Shown here: positions 1-64,000 of the stretch, piece after piece | How positions within the stretch are numbered: the first letter of the stretch is position 1 | Layout: every line of letters starts with the position of its first letter | Assembly: GCA_003971905.1 (NCBI GenBank) | Contig: RSEE01000016.1 | Location: 496,001-560,000, forward strand | Length of the DNA stretch: 64,000 nucleotides | Direction: 5' to 3' | DNA from: Moniliella sp. 'wahieum' | Lineage: Eukaryota; Basidiomycota; Moniliellomycetes; Moniliellales; Moniliellaceae | Program-made: the position numbers and the translations under genes | The notes under the pieces: generated by a model | Seen by the model: the letters and a program-made list of their open reading frames with translations, nothing else | Databases searched by the model: none | What the model was told of the DNA's origin: nothing

Positions 1-1072
1 AACGGCTCCTCCGGATATGCTGATCCTCATCACACAGCTCCTTGATGGGAGCGGGTGAAGTCTGAGGAGATGGGGTGGGGGTAGAGGACATTAACTTCGC
101 GTTCTCCACAGGGGGAGAGGCAACTTGGGGCATTTCCTCAGTCACTGACATATCCTCCTCAGGCTTGGATTGGGCTTCGGCTTCGGGCGCAGACCTATTC
201 TCGTGCTCAGGCTCCTGTCGAGACTCAGGCTCAGGCTCAAGCTCAGGTTCAAGCTCCTTCCGTGGTTGGGCTCCAGATCTGGCTCCTGCACTGTTGAGAC
301 TCGGACATTTGGTGTTGAGGCTCCGATTGCGGTTGCGGTTGCGAGGCAGTCCCGCCTTTTTCGCCGCCCTCGAAGCTGAGCGAGTAATTTTCCTGGTCGG
401 CATCTTTTTCACCCACCCGGGCTGGCTTGGTCTTAGCCTTGGAGGCAGGCACAGGTTTCTTGGATTCCGACGCAATGACGGGTTGCTCGACGAGGCTGTT
501 CAAGCTGCGGGTTTGCAAGGCAGAGTTGCCTCCCATGGCTCTGAGGGGTGAGAGGGAAGCAGGGCCCGGGGTGGGGGTAGGAGAGATAATTCCGTTTTCC
601 TTGTTGCTCAAGCGAGGGGCTGCGAAGAGGGCTGGCTCAAAAGAATCGAGGGCCGGCTTGGCGCACCTTGCGCTGCGGAGACTTGACAAGATCAACGAGC
701 CGGCGGCTGCGCTCGTCCTCACGCCCACGCACCTGCTGACTGGAGACGTCAAGTAGAATTTGGGAGTCAGCTGTTTGCTCCCACGACCAATAGAGGTGGG
801 GGGAGAGAGACGTACACATAGTGCTGCCGGAGAGTGGCGCCGTCGGAGATCATCTGGAGTGCCCAGTCCATGTCGAGGTGAACCTCAAGCACATCGAGGG
901 AGCAGAGGGCATCCAAGCTGGAGAGGAGGCTGCCCAGCGTGGTGGGCGCCCGAGGACGCGTGTGGTAGTGGCCATGCTGGGAATGCTGAGCGCGGATCCA
1001 GGTGGTGTCGAGGCCGGTCGATGGCGATGGTGTTGGGGATGGTGGGGAGCGCCAGGGGGTGGTTGGACCCAA
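1..1072 (-). CDS. Unknown Pro/Glu-rich protein, 3' end outside window
   Basis: I do not recognise the family. On the minus strand a coding-like stretch (about 890-1000) contains a Leu/Asp-rich segment with the peptide SLDVLEVHLDMDWALQM. A plausible intron follows at about 740-813 (GTACGT donor, CAG acceptor), then a charged segment (REDERSRRLVDLVKSPQR), a KEN-box-like NKENG, and a low-complexity Glu/Pro/Ser tail that is still open at base 1. At least two frame changes are needed, near 650 and near 270-290, so the protein is inferred from three frames. The start is unclear; coding character may reach about 1229. The disordered tail and KEN motif would suit a cell-cycle or chromosome-associated protein, but that is inference only. 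Confidence 0.45.
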
Positions 1073-1229
1073 CCCTGCGGCCTAAGGCCTGTCCAGCCGA
1101 AGCAGCCTCACCGGTGACGGTCACCCCGGCAAGAGTGAGAGGATGGAGTCTAGCTGAACGTTCAGGCTGCACGCTCAGCGCGCCCCCACGGCGCCAGTGT
1201 TGCCGCGTGCCGCGTCCGAATATCAACAC

Positions 1230-2330
1230 CCACCCGGTGTTGCAATCTTTCAGTCGGCGGCTCCTCCAGCTCAGCCCAACCAGATCAACGCATTAGGCGT
1301 GTTGATCAACCGCCATGTCACGCCCCCCCGCGCCCACTGGCAAGACCCAACAGCACCAAGCCATCGGGGCTGAACACGGTATAATGCATGGGAAGTGCAT
1401 ATCATCGACTTCACTAGGAGACGGCCGTCGGACCCGCTTGACACTTGCCGTTTGTACGTTATCCGATGAACAAGATGCGGGGTTCCTCCTGCCGAGACCA
1501 TCGAGGAGGGAACTGAATCTCCGCACCCATTGGTCGGGAGTGGAGGCAGCAGGCAGCGCGAGAAGAAGAACCAAGCGAAAGTAAGAGGGTGAATGAGATC
1601 CAAACAGCTGAAACGTAACTGGTCTTGGGTACAACAATCCTTGTACCTTTCCCTGCTCATCCAGGCCAACATGTCATACTAACCCGGGCGTGTCGAAAGA
1701 CACAGCGAAATCGTGCCAGTAGGAAGCCGAACTGCCGACCCTTATCGGCGTAGTGGTCGCTCGGGCCCCAGCTGGGTCTTCGTCATGCTTAGCTGTACGA
1801 CAGCCAGAAAAACGGAGTATAGTATTAGTGTAGTCGTAGAGCTCTGCGTCGCGGTTGAAATCGATCGGACGGTCGAGCTATTTGTTTACTAACTTCAGGG
1901 GATAGTTTTCCTGGGGAATTCGTCCACGCTAGCGCTCCTCGTCTTACTGCAAACGGTTCTCATTCGTGGCGGTCCTCGGGCACTATAAACCTCACATGAT
2001 GCGTAATAGAGATGAGGGACATGGGCAGCTTCCGGAAAACAACAGACAGCGAGCGTCCATACTGCGCAAATAGTGTAGATGCACCTCGGGGGTTGTAAGC
2101 CCACATGCAGGACACTGGCGAAAGCCTTTTATTGTCCTTTTAGAACCAGCAGGACCTGTGTTCGTTATACGGTACGACCCGACTCCCGCCTTTCAATCCC
2201 AGGTACAAAAACTGACTGTCACACATGACACAGTCGGGAGCTGAGAGCTGGGAGCCTTGGGGAGGTAAACCAGAGCAATAAAGACAACCAGAGCAAAGAC
2301 AACATCGGGAACTGCAGCAAAAGCAGAAGT
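1230..2330. other. Intergenic, no gene seen
   Basis: Only short overlapping open frames on both strands with no recognisable motif. I see no RNA gene and no clear repeat in this stretch. Confidence 0.5.
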
Positions 2331-2560
2331 GTGTTGCGACGGTGATCCGCTTCACCGATCACAGCGCACTTCTGACCTCACTAGCCCTGAGGCTCCGCGG
2401 GCTCCGAAGACGGCAGCTAACGCCGTAGCCTTCTCCTGTAACCCTCGTCCTTCTTCCTACCACCAAAACGCCTCTCTCTCGCCCGCGATCGATCGCCTAC
2501 ACTACTGTCCTAAACGCTTCAGTATCCATTGAGGTCTCCATAGCCGGGTGGACCAGGACG
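2331..2560 (+). repeat. Dispersed repeat, copy 1
   Basis: This segment is clearly similar to 29612-29875 on the same strand. Shared blocks include GAGGCTCCGCGGGCTCCGAA, TCTCGCCCGC followed by ATCGATCG, AAACGCTTCAG, and GGTCTCCATAGCCGGGTG at the right end. No ORF of note spans it. It is probably a remnant of a non-coding mobile element or an LTR, but no terminal repeats are visible. Confidence 0.7.
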
Positions 2561-5500
2561 TCGCTACAAGTGGACATATAAAGCAAGGGAACAACCTGAG
2601 CAAGGGGAAGAGGAGCGAGATGCGTGCGAGACACCAGAGAAATTGGAAATGTTGGGAGTGAAAGATCAGCCAGCCGATGATACCAAACCGTGTCTGTGGT
2701 GCCCTTGTTTCGCTTAATTTGCCGCATTTTCTTGCAGGCGGGGTGGGCTGGTTCGATTGTCCGTTACCAGTTACTAGCTCTCATCTGGGCAAAACACCGT
2801 GTGTTTTTTTATATGGATCCGTCATCGATTGGACATGAGTCCAGCAGCATCAGCGAAAAGGTCGCGCGGCCGATGATGCAGATGATGCACGGAGGAATAA
2901 CTCTCAACATCTCGCCGTCTGGGGCCAGTAATAGCCCCCAGTTTTTCTATGTTAGTACTTAACGCAGAGAGGGAAATGGAGGAAAGGATGACGGTCATAT
3001 TCGTCGAGGGGAAGGAGGCGAGGTATATGTACCTCGGAGAGAAGAGAACGTGCGAGCCGAGTCACACGGAGGAAGAAAGAGAGCATAATATAAAAAGGGG
3101 AAACAGGGTCTAGAACAGATCAGGGTCCAGCTACCCTATTACTGTGGTGACTATAGTATGTGTGACCAGGTGGGTCTGATGCCGACAGTAGTTATGACAG
3201 ATCCGCTGTGTTGACCATGTAGTTGCGTAAACCGCCCGCCCCTAAGGATGATGTACGGCCGGACCAGGGGGGTAGCCCTGTCCTGCTCCATTTGTCCCCC
3301 GCATATTGGCGGCGTATGGTGGCGAGCCGTGCTCGCAGTTCCTTGTTTCTCTCTGTGTGGGGGCGACGGATATTCTGACACCGTCACTGCCCTCTTAGAA
3401 CGGACCCCGTGCCCATAGCGAGGAATTCTTCGGGTGGACATTCTAAGTAGCCACAGCTGGAACGCGGGGTCAGTCACCTAGTCAGGTCTCCCCATCGCCC
3501 CTCCACAAGGACTTCTCTTTGATCAATGTCCATCCGGATCCAGTGACTACGGAGGGGAAAGGTTGAGTACTGAGTACGTCGAATCCCCTGATGGGCCACA
3601 CACAATAATTAGTACCACACACCGTCGGATGTGCGTACTGCTATGTATATGACCCCCGGTTCTGCATCATCCTTGAAGCTTTTGAAGCTTGACGCTTGGA
3701 GCTTGAAGCTTGACCGGTGGCCCCTTTATGTGTCTCTTTCCCTTCCTCTCGTATATACGGCACCACACTCTGGTATGCCGGCCTGAATGAACACCATCTC
3801 GGCAAACAAAAAGCAACACTCCCAGTTTGATGCATGATGCATGATGCCCAGTGTAATTAGGGGGCGGACAGAGCTCAAAAGTACAGCTTCAAAAGCACTG
3901 CGCGCGTGGCCTTCATTGTTTTGTGGGGAAACCGGAAGAGAGGTGTTGGCAACATGGGTGTGGGCTCCACTGCAAGTGTCCCCTTTTGTGTGTAGAGAGG
4001 CAGACGGAGACCTGGGTGGCTGGTTCAACCATAACCATATACTCGACCGTCCAGCCGTTCACGCGCTCACGTTCACCGGCCGCTTCATGGGTCGGTGCGC
4101 CAGGGACGGCTGCTCCTCCGCTCAGTTGAAACGCCTCCTGCGTCGTTTTTCGTTCATCCTCGCGCACAAAGGCGCCACTGGCATAGCTGAGAACTGCAGA
4201 ATCGCAGCGTCGATTTTGACCTGGTCCAATGGGCCGCAGAGAGAGGCCCCAACAAAATAATATAGGGGCAGGGGCAGTTACCGCAGGTACCCACTAAACT
4301 CATGAAACTCATTAGCCCATCCGGACAGCGACTGTGACGCGCGCAAAGAGGGGAGGGGATGGTGCACGGCATACGCTTGTGGGTGAGGCTGAGGAATGGG
4401 AAAGATTCGACGCCATGCATGACATGGATGACAAGCAACAAGCCACATAGGGGCGCCGTAACGCGGAACGCGTACTACCGCGCAAGACAGATGCATCCAT
4501 CCATCAACGTTGAAGTCATCAACGTTGAACTTCAACGTTGAGCTTACCAGGGCGTGGGGCTCCGCCTGAGCACAGTCAGCGGCTGACTAGTGACTGCCAA
4601 AACGCCAACCACCAAAAAGCGGGGAAGAACAGCCAAGGGCGGAGTGTGAACTCGACGTCCCCGGTGGCGGTGGAGACAGTATGCAGTCCGAGTCACTAGT
4701 CAGCGCCACCAAACGTTCAATGTTCACTCATCCTTACTAGCTTACTCAGTACTGCGTACCGTTAATCATCGAGTTCACTATCAATCCCAGCTGGTTCGCT
4801 CCCCGATTCTGCAACGCGCCATGAAATTTCAAATGTAAACGCTCAGCGCTCCATCGGTGGATGTGTGTGGAGTGTGAACTGGTGAAAACCTTCTGCGGCG
4901 CCAGACACGCAAAAAGTTTGATTTGACTCCAGGAACCGTGTGGGGCGCTGGCGCTGGCTGGCGCTGTGGCGGCGGGGCAAGGCGGAGCCCCACAGCTTGG
5001 TCACCAACGCCCCCCAGCGCACCCAGCACAGCCAGCACACCTTGGTTTAACGTTTGCCGGTTGCCAGTTACCGGTATCGACCAGTGGCTAGTGGTGCCCG
5101 GGGCCCGGGGCCCCCTCTCCAGAGGGAGAGAGCGGTGTTGGTGCGCGGGGCTTGCCTGGCCTTCCACGGCCCATGGCGGAGATTGCGGCAATGATCGAGT
5201 CGGGAGAGGGGCTGCCGGTGTGTGTGGCACTGTGGGGCACGTTGCAGCATGGCCCGTTCTTGATCTGGCATCTTTGAATCAGCCCAAAAGCTTAAATCTT
5301 AATCAGCGCGCAATTGGCCGCGGAGGATCGATGATGCATGTTCATGGGAAGCCTAGCATGCATGATACGCATCGCGGTGGCCAGGCCAGCCAGCGCCCCC
5401 ACGCCTGGATCGGCCCGTCGCACGGAGCTCCTTGCAGTCGACTGGTATCGGTGTGGTCGGTGTGGTCGGTGCGTTCACGCGTTCACGCGTTCACGCCATC

Positions 5501-6633
5501 CCCAATCGCGACGCCAATCGCAATCGGTGGTGCTGTGGGCGGTGGAGACGCCCGTCTCAAGTGCCTGGCTCCCCTGGCGCTGCCAGAGAGCGCAGTGCCA
5601 CAGTAGGCAGCAATGCACCGGCGACAGTCCCGCAGTCCCCACCGCACCCTATTACTGCCCCCTCGTTCCCCTGTGGATGGTAGGTTGGTGGCCGGTGACC
5701 GGTGACCAGTGACCCCTCGGTGACCATCATCGATCATCGATCAGGGCGCAGCGCCAGGCGAGTCATCATCTCCTTCGTTTGGCGTTGCTCTTGCTTGCTT
5801 TGCGATTCACATCCCAAGCGCTAGAGCGCAATCAATTTACCAGTATCAATATTCAATCTGCGGGGGAAGCGGCTGGAACAAAGGGCTGGTTCGCTGGCGC
5901 CGTTGGAAATTGGAGCGTGCCCAGGCACAGGCCGGAACACATGGGCGTGAATGTGGTCATTGGGATGAACGATGAGATTGAACATGCTGAGAGAATTACG
6001 ACGGTAGGACCGAGGGGCGGGGGAATATTGGGGCCAGTTGCCCCCTCGATTCTTGGCACAAGGCCTGCTCGTGAGGAGGGCTGCCTGCGTTGCGGCAACC
6101 AGGCGGTTGGGGTCGGGGGCTGGTGCTGGGACCGTGGGGAAGATGCCGAGCACCAGCCATGCGCCCGGGGGATGTGACACACCGGCGGCCATTTGGGGGC
6201 GGCAGGGGGGCGCAGGCGGGCTGGCGGGCAGGGCGGGGGGGGAGCCCGTGGTGGGTGGGCGTGGGGCAGCACAGGGGCAGTGCCTCTCCGCATTCTTCTC
6301 CTGCCCCGTGCCCGGGCGTGCGCTGGCTGCCGCATGCGCAGTCCCCAGCCGACACTGGCGGGGTGCGCAGCAGCACGCAGCAGCACGCCCGCCGCTCTCC
6401 GCCAGCCAGCCCGACGGCGCTGCGCTGCAGGGCGCTGCTCTGCGCGGCTACCGGCTACCCACCCCCGCCGCCTCCATCTCGGCGCGCGCACACCTCCACC
6501 CGCCGTCCCCGTCCGCCTCACCTGCAGCCCCACCACCACCGCCTCCCCGCCTGCTGCCCGCCCTTGCCGCGCCCCGCCGCCCTCGCCCTCCGCGTCCTCG
6601 GCCCGCCCCCCCGTCACCCACGCTCCTCTGCTC
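2561..6633. other. Long intergenic spacer with short palindromic motif clusters
   Basis: No convincing gene. The longest frames (minus 4829-5230, plus 4923-5606, plus 5779-6177) are GC-rich and lack recognisable motifs. The spacer holds clusters of short palindromes: AAGCTT at 3671-3719, ATGCAT at 3830-3850, AACGTT at 4505-4540, ACCGGT/GGTGACC at 5690-5725 and ATCGAT at 5727-5742. The last 450 bases are very C-rich and may be 5' leader of the creA-like gene. Confidence 0.5.
3671..3719. repeat. AAGCTT-rich degenerate tandem motif cluster
   Basis: Four to five imperfect repeats of a GCTTGAAGCTTGA-like word end in ACCGGT. Similar clusters lie at 24661-24729, 44305-44340 and 62641-62690, always in spacers. 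Confidence 0.6.
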
Positions 6634-8621
6634 ATGCCTACCTCCGATGCTGCTGCCAGCGGCGGTGCCCCCGACCGCAGCAAGATCCACGCCCCTACCA
6701 GTGTCCGCTCTGTCCCCGCGCCTTTTATCGACTGGAGCACCAGGTGCGTCCTCCCCGCCCCCTGCCCTCCTCGTCCCATCCTAACCCCCCTCCCCCAGAC
6801 ACGCCACATCCGCACCCACACCGGCGAGAAGCCCCATGCATGCCAGCACGCCGGCTGTGGCAAACGCTTCTCTCGCTCCGATGAGCTGACCCGCCACATG
6901 CGCATCCACGCCAATCCCAAGCGCACCCGCATCATCCAGCCCTCCGCCCCTTGGCTCGCCCCCGCCCCACGGGGCAGGCCAAGTCGCCCGAGCTGTCTGC
7001 GTCCGATGCGAATCCCGTCCCCCTCGTGCCGGCCACATCCGTACCAATGGCAATGCCCGTCCCGTACCCCCGCAGGCTGCGCCCGCCCTGCGATGGAAGG
7101 CAGCTACCCCATGTCGTGGGAGGAGTACCATGCTGGTGCCCCGCCTTACCGATCGGTAACCATCCGCTTCGTCCCAGGCAGGGCCGTTCCTGTTCGTAAA
7201 GGATGCCGATGTTAGCATGGACCCCGAGCCAGAGCGCGACGCCGCTTACTCGCAGTCCCATCCTCCGGTAAGAGGCGGGAACAATATGAATGCGTTGGCA
7301 ATGTTGGCTGCAGAGGAACTGCAGGAACTGAACCAAGCCACTTCGCCCACCGGCGCCGTCACTTCGCCCGGCTCGGCCCCGACCCGGCCGGCGTGCGAGC
7401 ACGAGGGGTGCATGGACTCGTACCATGAACAAATCGCATCGGCCGTGCGTAGTAACTTTCCGTCCCTGCCTCGGCTCATGAAAGACGAAGTCCCCACTAT
7501 GCCCACTCGGCACACCAGCCCGTGTTGGGACCCCGCTCCTTCTCCGGTCCTTCTTATCGGACGATGCGCCCCCCACCCGAGTCGGTGGTGAGTTCGACGG
7601 CGCCTTCGCCCCGGATGAGTGCGCTGGACCGCCCGGGCTTTGGGGACGATCCCGAGTCGGATGGAGAGCTGCCGCCGCCGCAGGCATACAAATATGGTTC
7701 GTCGGTTCCCTCGTCCCACCGTGTCACGGGCAGTCGCGGGCCCGGCACGTTTTTCACCCCTTCTGGTTCCCCCGTACTTGGTCCGCTGCGCAACATGAGT
7801 CTTCGTTCGGCGCGGACCATGCCAAATACCCCGCACACTTCCCGCCCCAGTTCGCCCGTGCACCTGCACCACGCGCGCCAGCCCAATCTCGCTTCTCTCT
7901 CCCCACCCTCGCCCCGGCCGGGTCGGCGCAAGGTTTGGGCGTGTTAGTATCGGATTCTGGCCCGATGCATACGCCCAGTACCGGTCACCATCCCGTTCAC
8001 CGTCACCGTCCATCCCACCCTTACAGTCCGGGCTCGACCTCGGTCAGCTCGGAGGCAGCACGCGCGCGGGCTGGGGTGGCGCGCTCTCTCCAATTGACTG
8101 CGCTCCCGGTCGGGGGCGAGGAGGGCGAGCTAGGCGCGCGTCCATTGGCCCGCTCTCGCTCTTTGGGGCCCATCGGCGCGAAGACGAATTTACTTCGATG
8201 TCCACTGCGCCGAAGAGGCGAAAACGCATTTCGGACTTACTGTCGGCCGCGCCAGGGCCGCAGCCCTCGGGGCCACCACCCTGCGCACCGCTCGCTCTGC
8301 CCCCGGAAGTCCACGATGACTCGTGGCGTGACCCCCGTCCCGCGCGGCTCGGCCGAATCGTCGCCGGCTTCGGAACCGCGCGAGTTGCCCGGGTTGACCT
8401 ACACCAAGTCTGCTGCCTCCTCCATCTCGCACATTCCGCCCACATGCACCAACTCGCCCACCGAGACAAGGCCCGTATCACCATCTTCCTCCTCGGCCTT
8501 TTCCTTGGCCAAGTATAAGTTGCCCCCCTTGAGCGCCATGACGCCGATCGTGCCGACGGAGCAAGCTGCGTCGCCGGGCCCGGCCGCGTTGCCGACGCTG
8601 CGGACGCTGTTGAGCGAATAG
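6634..8621 (+). CDS. creA: C2H2 carbon-catabolite repressor, CreA/Mig1-like
   Basis: Two adjacent C2H2 fingers of the Mig1/CreA type are encoded. The first ([17 protein letters not shown]) is split from the second ([16 protein letters not shown], then [18 protein letters not shown]) by an intron at 6744-6798, at the place where finger 1 ends. The linker TGEKPHAC and the RSDELTRH recognition helix are those of GC-box-binding glucose repressors. The rest of the protein is Ser/Pro-rich and disordered, with a short Leu-rich segment ([15 protein letters not shown], about 7290) and a C-terminal [10 protein letters not shown]. Family knowledge: nuclear DNA-binding repressor of alternative-carbon genes, acting with Cyc8-Tup1. 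The ATG at 6634 is the closest upstream start but is one frame off from finger 1; further frame changes occur at about 6950-7215, 7520 and 7935. The regulatory-region homology is weak, so another Mig-type factor is possible. Confidence 0.85.
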
Positions 8622-8985
8622 TTTCCTTCTTGCACCTATTGTACCTTGTAGGGTTTGCCCTGGCCGCGTCTCCCCCTCTTGGTTCTCCCTGAGTACCTTA
8701 GTACTCTTGCCACTCCAGGCGAAAATGTGGAGGGGAGGCCTGCGCAGGGATTCTTGTCGGCTATCCTGTTCAGATCTCTACGTGTGACGCGTGTTCCAAT
8801 GTATCATGATGCGCATCGCTCTGCGCCCTTGGGGCGCTTCCCAATCGCAGGGAGGGGAAGGGGTTCGAATGTACCCCTCCTTTCGGAGGCCAGGAAAAAT
8901 GATTTGGAGTCAGCAAGCGTCTGCTTGAAGCTTGAGGCTGCTTCATAAAAAACTCGTGAACAAAAAAGAGGACGCCCTGTTGGGT
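8622..8985. other. 3' flank of the creA-like gene
   Basis: No gene seen between the stop at 8621 and the tRNA. Confidence 0.4.
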
Positions 8986-9065
8986 CGAACGACGCAGGGG
9001 TCGAACCTGCACCTCCTGATTACAACCAGTCGTAGTCAGACGCGCTACCATTGCGCCAGCCGTCC
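8986..9065 (-). tRNA. tRNA-Arg(ACG), intron-containing
   Basis: The minus strand folds as a full cloverleaf: acceptor GGACGGC with GTCGTTC, D-stem GCGC/GCGC, anticodon stem TCTGA/TCAGG, T-arm GCAGG-TTCGACC-CCTGC. The loop reads C-T-ACG-A followed by a 9-nt intron (CTGGTTGTA) whose TTGTA can pair with the anticodon, then A38. Anticodon ACG gives Arg. The D-arm sequence resembles some Trp tRNAs, so the isotype rests on the intron placement. Confidence 0.8.
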
Positions 9066-10959
9066 TTCCTTGGTCGGGGAAGCATATCGAATAATGCATT
9101 TCCGTCCAATTGTCCTGCTCTACGTTTACTCGTATCGTAAACTACCGCACGACGTGGAAAAATACTGTTGGGAAGAGATGGGCGAGAAGAAGAGCGCAAC
9201 AGGCATAAGGTGGCAAATGGAGGCTGTCCTTACACACATCCATGTATGCTATCCTTTACTCCAATGGTCGCAAGCTCGCGCTGGGTGCCGCCCCTGTTTG
9301 CCGGAGGGCTGTGGGCGAGAAGGAAAAGCATTATGAGCCCGTATATACTCCAGGATACATGAAGCGTGTGGAGTAGCTCGGTCCTCTCCAGACCATGTGG
9401 TTGATCAGCTGCCGGGCTACAGCAAATTCGTCTTTCGACAGCGAACCCGTGAGGGTCACCCCCCCCCCCCCAAATCCCTGAGGACATATATCACTGTCAG
9501 AACTCGTCAAATATCTCGATATTGGCACAGTAGCAACAAGTAAGCGTACCAAACAGCCAACGTGTAAGAGGGAGATTGCTTTTTAGTCTCGTTTAGGTTA
9601 GATTGTAAGAAGAAGGGGGAACAGCGACAGCGACAGCAAGGTTGGCCCGTCTTGTCCGAGTTAAGATTGTCAACGCATTGGCATAAGACCGTCTGTGTTC
9701 GGTGATGGTACGTCCAAGACAGAAGCCCCAGATACTGTGGTCCTGTAATATTGTCCTGTAGATTTTGTGGTGACATATGTCGAAGCAGCTCAATCGCCAA
9801 GCGAGAAGGGGTCTTGCCTTCCGTACATTGTGTCCGGGGCGATAGGCGAGGACGAGAATACGTTTATCAACTGGTGTGAGGGGGCGCGCTAAAAAGTTTG
9901 GGCTTTACTTGTGAAAGACAGGCATCATGATTGGCGGTGCCATCAAGCACAGCCCACTCACGGGCCGAAATGGCAAAAACGCGGTTTAAACGTGACTTCG
10001 CCCCCTGTCATATTAGGTCGAAAGGTGCGGTTGGAGGGTACAGCGGCCGAACGCGAGGGCGGGCGGATGGGCCTGCCGATATGCAATGCCCTCAAACACG
10101 GTGGAAGCGGTGGGAGCGGGGGCTGTACCGAAGACGGTAACCTGACCTTGCTAGCTTGTGAAATGAGACGGAGAGCAGTGCTAAAGCTGTTGGATGTGAG
10201 GAAGCTGACGTTGTGACTGTCGGCGATGGCCCATAACTGACCGAGGACCTAGAGGGCAGGCGACAGGGAGCAGATGACTTGACAGCCTGGTCGCTTCCAA
10301 GAACGCCGACTGGCCCGGATCTCCGAGTGACCGCGAAGATGGGCATACCCAGTGCGCTCTCGGCCGGGGTGGTAAGTGCTACTGGGGGGGGCGCGATAGG
10401 ATGGGGAGCAGTTAGAATCAGATAGGACAGGCAATGTGGAAGTGGACAGTACATACATGACGTGGGTAATAGTACCGGGAAGACCCGAGGACAATGACGA
10501 TTGCAACGGTACTAAACCGGCGATAGCGGCAGGGGTGGCGAGAGGGCGAGGGCGATGGCGAGGATGGTGGCAAGAGCGATGGGCAAGATGAGGATTAGGG
10601 CCAAGAAGCAGCATCCAGTACTAGTAACGCACCCAGCGCTGCTGGTGGTGCGCCGTCCATCCGATATTGATTGCCCAGGTTTTCACTTACCACATGAGAG
10701 GCACAGGCGCAGTGCTGGATGCATTATGTACCGTCTGGTCCCGCTTGCCCACCGTTGGAACCCCCTAAAGCCTAGGGGCAGTACTCGTGTGTTTTCCTAT
10801 AGCGCTCGCTGAAGACTTACGTGCCACCCTTAAACCTCCATTTTCATTGTATTATGGGCGTTCACGACTGGTGGAACAGGAGGTGCACAGGTGCTAGTGT
10901 ACAAGAGGGACATTGAGCCGGCCTGGTGGCCGCCTGCTTTTACCATTCGCCGCACACAC
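9066..10959. other. Intergenic, no gene seen
   Basis: Small frames only on both strands (longest about 120 codons), with no motif I recognise. It contains a C homopolymer at about 9460 and a purine-rich patch at 10540-10610. Confidence 0.45.
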
Positions 10960-11943
10960 CTAAGCATGCCGCTGGTACTGCGCCACAAGCATAGCATGTG
11001 TCACGCTCATACGGCTCCAGCGTCAGTTGCTCCCGTGGCCGGAACATCTCCCCTTGCAGCTTCTTGACCTCCGAAGCAAACACCGCCTCGGCCGGGGCGG
11101 TCGAGTCAATACACGCCTTGATGGAAATGACAACGTGCCCCCCGTCCTTGAGGAAGTAGTGCGCGTTGAGCGCTACAATACGAGCCTGGTCTGGCTGAGC
11201 CACATCGGCAAAGATCACGTCCACCGTGTCCACCATGCGGTACTTCTGGGGATGACGCGCGTCCTCGATGATGGGAATCACGTTGGTGCGCTTCTTGGCC
11301 ATGTTGATCAAATCCCGCCCACTGCGGTGGAGAACTCAACAGCGTACACTACACCCGTCGGCCCCACCACGTCGGCTACGTGAGATACGGACGTTCCGGA
11401 AGCAGCACCAAGGTAAAGCACCTTGGCACCCGGCTGGATATGGATGTGATCCAGACCACCGAGGATGCCAGCAGCCAGCTTGGAACGGAACGGATTCCAC
11501 ACACGGTACTCAACCTTGGCGCCGGGAACACCGTCATCCTGAACCACGTCGACTGAAATACGCTTTTCGCCGTAAACCGAATCACCAGGAGCCAAGTTCT
11601 TGGTCACGAGCAAGTGCTCTTTGCCCTCGGCAATGAACACACCAGCGTGACGGTGAGGCTTGACAATTACCTTGCTGCCTCCACGGGCACCACCACGGGG
11701 CGCACCACGTCCACGAGGGGCACCACGGCCACCGCCACGAGGGCCACCGCGTCCGCCACCACGGGCGCCTAAACACAAGGAACGTCAGTCGTCTGGGCAA
11801 AGATCCCGCGCAGATACCAATTAACGTACCACGGCCACCAGGAGCGCCACGGGCGCCGCCGCGGCCCCCACGTCCAGGGGGCCGCCACGTCCACCACGGA
11901 ATCCTCCGCGTCCACCACCACGTCCACGGTCACCAAAGGCCAT
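10960..11943 (-). CDS. NOP1: Fibrillarin, box C/D snoRNP 2'-O-methyltransferase
   Basis: The N-terminus is a classical GAR domain starting [18 protein letters not shown], interrupted by an intron at 11769-11829 and resuming as RGG repeats. The methyltransferase domain follows: [15 protein letters not shown], then the SAM-binding segment [20 protein letters not shown], a conserved [22 protein letters not shown] and the [10 protein letters not shown] strand. Family role: catalytic subunit of box C/D snoRNPs in the nucleolus, 2'-O-methylating rRNA and, in yeast, histone H2A Gln105. The stop at 10960-10962 is chosen because one frame change near 10995 restores a normal fibrillarin end (ERDH then MLVAQYQ). 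A second frame break sits right after VEFS (about 11340), where a C run looks one base short, and the GAR region needs a third at about 11880. In so conserved a gene these look like assembly errors. Confidence 0.95.
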
Positions 11944-12348
11944 TTTGTCAGTCAAAGCAAAAAAAGTGCGGAGGCTGGTTGTGGTTGATTGGGTCGGCCT
12001 GCAATGCTTGGACTTTGCTTCGAATGGCCAAGTCAAACGGCAAAAATTTAATGCTTACGTATGGACTCTGTTCCGCCAGCGGGGCAGCGGAAACGAGCCA
12101 ACAAGCAATTTTTGAAATGTAAAGCCATCTTTTTTATCTTGCGCGTTCAACTTCAGCCGAAGGCCAAAAGGGCGACGGAAGGACGTTTGATTGCACTGAA
12201 CTTGTCCCACCACCACCGTTGTTTATACAAGTTGCGCGTAGCTTCCCTTGCCTTTGAGCTTGACTAGCTTAACTGGACGCTTCAAACAACGTTCGGACTC
12301 AGCCGCTCAAATGGCAGCCCAAATGCCAGGCTTGGTCAGCGTCCGATA
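11944..12348. promoter_or_regulatory. Fibrillarin 5' flank
   Basis: Spacer between the fibrillarin ATG (11943, reading left) and the left LTR of the copia element. A 68-codon plus-strand frame at 12061 has no recognisable content. It presumably holds the fibrillarin promoter, since the copia insertion sits about 400 bp upstream of the start codon. No specific element can be identified. Confidence 0.35.
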
Positions 12349-12572
12349 TGTTGGGACCTGCGGTCCCGTACATAGGCCAAGGCGCCTTATCACCCTTCGC
12401 CCTCATTAATCATTTGACCTCCGAAGGCTCCACGTGTATACTCAGGCTTGTTTGAACCTTGTCTCATCTAGGTGTGGCATAAAGATTAGACCCAACCACC
12501 ACCACCGCGATTGCACTGTTCTACATTTCCAGAGGTTCATCGCCCAACCCCCTGGGTTCCTCCGGTCTTACA
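12349..12572 (+). repeat. 5' LTR of the copia element
   Basis: Begins TGTTGGGACC and ends CGGTCTTACA, with the TG...CA ends of retroviral-type LTRs. It aligns along about 210 bases with 15362-15579, and more distantly with the solo copy at 60530-60752. Confidence 0.85.
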
Positions 12573-12672
12573 GAGTTACAATCCTCTTGACGCTCATTCC
12601 TGAGTACTCCCCATTCACCCCACTCCTCCATCTAACCCATTCACTCCACCCAAGTCCTGGCTCAATTCCTCA

Positions 12673-13716
12673 ATGCCACCTCGTGCTGCTCCCGCCGCCG
12701 AGGACACACCTCGTGTTACTCCCGTGCCCGAGGCCATCCCCACTCCTACCCCCGACGATACCGCACCCATATCGTCATTGCAGACGAACGGCATCCAGGC
12801 TAATATCTCCAACATTGTCGACGTTCTCCGCCCCGTATTTGCCTTTTTCAACGCTGGGAAGATCACCTTCGAGGAGTTCCAACAGGCGGGTACTTCACAC
12901 GGGTTTTCGCTCCAATCGACGATGCAAGCCTTCACACGGATTGCCGGGGAAACATCGGTTTTCGTATCGAAGCCGAGCCGCGATAAGAACCCTTGGGCGC
13001 TACCCCCCCACAAACTTTTGCGTGAAGCTATCCGCACCGATGTGCCGTATAACGAACGCCTACACATGAACGGCTCTTTTTGGTTATGGGCCGAACACTT
13101 CTTGCCCAGTCTCCACATCATCCCACAAGGTCGCGAGCACCTGGAACAAGGCCCATCTCTGAGTGGGTACAATGAGACCCTTGATGCCCTTTTAGTCAAA
13201 GTGCTACTCCCATGGCTGGATACCGACGTTGCCCAGAGTCTTACCCTGATGAGCACTCCAGCCCTCGGCTCTGCGTACTTTCAGACCCTGCGTAGTGTGT
13301 ACGGCTTTGTGTCCGACGCTCAGTTGACACACCTGTATGCCAAGATTGCAACGATTAAGATGGGTTCCAAATCCGGCCGCCAATACCTCAACGAGTTCCA
13401 AATGGCCGTTCGCGAATACGAGCTGAGCGCGAAGACTGAGTTGGGTGAGCGGACTCTGGCACATATACTGCGGGCAGGTGTGCCGGATAGGATGTGGCTG
13501 AAGATGCATCGCAACAGCAGTTACGACGCCGTATGCACAGCGGTGAATGAACTCGACGCCTTTGTTGATGAGCAGGTCCTGCGCAAGCCATACCAACCCC
13601 AACCTCCCGCGCTCTACACCCAGCAACACTGTCAGCACTGGTACCAGTTGCGGAAGAGGCCACGGCAGCGGCGGCAGTTATCGAGGAGGATACCACGGCG
13701 GTCACTGTGGCGATAG
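12673..13716 (+). CDS. Gag-like capsid protein of the copia element
   Basis: A 347-codon open frame starts 100 bases after the LTR. It has a Pro/Ala-rich N-terminus and then a helical Gag-type core: residues about 130-270 include a WLDTDVAQSL, TLRSVYGFVSDAQLTHLYAKI and YLNEFQMAVREYEL series typical of copia Gag (the UBN2 family region). Near 13640 the true frame appears to switch: the +1 frame carries a Gly/Arg/His-rich patch (GRGHGSGGSYRGGYHGG), so the last about 30 residues of the 347-codon frame are probably out of frame. No CCHC zinc knuckle is seen. Confidence 0.8.
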   Translation: MPPRAAPAAEDTPRVTPVPEAIPTPTPDDTAPISSLQTNGIQANISNIVDVLRPVFAFFNAGKITFEEFQQAGTSHGFSLQSTMQAFTRIAGETSVFVSKPSRDKNPWALPPHKLLREAIRTDVPYNERLHMNGSFWLWAEHFLPSLHIIPQGREHLEQGPSLSGYNETLDALLVKVLLPWLDTDVAQSLTLMSTPALGSAYFQTLRSVYGFVSDAQLTHLYAKIATIKMGSKSGRQYLNEFQMAVREYELSAKTELGERTLAHILRAGVPDRMWLKMHRNSSYDAVCTAVNELDAFVDEQVLRKPYQPQPPALYTQQHCQHWYQLRKRPRQRRQLSRRIPRRSLWR

Positions 13717-13739
13717 CCGGTACGGTCCTCCTCGACAGG

Positions 13740-15420
13740 CGAGTCAATCTCGACTGCCCACGCACGATTCCCAATGCTTCCCTCCACAACGCCTGAGATG
13801 CCCGCTGTGCCTGAGACGGAATCGATCGTGTCCACAACCCCTCCCCACCCTTACAGGGCCAGTGCGGAGGCCGTACGCCAGCCAACCTCCCTGCGCAACA
13901 CGATTCAAGTGCGAGACCATCCGTATTCAATAAACGAAGCGCGTTTATCAATCTTCGCCCACACCGCGAGCCCATAGCGGTGGCAAACGGGCCGATCGCA
14001 TACACTGAAGGTATTGGCACCATTTCTATGTACATTCAAACCCAGAACGGAGCTCCTATCCGCATCCACCTTCCCGGCAGTTTGTACTGCCCTACCTTCC
14101 CGACCAACCTCCTAAGCGCTTATCATCTCTCTGTCGCAGGCATTGGCAGCTGGATCCCTCCAGGTGGCCATGGCCTCCACCTTGGTCGACACGGCGAACC
14201 CCTTCGTCTCGCCGCCGATTCAAGCTATTCCCTCGCTCTTGCGTCTAATACTACGGCCACAGCCAACAGAGCCACTTCGCCACTCAACCTTGAAGCAACC
14301 CTGGTCAAGGTGAAAAACGCCCACATCCGATGGAACCATGCACCACTAGATCAACTTTCAACCCTCACGTCGGACGACCCAGCATTCGAACGGGTCAAGA
14401 GTGGCGACATCGTTTTAGTCCGGTCCTCGTGGCACTGTGCCCCATGCGCACTAAGCAGAGCCACTGTCCCCACCCCACGCTACGACTGGACGCCCAATCC
14501 GAACCATTCGCCCTTCTCTCTCTCTTCACCTCGATGTCCTCGACATATCCCGCCAAAACGGTGGGGGTCATACGTACGCCCTTATCATTGTCGACGATTT
14601 TACGCGGTATACCTGGACGCTACCCTTGGTGTCCAAGGGTGATGCCACAGCCCAACTTCAGGCCTTTATCCGGCGAGCATCGCCAACATCCCGACCGCCC
14701 CCTCCAGACTGTCCACTCTGACAATGCGCCTGAACTTACCACCGCAATGGACGACTTTTACTGCGAACTAGGCGTAGTGAGCGAGCGCACACCAATCCTG
14801 GCGAAAGTGCGTCCAATGGGGTCGCCGAACGCGCCATAAGATCGATTACGGATCGCGCTCGACTCATGGTGGTAGCCAACCGATTGATTCCCGACGAGTG
14901 GTGGGAACACGCTTGTTGGCAGCCACATACGCACACAACCAGTCGCCGCCAAAGGCACTGGGTGGTGACAGTCGATTTGTCCGATACCATGGCTTCAAAC
15001 CTTCCTTCGCATGCGCGGGTTTGGCACCCTTGCTTACCTGCGCCTATTGACCAACCAACGCGAGGGAGGCATACTTGGTCCGCGGGCCATCCCAGCGATG
15101 TTGGTGGGTTACGGGCACGGCCGCGGTTCGAAGGGGTGGCTCTTTGCCATCCACCAGGATGACGGCCAAGTTGGATTCCGTTGGAAAAAGCCGTCCACCT
15201 GGACACATGTCCCGTACACCACCGAATATCCCACGCACTTTCATCTGGACCCCCTTGTTCCTTCTGGTGGCGGAGAGTTGGGGGTGGGCGGAGGGATGGG
15301 TGCTGTGAGGCAGTCAAACAGCTCTCCACCCGTCGGCGTGTGCGTTTTGCGATGGATGAATCGCAGTCCCGTACATAGGCCAAGGCGCCTTATCACCCTT
15401 CGCCCCTCAGGCCTCATTTG
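13740..15420 (+). pseudogene. Protease/integrase remnants of copia Pol
   Basis: The region 13930-14400 encodes the copia protease/pre-integrase transition (peptide NGAPIRIHLPGSLYCP, then NLLSAYHLSVAG). At 14505-14660 another frame gives the integrase core start LHLDVLDISRQNGGG and IIVDDFTRYTW, and after a further shift VHSDNAPELTTAM and GVAERAIRSITDRARLM, followed by FGTLAYLRLL. These are the D,D-35-E type blocks of Ty1/copia integrase. At least three frame changes and the missing RT/RNase H make it non-functional as it stands. Nothing of RT motif YVDD is visible. Confidence 0.85.
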
Positions 15421-15579
15421 ACCTCCGAAGTCTCCACGCGTGTATACTCAGGCTTGTTTGAACCCCTGTCTCCTCTAGGTGTGGCATAAGGCTTAGACTC
15501 AACCCCACCACCCCGCGATTGCATTGCTTTACATTTCCAGAGGCTCATCGCCCAACCCCTTGGGTTCCTCCGGTCTTCA
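15362..15579 (+). repeat. 3' LTR of the copia element, 5' end clipped
   Basis: Matches the 5' LTR from GTCCCGTACATAGGCC onward, with small indels. The left about 15 bases (TGTTGGGACC...) are lost, consistent with an internal deletion whose right end lies inside the LTR. Confidence 0.83.
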
Positions 15580-15866
15580 CGATGTACTAGTGCACAGTTC
15601 TACCCTGCGCCTTCCGTGCCGGCTCACCGCTCGCGGTCGAAAGGCCGCCATCCATTCGTCTCCGTCATCGATTCCACCTCTCCATCTCTTTCCCCCTACT
15701 ATATATGCACGAACGAATGACAACCCATTGTGCAAGATAAATGCTCTTAAATGATGCTGGTGAGGTTCCATGTTCGGGATGGGTCGCATAGTCGAAGTGC
15801 AAGATGCAAGTGGTAAAATGCAGGGCAATCTCACCCAGTGAGTCCAAGTTGGGTGGAGAGGGGCCG

Positions 15867-18247
15867 TCATTCCGGTCCCAGCAAGGCAGCAGTAGAGCCG
15901 TTGGAGATTTCGTGCTCGACCGATGGGGGTTTGAAAGGCCAAATGTCAAAGACGCGAGCCAGCGCGACAAGCTGGGTGGTAACAGATCGCATACCCTCGC
16001 CCTAGGATCCACCACTTCCTCGGGTGAGTGGGCAAAGTCCGTGTTGTCCTTAGCGAGACGATGAACAATTTCCTCCGCACCAGGTGCAACATGGCGCAGG
16101 GAATCGAGGATGGAATGGCTGCGCAAACAAGGACGTTCTTCATCAACCAGTCAAACGTTGGGTAGAGGTCCACCGGCACCAGAGGATTCCTGCGCGAGTG
16201 ATTGTAACGAACGCAAGACGCTGTCGGTTCAACCCCGACGCCGCATTGTCGCTTTCAGGCCCGCCATTGGTCTTGACCAAACGAGAGTAAGCCGATTTGC
16301 CCACAATCATTTGTTCACTGCCATAAACGTGTTCATAAAGCGGCAGGAACTCGTCCCCGCGCATGTGGTACTCCACATGCGCAAGGGCGTCCGTCAGCAC
16401 GTTCACCTTGGACCGATGGTGATCCCCGGGCGTGATCACCAATCGGTCGGCCAAGCTTTCGGTAATGATTAGGTGCATTTTGACCCTGCCATAACGGAAA
16501 AGCCACGCGCGAGAGCCAATAGCCGAAATCATTTGGACGACGAGTTGCTCCCCCAAAACGCTGTTGGGGATTGTCATAAACACTTCCAAGGGAGACGCCA
16601 ATTTCCAATCCAGAGTATCGAACGAAAGGCTGTCGCTAGGTTCAACCTGGGAAGGAAAATGCCAGTATCACGCAACGGGTAATCAAGGCGCCACCCTTTT
16701 CCAAGTCGGTGTATGTGGCCCACTCCCAAGCCGAATAGGGAATACAGTAAGCCGGCTTCCATCCACCTTGGACGCCTTCGTTGCATTCCTCCAACCGGAT
16801 GAGCCAGGACCAATAATTCAACCCATCCTCCATTGCATAGACGTGTTCCACATTTGGGTGGCGGAGAAGGCCTTGAGTGACTGTGCCGGCCCCTGCATAG
16901 CCCTCCAGAATGATGCGGGGGGGCCTTGATCGAGCTTCATATGAGAGATGACTTTCTCCACAGTCGAGCTGTTATTGAGGAAAAAATGGTTGACTGCGTG
17001 GAACGAAGTATCCTTCTCAAACCCAAACTCGAGAGCCTGCCGCCAGCTTTGACAGGGGGAGATGGGGAAAGTCTTGATGAGTCCGAATCATATCCTCTTG
17101 CTTCTCACTGGGCAAGTCCCACATCGCCTTGTGAGTCGTAATGAGTTCAGCATACGTTCTTGACGTTTGAGTAGCCGCGCTTTCGACACACGATTCCGGC
17201 CCAAGAGGAACTGGGTATCAGGGAGGGGCGCAACCTCCAAAGCATCCGTCCGGGATTCATCCGCCTCAGGTTCTCCACCTTCCTCATTCTTCTCATCGGT
17301 GATTGGATTGCGGGCTTCCGCCAGAGCTAATGCTTGGGTGATCGACAACATCGATACGCGGGCGGCATCCAGTCGTGACGTTTGTGCATTAAGCACATTC
17401 TGGCGAAGACGTTCCGGATCGTACTCTGGGGGCCTCACACCAAATGGCACCGATGAGCGAAGGTACGTAGTTGCGTATTCTTCTTCCAGCGTCGGCGCCT
17501 TGGTGTTCTGGCCCACAACAGGAGGAGGATTGGTCTCCGCAGGAAGGGCCTTCAAAGGAATAGTCTCCGACGGAAGGGACTGCGCAGGAATGGTCTTAGG
17601 CGTAGGGACCACACGTTTTTTCGCCTTCTTGGGAACCGGGGTTTCTTCTTTGGAGATGTAGAGCGGAGAATAGAGATTGATCCATGGGAACCCAGGTCTT
17701 CCCAGGTGAAAGAATCCCATCCCCCAAAGAAAGTGACATAGCATCATGTACATCACGTACAGGCGATATAAGGCTCTCCGCATCACCAGCCTGCATTTTG
17801 GCGAGGGCGTCCACGCTCACGCTTCGTACTTGCCTTTTCTTCGCGTGAAGAAGCGGGTGGGCGCCCACGCGGCCGTTTCGGACGTTCCTCTTCATCACGA
17901 GGTCGAGGGCGGGTGGACGCCCACGCGGCCGCTTCGGACGTGTCACTTCATCGCGTGGTGAAGTGGGTGGGCGCCCGCGGGGCTTTTTCGGAGGCACCTT
18001 TTCAATCAAATCGTCACCAGCGCCCGAAGGAGCAGCTGGCATCTGGCGAGGCCGGCCTCCTTGAGGTTGCAGGGGGGTGCTTCGGTCCCCACATCGGTTT
18101 CGTCTTGCCAGTTCGCCGAGGTCAGACTGAAACGGCGGGAGGGTGCCGCAAGAGGATCCTCGTAGATGGAAGAAATATCTGGGATGCCAATGGCCTTGGA
18201 ACCGATAGCCTTGGAAGGACGCGGGCGACACGAGCGGCGAGCGCCAT
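15867..18247 (-). CDS. MTF1: Mitochondrial transcription factor B (Mtf1/TFB2M-like) with AT-hooks
   Basis: The methyltransferase-fold half shows SAM-motif I as ILEGYAGAGTVTQGLL (about 16840-16890), then EHVYAMEDGLNYWSWL, the segment SRAWLFRYGRVKMHLII with RLVITPGDHHRSKV (about 16400-16500), and the C-terminal RVFDIWPFKPP (about 15930). This matches the Mtf1/mtTFB branch of the rRNA adenine dimethylase family, which melts promoters for mitochondrial RNA polymerase. The start at 18247 is chosen because the first residues (MALAARVARVLPR) form an Arg-rich, acid-free presequence. Unusually, about 17820-18000 carries four AT-hook cores (RGRPP or RGRPR) between this presequence and the fold. A 232-codon Glu-rich linker frame (17088-17786) lies between. 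At least seven frame changes are required, many at C/G runs; these may be assembly errors. Family call is firm; activity as a methyltransferase cannot be judged. Confidence 0.82.
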
Positions 18248-18705
18248 GCCAGGAGAGAAAGCGGTGGTCAGGCTTTAAAAACGCAGCCGGGTATGGCGCC
18301 GAAGAAAAAGCCGCACTGTTTGGGTTACATAAGCCACATTCTGTTCCAGCGCCTGTGCAAGTTGTTAAAGTACACTTACGCTTTAAAATTAAGAAATTAA
18401 AGGGACTGTAGCAGGCAGACGGCGCGGTCTAAGCTACCAGAAGCAGATGAGCGAGAACGAGGTAACGAGTCGAGCGAAGAAGTGGGGGCGGTAAGGAAAA
18501 CAGAGGAATGCGTCAGCGGTGTCTACTACGCGTGCGGCTTACACTTGGAACCAAGGTGGAGGCGCCATGCATGTGTGAGAGCGCGACCCAAAGTCTAGAC
18601 CAAAACTATTAGGGCACAGTGACACTCACAGCAGCCATCACCTGCAACAGGGCCACCGATGGAGCCTGACACATCCTGTGATGGGTGCCGGCCCGGTTTG
18701 GATCT

Positions 18706-18930
18706 TGTTGAGCTAAGTGGCTCGTGATTTGGCCAATGTCCCTTCAGCTCCTCCTCAGACCTAGGAGTTCCGCTGTTTCCCCTCTCCTGTTTTCCTCCTT
18801 GCCCCGCAGCTTAGCCCCTGATGGCGACTCGCTGCTTGATGTTCCTCTGTAGGCATTGCTGGTTGCCACACCACCACCACCAGTGCGATTGCATCACCCT
18901 CGAGGACCATCAGGACTCCAGGTCTCATCA
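18706..18930 (+). mobile_element. Solo LTR, family B, with target duplication
   Basis: Begins TGTTGAGC and ends GGTCTCATCA. It is flanked by a perfect 5-bp duplication GATCT (18701-18705 and 18931-18935). It is closely similar to 52245-52465 and, inverted, to 63042-63273. No internal element remains, so it is a product of LTR-LTR recombination. Confidence 0.9.
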
Positions 18931-19472
18931 GATCTGGTACAGAATGCATTGAAAGCATGAGACACGCTACTTTTCGCTGCAAACTACACACTTCTCATAC
19001 ACGGCGACTGGTTAGAAAGGTGAGCATCTACAGAACCCGCGGATTCGCAATCTGAGTTTGAGGCACATATATATGTGGTTTTGTGAATGCAGACAATGAC
19101 CCTCGTCCCGCAGTGTGTTGACACTTAACGACACATCTTCTTCCTCATCGATTATTTCGTCGCTTCAAGGCGGCTTTTCTTCATCTGATTGGCACTTTCA
19201 AAAAGAGGCTGTCACAGCAGTAACCATCTATCTGTCTGAATTTAGCCATTGACAAGCTAGATCCGGCACGGGGGGTAGGGCAACGAATAAGAAACAAGTG
19301 GTGAGAAAGGGGATGCGGGGGCGGATACGAGCAACTCTCGTTTTCAAAGACTCACTCGGCCCACACGGCACGAGCCACGGGGCACGAGGGCCTACCAACA
19401 ACTCAGTACGAACCTGTCGTGCCACAGCAGCGCTGGGCGCACCATAGGATTATTTTGCAGAGTGGGACTCAC
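18931..19472. other. Spacer and Tom20 3' flank
   Basis: No gene seen. The 3' part should contain the Tom20 transcript end. Confidence 0.4.
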
Positions 19473-20721
19473 TCAAGCAGATTCCTCAACCGCCTCGGGC
19501 TTAGGCTCCGCTACCTCCTCCTTCGTCTCCTCAGGGGTGGAAACCTCCTTGGCAGGCTCCTCCTCCTTAGCAGACTCCTTCTTGACCGGCTCCTCGACCT
19601 TGGAAACAGCCTCGTCAACAGCCTCCTCCACTTGGGGGCAACCTCCTCAACTACCTCTGCCGCCTTGGAGGCAACTTCCTCAACCGCCTCCTCAGTTTGG
19701 GGCAACCTTCTCCACAGTCTCCTCCGCCTGAGGGGCAGCCTCTTCCACGGGGCAGGAGTGGGTGCTGGGACATCCTCCTTGGGGGTCTCCGTCTCCTCCG
19801 TCGGCTCAGCGGCCTCCTCCACCTTGGAGTTTCCGCAGCAGGAGCCTCGGCCTCAGCGGGCTGCTCGGTGCCAAAGCTAAAATGGACCGGGGCAGTGGAC
19901 GGAGAAGGCTCGGCAGCAGCGCCAAAGTCCTTGCTAATGGAACCCTCGTCCGCCGGCTTGTCCGATGTGGCCGAAACGACGTCCCACTCATTTGTCGAAC
20001 CCGAAACAGACTCAGGCTTGGCAGATTCCTTGGCCTCTTCAGTTTCCTCCTCCTTCTTCTCTTCGTCCTTCTTCTCTCCGTCCTTAGACTCCTCCACCTT
20101 GGATTCCGCACCCTTGGGGCAGAGGGAGCCTCATCGTCCACCTCGTCAACACGGATCGACGCGCCGGCCGAGCCGAGGGGGCCTCACCCTCGGCCAGAAT
20201 CACATCCTTCTCGACCATCTCATAATGAGTTGGTTTACCTCCTCCGGGACCGTCTTGCCGAGGATCACGAGCAGCTCAAATGGCTGCGGGTAGACCTTGA
20301 GCGCGCGGAAGAAGGCAGTGGCCGAGTCAAGGTGGAAGTCCTTGCCGCGGTTAAAGAGGAGCTCACCAACAGAGATTTGCTCCATGAAGTAGGCCTCGCG
20401 GGTGGCGGGGTCCTTGGGATGGTGCCGTCGGCGAGAGCAGCACGCGTGCTGGCCACCGCCGCAGCAATGGCTATGTCTGAGGCTTTACTGGATTCCTCCG
20501 CCTTCTTGGCCTCAGCCTTCTTTTGGCGCTTGTACTGCTGCCCAAGGAGCGGCGGAAGGTGGCGTCATGGCGGCGGCGATAGTCAAAGTAGCTGGAGAGC
20601 CAAGGGGTCAGCACAAATGAAGGCGACAGCAAAAGGTGGGAGAAGCACGCACGCAGCATAGCCAACGACGGCGCCGGCGAGCGTCAGGCCAGTGACAGCG
20701 GCAGCAGTTTGACGCCTTCAT
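19473..20721 (-). CDS. TOM20: Mitochondrial import receptor Tom20 with long acidic tail
   Basis: The N-terminal membrane anchor (TAAAVTGLTLAGAVVGYA) is joined through an intron at 20592-20652 to YFDYRRRHDATFRRSLG, the signature right after the Tom20 anchor. A Lys/Ala-rich linker follows, then the receptor domain (MEQISVGELLFNRG and AFFRALKVYPQPFELLVIL, KTVPEEVNQLIM). Tom20 sits in the outer membrane and binds amphipathic presequences for the TOM complex. Here the reading continues about 250 residues past the usual end as a Glu/Lys/Ala/Pro-rich tail (for example KKDEEKKEEETEEAKESAK, TEEAVEEVASKAAEVVEEV, ending KPEAVEESA). Fungal Tom20 is normally under 200 residues. Several frame changes lie in the tail, and one separates the start codon at 20719-20721 from the anchor frame, so the exact start is provisional. 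The tail could instead be a neighbouring ORF joined by error, but the acidic frame runs on directly. Confidence 0.85.
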
Positions 20722-21297
20722 GGTGCAGACGGTGGTGGTGGAAGAGGGTCGGTGGCTGGGCGGACGGCAGCAGCGGCCGAGGAACAAAATCTGACAGTGC
20801 AGGCTTCGCGGCTGCTAGGGTTGCGTCTGGGGAGGCGCCTTGGGGGCAGTGTGAGCACTGGGCAGCCTGAGCGCTCCGGCTCAGCGCTGAGGCTCAGCAC
20901 TGCGACCATCGATCCCCGATCACCTGGATCACCGTTCAAGAGACGGAGCCAGCGCAGCCGGGCAGGGCTAAGGCGCGGGGGCACTGAGGGGCGCCTCATC
21001 GGTCGCAGCGGTGACTCGTAACCATGGGCGACTGAGCCTCAGCGGCCCAGCGCTCAACCAACGTTCAACGAGGATAGGTGCACGTGATGCGTGTGGACGA
21101 GGTGCAATGCGGGGCACGTGACGCGGGAGAGCATGCCCACCCCGCACGGACCGGCGGGCAGTGGCGCAGCAGCGGCGCAGCAGAGAGGCTGTGCACCGCC
21201 AAAGAAAGCTGCCGCAACACGCAACAGCAGAAAGGCCGCCCGCTCGCTATTTAACCCCCACATCGCCCCTTCCTCTCCCGGCGCCACCACGCATACG
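20722..21297. promoter_or_regulatory. Shared divergent promoter region
   Basis: A 576-bp spacer separates the divergent Tom20 and PX-protein start codons. It is GC-rich, contains CACGTG (21081-21086) and a CACGTGA (21115-21121), which are E-box cores bound by bHLH factors, and a TATTTAA at 21248-21254 about 45 bases before the PX-gene ATG. Function is inferred from position only. Confidence 0.5.
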
Positions 21298-24138
21298 ATG
21301 GCCACCCGTCCCCCTGCGACCCAGATGCCTCAGGGACAGCCGCCGTACGCAGGCGCCCCGGGCATCCTGACGCCGCTGCGTACCCACTACCTCAAGAAGG
21401 CCCTTGTTCAACTCGAGGTCGAGCACGAGCTCGCCATCCTCAACCGAGCAGTTAGTAGTCCGATCTCTGCTCTTTCCCCCGTCCTTTAACCCCAACCTCT
21501 CTCTCTCTGCACCTTTCCTCATCCCCAGATGCTCTCGCCGCACTCGTGCGCCGTTTCATCCCGTCGCTGGCGCTCCCATACACGCCGACGACTTGCCTTT
21601 ACTCCGCTTTGTTTTCCAGCGATGGGTGCTCACCTTCCCCCTTGTCAAGGATACCTCTGCCAGCTTTTTCCCCAAAGTACAGCAGCTTGCTCAGGAATTC
21701 TATGCTCGCAACATCTCTGCCTCTATGACCGCGAAGAGGCGAGCAAGCGCCGCAAAATTGCCAACCGGGTGGAGCGCTACGTCACACTCCTATTTGCTGC
21801 TGCGATCCTTGCCAAGCCCCCGCCTGGATGTGCGCCCGGTGAAGGGGAGCAGGTCGTAGAGTTAACGGACCAGGATCGCCAGGCTATCACAGCAGCCGAA
21901 CAGGCGGGCGTAAAGGCTGAACAAGATGCGGCTCAGTTGGCAATCAACATCATTGCTGTCCGTCTACCCCCCCCTGCTCCCGGCACCAAGACAGACTTGG
22001 CGTACTCCTCAATTCATCGTTGCCCTCCAGTGCTGGAAAGGGACGGACGAGACCTACGTCGCTCGCTCCTATGCCGACTTTGAACATCTCAAACTCACTC
22101 TCCAACAAGAGCTCGGACCTTTAATTTGGGTGCCCGATCTCCCCCCCAAGGACTATTCGGCCCTTGAGGAGGGAGCACGAAGCATGGGTAAGTCCTTGTC
22201 CGACAAGTTTTTTGGCCTCGCCCTAGGTGGTAGTGCATCCATCACCAGCCCGAGCGGCGGCAACCCGTCATCCCGGGATGCTTCAGGTACAGTATCATCC
22301 CCGTTCTCGCCCGGGAGGCCAACCGTCAATCGCTGCGGGCCTACCTGCGCGACTTGGCCGAGGTCCCAGCGATGCGGACCAGCAAAGCGCTTGACGATTT
22401 TCTGCGTGCCTCTCCGGTTCAGCTCACCGAACTCGAGATGGAGGACGCTTCGCTGCGGAATGAAATGGACTCGCGTCGTGAGGCGGCAACAGTAGCGTTT
22501 GCCGAGGCGAGTGAAGTGCGAGCAGCAGAGTTACGGTCGCTGTTGGGGGGAAGAAGTACGAGGTGTCCCAGCCCGATGGGCTAAACAAGGTGTTTTCCGT
22601 ATTTCGCACCACATCCCAGCTCAAAGATTTGCCTGAGGACTACCGTGCAATGATGGGTTGGGTCAAGATGAGCATGGCCGCTTCTCTCTACACTTCTTTT
22701 ATCGGTTCGGACAATGGGAGCGCTGCATTTGCTTCGTTTAGCAAGATTAACTTTCTCATGCCTTACTCGCTGTTGTCGGGTGTCTTGCGCATCACCAACC
22801 CAGCAGCGATGATCAAGGGAGTGATGAACTTATTCTTGGCGCAGCCTTTGGGGAGCAAATCTTTGCTCCAAAGGATGAGCGGTGCTAGTCTGTCTGAAGG
22901 AACGAGACAGTGGCAGTCGATGGCCCAAAACGCAGCGAAGCGGATCAACGACCCTTTGATGGTTCAAAAGTTGGCAGCCTATGTCGGGCTGCCCGCACAG
23001 GCACGGGTGCAACTCAAGACGCATGCTCAACGCGCCCGTCTTCCGCTTCCTGTGGTGGTCCTATCGAGCGCTGTTTGTGGTCCACCTTTGTCGCCTGCGC
23101 AGGCGGAGCGGGTTGACAAGGCCAGGGTATCCCGGGCTAAGGGTGAATTTACAGGACCCTCCACACTCTTGGACGATTTCCATGCGTTTATGGTGGCTCA
23201 ACTCAAGATTTACGACAATGAGCAACTTGAGTCGCTGGTGACCGAGGGCATTACTGTCGACCTCTTCCGCGATCTGATTGCTATGTTTGTCACGCCCTTG
23301 GCCGAGGTGTATCGGGATGCCAATGCGTCCGACTTTGTAGGAGACGTGCAATCGTTTTGCGATGACTTGATTCAAACCGTCAAAGCGAACCAAGATGGTA
23401 AGTCATTGTCCTTGTTATGTGATGGTCTTGGCTACTGACGATTATCTTTCCTGCGCACCAGTCCGTTGGCAAAACCCGACGATTATGCTACAGGTGTTTC
23501 AAGATCTGGTTGGCCGTCATGAGGATGCGATCTACCGCTTCATCCATGACACTCAAGTAAAGGGTCATAGCCTCTTTGGTGGGTTGATCGACTACGCGCA
23601 GCAGTTTATCAACTTTTTGCGTGGCCAGGGCGCCAGCGCCGATGTGGCGCAACGCCAAGGGATTGGCGAGGTGGACATGGAGGCGCTGTTACCCGCCGTG
23701 GGGGACCCGCTGCGGGATGCGATTCTACGCGAGACGGATGTACTGATCAACCATGCGTACCAGGCCAAGTGGAGCTGCGAGAGGTGCGTCTGCGTCGGCA
23801 ATTGGCCGCGCAGAGTGGCCAAGGCCTGGAGGGAGACACCTTTGGTCATTCTATCCTCGGCTTCAATTCGACTACTGTGGGAGATGCGACGGAGGTTGAG
23901 GCCGCCATCGAGGCCGAGCGGTCGCCGTTTGAGAAAGGAGGTATTCCCGACCCCCGCCTTTTGCCAGAGCCAGAGCTGTTGGAGATCCCCAAACTACTGC
24001 CCCTGTTCCTTGAGCTGGTACGTTGCATTCTCTGCGTATGATATTTTGGGGCGTGTTGTGCTGAGCACTGACCAACATCGCTATAACCGCATCATGTCTG
24101 GACGGCAGGTGCGGCCCATGCTCCCGGAGCAGGCGTAA
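21298..24138 (+). CDS. PXB-PX-DUF3818 lipid-binding protein (yeast Ypr097w/Lec1-like)
   Basis: Exon 1 encodes ILTPLRTHYLKKALVQLEVEHEL, the start of the PX-associated (PXB) domain, followed by an intron at 21451-21528. Next come the rest of PXB (to about 21900), a PX domain (VALQCWKGTDETYVARSYADFEHL, LPPKDY, and REANRQSLRAYLRDL about 22310-22360), a coiled linker, then DUF3818 from about 22590 (MMGWVKMSMAASLYTSFIG; NPAAMIKGVMNLFLAQPLG). Further introns are at 23398-23461 and 24018-24108; the last exon encodes VRPMLPEQA and a stop. This PXB-PX-DUF3818 order is that of yeast Ypr097w, linked to phosphoinositide-rich membranes and ergosterol handling. Frame changes at about 21620, 21990, 22300, 22570 and 23770 are needed. 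The expected intact length is around 850 residues. Confidence 0.87.
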
Positions 24139-24156
24139 AACCTCTAAGAGGAGTGT

Positions 24157-24391
24157 GTCATAGTTTGGCTGATCTCGCTCCCATTTCCAATTTCTTCGTC
24201 TCGAGCGTCTCGCTCCTTCCCTGTTCCTTCCACTTCGCACCATGTCCTCTGTGCTTGCTTCTTCCCCACGAACGATTGCTACACCCCTTGGCCTAGTCCG
24301 ATCCTGGTCTCCCTCGCCTTAGCCCCGACTGTGACATTATCGTTCGTGGGGAAGAAGCAAGAACAGAGAGCGAGATCAGCCAAAGTATGAC
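24157..24391. repeat. Large imperfect inverted repeat behind the PX gene
   Basis: Arms 24254-24276 and 24339-24361 are a perfect 23-bp inverted repeat around a 62-nt loop. The similarity continues outward with one mismatch (CTCTGT outside the left arm, ACAGAG outside the right). Another 24-base block at 24157-24180 is the near-perfect inverse of 24368-24391. The left arm therefore carries about 65 extra bases (24181-24247) not present on the right. It begins 19 bases after the stop of the PX gene, within its likely 3' UTR. Confidence 0.85.
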
Positions 24392-25395
24392 AGAGCATTG
24401 ATGCCTGAGGAGGCGCAGCTGATATGGGCAAGCGCAGCTGCAAAACAGACCTGATGGAAATGCCATGTGGTTGGGCCGCCACCACCGGCGTAAAACACAA
24501 AGGTTAGAGAGTAGGTCTTATAAACGGGCTGCTGGTCCAGTCAGGCGCCAGTAGGCCCAGGCAAGGCAACAACTGGTAACCGACAACCGCCGAGGTAATC
24601 TCTACCACATGTCTGCCGGCTGCCCAATCGTGCGTGCTTGCTCCTGACTTGAGTTTCAATTTTAAGCATCAAGCATCAAGCACCATGCATCAAGTGCATC
24701 AAGCTTCAAGCATCACCGGTCACCGGCAAACTGATGCGACCGGATCCCCATTGCAAGCGAATCGGCAAGCAAGAACGGGAGGTCAATAGAAGTAAGTAGA
24801 GTCGGGGAGAAGGAGGAGGGGACTTGTACGCTACGACTGCCGAAGCTGCAAGATGGAGGCACGTCCGACTGCCAGACTTCCCCCGGGCGGAACTAGCGGA
24901 GCCTGCGGGGAGGAAGCGGCTGGGAGCGCCAGAGTTCGGTTATGCTCTCGGCGCACTGCACTAGTGTCCCAACCAAGCAGGGTTGCCTTCTGAAGTTTTG
25001 CAGCGCACAGCTTCACCGGTGGGCCGGGACTAGTCACTGGCGCTCCTTAGAAGCGCTCAGGCGCTCAGGCGCTCAGGGTTCGGCTGCGCCCCGGTGATAA
25101 AATGGGCTGTCTCACAGCGGCATTGCCGAAAGGGTGGCGGGCATTGGGCCGACACTGCCCCTCCGCCCGTCTTCGCATGCATTGGTAATCGCCGGTCCAA
25201 GCCGGCACCCCACCAGTGTCCCTCTGCCTGCCCGGCAGTCCTGTCGGCATGCGTGCTTGCCGAAGGATACGCAAGGGGCGCAGCGAGCCCATGACAAAAT
25301 TCGGAGTGGCCACTTTTCTACAAAAGTGTCTGCCTACCCAGTCAGCTGGTGTTGCGCACCGTCGACGACTACCACCTTCATTCCCCCTCATCGCC
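24392..25395. other. Spacer with ATGCAT/AAGCTT cluster
   Basis: No gene seen. 24661-24729 is a run of short GCATCAA-type repeats ending in ACCGGTCACCGG. 25050-25075 has a GGCGCTCA triplication. The last 100 bases lead into the CCC1-like ATG and may be leader. Confidence 0.45.
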
Positions 25396-26626
25396 ATGGC
25401 CTGCACCTCCAGCAACGCTTGCGCCTGCAAAACCCCTACGGCCCCCCTCCCGCCCCGACAGCCAAGCCAGCTCGTCTGCCACCTACGGCGCCGTGTCTTT
25501 GCCGGCGCGTGAGGGCAGTGGCGAGCGTCAGCCGCTGCTGTGGACCACCAATACCCCCACCAAGCCCGCTTCTGGCTGTTGTGGAGGCTCGCAAGGCAAG
25601 TGTGCCAGCGGCAAGTGCTCGGACGCTGTCAAGCGCAACACCCCCCACACTACCATCACCATCGACGAGCCCGGCTCCCAATGCGTTCGCAACAGCGCGA
25701 CCTTAAGTGGCCGCTGCTGTCGCGAGCTCAAGGGGGAGAAGAAAAGCGTGCTCTCATTGACCCCGATACAATTCGGGACATCATCATTGGTCTGTCCGAT
25801 GGTTTGACGGTGCGTCGCTCCATCTCTTGTGCCGTGTCTCGCCCTGCCGGGAGCAGACAGAGTGCATTCAGGCATATCTGTTCCGGCCCTTTGGCTGACT
25901 TGTTTCTTGTTTAGGTTCCCTTTGCTCTCACTGCCGGCCTCTCTCTGTTGGCTCGTCCAAACTCGTTGTGATTGCTGGAGTTGCCGAGCTCACATCCGGT
26001 GCGATCAGCATGGCCATTGGCGGCTACCTCTCTGCCCAAGCTGAAAAGGAGCACTACGACCACAGCGAGGTCAACACTGCTGGCCGTGTGGCTCAGAGCT
26101 GCGACGAGCAAATTCAATCCGAAGTGCTCGAAATTCTGGCACCTTATGGCATTGTGGGCCCGGTGGCGAGCCAAGTGGCGGCCCAGCTGCAACAAGCCGA
26201 AACGGCAAAACAAGAGCGTATGGCCTTGGCTCAATCCTCTTTGGCTAGAGACGAACGGGAGGAGCTGGCGGGGCGTGGTATCACACCCTTTCTGTTGCGT
26301 CTCGGGCAGGGGTTGGAACCCGTGTCGTCGGAGCGCTCCACACGCTCTGCGATCAACATTGGTGTAGCGTACCTGGTTGGCGGGTTGGTGCCACTCACGC
26401 CTTACTTTTCTTGGCCACCGCCTTGCAGGGATTGGTGGCCTCTACTGTCATCACCGGCCTTACACTGCTCTTGTTTGGTGTGGCCAAGCACCGCGTCACG
26501 GGGGGAGAAGGGTCGGTCAAGTCGTACGCCTGGTCCGCAGTGACAACTTTGGCTGTTGGCGGTGCCGCTGCAGCTTCGTCGTGGCTTATTGTCAAGATGC
26601 TAGAGGGTCCTGATGCAGGACTTTAA
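25396..26626 (+). CDS. CCC1: CCC1/VIT-family vacuolar iron/manganese transporter with Cys-rich N-terminus
   Basis: The family core begins with DPDTIRDIIIGLSDGLT just before an intron at 25810-25914 and continues VPFALTAGLS, VIAGVAELTSGAISMAIGGY and LSAQAEKEHY; TM1-TM2 with the conserved Asp, Gly and Met residues of VIT/CCC1 are visible. A hydrophilic, helical metal-binding-type loop follows (about 26080-26330), then INIGVAYLVGGLVPLTPYF (TM3), LQGLVASTVITGLTLLLFG (TM4) and SYAWSAVTTLAVGGAAAAS (TM5). Family role: proton-coupled loading of Fe2+ or Mn2+ into the vacuole for detoxification. The N-terminus, from the ATG at 25396, is short of homology but Cys-rich: CTSSNACACK and CCGGSQGKCASGKCSD. 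Frame changes are needed at about 25460, 25690, 25950 and 26400. Confidence 0.9.
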
Positions 26627-27021
26627 GATGCGCAACTCGGATCCTCCTCCACGGCTTATGTATGGGCAGCGGGTGGAGAGGATTGACTGCGCTTGGTTCG
26701 CTGCAGGCCCTTGGATCCGCCATCCGCCCTAGTATTATTGGCCCGTTGCAGTGCGCTTGTCCTGGCACTTTGTCTGGTATACCTTCCCCTCCACACTACT
26801 TGTTCCCCTCAACGTTCAACTGTCGTTTCGCCCTGTTCTTCATTCGCATGAATCACTCAGCTGTTAGTGGATGTGTAAGCGTGACGGATGTTGTCATAGA
26901 ATACTTGTGATATGTGAGCCCGGGCAGGGCAAGCACGAAGAGGTTGATATGTCGAGATGCCTAATGGGTTAGCTTCCCGGCCAAGAGAAGGCAAATTTTG
27001 CTCTTCTTTAAGTACCAATCA
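26627..27021. other. CCC1 3' flank
   Basis: No gene seen between the transporter stop and the tRNA. Confidence 0.4.
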
Positions 27022-27108
27022 GCCTCGCTATTTCAATCGGTAGAATTTGAGACTCTTACTTGAAAGAGGTCCATCTCACGGTTGTGGGTTCGAGTCCCAC
27101 GTGGGGCG
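27022..27108 (+). tRNA. tRNA-Lys(CTT), intron-containing, copy 1
   Basis: Acceptor GCCTCGC/GTGGGGC, anticodon stem TGAGA/TCTCA, loop C-T-CTT-A then a 14-nt intron (CTTGAAAGAGGTCC) whose AAGAG pairs with the CTCTT of the anticodon loop, then A38. T-arm GTGGG-TTCGAGT-CCCAC. The mature sequence is the same as the second copy at 47705. Confidence 0.9.
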
Positions 27109-27537
27109 AACTTTTGCAGCCAGGATCTACCCGTACCCACTGATAAGGACCCTTCCATGCCCATCTGTCTGAGGCCGGACGCGCGAGCCTCCTATGTATG
27201 GTGGACTCGCCGTCGTCTTGAACCTGTGGACAAGGCAATGTCATGGCGATGTTGGATGGTTTTGGGGAGTGTAAACATGACTCCGACATTCATGCCACAC
27301 CTGGAAGAGACAACAGGGGCCTGAACGTCTTGAACAATAAGAAGGGAGAGATATACCCGCGTATCGACTTCGGAGGTCAACAATAAGATACAAAGAGAGG
27401 GAGTATGTTGACAAAACTAAGCGCGCCGTTTTGACGTACGTATAGTACTTGCGGCACGGGCGGGTGTGAAAAAAAAATTTCGCTTAGATGACCACATCAC
27501 CCAAAAATGAGTAAATTTTTCCGAATATTACCTTCGG
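27109..27537. other. Spacer between tRNA-Lys and minisatellite
   Basis: No gene seen; contains an A8 run at about 27470. Confidence 0.4.
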
Positions 27538-28204
27538 CACTTTGGCCACATGAGGTCAAGCGCTTTGGCCCAAGAGGTCAAGCGCTTTGGCCCAAGAGGT
27601 CAAGCGCTTTGGCCACATGCGTTCAAGCGCTTTGGCCACATGAGATCAAGCGCTTTGGCCACATGCGTTCAAGCGCTTTGGCCACATGCGTTCAAGCGCT
27701 TTGGCCACATGAGATCAAGCGCTTTGGCCACATGCGTTCAAGCGCTTTGGCCACATGCGTTCAAGCGCTTTGGCCACATGCGTTCAAGCGCTTTGGCCAC
27801 ATGAGGTCAAGCGCTTTGGCCACATGCGTTCAAGCGCTTTGGCCACATGAGATCAAGCGCTTTGGCCACATGCGTTCAAGCGCTTTGGCCACATGAGATC
27901 AAGCGCTTTGGCCACAGGTCAAGCGCTTTGGCCACATGCGTTCAAGCGCTTTGGCCACATGCGTTCAAGCGCTTTGGCCACATGAGATCAAGCGCTTTGG
28001 CCACATGCGTTCAAGCGCTTTGGCCACATGCGTTCAAGCGCTTTGGCCACATGCGTTCAAGCGCTTTGGCCACATGCGCTCAAGCGCTTTGGCCACATGC
28101 GCTCAATGGCTTTGGCCACATGCGCTCAATGGCTTTGGCCACATGCGCTCAATGGCTTTGGCCACATGCGCTCAAGCGCTTTGGCCACATGCGCTCAAAC
28201 GCTT
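27538..28204 (+). repeat. 23-bp minisatellite, about 29 units
   Basis: Tandem 23-bp units built from two palindromes, AAGCGCTT and TGGCCA, separated by a variable hexamer (ATGCGT, ATGAGA, ATGAGG, or ATGCGC toward the right end). The first three units lack the ACATG part (CCAAGAGG variants), one near 27914 is shortened, and the last units change AAGCG to AATGG. Because 23 is not a multiple of three and no unit contains a stop, all three forward frames stay open with a 23-residue protein period; these frames are a by-product and not genes. Confidence 0.95.
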
Positions 28205-29611
28205 AGCTGTTGATTGGATGCGTGCTTGTAGGCTTTCTAACCGGCTGGTTGGATGGGGCTGGCATCGATCCAGAACTACTAGATTTATAGGCAGGGTAGG
28301 TATTTCTTAGGTATAGAATGCATTCGAAGATCGCTGGGAAGCGATGACACGGCAACCACGGTTAGGTGTGACGTCAGACGGAAGCACCACAACATAGTAG
28401 AGCAGTGAGCGGTACAGAAAGTGGCAGGTTAGTATGAGGGGAGCGCGCACTAGGGAGACGCTGGCCAAGTCAGCAGCAGCATGGGGTTAGCGAGAGACAC
28501 AGAAAATGTGCGACGGACTCACAGGTCAGGCGATCAAGAGGGCCAGTAGCGAGGTCAAGCGGGATGAAGGCGGAATGTACACTGGTAGGGCGAACAAGGT
28601 TAGGAACAGCGTTGGCATATAACAGAAGGGACGTACGACGGCGAAAAAGGTCAGATGAGTCGAGGCGAACAAGACGAGACGAACCAACCGTGGGATTCCG
28701 TGCATGGCAGAGCAGCTGGGTAGATAGTGTCAGTGGCAGGACAACTCCAAGCGCGAAGTACGGGGGACATACGATGGCAAGGCAGGCCAGCCAAGCGAGA
28801 GGACCTCAGGCGAGGCAAAATGGAACCAGACGGACAAGGCCGAAGGTGAGCGAAACGGTGCATGCACATCACGCATGCTACCCACAAGGTCAGCAGAAGT
28901 GTGGGGAATGCGAAGGAAGCGGGCACGTACGATGGCGCTGCGGATCAGGTGAAACGAGGGCAAGATGGCCACCGAGGGGGTGTCTGTGTAGGCGGGGTCA
29001 GCAACAGAGCGCTGGTGGGCAAGAGAACACATACGACAAAAGCAATGCAGACAGTGAGAGGGGGCCGGGGCGAGAGGCAGAGGGGGCGTTCACCAGCGAT
29101 ACTGACGAGGCGAGGAGGACGGAGTGTGGCGGGAGAGGGAATGGAGACGTACGGCAGCAATGCAGACCAGGCGCGGAGAACCGAGCGATGGGGACGGGAC
29201 TAGCAAGGCGGGCAGTAAGCAGTGCAGGCAACAACGATGGTGATGTTAGTGGCCAGGGGAAGAAGATGGTGCTGTTGCGCCGTGGCACAGCAGAGCACTC
29301 TGAGATGTGTTGGCTGCAGAGATGGGATACTGGTTGCTGCGGGCGCAATGAGAGGGGCGGTGGTGAGGAGACAGGATGCAACCACAGAGGAGCAGGAGGT
29401 TAAAAGGAGGCGCGTGTGGCGCAGCCACATTCTGTGCGCACAGACCAATCTGGACCACGCCAGGGGCCTAGGTAAGCTATTATATCTGTCTATTAACGCC
29501 ACAACACTAGCGGCCCCCTGCAGCAGTGTTCAAGGGTCTAATCATCAATCAAGCTTCAAGAGCGCTCTCTTGAGTTTGCCGATTTGCGACTTGCTGTAGT
29601 ACTAGTTGTCT
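28205..29611. other. Purine-rich spacer with degenerate repeats
   Basis: 28440-29410 is strongly A/G-biased on the plus strand. A recurring word close to ACGTACGAYGGC appears near 28632, 28763 (ACATACGATGGC), 28926, 29028 and 29147, each in a roughly 100-160-base period with GGTCAG/GGTGAG words. A 279-codon forward frame (28564-29403) covers it, but its composition (Arg/Gly/Glu without any motif) fits the base bias. I call no gene. Confidence 0.5.
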
Positions 29612-29875
29612 CTGTTGCGACGGTGACTGGTTACTGGCTTCGCCGAACGCGACGCACTTGCAGCTTCTCTAGCCCCGAGGCTCCGCGGGCTCCGAAGACT
29701 GCTGATGCGCGCGTACCCGCGTAAGCCAACGACGAATAGCCTTGTCCAGTATAGCCCTCTCGTCCTGCTTCCTACCACCAACGCCTATCTCTCGCCCGCA
29801 ATCGATCGTTTACGCTACTGTCCCAAACGCTTCAGCATTCATTGCGGTCTCCATAGCCGGGTGAATCGCTATACA
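29612..29875 (+). repeat. Dispersed repeat, copy 2
   Basis: Similar to 2331-2560; it begins GTTGCGACGGTGA and ends GGTCTCCATAGCCGGGTGAA. This copy has about 30 extra bases in the middle (around 29690-29745). Confidence 0.7.
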
Positions 29876-30037
29876 GGTCACGATTATCCTCACTTGATCC
29901 ATACTAGTGGCCTACGGTGTTACATCAAGCTTCAAGTGAATGGGCACCACATGACTTCTTATGTTCACGCACGATGCACCAAAGTCCTTGCGCAGGCCGA
30001 ATGAATGGTCAGTGCTATATCACTGGGAGGAGCTCCT

Positions 30038-31431
30038 CTAAGTCTTCGGAACTGCGTTCAGGTCCGGGAGCAGCATCGAGCAATGCGGATACACGTCCGC
30101 CGGGCCGCCTGCAACGTTTAGCTGACTCTGCAGCGTGTTCACATATGTGGTGGCATCTGGTGGTGTGTTCGAAGACAAGTTGTTAAACTCTTTTTCCACC
30201 CTCGTCCACTGGGCCTGGGCTGTTCGCTCAGTAGTGTCGCTGCCGTTCTGCGTGAAAACCTGAAGGCGCGCCATGGCAATATGGACAAGGGCAAATTTTT
30301 TCACAGCGCACGCTGGAAACCGCTTGAGATGAGCCGGGAGCGTGTTGCGCATGTTGCCCAACTTCCCCCAGGTCTCACGAATGTAGCCGTCCAGGTTGAA
30401 CACCGTCCTGTCGGCCTGCGTTGGATGAGGGCCTTGATGGCGGTACTGGAAATGGGTTAGGAGGGGTTAGCTGCAATCCTGGACACATAATGAGAGATTA
30501 TGCGCACTCGATGCAGTAAATCATGCCGCAGAGTATTCCAATGAGGAGTCAGGACCTTCTTGAGCTCATGGAGAAAGTCGTCCATACGTCCTCTCCAAGC
30601 GAGGTCAAGAGGTATGCACAGGAGTTGCCGCTCGCGCGGTTGCCGTAGCAAGTGGGACACGCGCGACCACAGGTGGGCATTGCTAGTAATGGACGCATTC
30701 GGGGCGCACCACACGATGATCGCAAGGGCAGCAACCCACGTCTGCAGGCATTGAAGTTAGTCCTATAATAACCAATGAAGAATATGAGGCGAGCATACCT
30801 TGTTTGCATCCAAGAACGACCGGTAACCCTGGGGGCTCGCATTGGCAGACGCCATCAAGTTCTGATAATGAGTCTCCATTCTAGTCTCGATGCGTTCCAT
30901 ACGATCGTTCATGTGGTTGACAGCCCCTACGAGCATACGCAACGTCGTCACAATCTGGTCGGTATTAGACCCTTCCTGTAAATCTCCCTCGTTGAAGAGG
31001 GAAGGGACGGCTGGAAATGATCCTTCCCGTTGGGCCCTGGGCATCGTATCATCGCCGTTGTCGAGCAAAGTGTCGATAGTTGGAAACATCTCGCCGAAAG
31101 TGCTCATCGCGCTGTTCCCATCGTTTTCGGTATCAGGAGCCGGAGTTTCCCCCTCCGTTACGGCCTCCTGGGTCATATCATCATCCACGTCGATGTTTCC
31201 TGTGGTGGTCATGTCCAAGGCATTGTTTGCATCGCCATGGTACTGGGCTTGGGTTAGAATAACATTATTCTCAGAGGGAGCTGTCCCTTGCTGCGACAGT
31301 GTTGTCGGCCGCGCCTGGCGTGTCGCCCTCGCAGCAAAGCGCTGATCCAGGACGGACAGAAGGTGTGCCCGCCCCTGCCAACGAGGTGCGGCGCCGGAGA
31401 GGAATCCGACTGGGGGTTCCTCTTCTGACAA
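30038..31431 (-). CDS. Unknown 424-residue protein, divergent partner of the Tnp2-like gene
   Basis: Family not recognised. Three exons read without any frame change: 31431-30799, 30741-30508 and 30445-30038, with introns 30742-30798 (GTATGC...CAG) and 30446-30507 (GTGCGC...CAG) that keep the frame. The N-terminal half is acidic and disordered (DDDMTQEAVTEGETPAPD), ending in a predicted coiled segment (AVNHMNDRMERIETRMETHYQ). The C-terminal half is folded-looking: KTWVAALAIIVWCAPN, RRGMDDFLHE-like basic/hydrophobic helices, WGKLGNMRNTLPAHLKRF and KKFALVHIAMARLQVF. The gene is back-to-back with the transposase-like gene at 32336. Its clean frame in a window full of frame breaks, and its position, suggest it is part of the same repeated unit. 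That is inference. Confidence 0.72.
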
Positions 31432-31768
31432 TTGGAGGGGCCATTGTCGGTACAGTTGGTAAGCTGTATAAGCACAACGGTGTTGGTTGGGAAGGAAGTT
31501 GTAATGCGCTTATACACAAGGAGGACCACCGGGCCTACGGCCCGGTCAGCTGGGGCTTCGCTCCAGCTTGATGCTGCGTCGCCACCTTAGCACCTTTTCC
31601 ACTTCGCCACCGTAGCCACCGTTCCACGGTCGCCAACACCGACATAGAGAAATAATATAACCGATGCTTGCTGGCTGCAGGGGGCGTGGAAGGTGGCACG
31701 GGGCAGCTGATGTTAAAAGTGCACAGGGCGAATCGAGGGATAATATAGGACCGGATGGTGAGAACCGG
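31432..31768. other. Left part of the divergent spacer
   Basis: No gene seen. Holds an overlapping set of short frames only. Confidence 0.4.
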
Positions 31769-31925
31769 AGGGTCCTGATATCCTGGCGATCCCTCTGGTT
31801 CCTTAACCTTGGTGGCGCATCCAACAAGCAACCCCCGCAAGATGAACGGTTATTAGGTTTAGACGCAGGGTTCCCCCTGTCCCAGCCTTACGCTCTGTCA
31901 ATGAAATAGACGCGATCTAGGGATA
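31769..31925 (+). repeat. Dispersed repeat, related to 52495-52755
   Basis: Shared words in the same order: GGGTCCTGAT, TGGCGA.CCC.CTGGTT, AAC.AGCAAC, CCAGCCTTA.GCTCTG and a terminal GCG..TAGGGATAT / GCG..TAGAGATAT. The other copy is longer, with an internal duplication. Confidence 0.6.
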
Positions 31926-32005
31926 TTGTGAGAAGAGCCGCATCAGTATGGTCTGTGTGTTTCGACCAGGGTCTATCGCGCCCCGTGCAGTTCAAGGAGC
32001 TCCGA

Positions 32006-32220
32006 TGTTGTAACCATTAATTCAATTTAACTTTTGCGTTTTCTTTTCCCAAGATGCATGATCTCCGCATCCCTAAGGTATAGCCTCTGTTGCTCTTTTT
32101 GATGCATCCTTGTATTAGGCGTGTCGTTGGCTGGTGGCGTATTCGACCACCACACGACCAACACTATAGTGCTATCGCATCACCCATTAGGGTGGCCATC
32201 TGGACTGCCACTCTCATCAG
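32006..32220 (+). mobile_element. Old LTR-like fragment, family B-related
   Basis: Starts TGTTG and ends CACTCTCATCA. Its last 100 bases resemble family B (GTGCTATCGCATCACCC, GGCCATCTGGACT, CTCATCA). Identity is low and no target duplication is visible, so this is a diverged relative and not a recent insertion. It lies about 115 bp from the first ATG of the transposase-like gene. Confidence 0.5.
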
Positions 32221-32335
32221 ATAGGGGATCACGAATGTAATACGCCTTGGAAGAGCATCAAAAAGAAGCGGGAGAGCGTGCGTCTCTGGTCTGTATGGGA
32301 CAGGGGGGGCAAGGTTTAAGGTTGGAGGGCCGCGA

Positions 32336-35300
32336 TTGTCTGTCGGGCCGGTGGCAAGAAAAGCACCCACACCCATGCATCATGTACAACCCATCGCCCA
32401 TCCTTACCAAGTCGCCACCGCCATGCTTCGACCTCGGCTCAGTGGTGCCGCCCGATGGAACAAGCTCGCACACGTGCACAATGGGACAGAAGCATCTGCT
32501 GTACCTGTTTCCTCGGCCTGGTCCACGGTGCAGCAGAACGGGAGGTTGCTGTTCCAGTGCCGTGCTTGCCCAGTTCGACCGATGACCCAGTTTGATGCAC
32601 TCAAGCACGCGAAGGTGCGCAAGCACATCCATAACGTGGTGCTGGGTGCGAGGATGGGGGCTAGTCACGCCCACGCCATTGACGAGGTGGCCGAAGATGC
32701 GAGCATGCCCCCCCAGCCACCTAACGCACGCTCGCCTTCCCCTGCTTCCCGTGCCTCTTCACCTGTAGACACTACCATGGCCGAGGACGAGTTAGGCCAG
32801 ACGCAGCCCAGTGTTTCCTTTGAACCGCCTTCAAGAGCCCACGGGCGTGTCCTTTGCCGCCCGTGGGCGCGTGACAACCCGCTCGGCGCCTCGAATGAGC
32901 GTGTCGAGCAAATCCGCAACCAAGAGACTCTCGAGCACTTGCTTTTGGGCCAAGGTGATGATGTGATCGGCGACGAAGATGACTCGAACTGGACTGATGC
33001 CGAGGATGACCTCGACTGGGACAGGGAGATGATGGGCGCAGGGTCGAACGCCACGGCGCACGCAGCCGGATGCATTGCGTCTTCCGCCACACAGAGACGG
33101 CAGCATCACGGCTGGCGGCCCAAGCCTCATGCTGCTGAAGCAAGGATCAAGCTTCTGGAACGACTGGTGGCCAATCCCCCAGCGTCATGGCCTGCCGCAG
33201 GCGTCTTTGAGTCACCAATGGTACGTCACATGTCACATTCTTGCTCTCTTGCTCGTTTGAGTGTGACTGGTGAGATTAACCTGCCAGCCGCAGATCTGGG
33301 CAGTTATGAACGTGTTCTATGGCTCGGTATTCTCCTTCTCAAGGCGCCAGGCCCGGGCAGCATTGCTCTTGATGCGGCTCGCCCGCTGCTTGCAGTGCGC
33401 CATACCTACATGGCACAAGGTGTCGCAAGTGCGGAGGAAACTCAACGGGCCGTTCACATCTGTTCCGAAGTATGTTGACTCTTCTCTGAGCGAGACGTAC
33501 TTCAGTCCATTGGATGAGATCGCACGTCTGGCGTATGGCAACACCCGCTTGCGGAGCGTGATCGAGGACTTGCCAGTGAAGCGAGCTGTGGTGCGCAACG
33601 TATCAGATGGCCAACGTTTCTATAAGGTCATGTCACGACAGCCGACTGCTGTCAACAGCTGCGGGAGAGTATTTTGGTTGGACGAACCCGCGGCTGTGAA
33701 GAGGCAGAGACCTGACACACAACCTCCCCATCCCCAGCGGATCGTTCTTGTCCAAGGATGGCACATTGAAGCTGACTCAAACGCTCCTCGGCGTGTAATG
33801 GCCCGTGTGAGAGACATGGTTCTGGATGATGGTGCTGGAGGCGCCGCTGGCATGATACGGCAAACATATCGTGTGTCCCCTACAGCTGAACAATCGGTTG
33901 TTCCACTCGACGATCTCACGCCCTTCAAGGAACAGGCCTACCGTCGCCTGTCATTTCGCGACCAGTCTGGTGACGTTGTGGCGCAGAACTCGCTCCGCGC
34001 CATGTCTAAGGAGCATGGTGCCGACCGCGTTATCTTTGCACCCATGATGGCTTGGTGCGACGACGCGCGCGTTTTCAGCCACAGCCGGCAGCGTGCGGGT
34101 GCAACAGTCATCTACCTGTCCTGGGCCGGTCTTCCTCAAAGCCACCTGTTCGCGGATGAGGGTACGAGTTTGTTCATGGTCAAGCTGGGAACTGATGAAG
34201 TGCGCGCGTTTGAGGCCCTTGTGCGCCAGGTCCAGTATGTCTTTGTTACTAAGCTATCTTATATATATGTCACCGCTGACTGGCATTTCTGCTCAGGATA
34301 TGGGGAAAGACAGGCATCAAGGGGGCCGACGGAATATCAGGCCGCCCGATTGTCCTCATCCCCCTTGTTCATGCTGTGGTAGCGGACAACCCAGCGGGAA
34401 ACCACCTTGCTGCCCGTGCCCTCAGTCCTAGCCCCCTGTGCTGCCGTATTTGCGGGGCCAATTTCCAGAACCGCGGCCATGCTGACCAAATTCTGCATGT
34501 GCTCACAGGAGGTGTGAAGCGAAGCAATAAGCAGATCCAAGCGAACCTCGAGAGGCAGGTGGATCACGCTATCCTGGGCAATAACGCTGCATACGACCGG
34601 GAACGCGCCGCGACGGGCGACAGGGACCCCAACGTCCACCGACTCTGCTGCTCCTGTGTCGCCGACATGGACATGTTCGAGAATAAGGGTGAGAAGCAGC
34701 CCATTCACACTCGCCCGTCCCGGAAGGGATTTGCTTTGCCTAAGACAAGGGCTAGGGTCATTGAGCTGAACCAATCCGAGGCGGACGATCTGCGACGGAA
34801 GAGTTTCTTGATGTGCCCGGCGCTGTCCCTGCCGCAGTTTGATGTGGCGGACTGCTTTCCCCTCGACTTTCTTCACACCTTCCTCCTCGGAATAGGGAAG
34901 GACCTGCTAAAGTTGGTGGCGACAAGGGTGAAGCCTAAGGCGAAGGAGCAATTGGCGATATTCATCAGCGGTCTCAACACGGAGGGTATCCCTGGCGCAG
35001 AGGGCACCAAGATCCGAGCTAAGGGTTTGATGGCTAACCTAAAGACTGGGGTTGGGAAAGATGTGCGCACTATGCTTGTGGCTCTCCCATTCGCGGCACT
35101 CCCTATCCTTGAGACCGGAAAAGAGGCCAACAATGAGAAGGAGTTCACGTTTCCGATTCCGCTTTATGATGCTATCGTCGCGGCAGCCGACCTGCATGGT
35201 TTGCTTTCCAGGACATGGTACCCGGCAGCCGGGCAGGCCAGGGCCCAGTTCATGGTACGTCCCACAGCCTTGATTGATATACGGGTTTAGACGCTGACAT

Positions 35301-36596
35301 GCCTGTTATGGCTGGAACAGTACCGGGTGACCCAGACTGCATACCGACTGATCGAACGCCTTTCGAGACTCGGCCCCGACAGCGCCATGATCGCGACGCG
35401 ACCGAAGCTCCATCTCCTCCTGGCGCATACGTCTGATGCGCTCGAATTGTTCGGCCCTCTCCAGAACACGGACGCTGCCAGATTCGAGGGTCGCGTGAAG
35501 CACATCCGTGCGTCCGTTGCCCATTGCAACTTCCAGAACCTCCCGCGTGACACCTTGTACAACGTCATGGTCGCCGAGAAGATTCTGCACCACTCTTCAC
35601 CGGGGTATGATGTGTCTAGTGACGGCTCGGTGGTGGCTCGGCCTGGAGCTCCTCCCGGGGTGCTGGAGCAAGGGAAGGAAGAGCCCGACTACGACTCTGA
35701 TGGCATGGCGATTCCACGAGTGGTGCTGGCCCCAGCCAAGAACCAATCCTCGGTGGGTTGCAACAACCTCACCGACGAGGAGCTGGGTCGTTTCCAGTTG
35801 GCGGACCGTGTCAAGGTGCGGGCGCAGTACCTGGTGGGCAAGGCGGCTGTTATCGCTACAGGGGAGATGATCCGTGTGGGGATGAACGTGACGATCGGCC
35901 AGAAGTCGGCCGAGTACAGCGCGTCCGCCGACTTTGTTTGGCAAGATCCTCCGGATTGGGCGCGACCCGTTGGATGAGAAGGCTGCCTGGGTCGGGTACA
36001 GGCCGTACATCATCACGGGTAGCACGCATCGCTCAGGCTGCGCATTGTCCGCGAACTCGATGATGTGTGATGCTCCAGAAGAGTTTGCCCTATTGATGGT
36101 GAGCACCGATGAGTGCTGAATCCGGCTGCGTGACAATTGCTCATCAAGTACTGACACTGGGACATTGTGACCACAGGATGTTGGCAGCGAGGCGCCTCTC
36201 CAGCACGCCTGCACCAAGAAGTGCATGATAGAGCAAGACGGCGAGAAAATACTGGTGCACAACTACGAGAAGGACCCAGTCTCGGGGGAGAATGAGGCGA
36301 TGGAGTACTTCATCCCGGCGGCTTCTCATTTTAAAGCCAAGAATGGGAAGCGGCTGGTATTGAACGAATACGCTATGCGAAGTCCACCACACCACAAGCC
36401 GCACATGGACTTGAGGATCAGCTGGAAGTCCCCCGAACTGAGCGCCAACGCGCTGAGCAAAGACGTGGCCCAGAGGATTGCAACGAACGGTGCCATGCAC
36501 CTGTGGGACAAGCGCGCCAAGAAGAAGACACCTGCCGTGGCCGCTGTCGGAGGAGGGGGCAACAGCGGCGACTCTTCGGACAGTGATAATGATTGA
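32336..36596 (+). CDS. Large Tnp2/Plavaka-like transposase-related protein
   Basis: Five exons (introns 33221-33293, 34235-34296, 35255-35320, 36099-36176) encode about 1,300 residues. Near the N-terminus is a CxxC...H..H zinc-finger-like segment (LLFQCRACPVRP then KHAKVRKHIH), then an acidic linker. The middle has the blocks found in fungal Tnp2-type transposase-related proteins: FAPMMAWCDDARV with WAGLPQSHLF, then LIPLVHAVVADNPAGNHL followed by SPLCCRICGANF, and SLPQFDVADCFPLDFLHTFL. In relatives these are CDDTSG, LLADNPM/CRIC and D-x-MH...LG; here CDD, ADNP and CRIC are kept. The C-terminus is a Lys- and Ser/Asp-rich tail. Only one frame break is seen, at about 35935 before FGKILRIGRDPLDEKAAW. 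The ATG at 32423 is an alternative start. I find no terminal inverted repeats, so it may be a transposon core or a domesticated gene. Confidence 0.75.
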
Positions 36597-38493
36597 TGCG
36601 AGAACCAAATGGACATATGCATCGCGCGATGAGGATGAGTATAGGTTTGGTGTCAGTAGTCAGTCGTCAGTAGCCAGGCCATAGGGTGGTGCGCATCCCG
36701 GACCCATCAGCCGGAACCTCTCGAGACGTGAGATGGGGCGGTGGGCGGCGCTTTGACATGATGCGCATGCGCACATAAGCTTCTTTTGCCGGCGAACGAG
36801 CCAGGTGACGGGTGACTGTCATGCGTCCCATGCGCACGGGCATGGCCGAAGCGAAGGGGCGGTTATGGAGTAAGAGGCCAGACGGTGAGGCGTCGGTTGC
36901 AGCCCCAAATGGATGTCGCCACAAGCGTCGGGTCTCTGCCACGGCCTCCTCAGCCCCACTCCGCTTATCCAGCCGATCTACCCATTTTCCAATCCCGCCA
37001 TGACCCATGTTTCAATTTTTCACACCGCCCGTGGGGGCCGCCGAGGGTCCCAACACTTTCGGCCATCATGCATCATGCTGCGTAGTCACCAGACTGACTG
37101 CACAGACTAGTGATGCCCTGTCATCATGTCGTATGTCATAGTATGAGCAACAGGAAGAAATTTCGGGCGGCAATAAGGCGATCCATGTAGCCACCGCGAA
37201 AGGCCGACAGGGAGAGGAGAGAAGAGAAGCCTGCGTGGCTTTTTTGCGTACACCGAAATCAGCGGCCCAATAAGGCGGGACAATAGAATGGGAGTTTTGA
37301 CCGCAGCATACCCTCTTTGGGGGAATGGTTCACTCTTTCTTGAATCCGAAAAAAGCCGAGAGGACCTGCGGTGGATCCACCCGCACCGGCCATCTTGGCC
37401 CTTCTCCGCACCTCGGTCTTCCGACGCCGCCGCTGTCAGCCGCAGCACACAGCCAACTAGTCAACGCACATACGCCTCACCTGTCACAACAATGGCACCC
37501 CCTGTCTTCCACGCCCATCCGACCCAATAGGGTTTGCAGATTGAAACTTGAAGGAACGTGGGCCACGCTCCACTGACGCTCCACGCTCAAACCACGCCAA
37601 ACCACGCAGCACTCTCCCTCTCTCAATCCCCATCAATCCGCACGCCACACGCCCATCCGACACGACCACATGTCCACACACCCGCAGTCTCCTATATCGA
37701 CACCATCCATCAGCACAGTCTTGAGAAACTTTCTCTGGAACAATATTGGCTTTTTTCTCTTCTTCTGTATCCGTTCTTGACGCCCACCACGTACCACAAT
37801 AACCAACACGTCATATACACAGCGCGACGATTCTTCCTCCATCTCTCGGATCCCGCGGCATCTTAGCTCCATGACATGAGACGCGCAGCCACCTTCAGGT
37901 GTAGGTGTGTTGCTGCGGTGCCCCCTGGTCAGTTTTGCCCTAGAGGAGATGTCGTCCCTTGCATACTCGCGCCCAAAGGGCCGAGAATGTCGGTGGACGA
38001 CAGCAATGCACTTTCATGGATTTCGCACGTCTTCGGCGCCTGTCACTCCTCTGGGTTGCTATTGGTTCCACTCGCTATACCACCGACTGGGGCGGGGAGA
38101 CGACTGAGCGGGAGAGCGTGTCGTGCGACATCATGCATTGATACCTCACAGCTCAAATCGTTCCTTGCCTCTCTGCCAAGGGCCCGTGCTGGCCAGAGGC
38201 CAGCTGGGAAGATCCGTTCTATAGGAGGTTTCTCTACAACGAGAAAAGAGAGCAAAGGCCAAGATGGTATATGCGGGGCTACCGTATAATACTCCAAGAT
38301 TCTGCGAGGTCTCTATCTTTTTCCACCACCACTCCACATTTCTCCCGCGTCTCTCGTCTCTACGCACAACCAACAAACACCTCCCATTTCACTCCTAAAC
38401 ACAGCCCAGTACGTCTCATTCTTCCTTATCTCTTCCATCTACCCTGCTTTTTCTCGAGACTGATCAATCCTTACTTGCTCTGCACACAGCATC
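36597..38493. other. Intergenic, no gene seen
   Basis: Short frames only. 36655-36680 has CAGTAGTCAGTCGTCAGTAG repeats. 38290-38490 is a pyrimidine-rich leader-like stretch before the secreted-protein ATG, with a plausible intron end (CACAG) at 38485-38489. Confidence 0.45.
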
Positions 38494-38863
38494 ATGCTCG
38501 CTCGTACTGGTTTGTTCGCTACCGTCCTTGCTCTTGCCTTCTAGGGCATGGCTACAGCCAGCGCAATCAACGGTATACCGTGGGGGATCGGCGCCGCGCC
38601 AAGATGCGTCGGTGCAGTGCAATGCGTGCGCAGGCGCCCCTGGCACCTCCTCTCTTACTGATTGGTTCGGGCGGATCAACCTGCATGCTGGCCTACTACA
38701 GTGACGGTGCTTGCCAGAACGAGATTAGCGCCGCTCCGGGCCCTATCACCGTCACTGGCAACATCAACTCCAGGCCATTAGCACTGACCCGAACCAGGCG
38801 TGCCAATGCTAGGAAGGCTTCATACTATAGGCACAGCACAACCCCACGGTATCATTGCCTCTA
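38494..38863 (+). pseudogene. Small Cys-containing secreted protein, interrupted
   Basis: From 38494 a signal-peptide-like MLARTGLFATVLALAF is followed at once by TAG, then the same frame continues GMATASAINGIPWGIG, a normal signal-peptide end and early mature part. In other frames downstream are CNACAGAPGTSSL and STCMLAYYSDGACQNEIS, the type of Cys-spaced segment seen in fungal small secreted proteins. At least one in-frame stop and two frame changes break it. It may be a real pseudogene or an assembly-damaged gene; function unknown. Confidence 0.45.
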
Positions 38864-39534
38864 ATAATGTCCTGTTGGGGGGCTTCTGAAGCAAAACGCC
38901 TTGGTTTCCTCCCATGGACCATTGATTTCTCTCCTTTCCTCCTCCATATCTCTGCGCCTTTCACGCCAACAAGAGTTCGGTGCGGCTTTTATCGTCTGGA
39001 AACAGCTGGTACAATCTGGCTGTTTCTCCTTTTCGCTCCAAATGATTTTTTCTACAATAGCATGTATTAATATATAGTATAGTATCATCTAGAATCTGCC
39101 TTTCTTTTCCCATTTCATGTCGACGAGAGGTGCATTCTCTCTTTCACACCAACAAAACATATAGTGTGCGTTGGTCGTGCCCTCTTGCGTCGTCGCGCCG
39201 GTATAATAGAGAGCTTTTTTGTCTAAAACGATGGAGAGGAAAAGACTGTCGGAGAGGGGATGGAAAAGACCACTCTGTTGTAACACAGAGATGGCAGTTC
39301 CCTATTAGACAGACTCTTGCGACGCTTCTTGCACTAATACCATACCTATGTCGTTCCGTTCACAGAGTCAGGGGTCCACATGCCATCTTGACAAAACCCA
39401 GGCCAGGCCTCCATCTCATCATCACATGTCGTCAAGTACGAAATGCGCTCTGAGGCTGTACCAGCTTTGGGCCATCTCATCCCCTGGATGACACTCGAGC
39501 CATGCTTCCTCCTACTGCCTCCGGAGCAGGACTA
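38864..39534. other. Intergenic, no gene seen
   Basis: No recognisable gene; AT-rich 39055-39085 may be a transcript end of the secreted-protein locus. Confidence 0.4.
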
Positions 39535-40620
39535 CTACCGAGACGCCACGGTGAATACGATATGGAACGTTACTAAATTATGATATGTTGTGCGTGCTGG
39601 GCGGCGGTCTCGAGTCGTCGACGACGATGGTTGGCGCGGTTCGGGCCACGGTAGGGGGCGAGGCAGGAGCGCCGTCAAATGGGAGGGAGCAGCCTGTGCA
39701 GGTGTCAGGGGCACAGGGAGGTTGTGGGGATCGATGGGCAGCTCAGCGGAGTATGCCTTTGCCACCGTTTCGTTCCAAGACAGGTCACGGCATTCGACCG
39801 CAAACGCGTCGTTTCGCATCGCCCGAATGAGGATTTGGCGCCACACTCGTCAGAGTGGAGAGAAACGGCTTTGAACTGGGCGCGTAGATCCGCAATACCA
39901 GCGGTGACGGGGCCGGAAGTCTCTGCACGCGGTAGATGTTTGGGCTTCGAATAGGGTTTGAAGCCATCGGCGGGGCCCATAGTGGCAAATGCGGCGGTCA
40001 GCATCTCGTACGCGGCTGAGGCGAGGAAGGGGGTGCTTTGCAGGACAGCGTGCAGGACTGTTGGAGGGGATGCCAGCATCCACAATGGCCCAAAGAGCGT
40101 GGTCGAGGCGAGCGTCGTACTCCGCGGCAGCAAGGCCATTGAGAATGATGTCACGCGCGTTGGGCGTGATGGCAGCGACGGCATGTTCAGTCAATTTGAG
40201 CCAGCCGCGGACAGCCACGGGTCGGCCGTGCTTGACAATTGCCGAGTTTAGCGGGGAGGCAGGCAGCTCTGTCTATGGCAGATCGAACGTCCGAGGTGAG
40301 AGGCCATCGAACGTTCGAAGTGAGAGACGAAGCAGCAGGTGCAGGCTCGGGCGTGGGTTCGAGCGCAGGTTCGGGTGTGGGAGGGGCGCGTGCCGGCTTC
40401 GGCCACCAGCAGCTGGGGAAGTAGGGCCTGGATAGTGGCGTCGACAATGGATTGCATGTCGGGACCAGGGGGGGGGGGGGGGAAGTGACCACGGGGGGGG
40501 GGCGATCCTTGAGGCACCGTGGTCGGAGGGCGGTGGGGACAACGAAGAGTCGTTGCCGTCGGCGATATCGTCCATCTCGGGGCCGGCGGCGTTGGGTTCA
40601 ACGGCGCGGCGGTTGGACAT
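39535..40620 (-). CDS. Unknown protein, about 350 residues
   Basis: Not recognised. The start ATG at 40620 gives MSNRRAVEPNAAGPEMDDIA, then Pro/Ser-rich sequence across long C runs (G8-G14 on the plus strand near 40470-40500), then in shifted frames DMQSIVDATIQALLPQLLVA, a PEPALEPTPEPAPA stretch, LTEHAVAAITPNARDIILNG, a helical LHAVLQSTPFLASAAYEML, and a C-terminal LIRAMRNDAFAVECRDLSW ... HNLPVPLTPAQAAP. Four or more frame changes are needed. The alternation of low complexity and compact helices recalls retroelement Gag or an RNA-binding protein, but there is no diagnostic motif. Confidence 0.5.
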
Positions 40621-40847
40621 GGGGTGGGAGTGGGAGGTAGGGTGATGTCCAACAAGATAGGGGGTGGTTGGGCTAAAAGTCAGGAAGGCTGAGTGGGATC
40701 AAATTTCAAACCAGTAACATGTCAACCTGGTGACTGGTGACCGGCAGGGTGACCGATGACTAGCAAAGTGTGATTATCTCGGACCGACAGACGAGGTGGT
40801 CCCTTCGTGATACCATAAAATTTTGCATCGCTTGTTGCGGGGTATAA

Positions 40848-40925
40848 GCTCCGATCTTCCAGTGGTTAGGAAGTGGGATTTTGAATTAACTTCCCGAAAC
40901 CTGGGTTCGAATCCCAGTTGGAGCT
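40848..40925 (+). tRNA. tRNA-Gln(TTG), intron-containing
   Basis: Acceptor GCTCCGA/TTGGAGC, D-arm TTCC-AGTGGTTA-GGAA, anticodon stem TGGGA/TCCCG, loop T-T-TTG-A with a very short intron (about 6 nt, ATTAAC) before position 38, T-arm CTGGG-TTCGAAT-CCCAG. A T5 run follows as polymerase III terminator. Confidence 0.85.
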
Positions 40926-41589
40926 TTTTGCTGGCAATTTTTTAGTTGCAAGGATGCTGGTTGCGACGACACCAGAGGCTACTTGGAGCAATCCTTTCGC
41001 CTTGCTTTTTGCTACAACGCTGGTCCCAGCAGTGCCTTCAGCTGAAGGGTCAGGCTGTTCGTTCAAGCTCGCTGTTGGAAGTGGGCAACGTGCAGCTTTT
41101 GGCAACTGCCGCGCATCCCACCAGGCCGGCTATTCCAGCCTATTATCCCAGAGAGACAGCGCATGCGCGCCATGTCGGCAACATTCCGAGTATATGCATA
41201 CTGCGTGCTGGCACACGAACCGTTCCCGAGCACATTTCTGCTCAACGAACGCTTGCTGCCGGGAGCTATGGTTCCAATATCTGAACTTGTCCCGCCCACA
41301 GGATGCGCCTGCACCAGTACCAAAGAGAGCAGAATAGAATCAGATGAATGCAGATCTGGACGGCATAGCAAGCGCCTGAAGCTCCCACCTCAGGCGGGCG
41401 AGGCGTCACCTCGACAGTGGAGGAGGATATCAAAGGCAAACAAAAAGGACTCAGAAAGACGAATTCCATCATGGACGGGCCACACATCAGAGCCACAGGC
41501 TACAGAACGTAGACACCAGGACACCAATGAGAGCCCCCAAAGAGGTGAGGGGCCAAGTTGGGAAGAGACGAAGAGGATTCCCGAGGCAT
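40926..41589. other. Spacer between tRNA-Gln and the PHD gene
   Basis: Short frames on both strands only. Nothing recognised. Confidence 0.4.
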
Positions 41590-43742
41590 TACTCGCGCGC
41601 CAGGGCCGCCGTGCCCCCCGGAAGCGAGCCGTATTGCTGCTGAATTGGTACAGTTTCCGGTTCAAATCGTCCAGCAGCTGCGACGCATCTTTCCCCTGCG
41701 CTGTCACCTCAACTCCAACCGATGCGACCGAGGCAGAAGAGGTCAAGCCTTGTCTGGACAAGCCCATCCGGCGCAGACGCGTTCTCGAGAGGCCGCCTCA
41801 ATTTGCGCGCCATCACATACTCTCCAATCGCTCGAATGCGCTTGCGCATCTCCCATCGTGTCCTTCGGGCGGGGAAACGGATCTTGCTGCCTGGCTCGGT
41901 GCGCTTGTCGACCTGGTACCGCTTTCCCCCTTCTTCACCACCCCTTCCACCTCGACAGCCTCCTCCACCTGCACATCCGATGGTGAAGAGGGCAAGACGT
42001 GGGCCATGTGCATCAGGTGCTCCGGCAACGTTGGGCAGCGGCCGCCGCCGCAGGCGGCAATTGGACCTTGGCCGGAACCACATCCCGCGCCGCAGCAGAT
42101 CCGCGGCTAGTTCCGCGAGGTGCTTGGTCGGCGAGGGGGAGCTTTCTTGGACCGGAGTAGAAGCCAGACTTTCTTGGGCCTTGGTCTCCTTCTCCTTACG
42201 CCAACCTTGCGTCCATTGGGCTTCTTATCACTCTCGTCCTCTTCGGCTCGCTGTAGGTAAGGTTGGGTCAGTACTTCTGAAAGAACATGAAAGAGAAGCG
42301 AAAAAAAAAGCACAAGAACACAAGGACATACTCTTTTCTGGGGGCGTGGAACGTTTACGCTTTCGTTGACCACTTCTCTCGCTTGGGTCCTCCTCGGGGA
42401 CAGCAGGTTCCTCCAGTAGATGGGCCGGAATAGGTTCCCAGCCATAGTTGCTGTCGCGCGAGTTCATCGTTGCTCTCCGCTGGGTGGGGGAGGGGATGGG
42501 AAGTGAGGCTAGTGGGGGCGAGACGTTGCGACGGGTAGAGGGCCATTGTTGGGAAGGGGCAGGCGTGCCGTGGAAGGCAGGACAGGATGGGCTCTCCGTT
42601 GCCGAATGGCCAAACTGGACAGCAATTGGCCGCCTCCAGCTCAGCTCGAGTCGCCGTACCATTTCGTCGAGACGCATGCGGGCTCTTCTTGGAACGTTGG
42701 AGGTAGCCTAGGTCGCGCAAAAGGCGAATATGCAGGGTCAGGGCGGCACTGCTCGCAGTAATACACATCCGGGACTCGTCCCCCTTCCATGCCCATGCAG
42801 ACACAATGCTGCCAGCAATGGCACGTGTCGCATTGGATCTCAGTCCAATCGACTCTTCCTCGGAACCACAAATGCAACGCGTTCGCCTCGTCACCTTCGC
42901 CCTCTTCGCCCTCGCCCTCGTCCCCCTCGCCCTCGTCACAAGCCTGAGATATCCAAGCTGGTGTTCATGCCAGATGCGGCATCTGTGTGGCATCTTGCTT
43001 AGGAGGCGATTGAGCGTCAGGGGTGCCCTCTACCCCGTCCTTGTCAAAATGCTGCTCTTCCACCTTGTCCTTAGCGGAAGAGGTACGCTTGAATGGCTTG
43101 GACTCGGCACTGGATGCGCGGGCGGACGAACTGGAAGAGCTCGTATGGGTGGGTGGAGATAGCTGGGTGCGGGCCCGCCGGCGGGGACCCTCAATCACTT
43201 CGCCATCGCCAATGGTGGAGAGGCCGAGTTGAGAAAGCTCTTTGAGTGTCGAGGGCATCCGCCGTTCTTTCTTTTCTTGCCTTCGCTGCCCTCGTCGGAA
43301 TCATGTTCGGATAGCGGCTCGGTCTTGGTGGTGTGGGGGGCAGTAGCGGCATCGCCACTGTGTTCCGACTGGTCCTCGGAGAGGGGTTCGGGCTTGGCAG
43401 GCTTCGCATCGTGTTCATCTTCTTGGCCCTGCGCGTGCTCTAGGTCGGCGTCAGCGTCAGACTGGCCAGGAGAATGGGTGTGGACGGCAGTGGAGGAGTG
43501 ATGAGGGGGAGGGGGGGGGCGCGGGCAGCGGCCGGGCAACGCCATCGGCCGTATCGGCATCGGCATCGGCATCGGCATCGGCATTTGCATCGGCGGGGGC
43601 GGACGCTGCGACGGGGCTGGCCGGCGGGGCAGCAGAAGCAGCGCGCGAGGCAGGCGCATGCTCCGACGGCGGCTGGGAGACAGGCGTAGGCTCGCGGGAG
43701 CCAGCAAGCTCGCCCCTCGAGTTCGTGGTCAGACGGCGGCAT
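41590..43742 (-). CDS. CTI6: PHD-finger protein, Cti6-like (Rpd3L histone deacetylase subunit)
   Basis: A PHD finger is encoded at about 42730-42880: TRCICGSEEES, then WTEIQCDTCHCWQHCVCMG and VPDVYYCEQCRPD, giving the C4HC3 ligands in order. The YYCEQCRPD end and a C-terminal Arg-rich helix (TRWEMRKRIRAIGEYVMAR) followed by QLLDDLNRKLYQF resemble Cti6, which links the Rpd3L deacetylase and Cyc8-Tup1 to H3K4me3. Upstream, the N-terminus from 43742 (MPPSDHELEGRA) is disordered: Ser/Pro-rich, an (Ala-Asp)n run from a GATGCC hexamer repeat at 43554-43590, and a KKRK patch. An intron of about 80 nt ends at 42252 (GTATGT donor at about 42333). The stop at 41590 follows GGTAALARE. Six or more frame changes are needed, one inside the PHD finger. 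A Set3-type PHD protein is the main alternative; no SET domain is visible. Confidence 0.75.
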
Positions 43743-44097
43743 GGCAGGGGGGGGGGGTGGTGGTGGCAGCGGGCGGTCGTTCGACCTTACGTGGGCGAGC
43801 AGGGCGATTGCATGACAAGACCGACCGTTTCTGCCATGGCTTGCTGGCTGCTGCGAGTCTCTGCCGGCGTCCAGCCCGGGGGAGAAACGCCTGCGCAGTT
43901 CCGCTGGGCGGAATGGGATGGGCCAACCCCAGCAAGCCGAGGATCCCCCAGGCTGATCTGAGCAGCGCTCAGCTGGCGGAGGCCCCCCGCTTGCACCGAC
44001 TCGCGGCCCGGCCGCCCGAGCCGGCACAGGGGGAGTGGCCGCCTGCCGGTGGAGTCTGGGAGTGCGCTACGTGTGACATGTGGCATGTGTCATCTGA

Positions 44098-44133
44098 CAT
44101 GATGCATGATGCATGATGCATGATGCATGATCA
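44098..44133. repeat. (ATGATGC)n tandem repeat
   Basis: Five units of CATGATG(C) make overlapping ATGCAT palindromes. Shorter versions lie at 3830-3850 and 53459-53482. Confidence 0.85.
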
Positions 44134-44467
44134 ACCAACATTCCGCACGAGTGCGCTGCTGGCGCTCGCTAATCGCGCGCCAATCATTCTCGACGCGGAC
44201 CTTCTTGAAATGAACATTCGATAGCCAACCTCCCGCGACGGCCCTTGCATGCGGCCTCCGGCCTTCTACGGCCGCTTGCTCGGCTTGGCCGCCGAGTGGC
44301 TTCAACTTCAAGCTTCAAGCTCCAAGCTTCACTAGTCAGTCCACCGAGTAGCTCGTCTCTCCTCGCCCGCCCAACGCCGCCTCGCACGACAGCCCCCAAC
44401 AGCTCACCCAGCGTCGCAAAAAGACGCCACCCCCGCTCCCACGCTTCTCCGCCCCCTCGCCCCCACC

Positions 44468-47464
44468 ATGCCCCCCAAGCGCACCAAGCCTGCCAAGAGC
44501 AAGAACCGCAGCGGCGCGGGCGCTGTTGGTGCTGCTTCTGCTGCTGCCGCAGCTCCTGCCGCGGCTCCTGCCCCTGCGCCTGCGCCGCTTCGGCCGCCAA
44601 TGTCGCCGCAACTGGCACGGTTGCGCGGGGCCGCAAGCGCGAGGTGCCGTATGACGGCAACCCAGCCACCTCCCCCTCTACAAGCTCACGTCCAGGTCCT
44701 TGCTGCTGCTGCCTGCGCTGCTGGCATGGTATGTCGCCCTCGCGGGCATCACCCTCTTTCTTCACTACAAGCTGCCCAGTCCCATCTCGATGGAGGCTAG
44801 TTCGGCCGTTGCCGCAGCCGGCAAGCCTCCGCCCTTTCCGAGGAGAATGCGCGCACGGTCATGAGCTACCTGAGCGAGGACATTGGTTACCGTATCGTCG
44901 GCACTCGCGAGCACGTCGAGGCCGAGGACTGGTTGTGGGACCGGGTCAGTGCCAAGGTGGGATGGTACCCCAACCCATCCGCTCCGGGCAAGACCTCGAG
45001 CGAAGATGAGCGTTTTGCAGGCGTCCAAGTTGAGGCCTGGCGCCAGATTGACGATGGTTCACACCGCTTCGACTTTATGTCGGCGATCGTACAAAAGAAG
45101 TACTACGGCATCTCCAACGTTATTGTCCGTCTCTCGGACGGCACCGACGAAGGCAAGGTGTGTTTTGCGTTTCCTTGTGTCTCTGTTGACGGTAACTGAC
45201 AATGAACATCTTGACGGGAATGAACAGGAAAATGCAGTATTGGTCAACGCTCATCTCGACTCCACCCTCCCTTCGCCAGGGGCAGCGGACGATGCGGCGG
45301 CAGTGGGGAGTACTAGATGATATTTTGCGTTTTGACGACCCCCCCTTCCTGAACTGCACCACTCGGTCATTCTTCTCTTCAACAACGGCGAGGAGAGTCT
45401 ACAAGACGCTTCCCCACCTCTACTCTACCAAGCACGAAACTGTCAAATCAGTGCGCGGAGTGATCAACCTCGAGGCCTGTGGGCGTAACGGGACCCGAAT
45501 TGCTCTTTCAGGCCACTTCGGATGTATTCCTAGAGGCGTATTCCCAAGTGCCGCATCCATTCGGTACTGTTGGCTAACGACGTCTTTGCCACCGGACTCA
45601 TCCTCTCTGACACGGATTTCCGTCAGTTGTCCAGTACGCCAACCTAACTGGCCTGGATATGGCCGTCGTTGGTGACTTTCTCTATCATACTCGGTGACAC
45701 GCCTGAGCACATTCCACCCGGAGTGGTGCAGCACATGGGCGACAATGTCCTGTCGCTTATCCGATATTGGCTGCTAACAATGCGACCTCGGCCAAGCTCC
45801 CCAGCGTGGACGAACCGACGCCATTCCACGAGATGCCGTATTTCTTCACTTGGGCCGCTCGTTACTTTGTACTCCTTTCGCCTAACTTTTTCCGTTCCAT
45901 CTCGATGGGCACCTCGGCCTGGCTCAACTTTGCCCTCCAGTCGATCTCGCAGGGCGACAAGCCATTCCAGGTGTACATTGCATCGCTGGCCGCAGTGCTC
46001 GGTACCCTCGGCTCGATAGTAGGGGGCATTGTGGGCGCAAACGTGGTGGCGGCACTGATGACCTATGTCTTGCACCGTCCTCTCTCTTGGTTTAGCCATC
46101 CGTGGGCCCCACTGCTTCTCTACTTGCCCCCGGCAGTGTTGGGCATCGTGCTCGTTCAGTCCATCATTCCGCGCCTGGTCCTGCCTGAGAACCGACCGTA
46201 TATGGAGCGCGCTTCCTTCACGGGCATCACGGCCACCTTCGTATTTACTCTTCTCATTTCCAATGTCTTCTCTCTCGGATCGGCCTACTTGGCACTACTT
46301 GCTGTTGTAATGGGCTGGTCAGTATGGCGTACAACGATATGTACCAGATTGGCATGTCCAACATTGACATGCACCGCATTCCGGTCGACCAGCGCGTTCA
46401 CTGGTCGACGTACCTTGTCATGTCCAATTCCTGCCACGATCGGTTTGAGGGCCTGACGACCTTTCTCGATCTCTTCACTCCACTCACTGGCCGCACTGGG
46501 GAGGATGCGCACAGACCATATCATCGCCACGATTGTGGGGGCATGACGTGCTCTCGGCACCGGCCCTCATTCCGCTGTCGCACCGTTTTGGAGCAAGTCG
46601 CGCAAGACAGCGACCCAGATCTTGGTTGGCGCTACAGTAGTCATGATGGCCGTCTTTGCCACGTTCCAGCCGTTTGACCAGCTCCATCCCCAACGGCTTT
46701 GTCCTCCAAACCCAGAACCTCACCTCGGGCGAGTGGCTGATGAACATGGGCGGTGCCGATCCCGACTCGGCCTCGCTGGCCAAGGTCATCCGGGATGCGG
46801 CCGAACATACGGGCTACATTGGCGCCCTCCCGAAAGGGTGGAGATGCACCCGTGGAACCCAGACTTTGACCCGCTCTACCCCGTTAGCCAGTTCATCGCG
46901 CCGTACAAGTATCGCTTGCCCGCACCCGAGGCAGGGGTTACCACCACCCGAATTCCGCATCACCGTTACCCATGAGCACTTTGACTGGACGAGGGCCTGC
47001 GCAACGTGACCCTGCACATTGAACACCCGGGCTTGATCTGGTCTGTGGTGGCGTTTGATGCCGACCTGGTTGCGTGGGATGTGGGGCCAACGCCGCCGCC
47101 GCCGGGGCTGCAGCGCCACCACATCAAGGAGGTGAGCCGGTTTGGAATCGACTCGTGGGACATCAACCTCCTCGTTCGCCTTACCGACGAGGCCAGACAG
47201 GCAGCAAAGCAGCGTGGTGCACAGCCGCAGTTTACCCACCTCGTCCGCCTAGGCCAGACGCCGCTCGACGACCCGAGCCGGCTGCGGATCGACTTTACTG
47301 CGCTCGACGAAAGCGGGATGTACCCTCAAAAGGCATCTCAGCACCCGCAGGGCTCCCACGCCCATGTCGACACGTTTGCCTCCCTGGATGCATTCCTCCT
47401 TGAGACGCACCCTGAGGTGGACGCAATGCTGCTACCCACGGTGGCTGGCGTGGCCCTGGCCTGA
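44468..47464 (+). CDS. PFF1: Vacuolar membrane zinc metalloprotease, M28 family (Pff1-like)
   Basis: An Ala/Pro-rich basic N-tail (MPPKRTKPAKSKNRSG) is followed by a first membrane segment (LLLLPALLAWYVALAGITLF, frame-shifted), then the M28 domain: MSYLSEDIGYRIVGTREH, WYPNPSA, an intron at 45158-45227, and NAHLDSTLPSPGAADDA, which contains the HxD and PGxxDD metal ligands. GVINLEACG, AYSQVPHPFG and LANDVFATGLILSDTDFR follow, then a multi-pass membrane region at 45840-46310 (for example VYIASLAAVLGTLGSIVGG) and a lumenal C-terminal domain (VVAFDADLVAWDVG, ending LLPTVAGVALA). Family: yeast Pff1/YBR074W, vacuole membrane, about 980 residues; peptide substrates are unknown. Many frame changes (about 44620, 45290, 45500, 45680, 45770, 46340, 46700, 46990). 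Confidence 0.9.
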
Positions 47465-47704
47465 ACCTACGCCCCGCTACAGTCTCGACCGGCTTAGTTG
47501 CACCAGAAATACACCCTTCACCATTGCCATCTACATGGAACTTACAATTCGCATCCGATGTGTACAGGTGCAGTGCTTTTGCTGCTTCCCCTTAAGTGTA
47601 GTGTAGGGTAAAGAGAGAAGCCAGCGTAGTAGAGAAGGTAGGGTATCTTGACTCTTGCGATTATAACTTAACTCCATTTCTACGGCCCCAATCTTGCAAC
47701 AAGA

Positions 47705-47789
47705 GCCTCGCTATTTCAATCGGTAGAATTTGAGACTCTTATAACAGAGGTCCATCTCACGGTTGTGGGTTCGAGTCCCACGTGGGGCG
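47705..47789 (+). tRNA. tRNA-Lys(CTT), intron-containing, copy 2
   Basis: Same mature sequence as 27022-27108. The intron is shorter and different at its 5' end (TAACAGAGGTCC, 12 nt) but keeps CAGAGG, which can pair with the anticodon loop. T7 run downstream at about 47792. Confidence 0.9.
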
Positions 47790-47876
47790 TCTTTTTTTGG
47801 CTGACTAGATTGATACATGCAACTGAAAAAACATTAAGAAAGACTGAAATACTAAGTTGGCACTCAGCTGGTCATT

Positions 47877-47975
47877 GGGCTCATGGTGTAGTGGTATCAT
47901 GCCTCTTTCGGGACTCTCCCGAGCTGGACTCAGTTCGAATAGAGGTGGTCGTGGGTTCAATTCCCGCTGAGCCCC
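47877..47975 (+). tRNA. tRNA-Pro(CGG), intron-containing
   Basis: Acceptor GGGCTCA/TGAGCCC, anticodon stem CCTCT/AGAGG, loop T-T-CGG-G, then an intron of about 27 nt containing CTCCCGAG that can pair with the anticodon loop; T-arm GTGGG-TTCAATT-CCCGC, discriminator C, followed by a T5 terminator. It sits 87 bases after the tRNA-Lys copy in the same direction. Confidence 0.88.
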
Positions 47976-48418
47976 TTTTTGCTTATTGTGGTTCTGCCCA
48001 CAAAACTCCTTTATAGGTAACGCGTGTCAGTACCTTATGGCCCATGCAATACTAGGTCGAGGAACGGGCATGAGGGCCCTCACAGTTACTCACAAGGCAG
48101 ACCCTCCGTACCTCTAACTCCAAAAGATTTATGTGATCCTTTGCTATGCGTGTGCGGGGAAAGATGCGGTAATGGCGGACACAGGGGATTGTTTGTATGT
48201 CATGGTAGAAGAGAGAGACGACCATAGAATGAAAAAACTTGTGTGGTTGAGACGGGCTCTGCTATGATGTTCAACGGAAAAAGTATAGTGCTCCTTGAAA
48301 AGCGGTCCAAAAGCCTTGATCATTTGAGCCGCTTGTGCTTATCATGACTTTTGAGGCTGAGTGATGAGCGCGTCAAGATGCAAGGAAGCAGAGTAAACCG
48401 AGATGAAGAAGAACGCTT
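47976..48418. other. Spacer, no gene seen
   Basis: No recognisable gene or RNA between tRNA-Pro and the Ala-rich gene stop. Confidence 0.4.
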
Positions 48419-51082
48419 TTAAAGTCGCGCCATGCCAACACGAGCCGCAGAAAGAGCTGCCGCCGGCGAAGTGTTGAGCGAGAACAGGCGCGTCGCCGGC
48501 GTCATCGCATAGTTGGACGGCAGCCCGGCCACCAGCCCCGCAACCGAGGGCGGGGAAGTAATGCCATAGTTGATCCCCGCCAGTGCCTGCGTCGTCTCGA
48601 GCAAGGGCTTGCGTGGGCCAGTTAGGTGCTCCAGGACCGCCGCGGAACGGACAGCCTGGGCTTGCGCCTGTTGGGCCTGGACCTGTACCTGGACTGCGCT
48701 CGCCGCCGGGCTAAGCGATCCCGACGAGGCAGAGTTGAACGCACCCTGCAACACTGCTGCCACGGCCGCCGGGTTGACCACCGACGAGCCATACTGCGCC
48801 ACCGCGTTGGCCACAATCGCTTGGGTCACGCTCGACTGCGCCGCCGCCGCCAACGCTGCCTGCGCCTGCGCCGCCACCTCTTGGGTCTGGGCTGCGGCGT
48901 TCCAAGCAGCCGCCTGCTGGGCCACGGCACGCTGCTGGTACACCTGCTGGGCGATGGCACGCTGCTGGGATACCTGCTGGGCAATGGCATGCTGCTGGTA
49001 CGCCTGCGCCACAGCGGAACGTGCGTATGTGGAAGCGGCCGCTTGCTGGATAGCGCTCTCCACCGCATGCTTCGCTACACCCGAAGACTGTGCCTCAAGC
49101 GCGCGCGCCACCGCTGCCTGCTGATTGGCGCTGGCGACCGAAGAAGCAATAGACGACTGAGCCACCGCAGCATACGCAGCCGCCTTGAGCGCCGCCTGCT
49201 GCTTTCCGCCTGTTGGGTGGCCGCGGCCCACTGGACAGCATTCGAAATGGCTGCTTGGGTTAGGGCCGACGTCTTAGCCGCCGCCAACGACGACAATACA
49301 CCCCCGTCACTCCAGCTTGCACTAATGCATTGTCCAGGACTGATTGCGTGTGGCGCGACGCGACCGTCTCCGAAAGTGCCGCCGCCACGTCGGCCGAGGA
49401 GAGACCAGTAGCAGCTTGTAGAGCACCAGTTGAGCCGTAGCTGGCCAAATCGGCCGCGGTAGCTGCCTCGAGTGCAGAAGCGGACCTGTAGCCAGCCAGA
49501 CCGGCAGCAGCCGTCTGTTGGGCAGCGTAATTCTGAGCCTCTGCCGTCTGGGCAGCAGCCGTCTGCGCAGCAGCCTTCTCAGCAGCGTAAGTCTGAGCAA
49601 CAGCCTGGGCAGCAGCCGCCTCAGCAGCATATGTCTGAGCCGCAGCGGTCCGGGCAGCAGCGGTCTGGGCAGCGTACGTTTGAGCCGCAGCGGTCTGGGC
49701 AGCAGCGGTCTGGGCGGCGTAATTCTGTTGGGCAGCGTAGTTCTGAGCAGCATAGTTCTGGGCGGCGTAGTTCTGAGCAGCAGCCGTTGAGCAGCCACCG
49801 TCTGGGCAGCCACCGTCTGGGCAGCAACCGTCTCAGCAGCAACAGCATTAACAGCAGCGGCCTGCGTAGCGGCCTGCGTAGCGGCGGCAGATCCGTACCC
49901 GTTGAACCCGGAAACGGTGCCGCCGTAGCCGGATAGACCAGATGCGGTAGCCGCCTGAGCTGCCTGGATCTGGGCAGCCTCCGCAGCCGCGACAGATCCA
50001 TAGCCGGCCAAGCCAGCGGACTGAGCCGTCTGGAGAGCAGCGCTGGTTCCATTATACCCGCCGCGACCAGCGTAAGCCGCTTGAGCTTGTTGTGCCGCGG
50101 CAAAAGATCCATAGCTGCTCAGATCAGCCGCCGTTGCGGCATTAGCACCAGCGATCGAGTTGTATCCATACAGACCAGCCGCCTGAGCGGCAGAAGTGGA
50201 ACCAACAGTAGCAATCCCGCTGTCGTAGGCAAACTTTGGGTGTATATGATGAAGGAACGAACAGGTCAGTAAGGTGGAAGAAAAGGAGAAGAGCAAATCC
50301 GAAAAAGACATACCAGGTTGGCGGCAGCAATGTTGCTCGCTTGTGAGGTGATGGCCGAGTTGGCAACGGCCGATTCGGCCGCTTGCGAGGCGATGAAGGA
50401 CTTGTTCGCAGCTGTCTGAGCGGCAACGGTGGCAACATCGGCAGCCTGGGTGGCCTTGTAGGCCGCCTCACTGGCGGCTTGGGCTGAGAGTTGCGAATTG
50501 GATGCATACTGGTTAGACTGCTGGGCGGCCAACTCGAGACTGGAGAGGAAACCAGACTGGATTCTGATGCGGCGGCAGTCTGCTGCGACGCCACAAGGGT
50601 CGAAGCTTGCTGTTGCTGGATCTGGCTCAGGCCCGCGACGGATTGGGCAAAGCGTTCTTCGGCAATAGTTTGGTCGATGCGCGACGCGAGGATATCGGCA
50701 CCGGGCAGTGCAATGCCAGAAGCATTGAATACCAAGTCAGCTCTGCCCCCCCATGCCAAGGGTAGCTCGGAGAACAACTGGGAATAGGCCGCGTCGAGCG
50801 CCATCCCGCCAACGGCCCGCTGGGTGGCAAGGTCCAACGCCAACACCGAACCCGACAGAGCGGAAGAGCCAAAGGAAGAGGAGGCGTCAGAGCAGCCTGG
50901 AGGAGGGGTGGAGACGGCGCAACGAAGGACGCGGTGGCCCGACTTGAGCAGGCCGAGGGCGACGGGAGACCGTAGTCCGCATCGCCTATAAAGACGATGG
51001 TCTTGGGTGCCTGGGCTAGGCTGCTGGCAGCCAGAGGGGCGGCACCCAGTGGAGCTGGAGTGGGAGATTGGAAGAAGGCCAT
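48419..51082 (-). CDS. Giant Ala/Gln-repeat protein with Rossmann-like N-terminus
   Basis: Not a family I can name. The ATG at 51082 gives MAFFQSPTPAPLGAAPLAAS, then PKTIVFIGDADYGLPS and (after a frame change) ALGLLKSGHRVLRCAV: a beta-strand plus Gly-rich loop reminiscent of a dinucleotide-binding start. FGSSALSGSVLALDLATQRAV and ADLVFNASGIALPGADIL follow. From about 50600 to the end almost everything is Ala/Gln/Ser, with an intron at 50234-50313. Three repeat types appear: Gly/Tyr-containing units (AGLYGYNSIAG, ADLSSYGSFAA, GLAGYGSVAA), then an 18-bp repeat giving TAAAQTYAAQ-type heptads (49500-49800), then QQ-rich units (QQHAIAQQVSQQRAIAQQV). Length about 840 residues. Two to three frame changes, one in the repeat. 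No signal peptide is evident. It could be a structural, cell-wall-associated or phase-separating protein. Confidence 0.65.
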
Positions 51083-52244
51083 AATGGTGGGGGCGGGAAG
51101 TGCTGGTTTTTTTGAGGGGGGGTAGAGGGGAAGAAGAAGACGGGGCTGGGAGAGATGCGGTTGAAGACGGACGGGGGGCTGCTTTTATACACACTCCAAA
51201 AGAAGTGATTGTATGTATGTGGTGGGTAAAATTATGTCGCATCAGAAGAGACTATACCAATCATACCATGAATACCACTGCATTTGACGAGAGAACCCAG
51301 CCCGCTGTGGCGCCTGCAGAGGCGCACGGGCCCGGAGGAAAGGAGAGAGGAGTGCACGGGCCGAGTGGAGAGGAGAGGCGCGGGGGCTATGCACGTTAAA
51401 AGGTGGAACGGATGGGGTGGACGCATACCGAAAAGTTAGTAGGAAATGCCAGGCTAGGGGCGCAGGCAGAGTATATTTCTCAGGAGCGGCGTGGTACTAA
51501 TGTGAGCAAGAGCCGTGGCACTGTATCGCACACTCGCCGTGGGCATCCGAGCAGTGCAACATGCCTCCGAGCCAGCCAACAACAGTGCCTCCGTCCCTTG
51601 CTGTCCTCCCCAGCTGCTGCGGGCAGCTGATGAGGCTCAGCGCTCACGCTGAGCTCTGAGCGCGCTCAGGCCCCTCCGCTCCACTCCACCGCCCACCTCC
51701 CACATGTTAGCCGGCGGAGGTGGCGACGTCTCCATGCTCCTCGTTGGACTAATGGAAGGCTCAGCCGCTCACTAGTCACTCCCCTCTCACGTCACAGCCC
51801 GGAAACTAGCGCCGTGCGGTCCATATGCATGCCGGCGGGCGCAACGCCGTCACACTGGTGCTGTGCTGCTTGGGAGGCGGTCGTATATATAACTAGCAAC
51901 AGGAGTATAGCTCTCTCTCTGTCGTGCTGCCGCCAAAAGCCGGGGCCCAGTCCCAGGCGCACAGCCAGATACATTCGCCAGAGTGCGGATGGGGGTGGGG
52001 GCAAATTGTAAGTTAGTTGCGCTTGGAATCCTCCTAGGTCCAACCCTTTTCGAAGGAGGGCCGACATTGGTGGGTGCAGTGTGGTGTTGTTTGTGTTTTT
52101 GGTAAAGACACTGCAGAGAAGAGAACTTTCACAAAACATTCTTCAGTGTGTGGAGGCCAAAAGAGAAAAGAAGCAAAATTGAACTCCAGCACTGGCTGTG
52201 TTGAACAGCAAAAGTGTTCTTCGTAATGTAGCCCACGCTGCGCT
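51083..52244. other. 5' flank of the Ala-rich gene and spacer
   Basis: No gene seen. The first 150 bases are probably leader/promoter of the minus-strand gene (CT-rich on its strand). 51880-51895 has TATATATAA. Confidence 0.4.
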
Positions 52245-52465
52245 TGTTGAGCCATCAGGTGGCTCGTGCTTTGGCCAATGTCCCTTCAGTTCCTCCTCAG
52301 GCCTAGGAGTTCCGTTGTTTTCTCTCCTGTTTTTCCTTGTTCCGCTTAGCCCCTGGTGGCGACTCGCTGCTTGATGTTCCTCTGTAGGCATTGCTGGTTG
52401 CCACCCTACCACCACCCGTGCGATTGCATCACCCTCCAGGACCATCAGGACTCCAGGTCTCATCA
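52245..52465 (+). mobile_element. LTR, family B, no target duplication found
   Basis: Begins TGTTGAGCCATCAGGTGGCT and ends CAGGTCTCATCA, closely matching 18706-18930 and 63042-63273. The flanks GCGCT and CTGGG do not match, so this may be a remnant of a longer element or a rearranged copy. Confidence 0.85.
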
Positions 52466-52494
52466 CTGGGTATGGGAACGGATGGAGGGGGCCA

Positions 52495-52755
52495 CCATAG
52501 GGTCCTGATCCAACGGATTGAATCTCTTGGCGACTCCCCTGGTTTTCTAAACGGGGTCGCCGCCAAAAAGCAACACAAGCCGGATGATCGAGCTTTGTCG
52601 ATGATATGGTTACAGTTTCCCTTGTGGTTCCCTAAACGGGGGGGGGGGTTGGCGCGAACGAGCAACATAAGTCGGATGAGCGGGTCGGTTTACAGGCGCA
52701 GCGTTTCTTTGTTCCAGCCTTAAGCTCTGGAAATGACATGGTCACAGCGTAGAGA
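52495..52755 (+). repeat. Dispersed repeat with internal duplication
   Basis: Related to 31769-31925. Two internal units, at about 52542-52590 and 52622-52680, share TGGTT..CTAAACGGGG and GCAACA.AAG.CGGATGA. It starts 30 bases after the family B LTR, so it may be internal sequence of the same element. Confidence 0.6.
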
Positions 52756-54335
52756 TATGCAGTTTAATTGTGGCTATGAGACTAGCGACCGTCGTTACAC
52801 ACACTACAGACTTCTGTTGCCACACTATACGTTAGCATCACTATCGACATCATCGATGCATCAGTATCGGTCTTTAAGCTTCAAGGTTCACGGGTTATAC
52901 CAGGTTATACTACCGGGCGGGACTCCAGGTATCGGTCGTAACGCGAAAGGGGGGAAGCTTCCTTTTGGTGTCGACCCATGGTGGGGTGGCTCGTGTATTT
53001 TTGCCCCAAAGGTTCTTTTGGACTTTCCCTCTCTTTTCACTGGCCACAAGCTCCAAAAGGAACTCCGATATTCTCGCTGCTGTTTGCCTCGTTTCGCAGC
53101 CATGGGGTCGGTGGCGAATGGGTGCTTGAGTACTCACTGAGTACTGAGTCCTTATATACATGTCTCTGGTATATCACACCCACCACCACTATATATAGTG
53201 CTGGAGTGCTGCATCTCAGATATGGCTAGATGACTAGTGACTAGTGACCGGTGACCGGTGACCACTAAGTGACTAGTGGCTATTATAGAGACTCTCCTAT
53301 TGAGAAAGATCTTTTCGGCTCTCAGATCTCACACGCTCCCATCTCAGATCTCATGTCGAAACGACGACCTCCGAAGTCCCCAGGCCTCAGCATGAGGCTT
53401 GACCGGCTGATCCCAGGGCCCTGAGCCTCAGGAGCGTCAGGATCAATTGCATCCAATGGGCATGATGCATGATGCATGATGCCTCCTGTGAAAAGAAAAT
53501 GTGTGTCGTATGTAACTCTGCCGGTATGCCCTCGACCGCAGGAAGAGAGAGGTCGCCTTATTATCTTCGATCCACAGTGTGTTGGGTCTACGTGAATGAG
53601 GCTGTGACTGCCGGCTGGCCAGAAGCGGGGATTAGGCGCTTGCGGGAGGGGAGATAGGAGGAGGCATGCTTGGACGCATGCCGGATATAGTGCTGTATGA
53701 AGCTGATGACGCGCGGTTACTATGATTGGTCGGTGGCGAAGATCTCTCTCGATCGACGGTCTGGCTTTGGTGCCTACCGCCAGACCCTAGTTTGTGCTGC
53801 GTACATAGAGGCCGTTGCGACGATGGAGTAGTGAATGGGAGGCAGGACTCGGGTATTCAGTACGCCGTGCTCGGGCTGTATCCAGGCTTTTGGCCCCAGG
53901 GCGGAGCAGCACTGGGGCGGTTGCTGGTGTGGCTGGTCGGCTGGCTGGCGGAGTTCGACTGCGGGATCGGTGCAACGGATGGGAGGGCGGGCTGGGAGGG
54001 GTGCTGCTGGCGGCCGACGTGTGGGCCGAGCGCATGGCGTGGTGGTGGGTGATCAGTGTGCATCATCGCTGATCGACGTCCCTCGCTCGGCCGAGGAGAG
54101 GCGAGAGGCGAGTGGAGAGAGAGGCAAGAGAGAGGCGAGAGGTGAGACGCGCAGAGGCGCAGGCGGCCAGCCAAAAAAAGGTACAGCCTCCCGCACCCAC
54201 CAACCGCCCCTTCCGCCTCCCGCCAGCGCTGGCCGGCTCAGCCTAGTTCAGCCCAGGCCTGTGCGTCCAACGCGCCGCCTCGTGTCGCCTGCTGTCGCCT
54301 CCGCTTGCCACACCCCGCTCCGCCACCCCTGCGCC
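52756..54335. other. Spacer with GGTGACC and ATGCAT clusters
   Basis: No gene supported. Contains ACTAGTGACCGGTGACC-type repeats (53231-53280), a short ATGATGC array (53459-53482), and GC-rich sequence before the kinase start. The forward frames at 53726-54052 and 53835-54330 show no conserved motif. Confidence 0.45.
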
Positions 54336-56006
54336 ATGCCGCCGCCCCTCCCCCCCCCGTGTGCCATGCCCACTGCGCCCAGCACCCCCATGCTCGACCA
54401 GTTCCGCCACTTCATCCGCCACGGCAAAGCCGCCGACCCCGCGGTCGCCCAGACCGAGTGGGCCCAGTACCAGCGCGAGCGCGAGCGCGGCGACGCGATG
54501 GATCTCGATTTGCCGCATGCCGTGCTTGATCCCGTGCCGCCCCACCGGCCGAGGAACCCGGGCGGACGCAGGTGGCAAGAGACCTAGTGCGGCAAGAGCA
54601 TGCCCAGGTGGCGCAGCTGCCCCAGTACCCAGGCCTGACAGAACGGTACCATCTCCTGACCAAGATGGGCGATGGCGCCTTTAGCAACGTTTACCACGCC
54701 GTCCACCGCGAGACGGGCTCGGAATGTGCCATCAAGGTCGTCCGCAAAGCCGAGTCCTCCGCCACCTCCCACCTCAATGCCCAGTTCCGGCGGAAACACA
54801 AGGTAACCGAGCGTGCTGGCATTCTCAAAGGTACACATCATGCGCCGTCTCAACCACGGTAACATCATTCGCCTCCTCGAGTTTAGTGAATCGGACGATT
54901 TCTACTTTCTCGTGTTGGAACTGGCCAAGGGCGGCGAGCTGTTCCATCAAATTGCGCACCTCACCTACTTTTCCGAAGCGCTCGCGCGCCACGTAATCCT
55001 TCAAGTGGCCGAGGCCATTCGCTACTTGCACCAGGAAGGGGTGGTGCACCGCGACATTAAACCAGAGAACATCCTGTTTGAGCCCATCCCGGTCATTCCC
55101 TCCAAGTTCTCCCGGGCGCGGCCCTACGACGAAGACAAGGCGGATGAAGGCGAATTTATTCCCGGCGTGGGGGGCGGTGGCATTGGGCGGGTTAAGATTG
55201 CCGATTTTGGGTTGAGCAAGGTGGTCTGGGAAGGCTGGGCGACCAGTCCGTGTGGCACGATTGGCTACACGGCCCCCGAGATTGTCTCTTCTTCGCGGTA
55301 TAGTAAATCGGTGGATATGTGGGCATTGGGATGCGTACTCTACACCCTCTTATGCGGTTTCCCTCCCTTTTACGATGAGAGCATCGCCACCCTGACCCAA
55401 AAGGTGGCCCGAGGCGAATACACGTTTCTTTCACCCTGGTGGGACGATGTGTCCGAGTCGGCCAAAGACTTGATCCGCCATTTGCTCACTGTTGACCCTC
55501 TCAAGAGGTATACCATCGATCAGTTCCTGGCCCATCCTTGGTGTCGTGCGCCCCAGTCGGTCCCCTTCCTCACTCCTGGTGGGCTGGCGATTGCACAACG
55601 GATGCCGCTGGCCTCCCCTCTGCTCTCCGTTCTCCGTTCCACCAATCCTACCATGACCCGGCAAGCGCGGGCCGGATTGGGTCTCACCACGCCGGGCATG
55701 CAACAACTGAAGGAAGCGTTTGACGTGTCCTATGCTGTACACCGAATGGGCGAGGAGGCTCAGGCGAATCCGTCGGGTGGGCTGATGCAACTGAATGAAG
55801 AGGAGGAAGAGGAAGATCTGCCCTGGGAGGCACAGAAAGCACTCCAAGCCACCCGCATCGGAATCACTCCACCCCCAGCCCGTTCACCTGGCTCGGGCGG
55901 GTTCCAGCTCAACCTCAACAATGCCACGTTGCTAAAGAACCGGGGCAACCGAGAGCCGCAACTGCACTTGGGTGGCCGCATGGCACCCCGCAACCCCGTG
56001 CTTTGA
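54336..56006 (+). CDS. srk1: Ser/Thr protein kinase of the CAMK group, Rck2/Srk1-like
   Basis: A full kinase domain is seen: Gly loop MGDGAFSNVYHAV, Lys in CAIKVVRKA, HRDIKPENILFEP, DFGLSKV, CGTIGYTAPE, SVDMWALGCVLYTLLCGFPP and a C-lobe end HPWCRAP. An insert between the catalytic loop and DFG (PIPVIPSKFSRARPYDEDKA... GVGGGGIGRVKIA) is the mark of the fungal Rck1/Rck2/Srk1 branch, which are effectors of the stress MAPK Hog1/Sty1 that inhibit translation elongation or Cdc25. N-terminal region is short and disordered; C-terminal extension about 150 residues with an acidic EEEEEED and no clear calmodulin helix. One frame change at about 54560 and a short (about 2-nt) loss at 54832, within the alpha-C region (GILK|VHIMRRLNH), are needed. 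Starts at 54336 or 54366 are both in frame. Confidence 0.9.
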
Positions 56007-56576
56007 CTTTGAACGAATCGAGAGAGGGTTGGATCCTTCTCTCTCGGTCTGTACCCTTCTTTTCCCTCTTTCCGTTTCCCTCATACTTTTGTTTCTGCTA
56101 CCCCACACTTTCCCTACTCTTCCCTTTCGCTTTGATTGGCCACCACCATTATTTGCAGTCATTGGATCTATGTGTCATGGGTATCTTTTCTTTGTGATCC
56201 ATCCTTATCCCGCCTGAGCAGGCCAGATCGCAGGCCGAGCAAACGGATGATTTAGAGGATTACTCGATTGATATGCGGTAAAGGAGTTGTGGAGGAAGAG
56301 TAGGAGAAGAAGAGCTGACAAGGGTGGGGACTGGGATAAAAACGGTAAGATGTGGGTTGTGGAGTCTCTGCCGTGACTGTGAAGCTTGAAGCCGCTCATG
56401 TGCTTCTGCGACTTTGGGGCGCCATGTCCCACCTGGTCACAGTCTCACCTATCCGACTGATATCTCACATCCCCGATCTCACAACTTGCACGACCCCATC
56501 CCCCAAGTCGCCCTGTCACATGTGCCAAACAGCTTGCGGCCGCTGCCCCTTCCTGGGGCAGCCTGTCCAAAAAAAT
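56007..56576. other. Kinase 3' flank
   Basis: Pyrimidine-rich 3' flank; no gene seen. Confidence 0.4.
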
Positions 56577-56683
56577 TGAAGGCAGTGGGATTCGAACCCA
56601 CGAATGTCGCAGTTCTATCCACTCTTAAGCGGAAGCGCTTAATGACTTGAATACGATGCCATAGACCACTAGGCTATGCCTCC
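56577..56683 (-). tRNA. tRNA-Leu(CAA), probable, with hairpin intron
   Basis: Acceptor GGAGGCA/TGCCTTC, D-arm GCC...GGC, T-arm GTGGG-TTCGAAT-CCCAC and a downstream T-run on the minus strand are clear. The anticodon stem TCGTA/TGCGA encloses T-T-CAA-G plus about 34 nt that contain a perfect TTAAGCG-CTTC-CGCTTAA hairpin, read as the intron. In this fold the variable region is only 5 nt, whereas Leu tRNAs usually have a long arm, so the isotype is less sure than the tRNA call. Confidence 0.75.
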
Positions 56684-57020
56684 TGATGCCGAGGCACGCG
56701 TCAGCACCTGCTGGGGTGCAGCCGGGCACGTGAGCCAAGCGCCAAGTGGCTTACGCAAGCAGGATACTGGCGCCGTGGGACCAGCGGGCGGCGCGGCGGC
56801 GGAGCGCAGCACTGCTGAGCTGAGCCACTGGCGGCGGCCGGGGCGGGTCGGGAGGGGTGGGCGTGTATGTGCGCTTTGGCTGCGAGTTGCTGCTTCCCTC
56901 GTCGCCCTCCATCCGCACGCCAGCATTGCAGCCTCCCGCCGCCACCACCACCTCTGCTATCACCACCACCACCGCCTCTCCTCCCCCCCCTCCACCCTCT
57001 ACCCCATCACTCCCGCAGGC
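56684..57020. other. Spacer and leader of the deubiquitinase gene
   Basis: GC- and C-rich; the forward frame is open through it, but the first residues resembling the family come after the ATG at 57021. No feature recognised. Confidence 0.4.
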
Positions 57021-60000
57021 ATGGCCGCCGCCAAGGCGCCCCCGCCCCCCCACACCCACCCCGATGCCTCCTGTGCTCCCGCCCCCTCTGCTGCCAGTCC
57101 CGGCAGCGCCACAAGCGAACTGCGTGCCCTCGCCCGCGTCGAGCTCAACCCCGCCTTCACACCTAAGAGTTATGTGGGCGCGGTGAGTGCTCTTATAGCC
57201 CGCGCACGCAACTCGGACGACTTGGGCGAGTTGGAGACTGCGTTTGTTTCTTATCTCAAGGCCGCCACCATCCTCCACGAGCTGCCTACCCATCCAGCCT
57301 GGCCCCAGGAGAAGAACGCCCGCTCCCCCCCTACGAACGATGGTATAACATTCTTGCACACACCAATGACCTCGTTGATCGCACCACTCGCATTGAGATG
57401 CAGCTTGCCGATCGCTCCCTCCGCCAGGCCAAAGCCCAAGCTTTGGCCCCTGCATCTGCCCCTGCTGTCTCTGCTGCTTCAGTCGCGCCCCAACAAGTTC
57501 TTCCACCCCGCACGACGCACCCGCCAATGCAGGCGATGTCCAGTATACTGACTTGGTTGCTCGTCTCGGCGCGCTTCATGCCCCCGCCGCAGAGCCTACT
57601 ACTGTCACCACCACATTCCCCTCTATCGTTGAGTTTGAACAAAGCTTGGCTTCATCTCATCTGCCCTCTGTGCCTCACAATGCCCCGGGCTTGGGTCCAA
57701 CTGGGTCCATCCCCACCCCTCCACCGCGTGTTTCTGCCCCCTCTGCCCCAGTCTTGCCCCCTCGCGCATTCTCTCTCCTCGCCATCCTGCCTCTGCAAGT
57801 CAACCAGGCAGTGCCACCTCGGGCCCTGGTGCGTCGGACGAGGCCTCAGTTCCAACCCCACCTAAGAAAAAGAAGCCTCCTCCTCCTCCCCCGACATCTG
57901 CTAGACCTTCGACCAAGATGGTATCCAATCTTCCTGGTGCAGGGGATGGGACCCTGGGCGACCTGCCGTCGCCACCCAATACACCATTCTCCGAGCTGTG
58001 GATTTGTGGCCACTGCTCAACCCTCCCTTCCGCACGCGACCGGAGTCTGACAAACTGGAGAAGGTGAAGGGGTTCAAGATTCTGTTACTGGATGTGCGCC
58101 CGCGCGAGGCTTACGACAAGGGGCACATTTTTGCCAAGTACACCGTCTGCATCGACCCTGTCATCTTCACACTGACATGCAGGGCAAGGACATCGAAGAG
58201 CGTCTCATTGTCGGCCCTGCGGATGAGCAGAAATACTTCGCACGCCGCTCCGAGTTTGACCTTATCGTCCTTATGACCAGTCTTCCCGTCCTTCGCTCCA
58301 TGCCCGGCCCAGTGCCAGCGATCCGTTGGGCATTGTCAACCGTGCCATCTACGAGCTCGAATTCAGCAAGCCGCCCAAACACCAACCCATTTACCTCACT
58401 GGTGGGTACGACAGTTGGGAGAAGCTGAACAAATCTAACGAGCCGAGCGAGAGTAAAGTCCCCTTGGTTACAGGGGCCACCGCCCCTTCCTCTCCACCAT
58501 CCTCCTCCCCACCCCCGGCGCGCATTTTCCGCCCAACCGTCCCTTCAGCTGCGGGACTTTCTTCCCCCTCCCTTGGTCCTTCTCGGCAGACTGGCATGCT
58601 GGACTATCCTCCCTTCGAGCAGCCAGTTCTATGCATCCTCCACACCTTTGGCTCTGGGCTTTCCTCGCCGCCGGCCTTGGTGCAGAATGCTACGGCCCTG
58701 GTGCCTAGTCCCGCGCGTCATCCTCACCCTGTTCCACCACCCGCCCCCGAGCCACACCCGCCCGCCCTTGCCGCCAGCACCGCCTCCACTGCCCCCTTCC
58801 CATCCCAAAAGTTCTCCTGCTCCCGTCAGCGCGCACCCTTCCCCAGCCAGCGCAGTGGTCTCTACTGCGCCAGGTGTGGGCATCGGCGCTCGCCGTTTGT
58901 CGTTGCGAATTGGCATGACGGGTATGCGCAACTTGGCGAACACATGCTACATGAACTCGGTGATTCAATGTCTGTCAGCCACACCCGAGCTGGCCCAATA
59001 CTTTGTTCGGGGGGATTATGTCAAGCAGATCAACCACGCCAATCCGCTGGGAACCAATGGTCAACTGGCCCAGGCATTCGCCGTGCTCATCTCTACGCTT
59101 TGGTCGGAGAAGTATGAGTACATTCGTCCAGTTGCCTTTCGCCAGGTGCTTACCCGTGTTCTGCCCACGTTTGCTGGCAATGAGCAACACGACTGTCATG
59201 AGTTCCTCTCCTTCCTCACCGACACGCTGCATGAAGACTGAATCAGCCATCGTCCAAGGCGCTGGCACGCGTCGGCCTGGCATGACAGAGGAGGAACAGC
59301 GCAAGGTGGAAGAGGCTGAACTCGAGCGGCTTCCGATCCAAGAAGGTGCTGCACGCGAGTGGTTGCGCTATGCACAGACGAACGATTCGTTTGTGCTCAA
59401 TGCGTTTGCTGGTATGCTGCGCAACCGAATGCAATGTTCCGTGTGCAGCACGACCAGCACGACCTACAATGTCTTCCGCGACCTGTCCCTTCCCATCCCC
59501 AAACCTCGGGCGAGGTGAGCGTGTATGATGCATTGGACGCCTTCTTGGCACCGGAAGTATTGGATGGAGCAGACAAGTGGATGTGCTCGACGTGCAAGGT
59601 ACCGCGTCGGGCCACCAAACAGCTCACCCTCGCCCGCTTGCCCACCCATCTCGTCATCCACCTCAAACGCTTCTCCTTCACCGCCGGTTCCACCCGCTGG
59701 GGCAACAAGGAGGGCAAGATCACTGCCCGTGTTGACTTTCCGCTGGACGGGCTGGACCTAACCCGCTTTTTGCCTGGGCCGGGAGGGCAGTGTACGATCT
59801 ATACGGCGTCGTGCACCACTTTGGCACGCTCAACTCGGGCCACTACACTGCCACCATCCGCAACGAGGGCCGGTGGGATTATGTGGACGACAGCCGGATC
59901 GTGCCGAACAACGACAAGGAACTGTTTGTACGTCGCTGTTCTAAACTGCACAGTAAAAGCCCAAGGCGCGGTTGGATACTGACCCGGACGACGATTGATA

Positions 60001-60049
60001 CCTGCAGACCAACTCGCCGTACGTGCTGTGGTACCAGCGGCGTACGTGA
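57021..60049 (+). CDS. DOA4: Ubiquitin-specific protease with rhodanese domain (Doa4/Ubp4-like)
   Basis: N-terminal MIT-like helices (LRALARVELNPAF, LGELETAFVSYLKAATILHEL) are followed by a Pro/Ser linker, a rhodanese-type domain (KGFKILLLDVRPREAYDKGHI, IEERLIVGPADEQKYFARRS, YLTGGYDSWEKL) and the USP domain. In the USP part the Cys box is NLANTCYMNSVIQCL (58935-58980), NEQHDCHEFLSFLTDTL follows, zinc-ribbon pairs CSVC and CSTC are present, and the His box is VVHHFGTLNSGHYTATIRN with WDYVDDS. An intron after ELF at about 59927-60006 leads to the last exon TNSPYVLWYQRRT. Family: Doa4/Ubp4/Ubp5, recycling ubiquitin at endosomes and the proteasome. Expected about 950 residues. Frame changes at about 57310, 57540, 57800, 58010, 58180, 58280, 58850, 59240, 59515 and 59790. 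Confidence 0.92.
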
Positions 60050-60529
60050 CCACGTGGCCTGCGCCTGGCGCAGCTGCCCTCCACCTGCAACGATGCACCA
60101 TTGAACGTCTGGGTCTTGTGGGTGCGTTGGGTGGGAAGACGAGAAACGTAAGAATAATAGCCAGGAGAGCACTTATCTATCCACCGTTGCGTTGCAGGCG
60201 CCTTGCCTGCTTGCTCGCCTAGCTTGAGTCAACCCAGCTTGGGCGCCACTCGGCCGCGCATTGGCCGCCGACTTGCTTTTGGTGGACCAATCAGCCGAGA
60301 GCGACGACCAATTTCTCATCAGGATGATATAAGGGTGGATGGTGAATGGACCCCAGGTGGGGGCGAGGAAATTTCTGTTGAGGAAAATGGTTGGTAGTCA
60401 CTTTGCTGCCACCGACGACGGGTCCCTCATCCTCTCCCCCTGCATATGACTCCCCCCATCGATCTCTGCTCCCCCCTACCCACCGCCCGCCGTTGTTTCT
60501 GTTGTGGAGAGGGTTTCTGTCGCCCTGTT
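60050..60529. other. USP 3' flank
   Basis: No gene seen. Confidence 0.35.
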
Positions 60530-60752
60530 TGCTGAGACCTGCTGTTCCGTTCGTAGGCCAACTGGTGCCTTACTTGTTGTCCACCTTAAGTTTGTCCGCC
60601 GAAAAGCCATAATACACACAAGTCGCTTGTTTGAATCCCCGTCTCTTTTCATATCAGTAGTTTGAGGTGTGGACTTCAACCACCGTCACCATTACATTAC
60701 TCCACTTTTCCAGAGGTTCTCCACTCAAGACCTTGGGTTCTTCCAGTCTTAC
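60530..60752 (+). mobile_element. Solo LTR, copia family A, diverged
   Basis: Begins TGCTGAGACCTGCTGTTCCG and carries, in the same order as 12349-12572, GTAGGCCAA, GCCTTA, CTTGTTTGAA, TAGTTTGAGGTGTGG (LTR: TAGGTGTGG), CCAGAGGTTC and TTGGGTTC.TCC.GTCTTAC. It lies between the convergent USP and aldo/keto reductase genes. No target duplication is seen, in line with its age. Confidence 0.75.
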
Positions 60753-60841
60753 TATCGTAACATACACTTGTGTCACATTGGGAAAGAATCCATTATTGGC
60801 AAAAGGATGGTAAGATATGAGAACAAAGTAGGGCCATCCAC

Positions 60842-61998
60842 TTAAGAATAGACAATCTTGGCACCCGTCTCAGAGAAGCGCTCACCCTTGACCTCGAGAG
60901 TAATCTTCTCAAAGATCTGTCGCAGCTCCTGGTCCAGCTCGGGGAGAGGACCAAGTTGGCTGCGTCGGCATTCTCGATAACCAAGTTCGCGTGCGTAGTG
61001 CCCGGCATGGGAATCAGCTTGTCATACTGCGCCAACTCCCAGGCGAGGACAAGCTGCACCAAGGGGATGCCCTCACGGGCCGCGACGGCTTGCACCGGTT
61101 TGGCCAGTTCGAGGTTGTGGGCAAAGGCCTGGTCAGAAAAGCGGGGCATGGCCTGGCGAGGGTCGCCGGGAGGTAGGTCGGAAGCGCCCTTGAGCGCACC
61201 AGTGAAGATACCACGGGACAGGGGACGAGAGGCGAAGAGAGCAATCCCCAGCTCCTTGAGGGTAGAGAGGATGCCTTCCTTCTCAATATCCAACGCTGCT
61301 GGGTTGTACTCTGCCTCCACCGCCGCCAGGGGAATCACCGCGTTCACCTCCCGAATGGTTTGCGAGGAGACCTCGCAGAGACCCACATGGCGCGCCAGGC
61401 CCTCTGTAACGAGTCGCTTCAGGTTGGCGCCAATGTCCTTGTTTTTCATGTGACTGTCCTTGCGCGCCAAAAGGAAGAGGTCAATGCGCTTGCCCCGGCC
61501 CAACGAGCGCAGCGCCGCCGAAAGCTCTTGGCGCAAGGTCTCAATGCTGGAGTCGGCGCGCGTCAGGTCATTGAAGGGAGCAAAGCCACCCTTGACCACA
61601 AGGAAGACGCGGTTGATACTCTGGGGGTAGGCTGCAAAGTACCGCGACAAGAGAAGCAGGTTGTCCATGGTTTGGTCCATGGAATAGTAGGTGCCAAAGA
61701 CCCAGCAGGTGGTGCCTGCTTCCAGCGCAGCGTTAAGCACTTGGAAGGCCTGCTCATCAGACGGAGGACTGGTGGTCCAGGTGAGTTCAAGGGCGCCATA
61801 GCCAACTGTGCAAAAGGGAGGGGGGATGAGTTGCACGAGGTCAGCTACTGGGCCCAATTGACATTGGAAGAAACAACAAGCGGCCAGGAATGGTCGGTAG
61901 CATGCAGCAGGATGAGCGCGCCAGAGAGAAAAAGACATACTGGCGCCAACAGAGATATCAGAGGCGGTGCCACCAAGCGGACGGAAGGGGAGGGACAT
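60842..61998 (-). CDS. Aldo/keto reductase, pyridoxal-reductase-like (Plr1, AKR8)
   Basis: The ATG at 61998 gives MSLPFRPLGGTASDISVG; an intron at 61806-61940 (135 nt, GTATGT...CAG) precedes VGYGALELTWT. Then come EQAFQVLNAALEAGTT, a TYYS in place of the usual DFYG, a Lys in VVKGGFAPF (catalytic Lys position), DLFLLARKDSHM, VGLCEVSSQTIREV, AVEAEYNP, ALFASRPLSRGIFTG, and RFSDQAFAHN, VLAWELAQYDKLIPMPGTTH. Together with NADPH-binding IPMPGT this is the AKR8 group that reduces pyridoxal to pyridoxine. The residue normally Asp/Asn two before the Gly in the catalytic loop (WNFGDFYG-like) reads as Val (WVFGTYYS), while the Tyr remains, so activity is uncertain. One frame change near 60948 joins the end to ELDQELRQIFEKITLEVK and the stop at 60842-60844. 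Confidence 0.85.
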
Positions 61999-63041
61999 GG
62001 TCTCGGGCCGGCTGCGAGTGGTAGTGGAGGGGGGGAGGTGGTAGCGGGAGAGAAAGAAGGTTGAGACGTGGTAAACGCGGTGAGAAGCGGGCTGATGGGG
62101 TGACCAGTGAGGGACCGATATAGGAAGGAGTGGGTGAGCGTGTGAGCGCTGCTGACTGATTTACGGACACTGGAGATCGAGAACTCGGAACTGACTTGAA
62201 TTAGTTCAGTACTGAGTGAGCGTGACGCGTGACGCGTGACCCGTGGCGTGTGATGTGCTGTGGAAATTATCACAGCACACTCGTCCCGAGCCTTCCGCCT
62301 TATGTCCAACGGTTAACAATATGACCGGTGACAGACCGGTGACCTCGCCTGTCATGCATGTCGAAGGTGTTTGCTGACATCATGCATGACGTCACTTCGA
62401 CAGCACTTGTGTGGCAAAGGGCGTCACATCAGTGTCATGGTGAGAGGGTGTCAGATCTCAGAGCCGATCTCAGAGGGTTTATTAGTTCGGTACAGTGTCT
62501 GAGTCTCGCTCGAGACCAGTCGGGCCCTGAGGCGGCCTCAGAAGGGTCAGTCGCTAGTCCCTCACTACTTCACTCCGTCACGCGTCATGAGTCATCCAAT
62601 ATGACTTCACCATCGCGGTGCGCGCGTTCAATTGATCGAAACCTGAAGCTCTTGAAGCTTGAAGCTCCATGCTCAAAGCTCCAAGAGCCTCAAGGTGCAT
62701 CTTTTGAGCAGGTTATTTCGCACCCAATCCAAGTTCGAGGCGTTGTATACGAGAGGTCGCGCAGGAGCCAGTCCTCAAATGCGTGCGAGCTCCATGTGGG
62801 ACACCCCGCTCTCTCAATGAGCCAACAGTTGTGGAGAGAAGAGGAAACGAGGTGGGGGGACAGGGCCACATCTACGTCTGGATTACTGAGTGAGTAATAT
62901 GGGTGCGAGTGTGTTGGAGGAGATCTGGGATGGAGGTGGACCACATCATGACAGCCTGGTATAGAAGGTCGGTGGGCACTGGTGCACTGGTGACAACTAC
63001 ATACACTTCTGACAATCTTCCAGCTCACAGGATGAGGCATC
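61999..63041. other. Spacer with GTGACGC and ACCGGT clusters
   Basis: No gene supported. 62217-62250 has GTGACGCGTGACGCGTGAC repeats, 62325-62352 two ACCGGTGA words, and 62641-62690 an AAGCTT cluster. A 179-codon forward frame (62358-62897) shows no conserved motif. Confidence 0.45.
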
Positions 63042-63273
63042 TGATGAGACCTGGAGTCCAGATGGTCCTCGAGGGTGATGCAATGGCACTAGTGGTGCTG
63101 GTCTAAGCCAACCAGCACCTCCTACAGAGGAAATGTGAACATCACGCAGAGAGTCGCCACCAGGGGCTAACCTGCGGAACAAGGAAAACAGGAGAGAAAA
63201 CAACGGAACTCCTAGGCCTGAGGAGGAACTGAAGGGACATTGGCCAAAGCACGAGCCACCTGATGGCTCAACA
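63042..63273 (-). mobile_element. Solo LTR, family B, inverted, with target duplication
   Basis: Reverse complement of the family B LTR, running from TGATGAGACCTGGAG to GATGGCTCAACA. It is flanked by a perfect 5-bp duplication GCATC (63037-63041 and 63274-63278). Confidence 0.9.
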
Positions 63274-63834
63274 GCATCTCTCCTTGAACATGTTCGGCGA
63301 GAGTTGTGGACTTATATATTGGACGCAAGCGGGTGCACTGCTGGGCTGTAGGGGGCATTCCTTGTTCTACTTCAACGTCTGTCATGCCCTGAACAAGGAA
63401 AGGATATAGCAAGAAGCAAGCGAGGTGTGCGAGGACGAAGTGCTAACTATGATGGTCAACGATCCCTGGTATGGAGAGACAGGGTCGGTGAAGAGAGCGG
63501 GGAAGGCGTTTCCTAGAAACCCACCCCAAAGAACATATTCACCTTGACTAAGAGGTTGAAAAGAGTAGAGGGTACATTTTGCCGAAGATCATATGGTACA
63601 CGTGTAATAGAAGCAAAGGGGTAGGAGAAGTGGTATGGGCCCAAAAATGAAGGAACTCGACCAGCAGCAGCTGAGCTTGTTCGTTCATCATCAGGCCCTG
63701 CGCGAAGTAGCCAATGACTCGAGCGGCCACAGTGACAGCTCCATGGCATACACTGAAACGCAGGAAGGTCTGCACCTGTGCCAAGACAGGTTGTAATAGC
63801 AGATTGGGGTAGTCAAGACAAGAGGAAGAAGCTC
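63274..63834. other. Unassigned spacer
   Basis: Two overlapping frames of about 78 codons on the minus strand (63513-63784) have a hydrophobic, helix-like composition (LLLVEFLHFWAHTTS), and a 55-codon plus frame starts at 63635. None has a recognisable motif or clear partner, so I do not call a gene. Confidence 0.35.
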
Positions 63835-64000
63835 TTAAATGTAGTTGGCGGGCTTGCGGTCTTTGGGGTTCCGGCGCTTTGGGGCTGCTACCCTTTGGTG
63901 GGTGCGCTTGCTAGAAGCCTGCTTACTCTTTTTGGACGAACCCTTCTTGCTAGATGACTTCGAGAGTGAGCCGAACACGGTCGGGGCTGAGTTACCCTCA
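63835..64000 (-). CDS. C-terminus of a Lys/Ser-rich protein, 5' end outside window
   Basis: The minus strand is open from the window end to a TAA at 63835-63837 and encodes GSLSKSSSKKGSSKKSKQAS and, further on, APKRRNPKDRKPANYI. The strongly basic, Lys/Ser-rich tail looks like a nuclear or nucleolar protein end with localisation signals. Family cannot be judged from 54 residues. Confidence 0.6.
   Translation of the reverse strand, partial: EGNSAPTVFGSLSKSSSKKGSSKKSKQASSKRTHQRVAAPKRRNPKDRKPANYI

Follow-up and report, generated by a model that had tools for sequence, protein, structure and literature searches.

Two divergent genes within a DNA transposon

The locus lies in a window of 64,000 nucleotides (the whole stretch of Moniliella sp. 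'wahieum' DNA analyzed here, within contig 16) and contains two spliced genes transcribed away from each other, one with three exons on the minus strand (orfA) and one with five exons on the plus strand that encodes a transposase (Table 1). Both genes lie where the original prediction had placed them, and their products, 430 and 1,298 amino acids where open, are close to the predicted 424 and 1,300. The splice sites of both genes were read from the DNA sequence rather than from transcripts, the introns are short, and GC content is near 57%, features that would fit a filamentous fungus. The genes had also been described as almost intact, which holds for other copies of the element: orfA is open in three of the four other full-length copies, and the transposase is open through all five exons in one of the five full copies as assembled. 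The window copy, compared with the four other full copies, carries frame-breaking indels in transposase exon 4 and orfA exon 1. The remaining one of those four also has indels in orfA, and every full copy but the one with the open frame has small indels in the transposase as assembled.

Table 1. Features of the element and its insertion site, in window coordinates.
Feature	Position	Strand	Details
Complete DNA transposon, 9,579 bp	27455..37033	.	Similarity among copies ends at both points; empty site on contig 4 (C4)
Left 2-bp target-site duplication	27453..27454	.	GG
Left terminal inverted repeat	27455..27475	+	CACGGGCGGGTGTGAAAAATT in other copies; slightly different in the window copy
Left subterminal tandem array	27540..28204	+	23-bp unit CTTTGGCCACATGCGTTCAAGCG, about 29 units
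orfA	30038..31444	-	Exons 31444-30799, 30741-30508, 30445-30038; indels in exon 1 in the window copy
Intergenic region between the divergent genes	31445..32422	.	Presumed promoter region, from its position
Transposase gene	32423..36596	+	Exons 32423-33220, 33294-34234, 34297-35254, 35321-36098, 36177-36596
N-terminal zinc-finger domain of the transposase	32423..32683	+	C46, C49, H62, H68
Transposase exon 3	34297..35254	+	Putative second catalytic Asp D610 (ADNP); C629xxC632
Transposase exon 4	35321..36098	+	H930xxxxH935; putative catalytic Glu E955 (RFEG)
Right terminal inverted repeat	37013..37033	-	Window copy one base short of the 21-mer
Right 2-bp target-site duplication	37034..37035	.	GG

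Similarity among the five full-length loci begins at window position 27455 and ends at 37033, past both genes on either side; the exception is C153, where the right flank is also common. At both ends lies the same inverted 21-mer, varying slightly in some copies, the window copy included; the exact 21-mer has 24 genomic matches and its reversed control none, and the element terminates in CACGGG..CCCGTG. Among the 13 copies with both ends read (the five full-length copies and 8 of the 15 loci L014-L028), the flanking 2 bp agree in ten (P 2e-10 at a chance of 1/16 per copy) and disagree in C153, L016, and L021, while agreement over 3 bp occurs in 0 of 13. The ten matching pairs are TA four times and GG, TT, CT, GC, TC, and GA; they include L023 and L028, in which the right-hand repeat falls outside the part that resembles the window. 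Contig 4 matches the window copy's left flank up to base 570374 at 95% identity and its right flank from base 570373 at 88%, and this homologous locus is an empty site in which the element is absent and a single GG stands at the joint. Terminal inverted repeats, 2-bp target duplications, and an empty site together identify a cut-and-paste DNA transposon. The mismatched flanks of C153 (L029, 1-5309), which has the window's right flank at 98% and a different left flank, reflect either an assembly chimera or recombination. A predicted tRNA-Lys gene lies at window 27022-27108, about 350 bp left of the insertion; similar stretches of about 90 bases account for 38 of the 42 genome matches listed.

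The CDD, ADNP, and CRIC blocks expected in the transposase are present, and their surroundings have the spacing of RAG1-type enzymes: D610 is followed after 19 residues by C629xxC632, and H930xxxxH935 after 20 residues by E955, a combined pattern that shuffling the protein 20,000 times reproduced twice. Derivatives that extend over H930, H935, and E955 retain these residues, the last two giving mixed readings in L028. D610 is changed and the CxxC retained in three short relatives of 75-82% identity (L017, L018, and L025); since these are deletion derivatives, the changes say little. The predicted N-terminal finger is also present, with the spacing C-x2-C-x12-H-x5-H rather than the HxxxxH first proposed. 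Its four zinc ligands are invariant in all five aligned rows (window, L034, L035, L036, and L038), and its structure model has a pLDDT of 85.7, with no Foldseek match at E 0.001. In most deleted derivatives the finger lacks C46 and often H68 as well.

Pfam searches with separate open reading frames and with the spliced proteins gave no credible match, and the spliced transposase had no match to PF18759 at E 10. PF12473, at E 0.011 and 0.067, fell far under the cut-off and was rejected with other weak rows from the separate frames. A PDB sequence search with the transposase returned nothing at E 10. In the protein database, transposase residues 400-1100 found nothing at 0.01 and residues 520-1010 nothing at 10, which is weak evidence of absence because fungal proteins may be scarce there.

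Copies, recent movement, and the left-end array

In the genome searched (69.5 Mb, 223 contigs), a 1,011-base piece of the transposase gene has at least 41 matches (40 of 46 candidates scored). Among the matches listed, the whole piece is present in six (five at 99-100% identity and one at 95%), part of its last third in 22 rows (21 places), and part of its first 564 bases in 13 rows at 75-82%. The search for further copies in the same arrangement, suggested with the original prediction, recovered five full-length loci (C16, C153, C19, C20, and C3) with the two genes head to head, and a sixth (C82) where orfA, the exact terminal repeat, and the finger are arranged as in the window and the 1,011-base piece is unmatched beside them. 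Over the right 7 kb of the element, any two full copies are separated by 0-10 substitutions in 6,945-6,979 aligned bases, with none between C16, C153, and C3, indicating that the element moved recently; what differs beyond this is small indels that may be assembly errors. Divergence among five 5.1-kb derivatives is 0-0.39%, and a sixth, shorter one (L022) differs from these by 4.9-5.0%. Stops and frame breaks in the copies examined rule out the 5.1-kb derivatives as coding, and with their frames broken they probably moved in trans. Of the two possibilities originally raised, a single large DNA transposon with a second protein is therefore the one borne out, by the inverted repeats, the target duplications, the empty site, and the six head-to-head loci. 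Elsewhere in the window, about 220 bases (2329-2552) resemble the element's 29.6-29.85 kb stretch at 73-79% identity, rising to 89% in L035/L036, and probably derive from a related short element.

The 23-bp tandem array was seen at the left end only, no similar subterminal repeats having been found at the right end of the element. The left-end segment measures 750 bp in the window copy, against 388, 404, 319, and 385 bp in the four remaining full copies, and the array of the window copy is about twice as long as in those otherwise nearly identical copies (L029-L032), so array length changes more quickly than mutations accumulate elsewhere in the element. The adjoining stretch (window 28204-29400) is purine-rich with a 321-codon open frame, appears non-coding by eye, and is mostly retained in short derivatives.

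The second protein and its possible roles

The orfA protein has a Met-rich stretch from about residue 180 that looks coiled-coil-like by eye, and the AlphaFold2 model of its last exon (pLDDT 49.5) is helical in the C-terminal part at low confidence. No Pfam family matched it, whether DNA-binding, TNPA-like, or TET/JBP, and nothing in the protein database, which may hold few fungal proteins, matched at E 1; within these two resources no relative was found outside its own genome. Inside the genome, relatives beyond the five full copies occur on C82, C78, C66, C93, C8, C14, C100, C94, and C77. The divergent relatives compared were those on C8, C93, C66, C14, C77, and C78 (L034-L039), C100 and C94 being left out. 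In five of the six (L034-L038) a finger of the transposase type lies upstream of orfA on the same strand; the finger on C14 (L037) is a weak match (E 0.005) about 900 bases from orfA and falls outside the ligand alignment, and C78 (L039) has no upstream finger and matches orfA over its last part only. Two families can be distinguished, C8 with C77 (91% alike) and C93 with C66 (89%), and they join finger to orfA differently, at about transposase residue 176 to orfA residue 119 in C8 and about 120 to 135 in C66. A single frame runs through the joint in C8, with a frame break upstream of it, and no transposase core was detected within 7.5-8.5 kb around the orfA relatives on C8 and C93.

Codon positions and intron placement suggest that orfA is a genuine coding gene. 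In a relative of about 45% identity, both introns stand, by eye, at the same places. Third-position excess, tested on 6 of 21 orfA pairs, is clear in the comparison with the most divergent relative (L009-L037; 91 of 208, P 0.0011), suggesting that orfA has been coding over long times, and is weaker in L034-L037 (P 0.012) and L009-L034 (P 0.041). It is not clear in L035-L036 (P 0.08), L009-L036 (P 0.58), or L034-L038 (P 0.67), and since close pairs show no clear excess, the short relatives look like decaying copies.

We favor, with moderate confidence, the reading that the element is a very recently active cut-and-paste transposon of the CMCT group in which orfA serves as a TNPA-like accessory partner. 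The transposase would bind DNA through its N-terminal C2H2-type finger, and its RAG1-like D-D-E core would cut at the CACGGG...CCCGTG ends and leave 2-bp duplications; cores of the RAG1/CMCT kind cut at CA..TG ends. The orfA protein would work with the transposase as TNPA does with TNPD in maize Spm, helping to bring the ends together, with the 23-bp array as the likeliest site, and it may also regulate expression. The array itself could be a binding platform for orfA or for the finger. Several observations count against the orfA part of this model: the protein matches neither TNPA nor any DNA-binding family, its last exon is poorly modeled, the form found in the window's own family has no finger, and the array is at the left end only, whereas Spm has TNPA sites at each of its ends. 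Others bear on the reading as a whole, namely the three disagreeing flanks, the half of the orfA pairs with no clear third-position excess, the finger ligands lost in most deleted derivatives, the D610 changes, the weak L037 finger, and the single full copy with a whole open transposase.

In the same transposon, orfA could instead be a repressor or anti-silencing factor of the divergent promoter and not a needed partner, with the finger-orfA arrangements of short relatives competing for the transposase's sites. This is possible, though on balance we think it unlikely. Head-to-head genes could have a common control region, and finger and orfA do occur together on C8 and C93 with no core detected nearby, but nothing indicates that such proteins are being maintained: codon-position bias is not clear in either of the two close pairs of these relatives, and some frames are broken or interrupted by stops. 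We judge it improbable that orfA was acquired from the host as a passenger without any part in transposition. Its lack of a database or Pfam match suggesting such a part would fit, as would the absence of a transposase core from the compared stretch of some relatives, but the transposase-type finger beside orfA in most of the divergent relatives compared argues against it, as does the retention of the gene pair within ends of one kind in the five full copies and C82. The genes are nearly intact and their surroundings are not, as would be expected of a domesticated pair kept by the host, the other possibility originally raised; copy number and the empty site effectively exclude this, and the inverted repeats, target duplications, and broken frames in the window copy also oppose it. 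We give practically no credence to two unrelated elements nested by chance, since short derivatives without orfA would suit that account but the five full-length copies agree both in their arrangement and in the ends that enclose it.

Within the accessory-partner reading, we also entertain the doubtful idea that the element represents a new CMCT lineage with a swappable finger and a fast-changing array. Placed at the head of the transposase in the full element, and ahead of orfA in at least two families of short relatives with different joints, the finger would turn the accessory protein into an element-specific regulator, and the left-end array would set binding strength copy by copy.

Comparison with known transposons

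According to the portions of a recent classification drawn on here, CMCT transposases are marked by CxxC and H(3-4)H between the second D and the last E, and CMCT elements by CA..TG termini and 2-5 bp target duplications (PMC12730594). The present element has such termini and duplications, and its CxxC and HxxxxH lie between the second Asp and the Glu, which, as a motif test rather than a tree or alignment, places it in the CMCT group. The Tnp2/Plavaka label given by the original prediction survives in part, the spacing being that of the CACTA-Transib-RAG1 group. Like the Plavaka elements described in those portions, it is fungal, has CxxC and H(3-4)H and 2-bp duplications (2 bp in PlavakaA, 2-3 bp in PlavakaB), and carries an extra protein, as some PlavakaB do in the form of TET/JBP (PMC12730594). 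Its CACGGG..CCCGTG ends differ, however, from the termini given there for both lineages, TGT..ACA in PlavakaA and CATCA..TGATG in PlavakaB (PMC12730594, Kojima 2025), and Pfam PF18759 (Plavaka) has no match in this genome, nor in 14 control genomes. Fungal EnSpm/CACTA elements share the CAC..GTG termini, but the same source, as far as used here, states 3-bp duplications for the Puccinia families (PMC12730594). With the Plavaka family match and termini and the EnSpm duplication length all wanting, we file the element as CMCT of unsettled lineage. An open-access literature search found no two-gene Plavaka-like element of this kind.

The D-19-CxxC and HxxxxH-20-E spacings are exactly those of mouse RAG1, as calculated from the positions D708, C727, C730, H937, H942, and E962 in the part of PMC4914335 consulted. 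Two points separate the element from RAG1/Transib: the PDB search with the transposase sequence gave no match, and Transib makes target duplications of 5 bp. CNEST of Cryptococcus neoformans, a fungal element of the CMC supergroup, also makes 2-bp duplications, which are TA there and varied here (TA in four of ten); the excerpted text of PMC12810828 mentions no second protein for CNEST. As a complete, recently mobile, probably fungal CACTA/Transib-group element with RAG1-like core spacing, a one-sided repeat array, and a second protein whose relatives were found only in its own genome, the present element offers a testable case for the evolution of two-protein transposition systems and of the sites they bind, and for module exchange between a transposase and its partner.

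Further parallels are plant elements, as described in the sections of PMC2613891 and PMC1636069 drawn on here. Maize Spm/En also pairs a transposase (TNPD) with a second, DNA-binding protein (TNPA), which binds subterminal repeats and is required (PMC2613891, PMC1636069). Soybean Tgmt likewise has asymmetric subterminal repeats, and deletion derivatives of Spm and Tgmt are moved in trans, but in both the two proteins are spliced from one transcription unit, whereas here they are encoded by two divergent genes (PMC2613891, PMC1636069).
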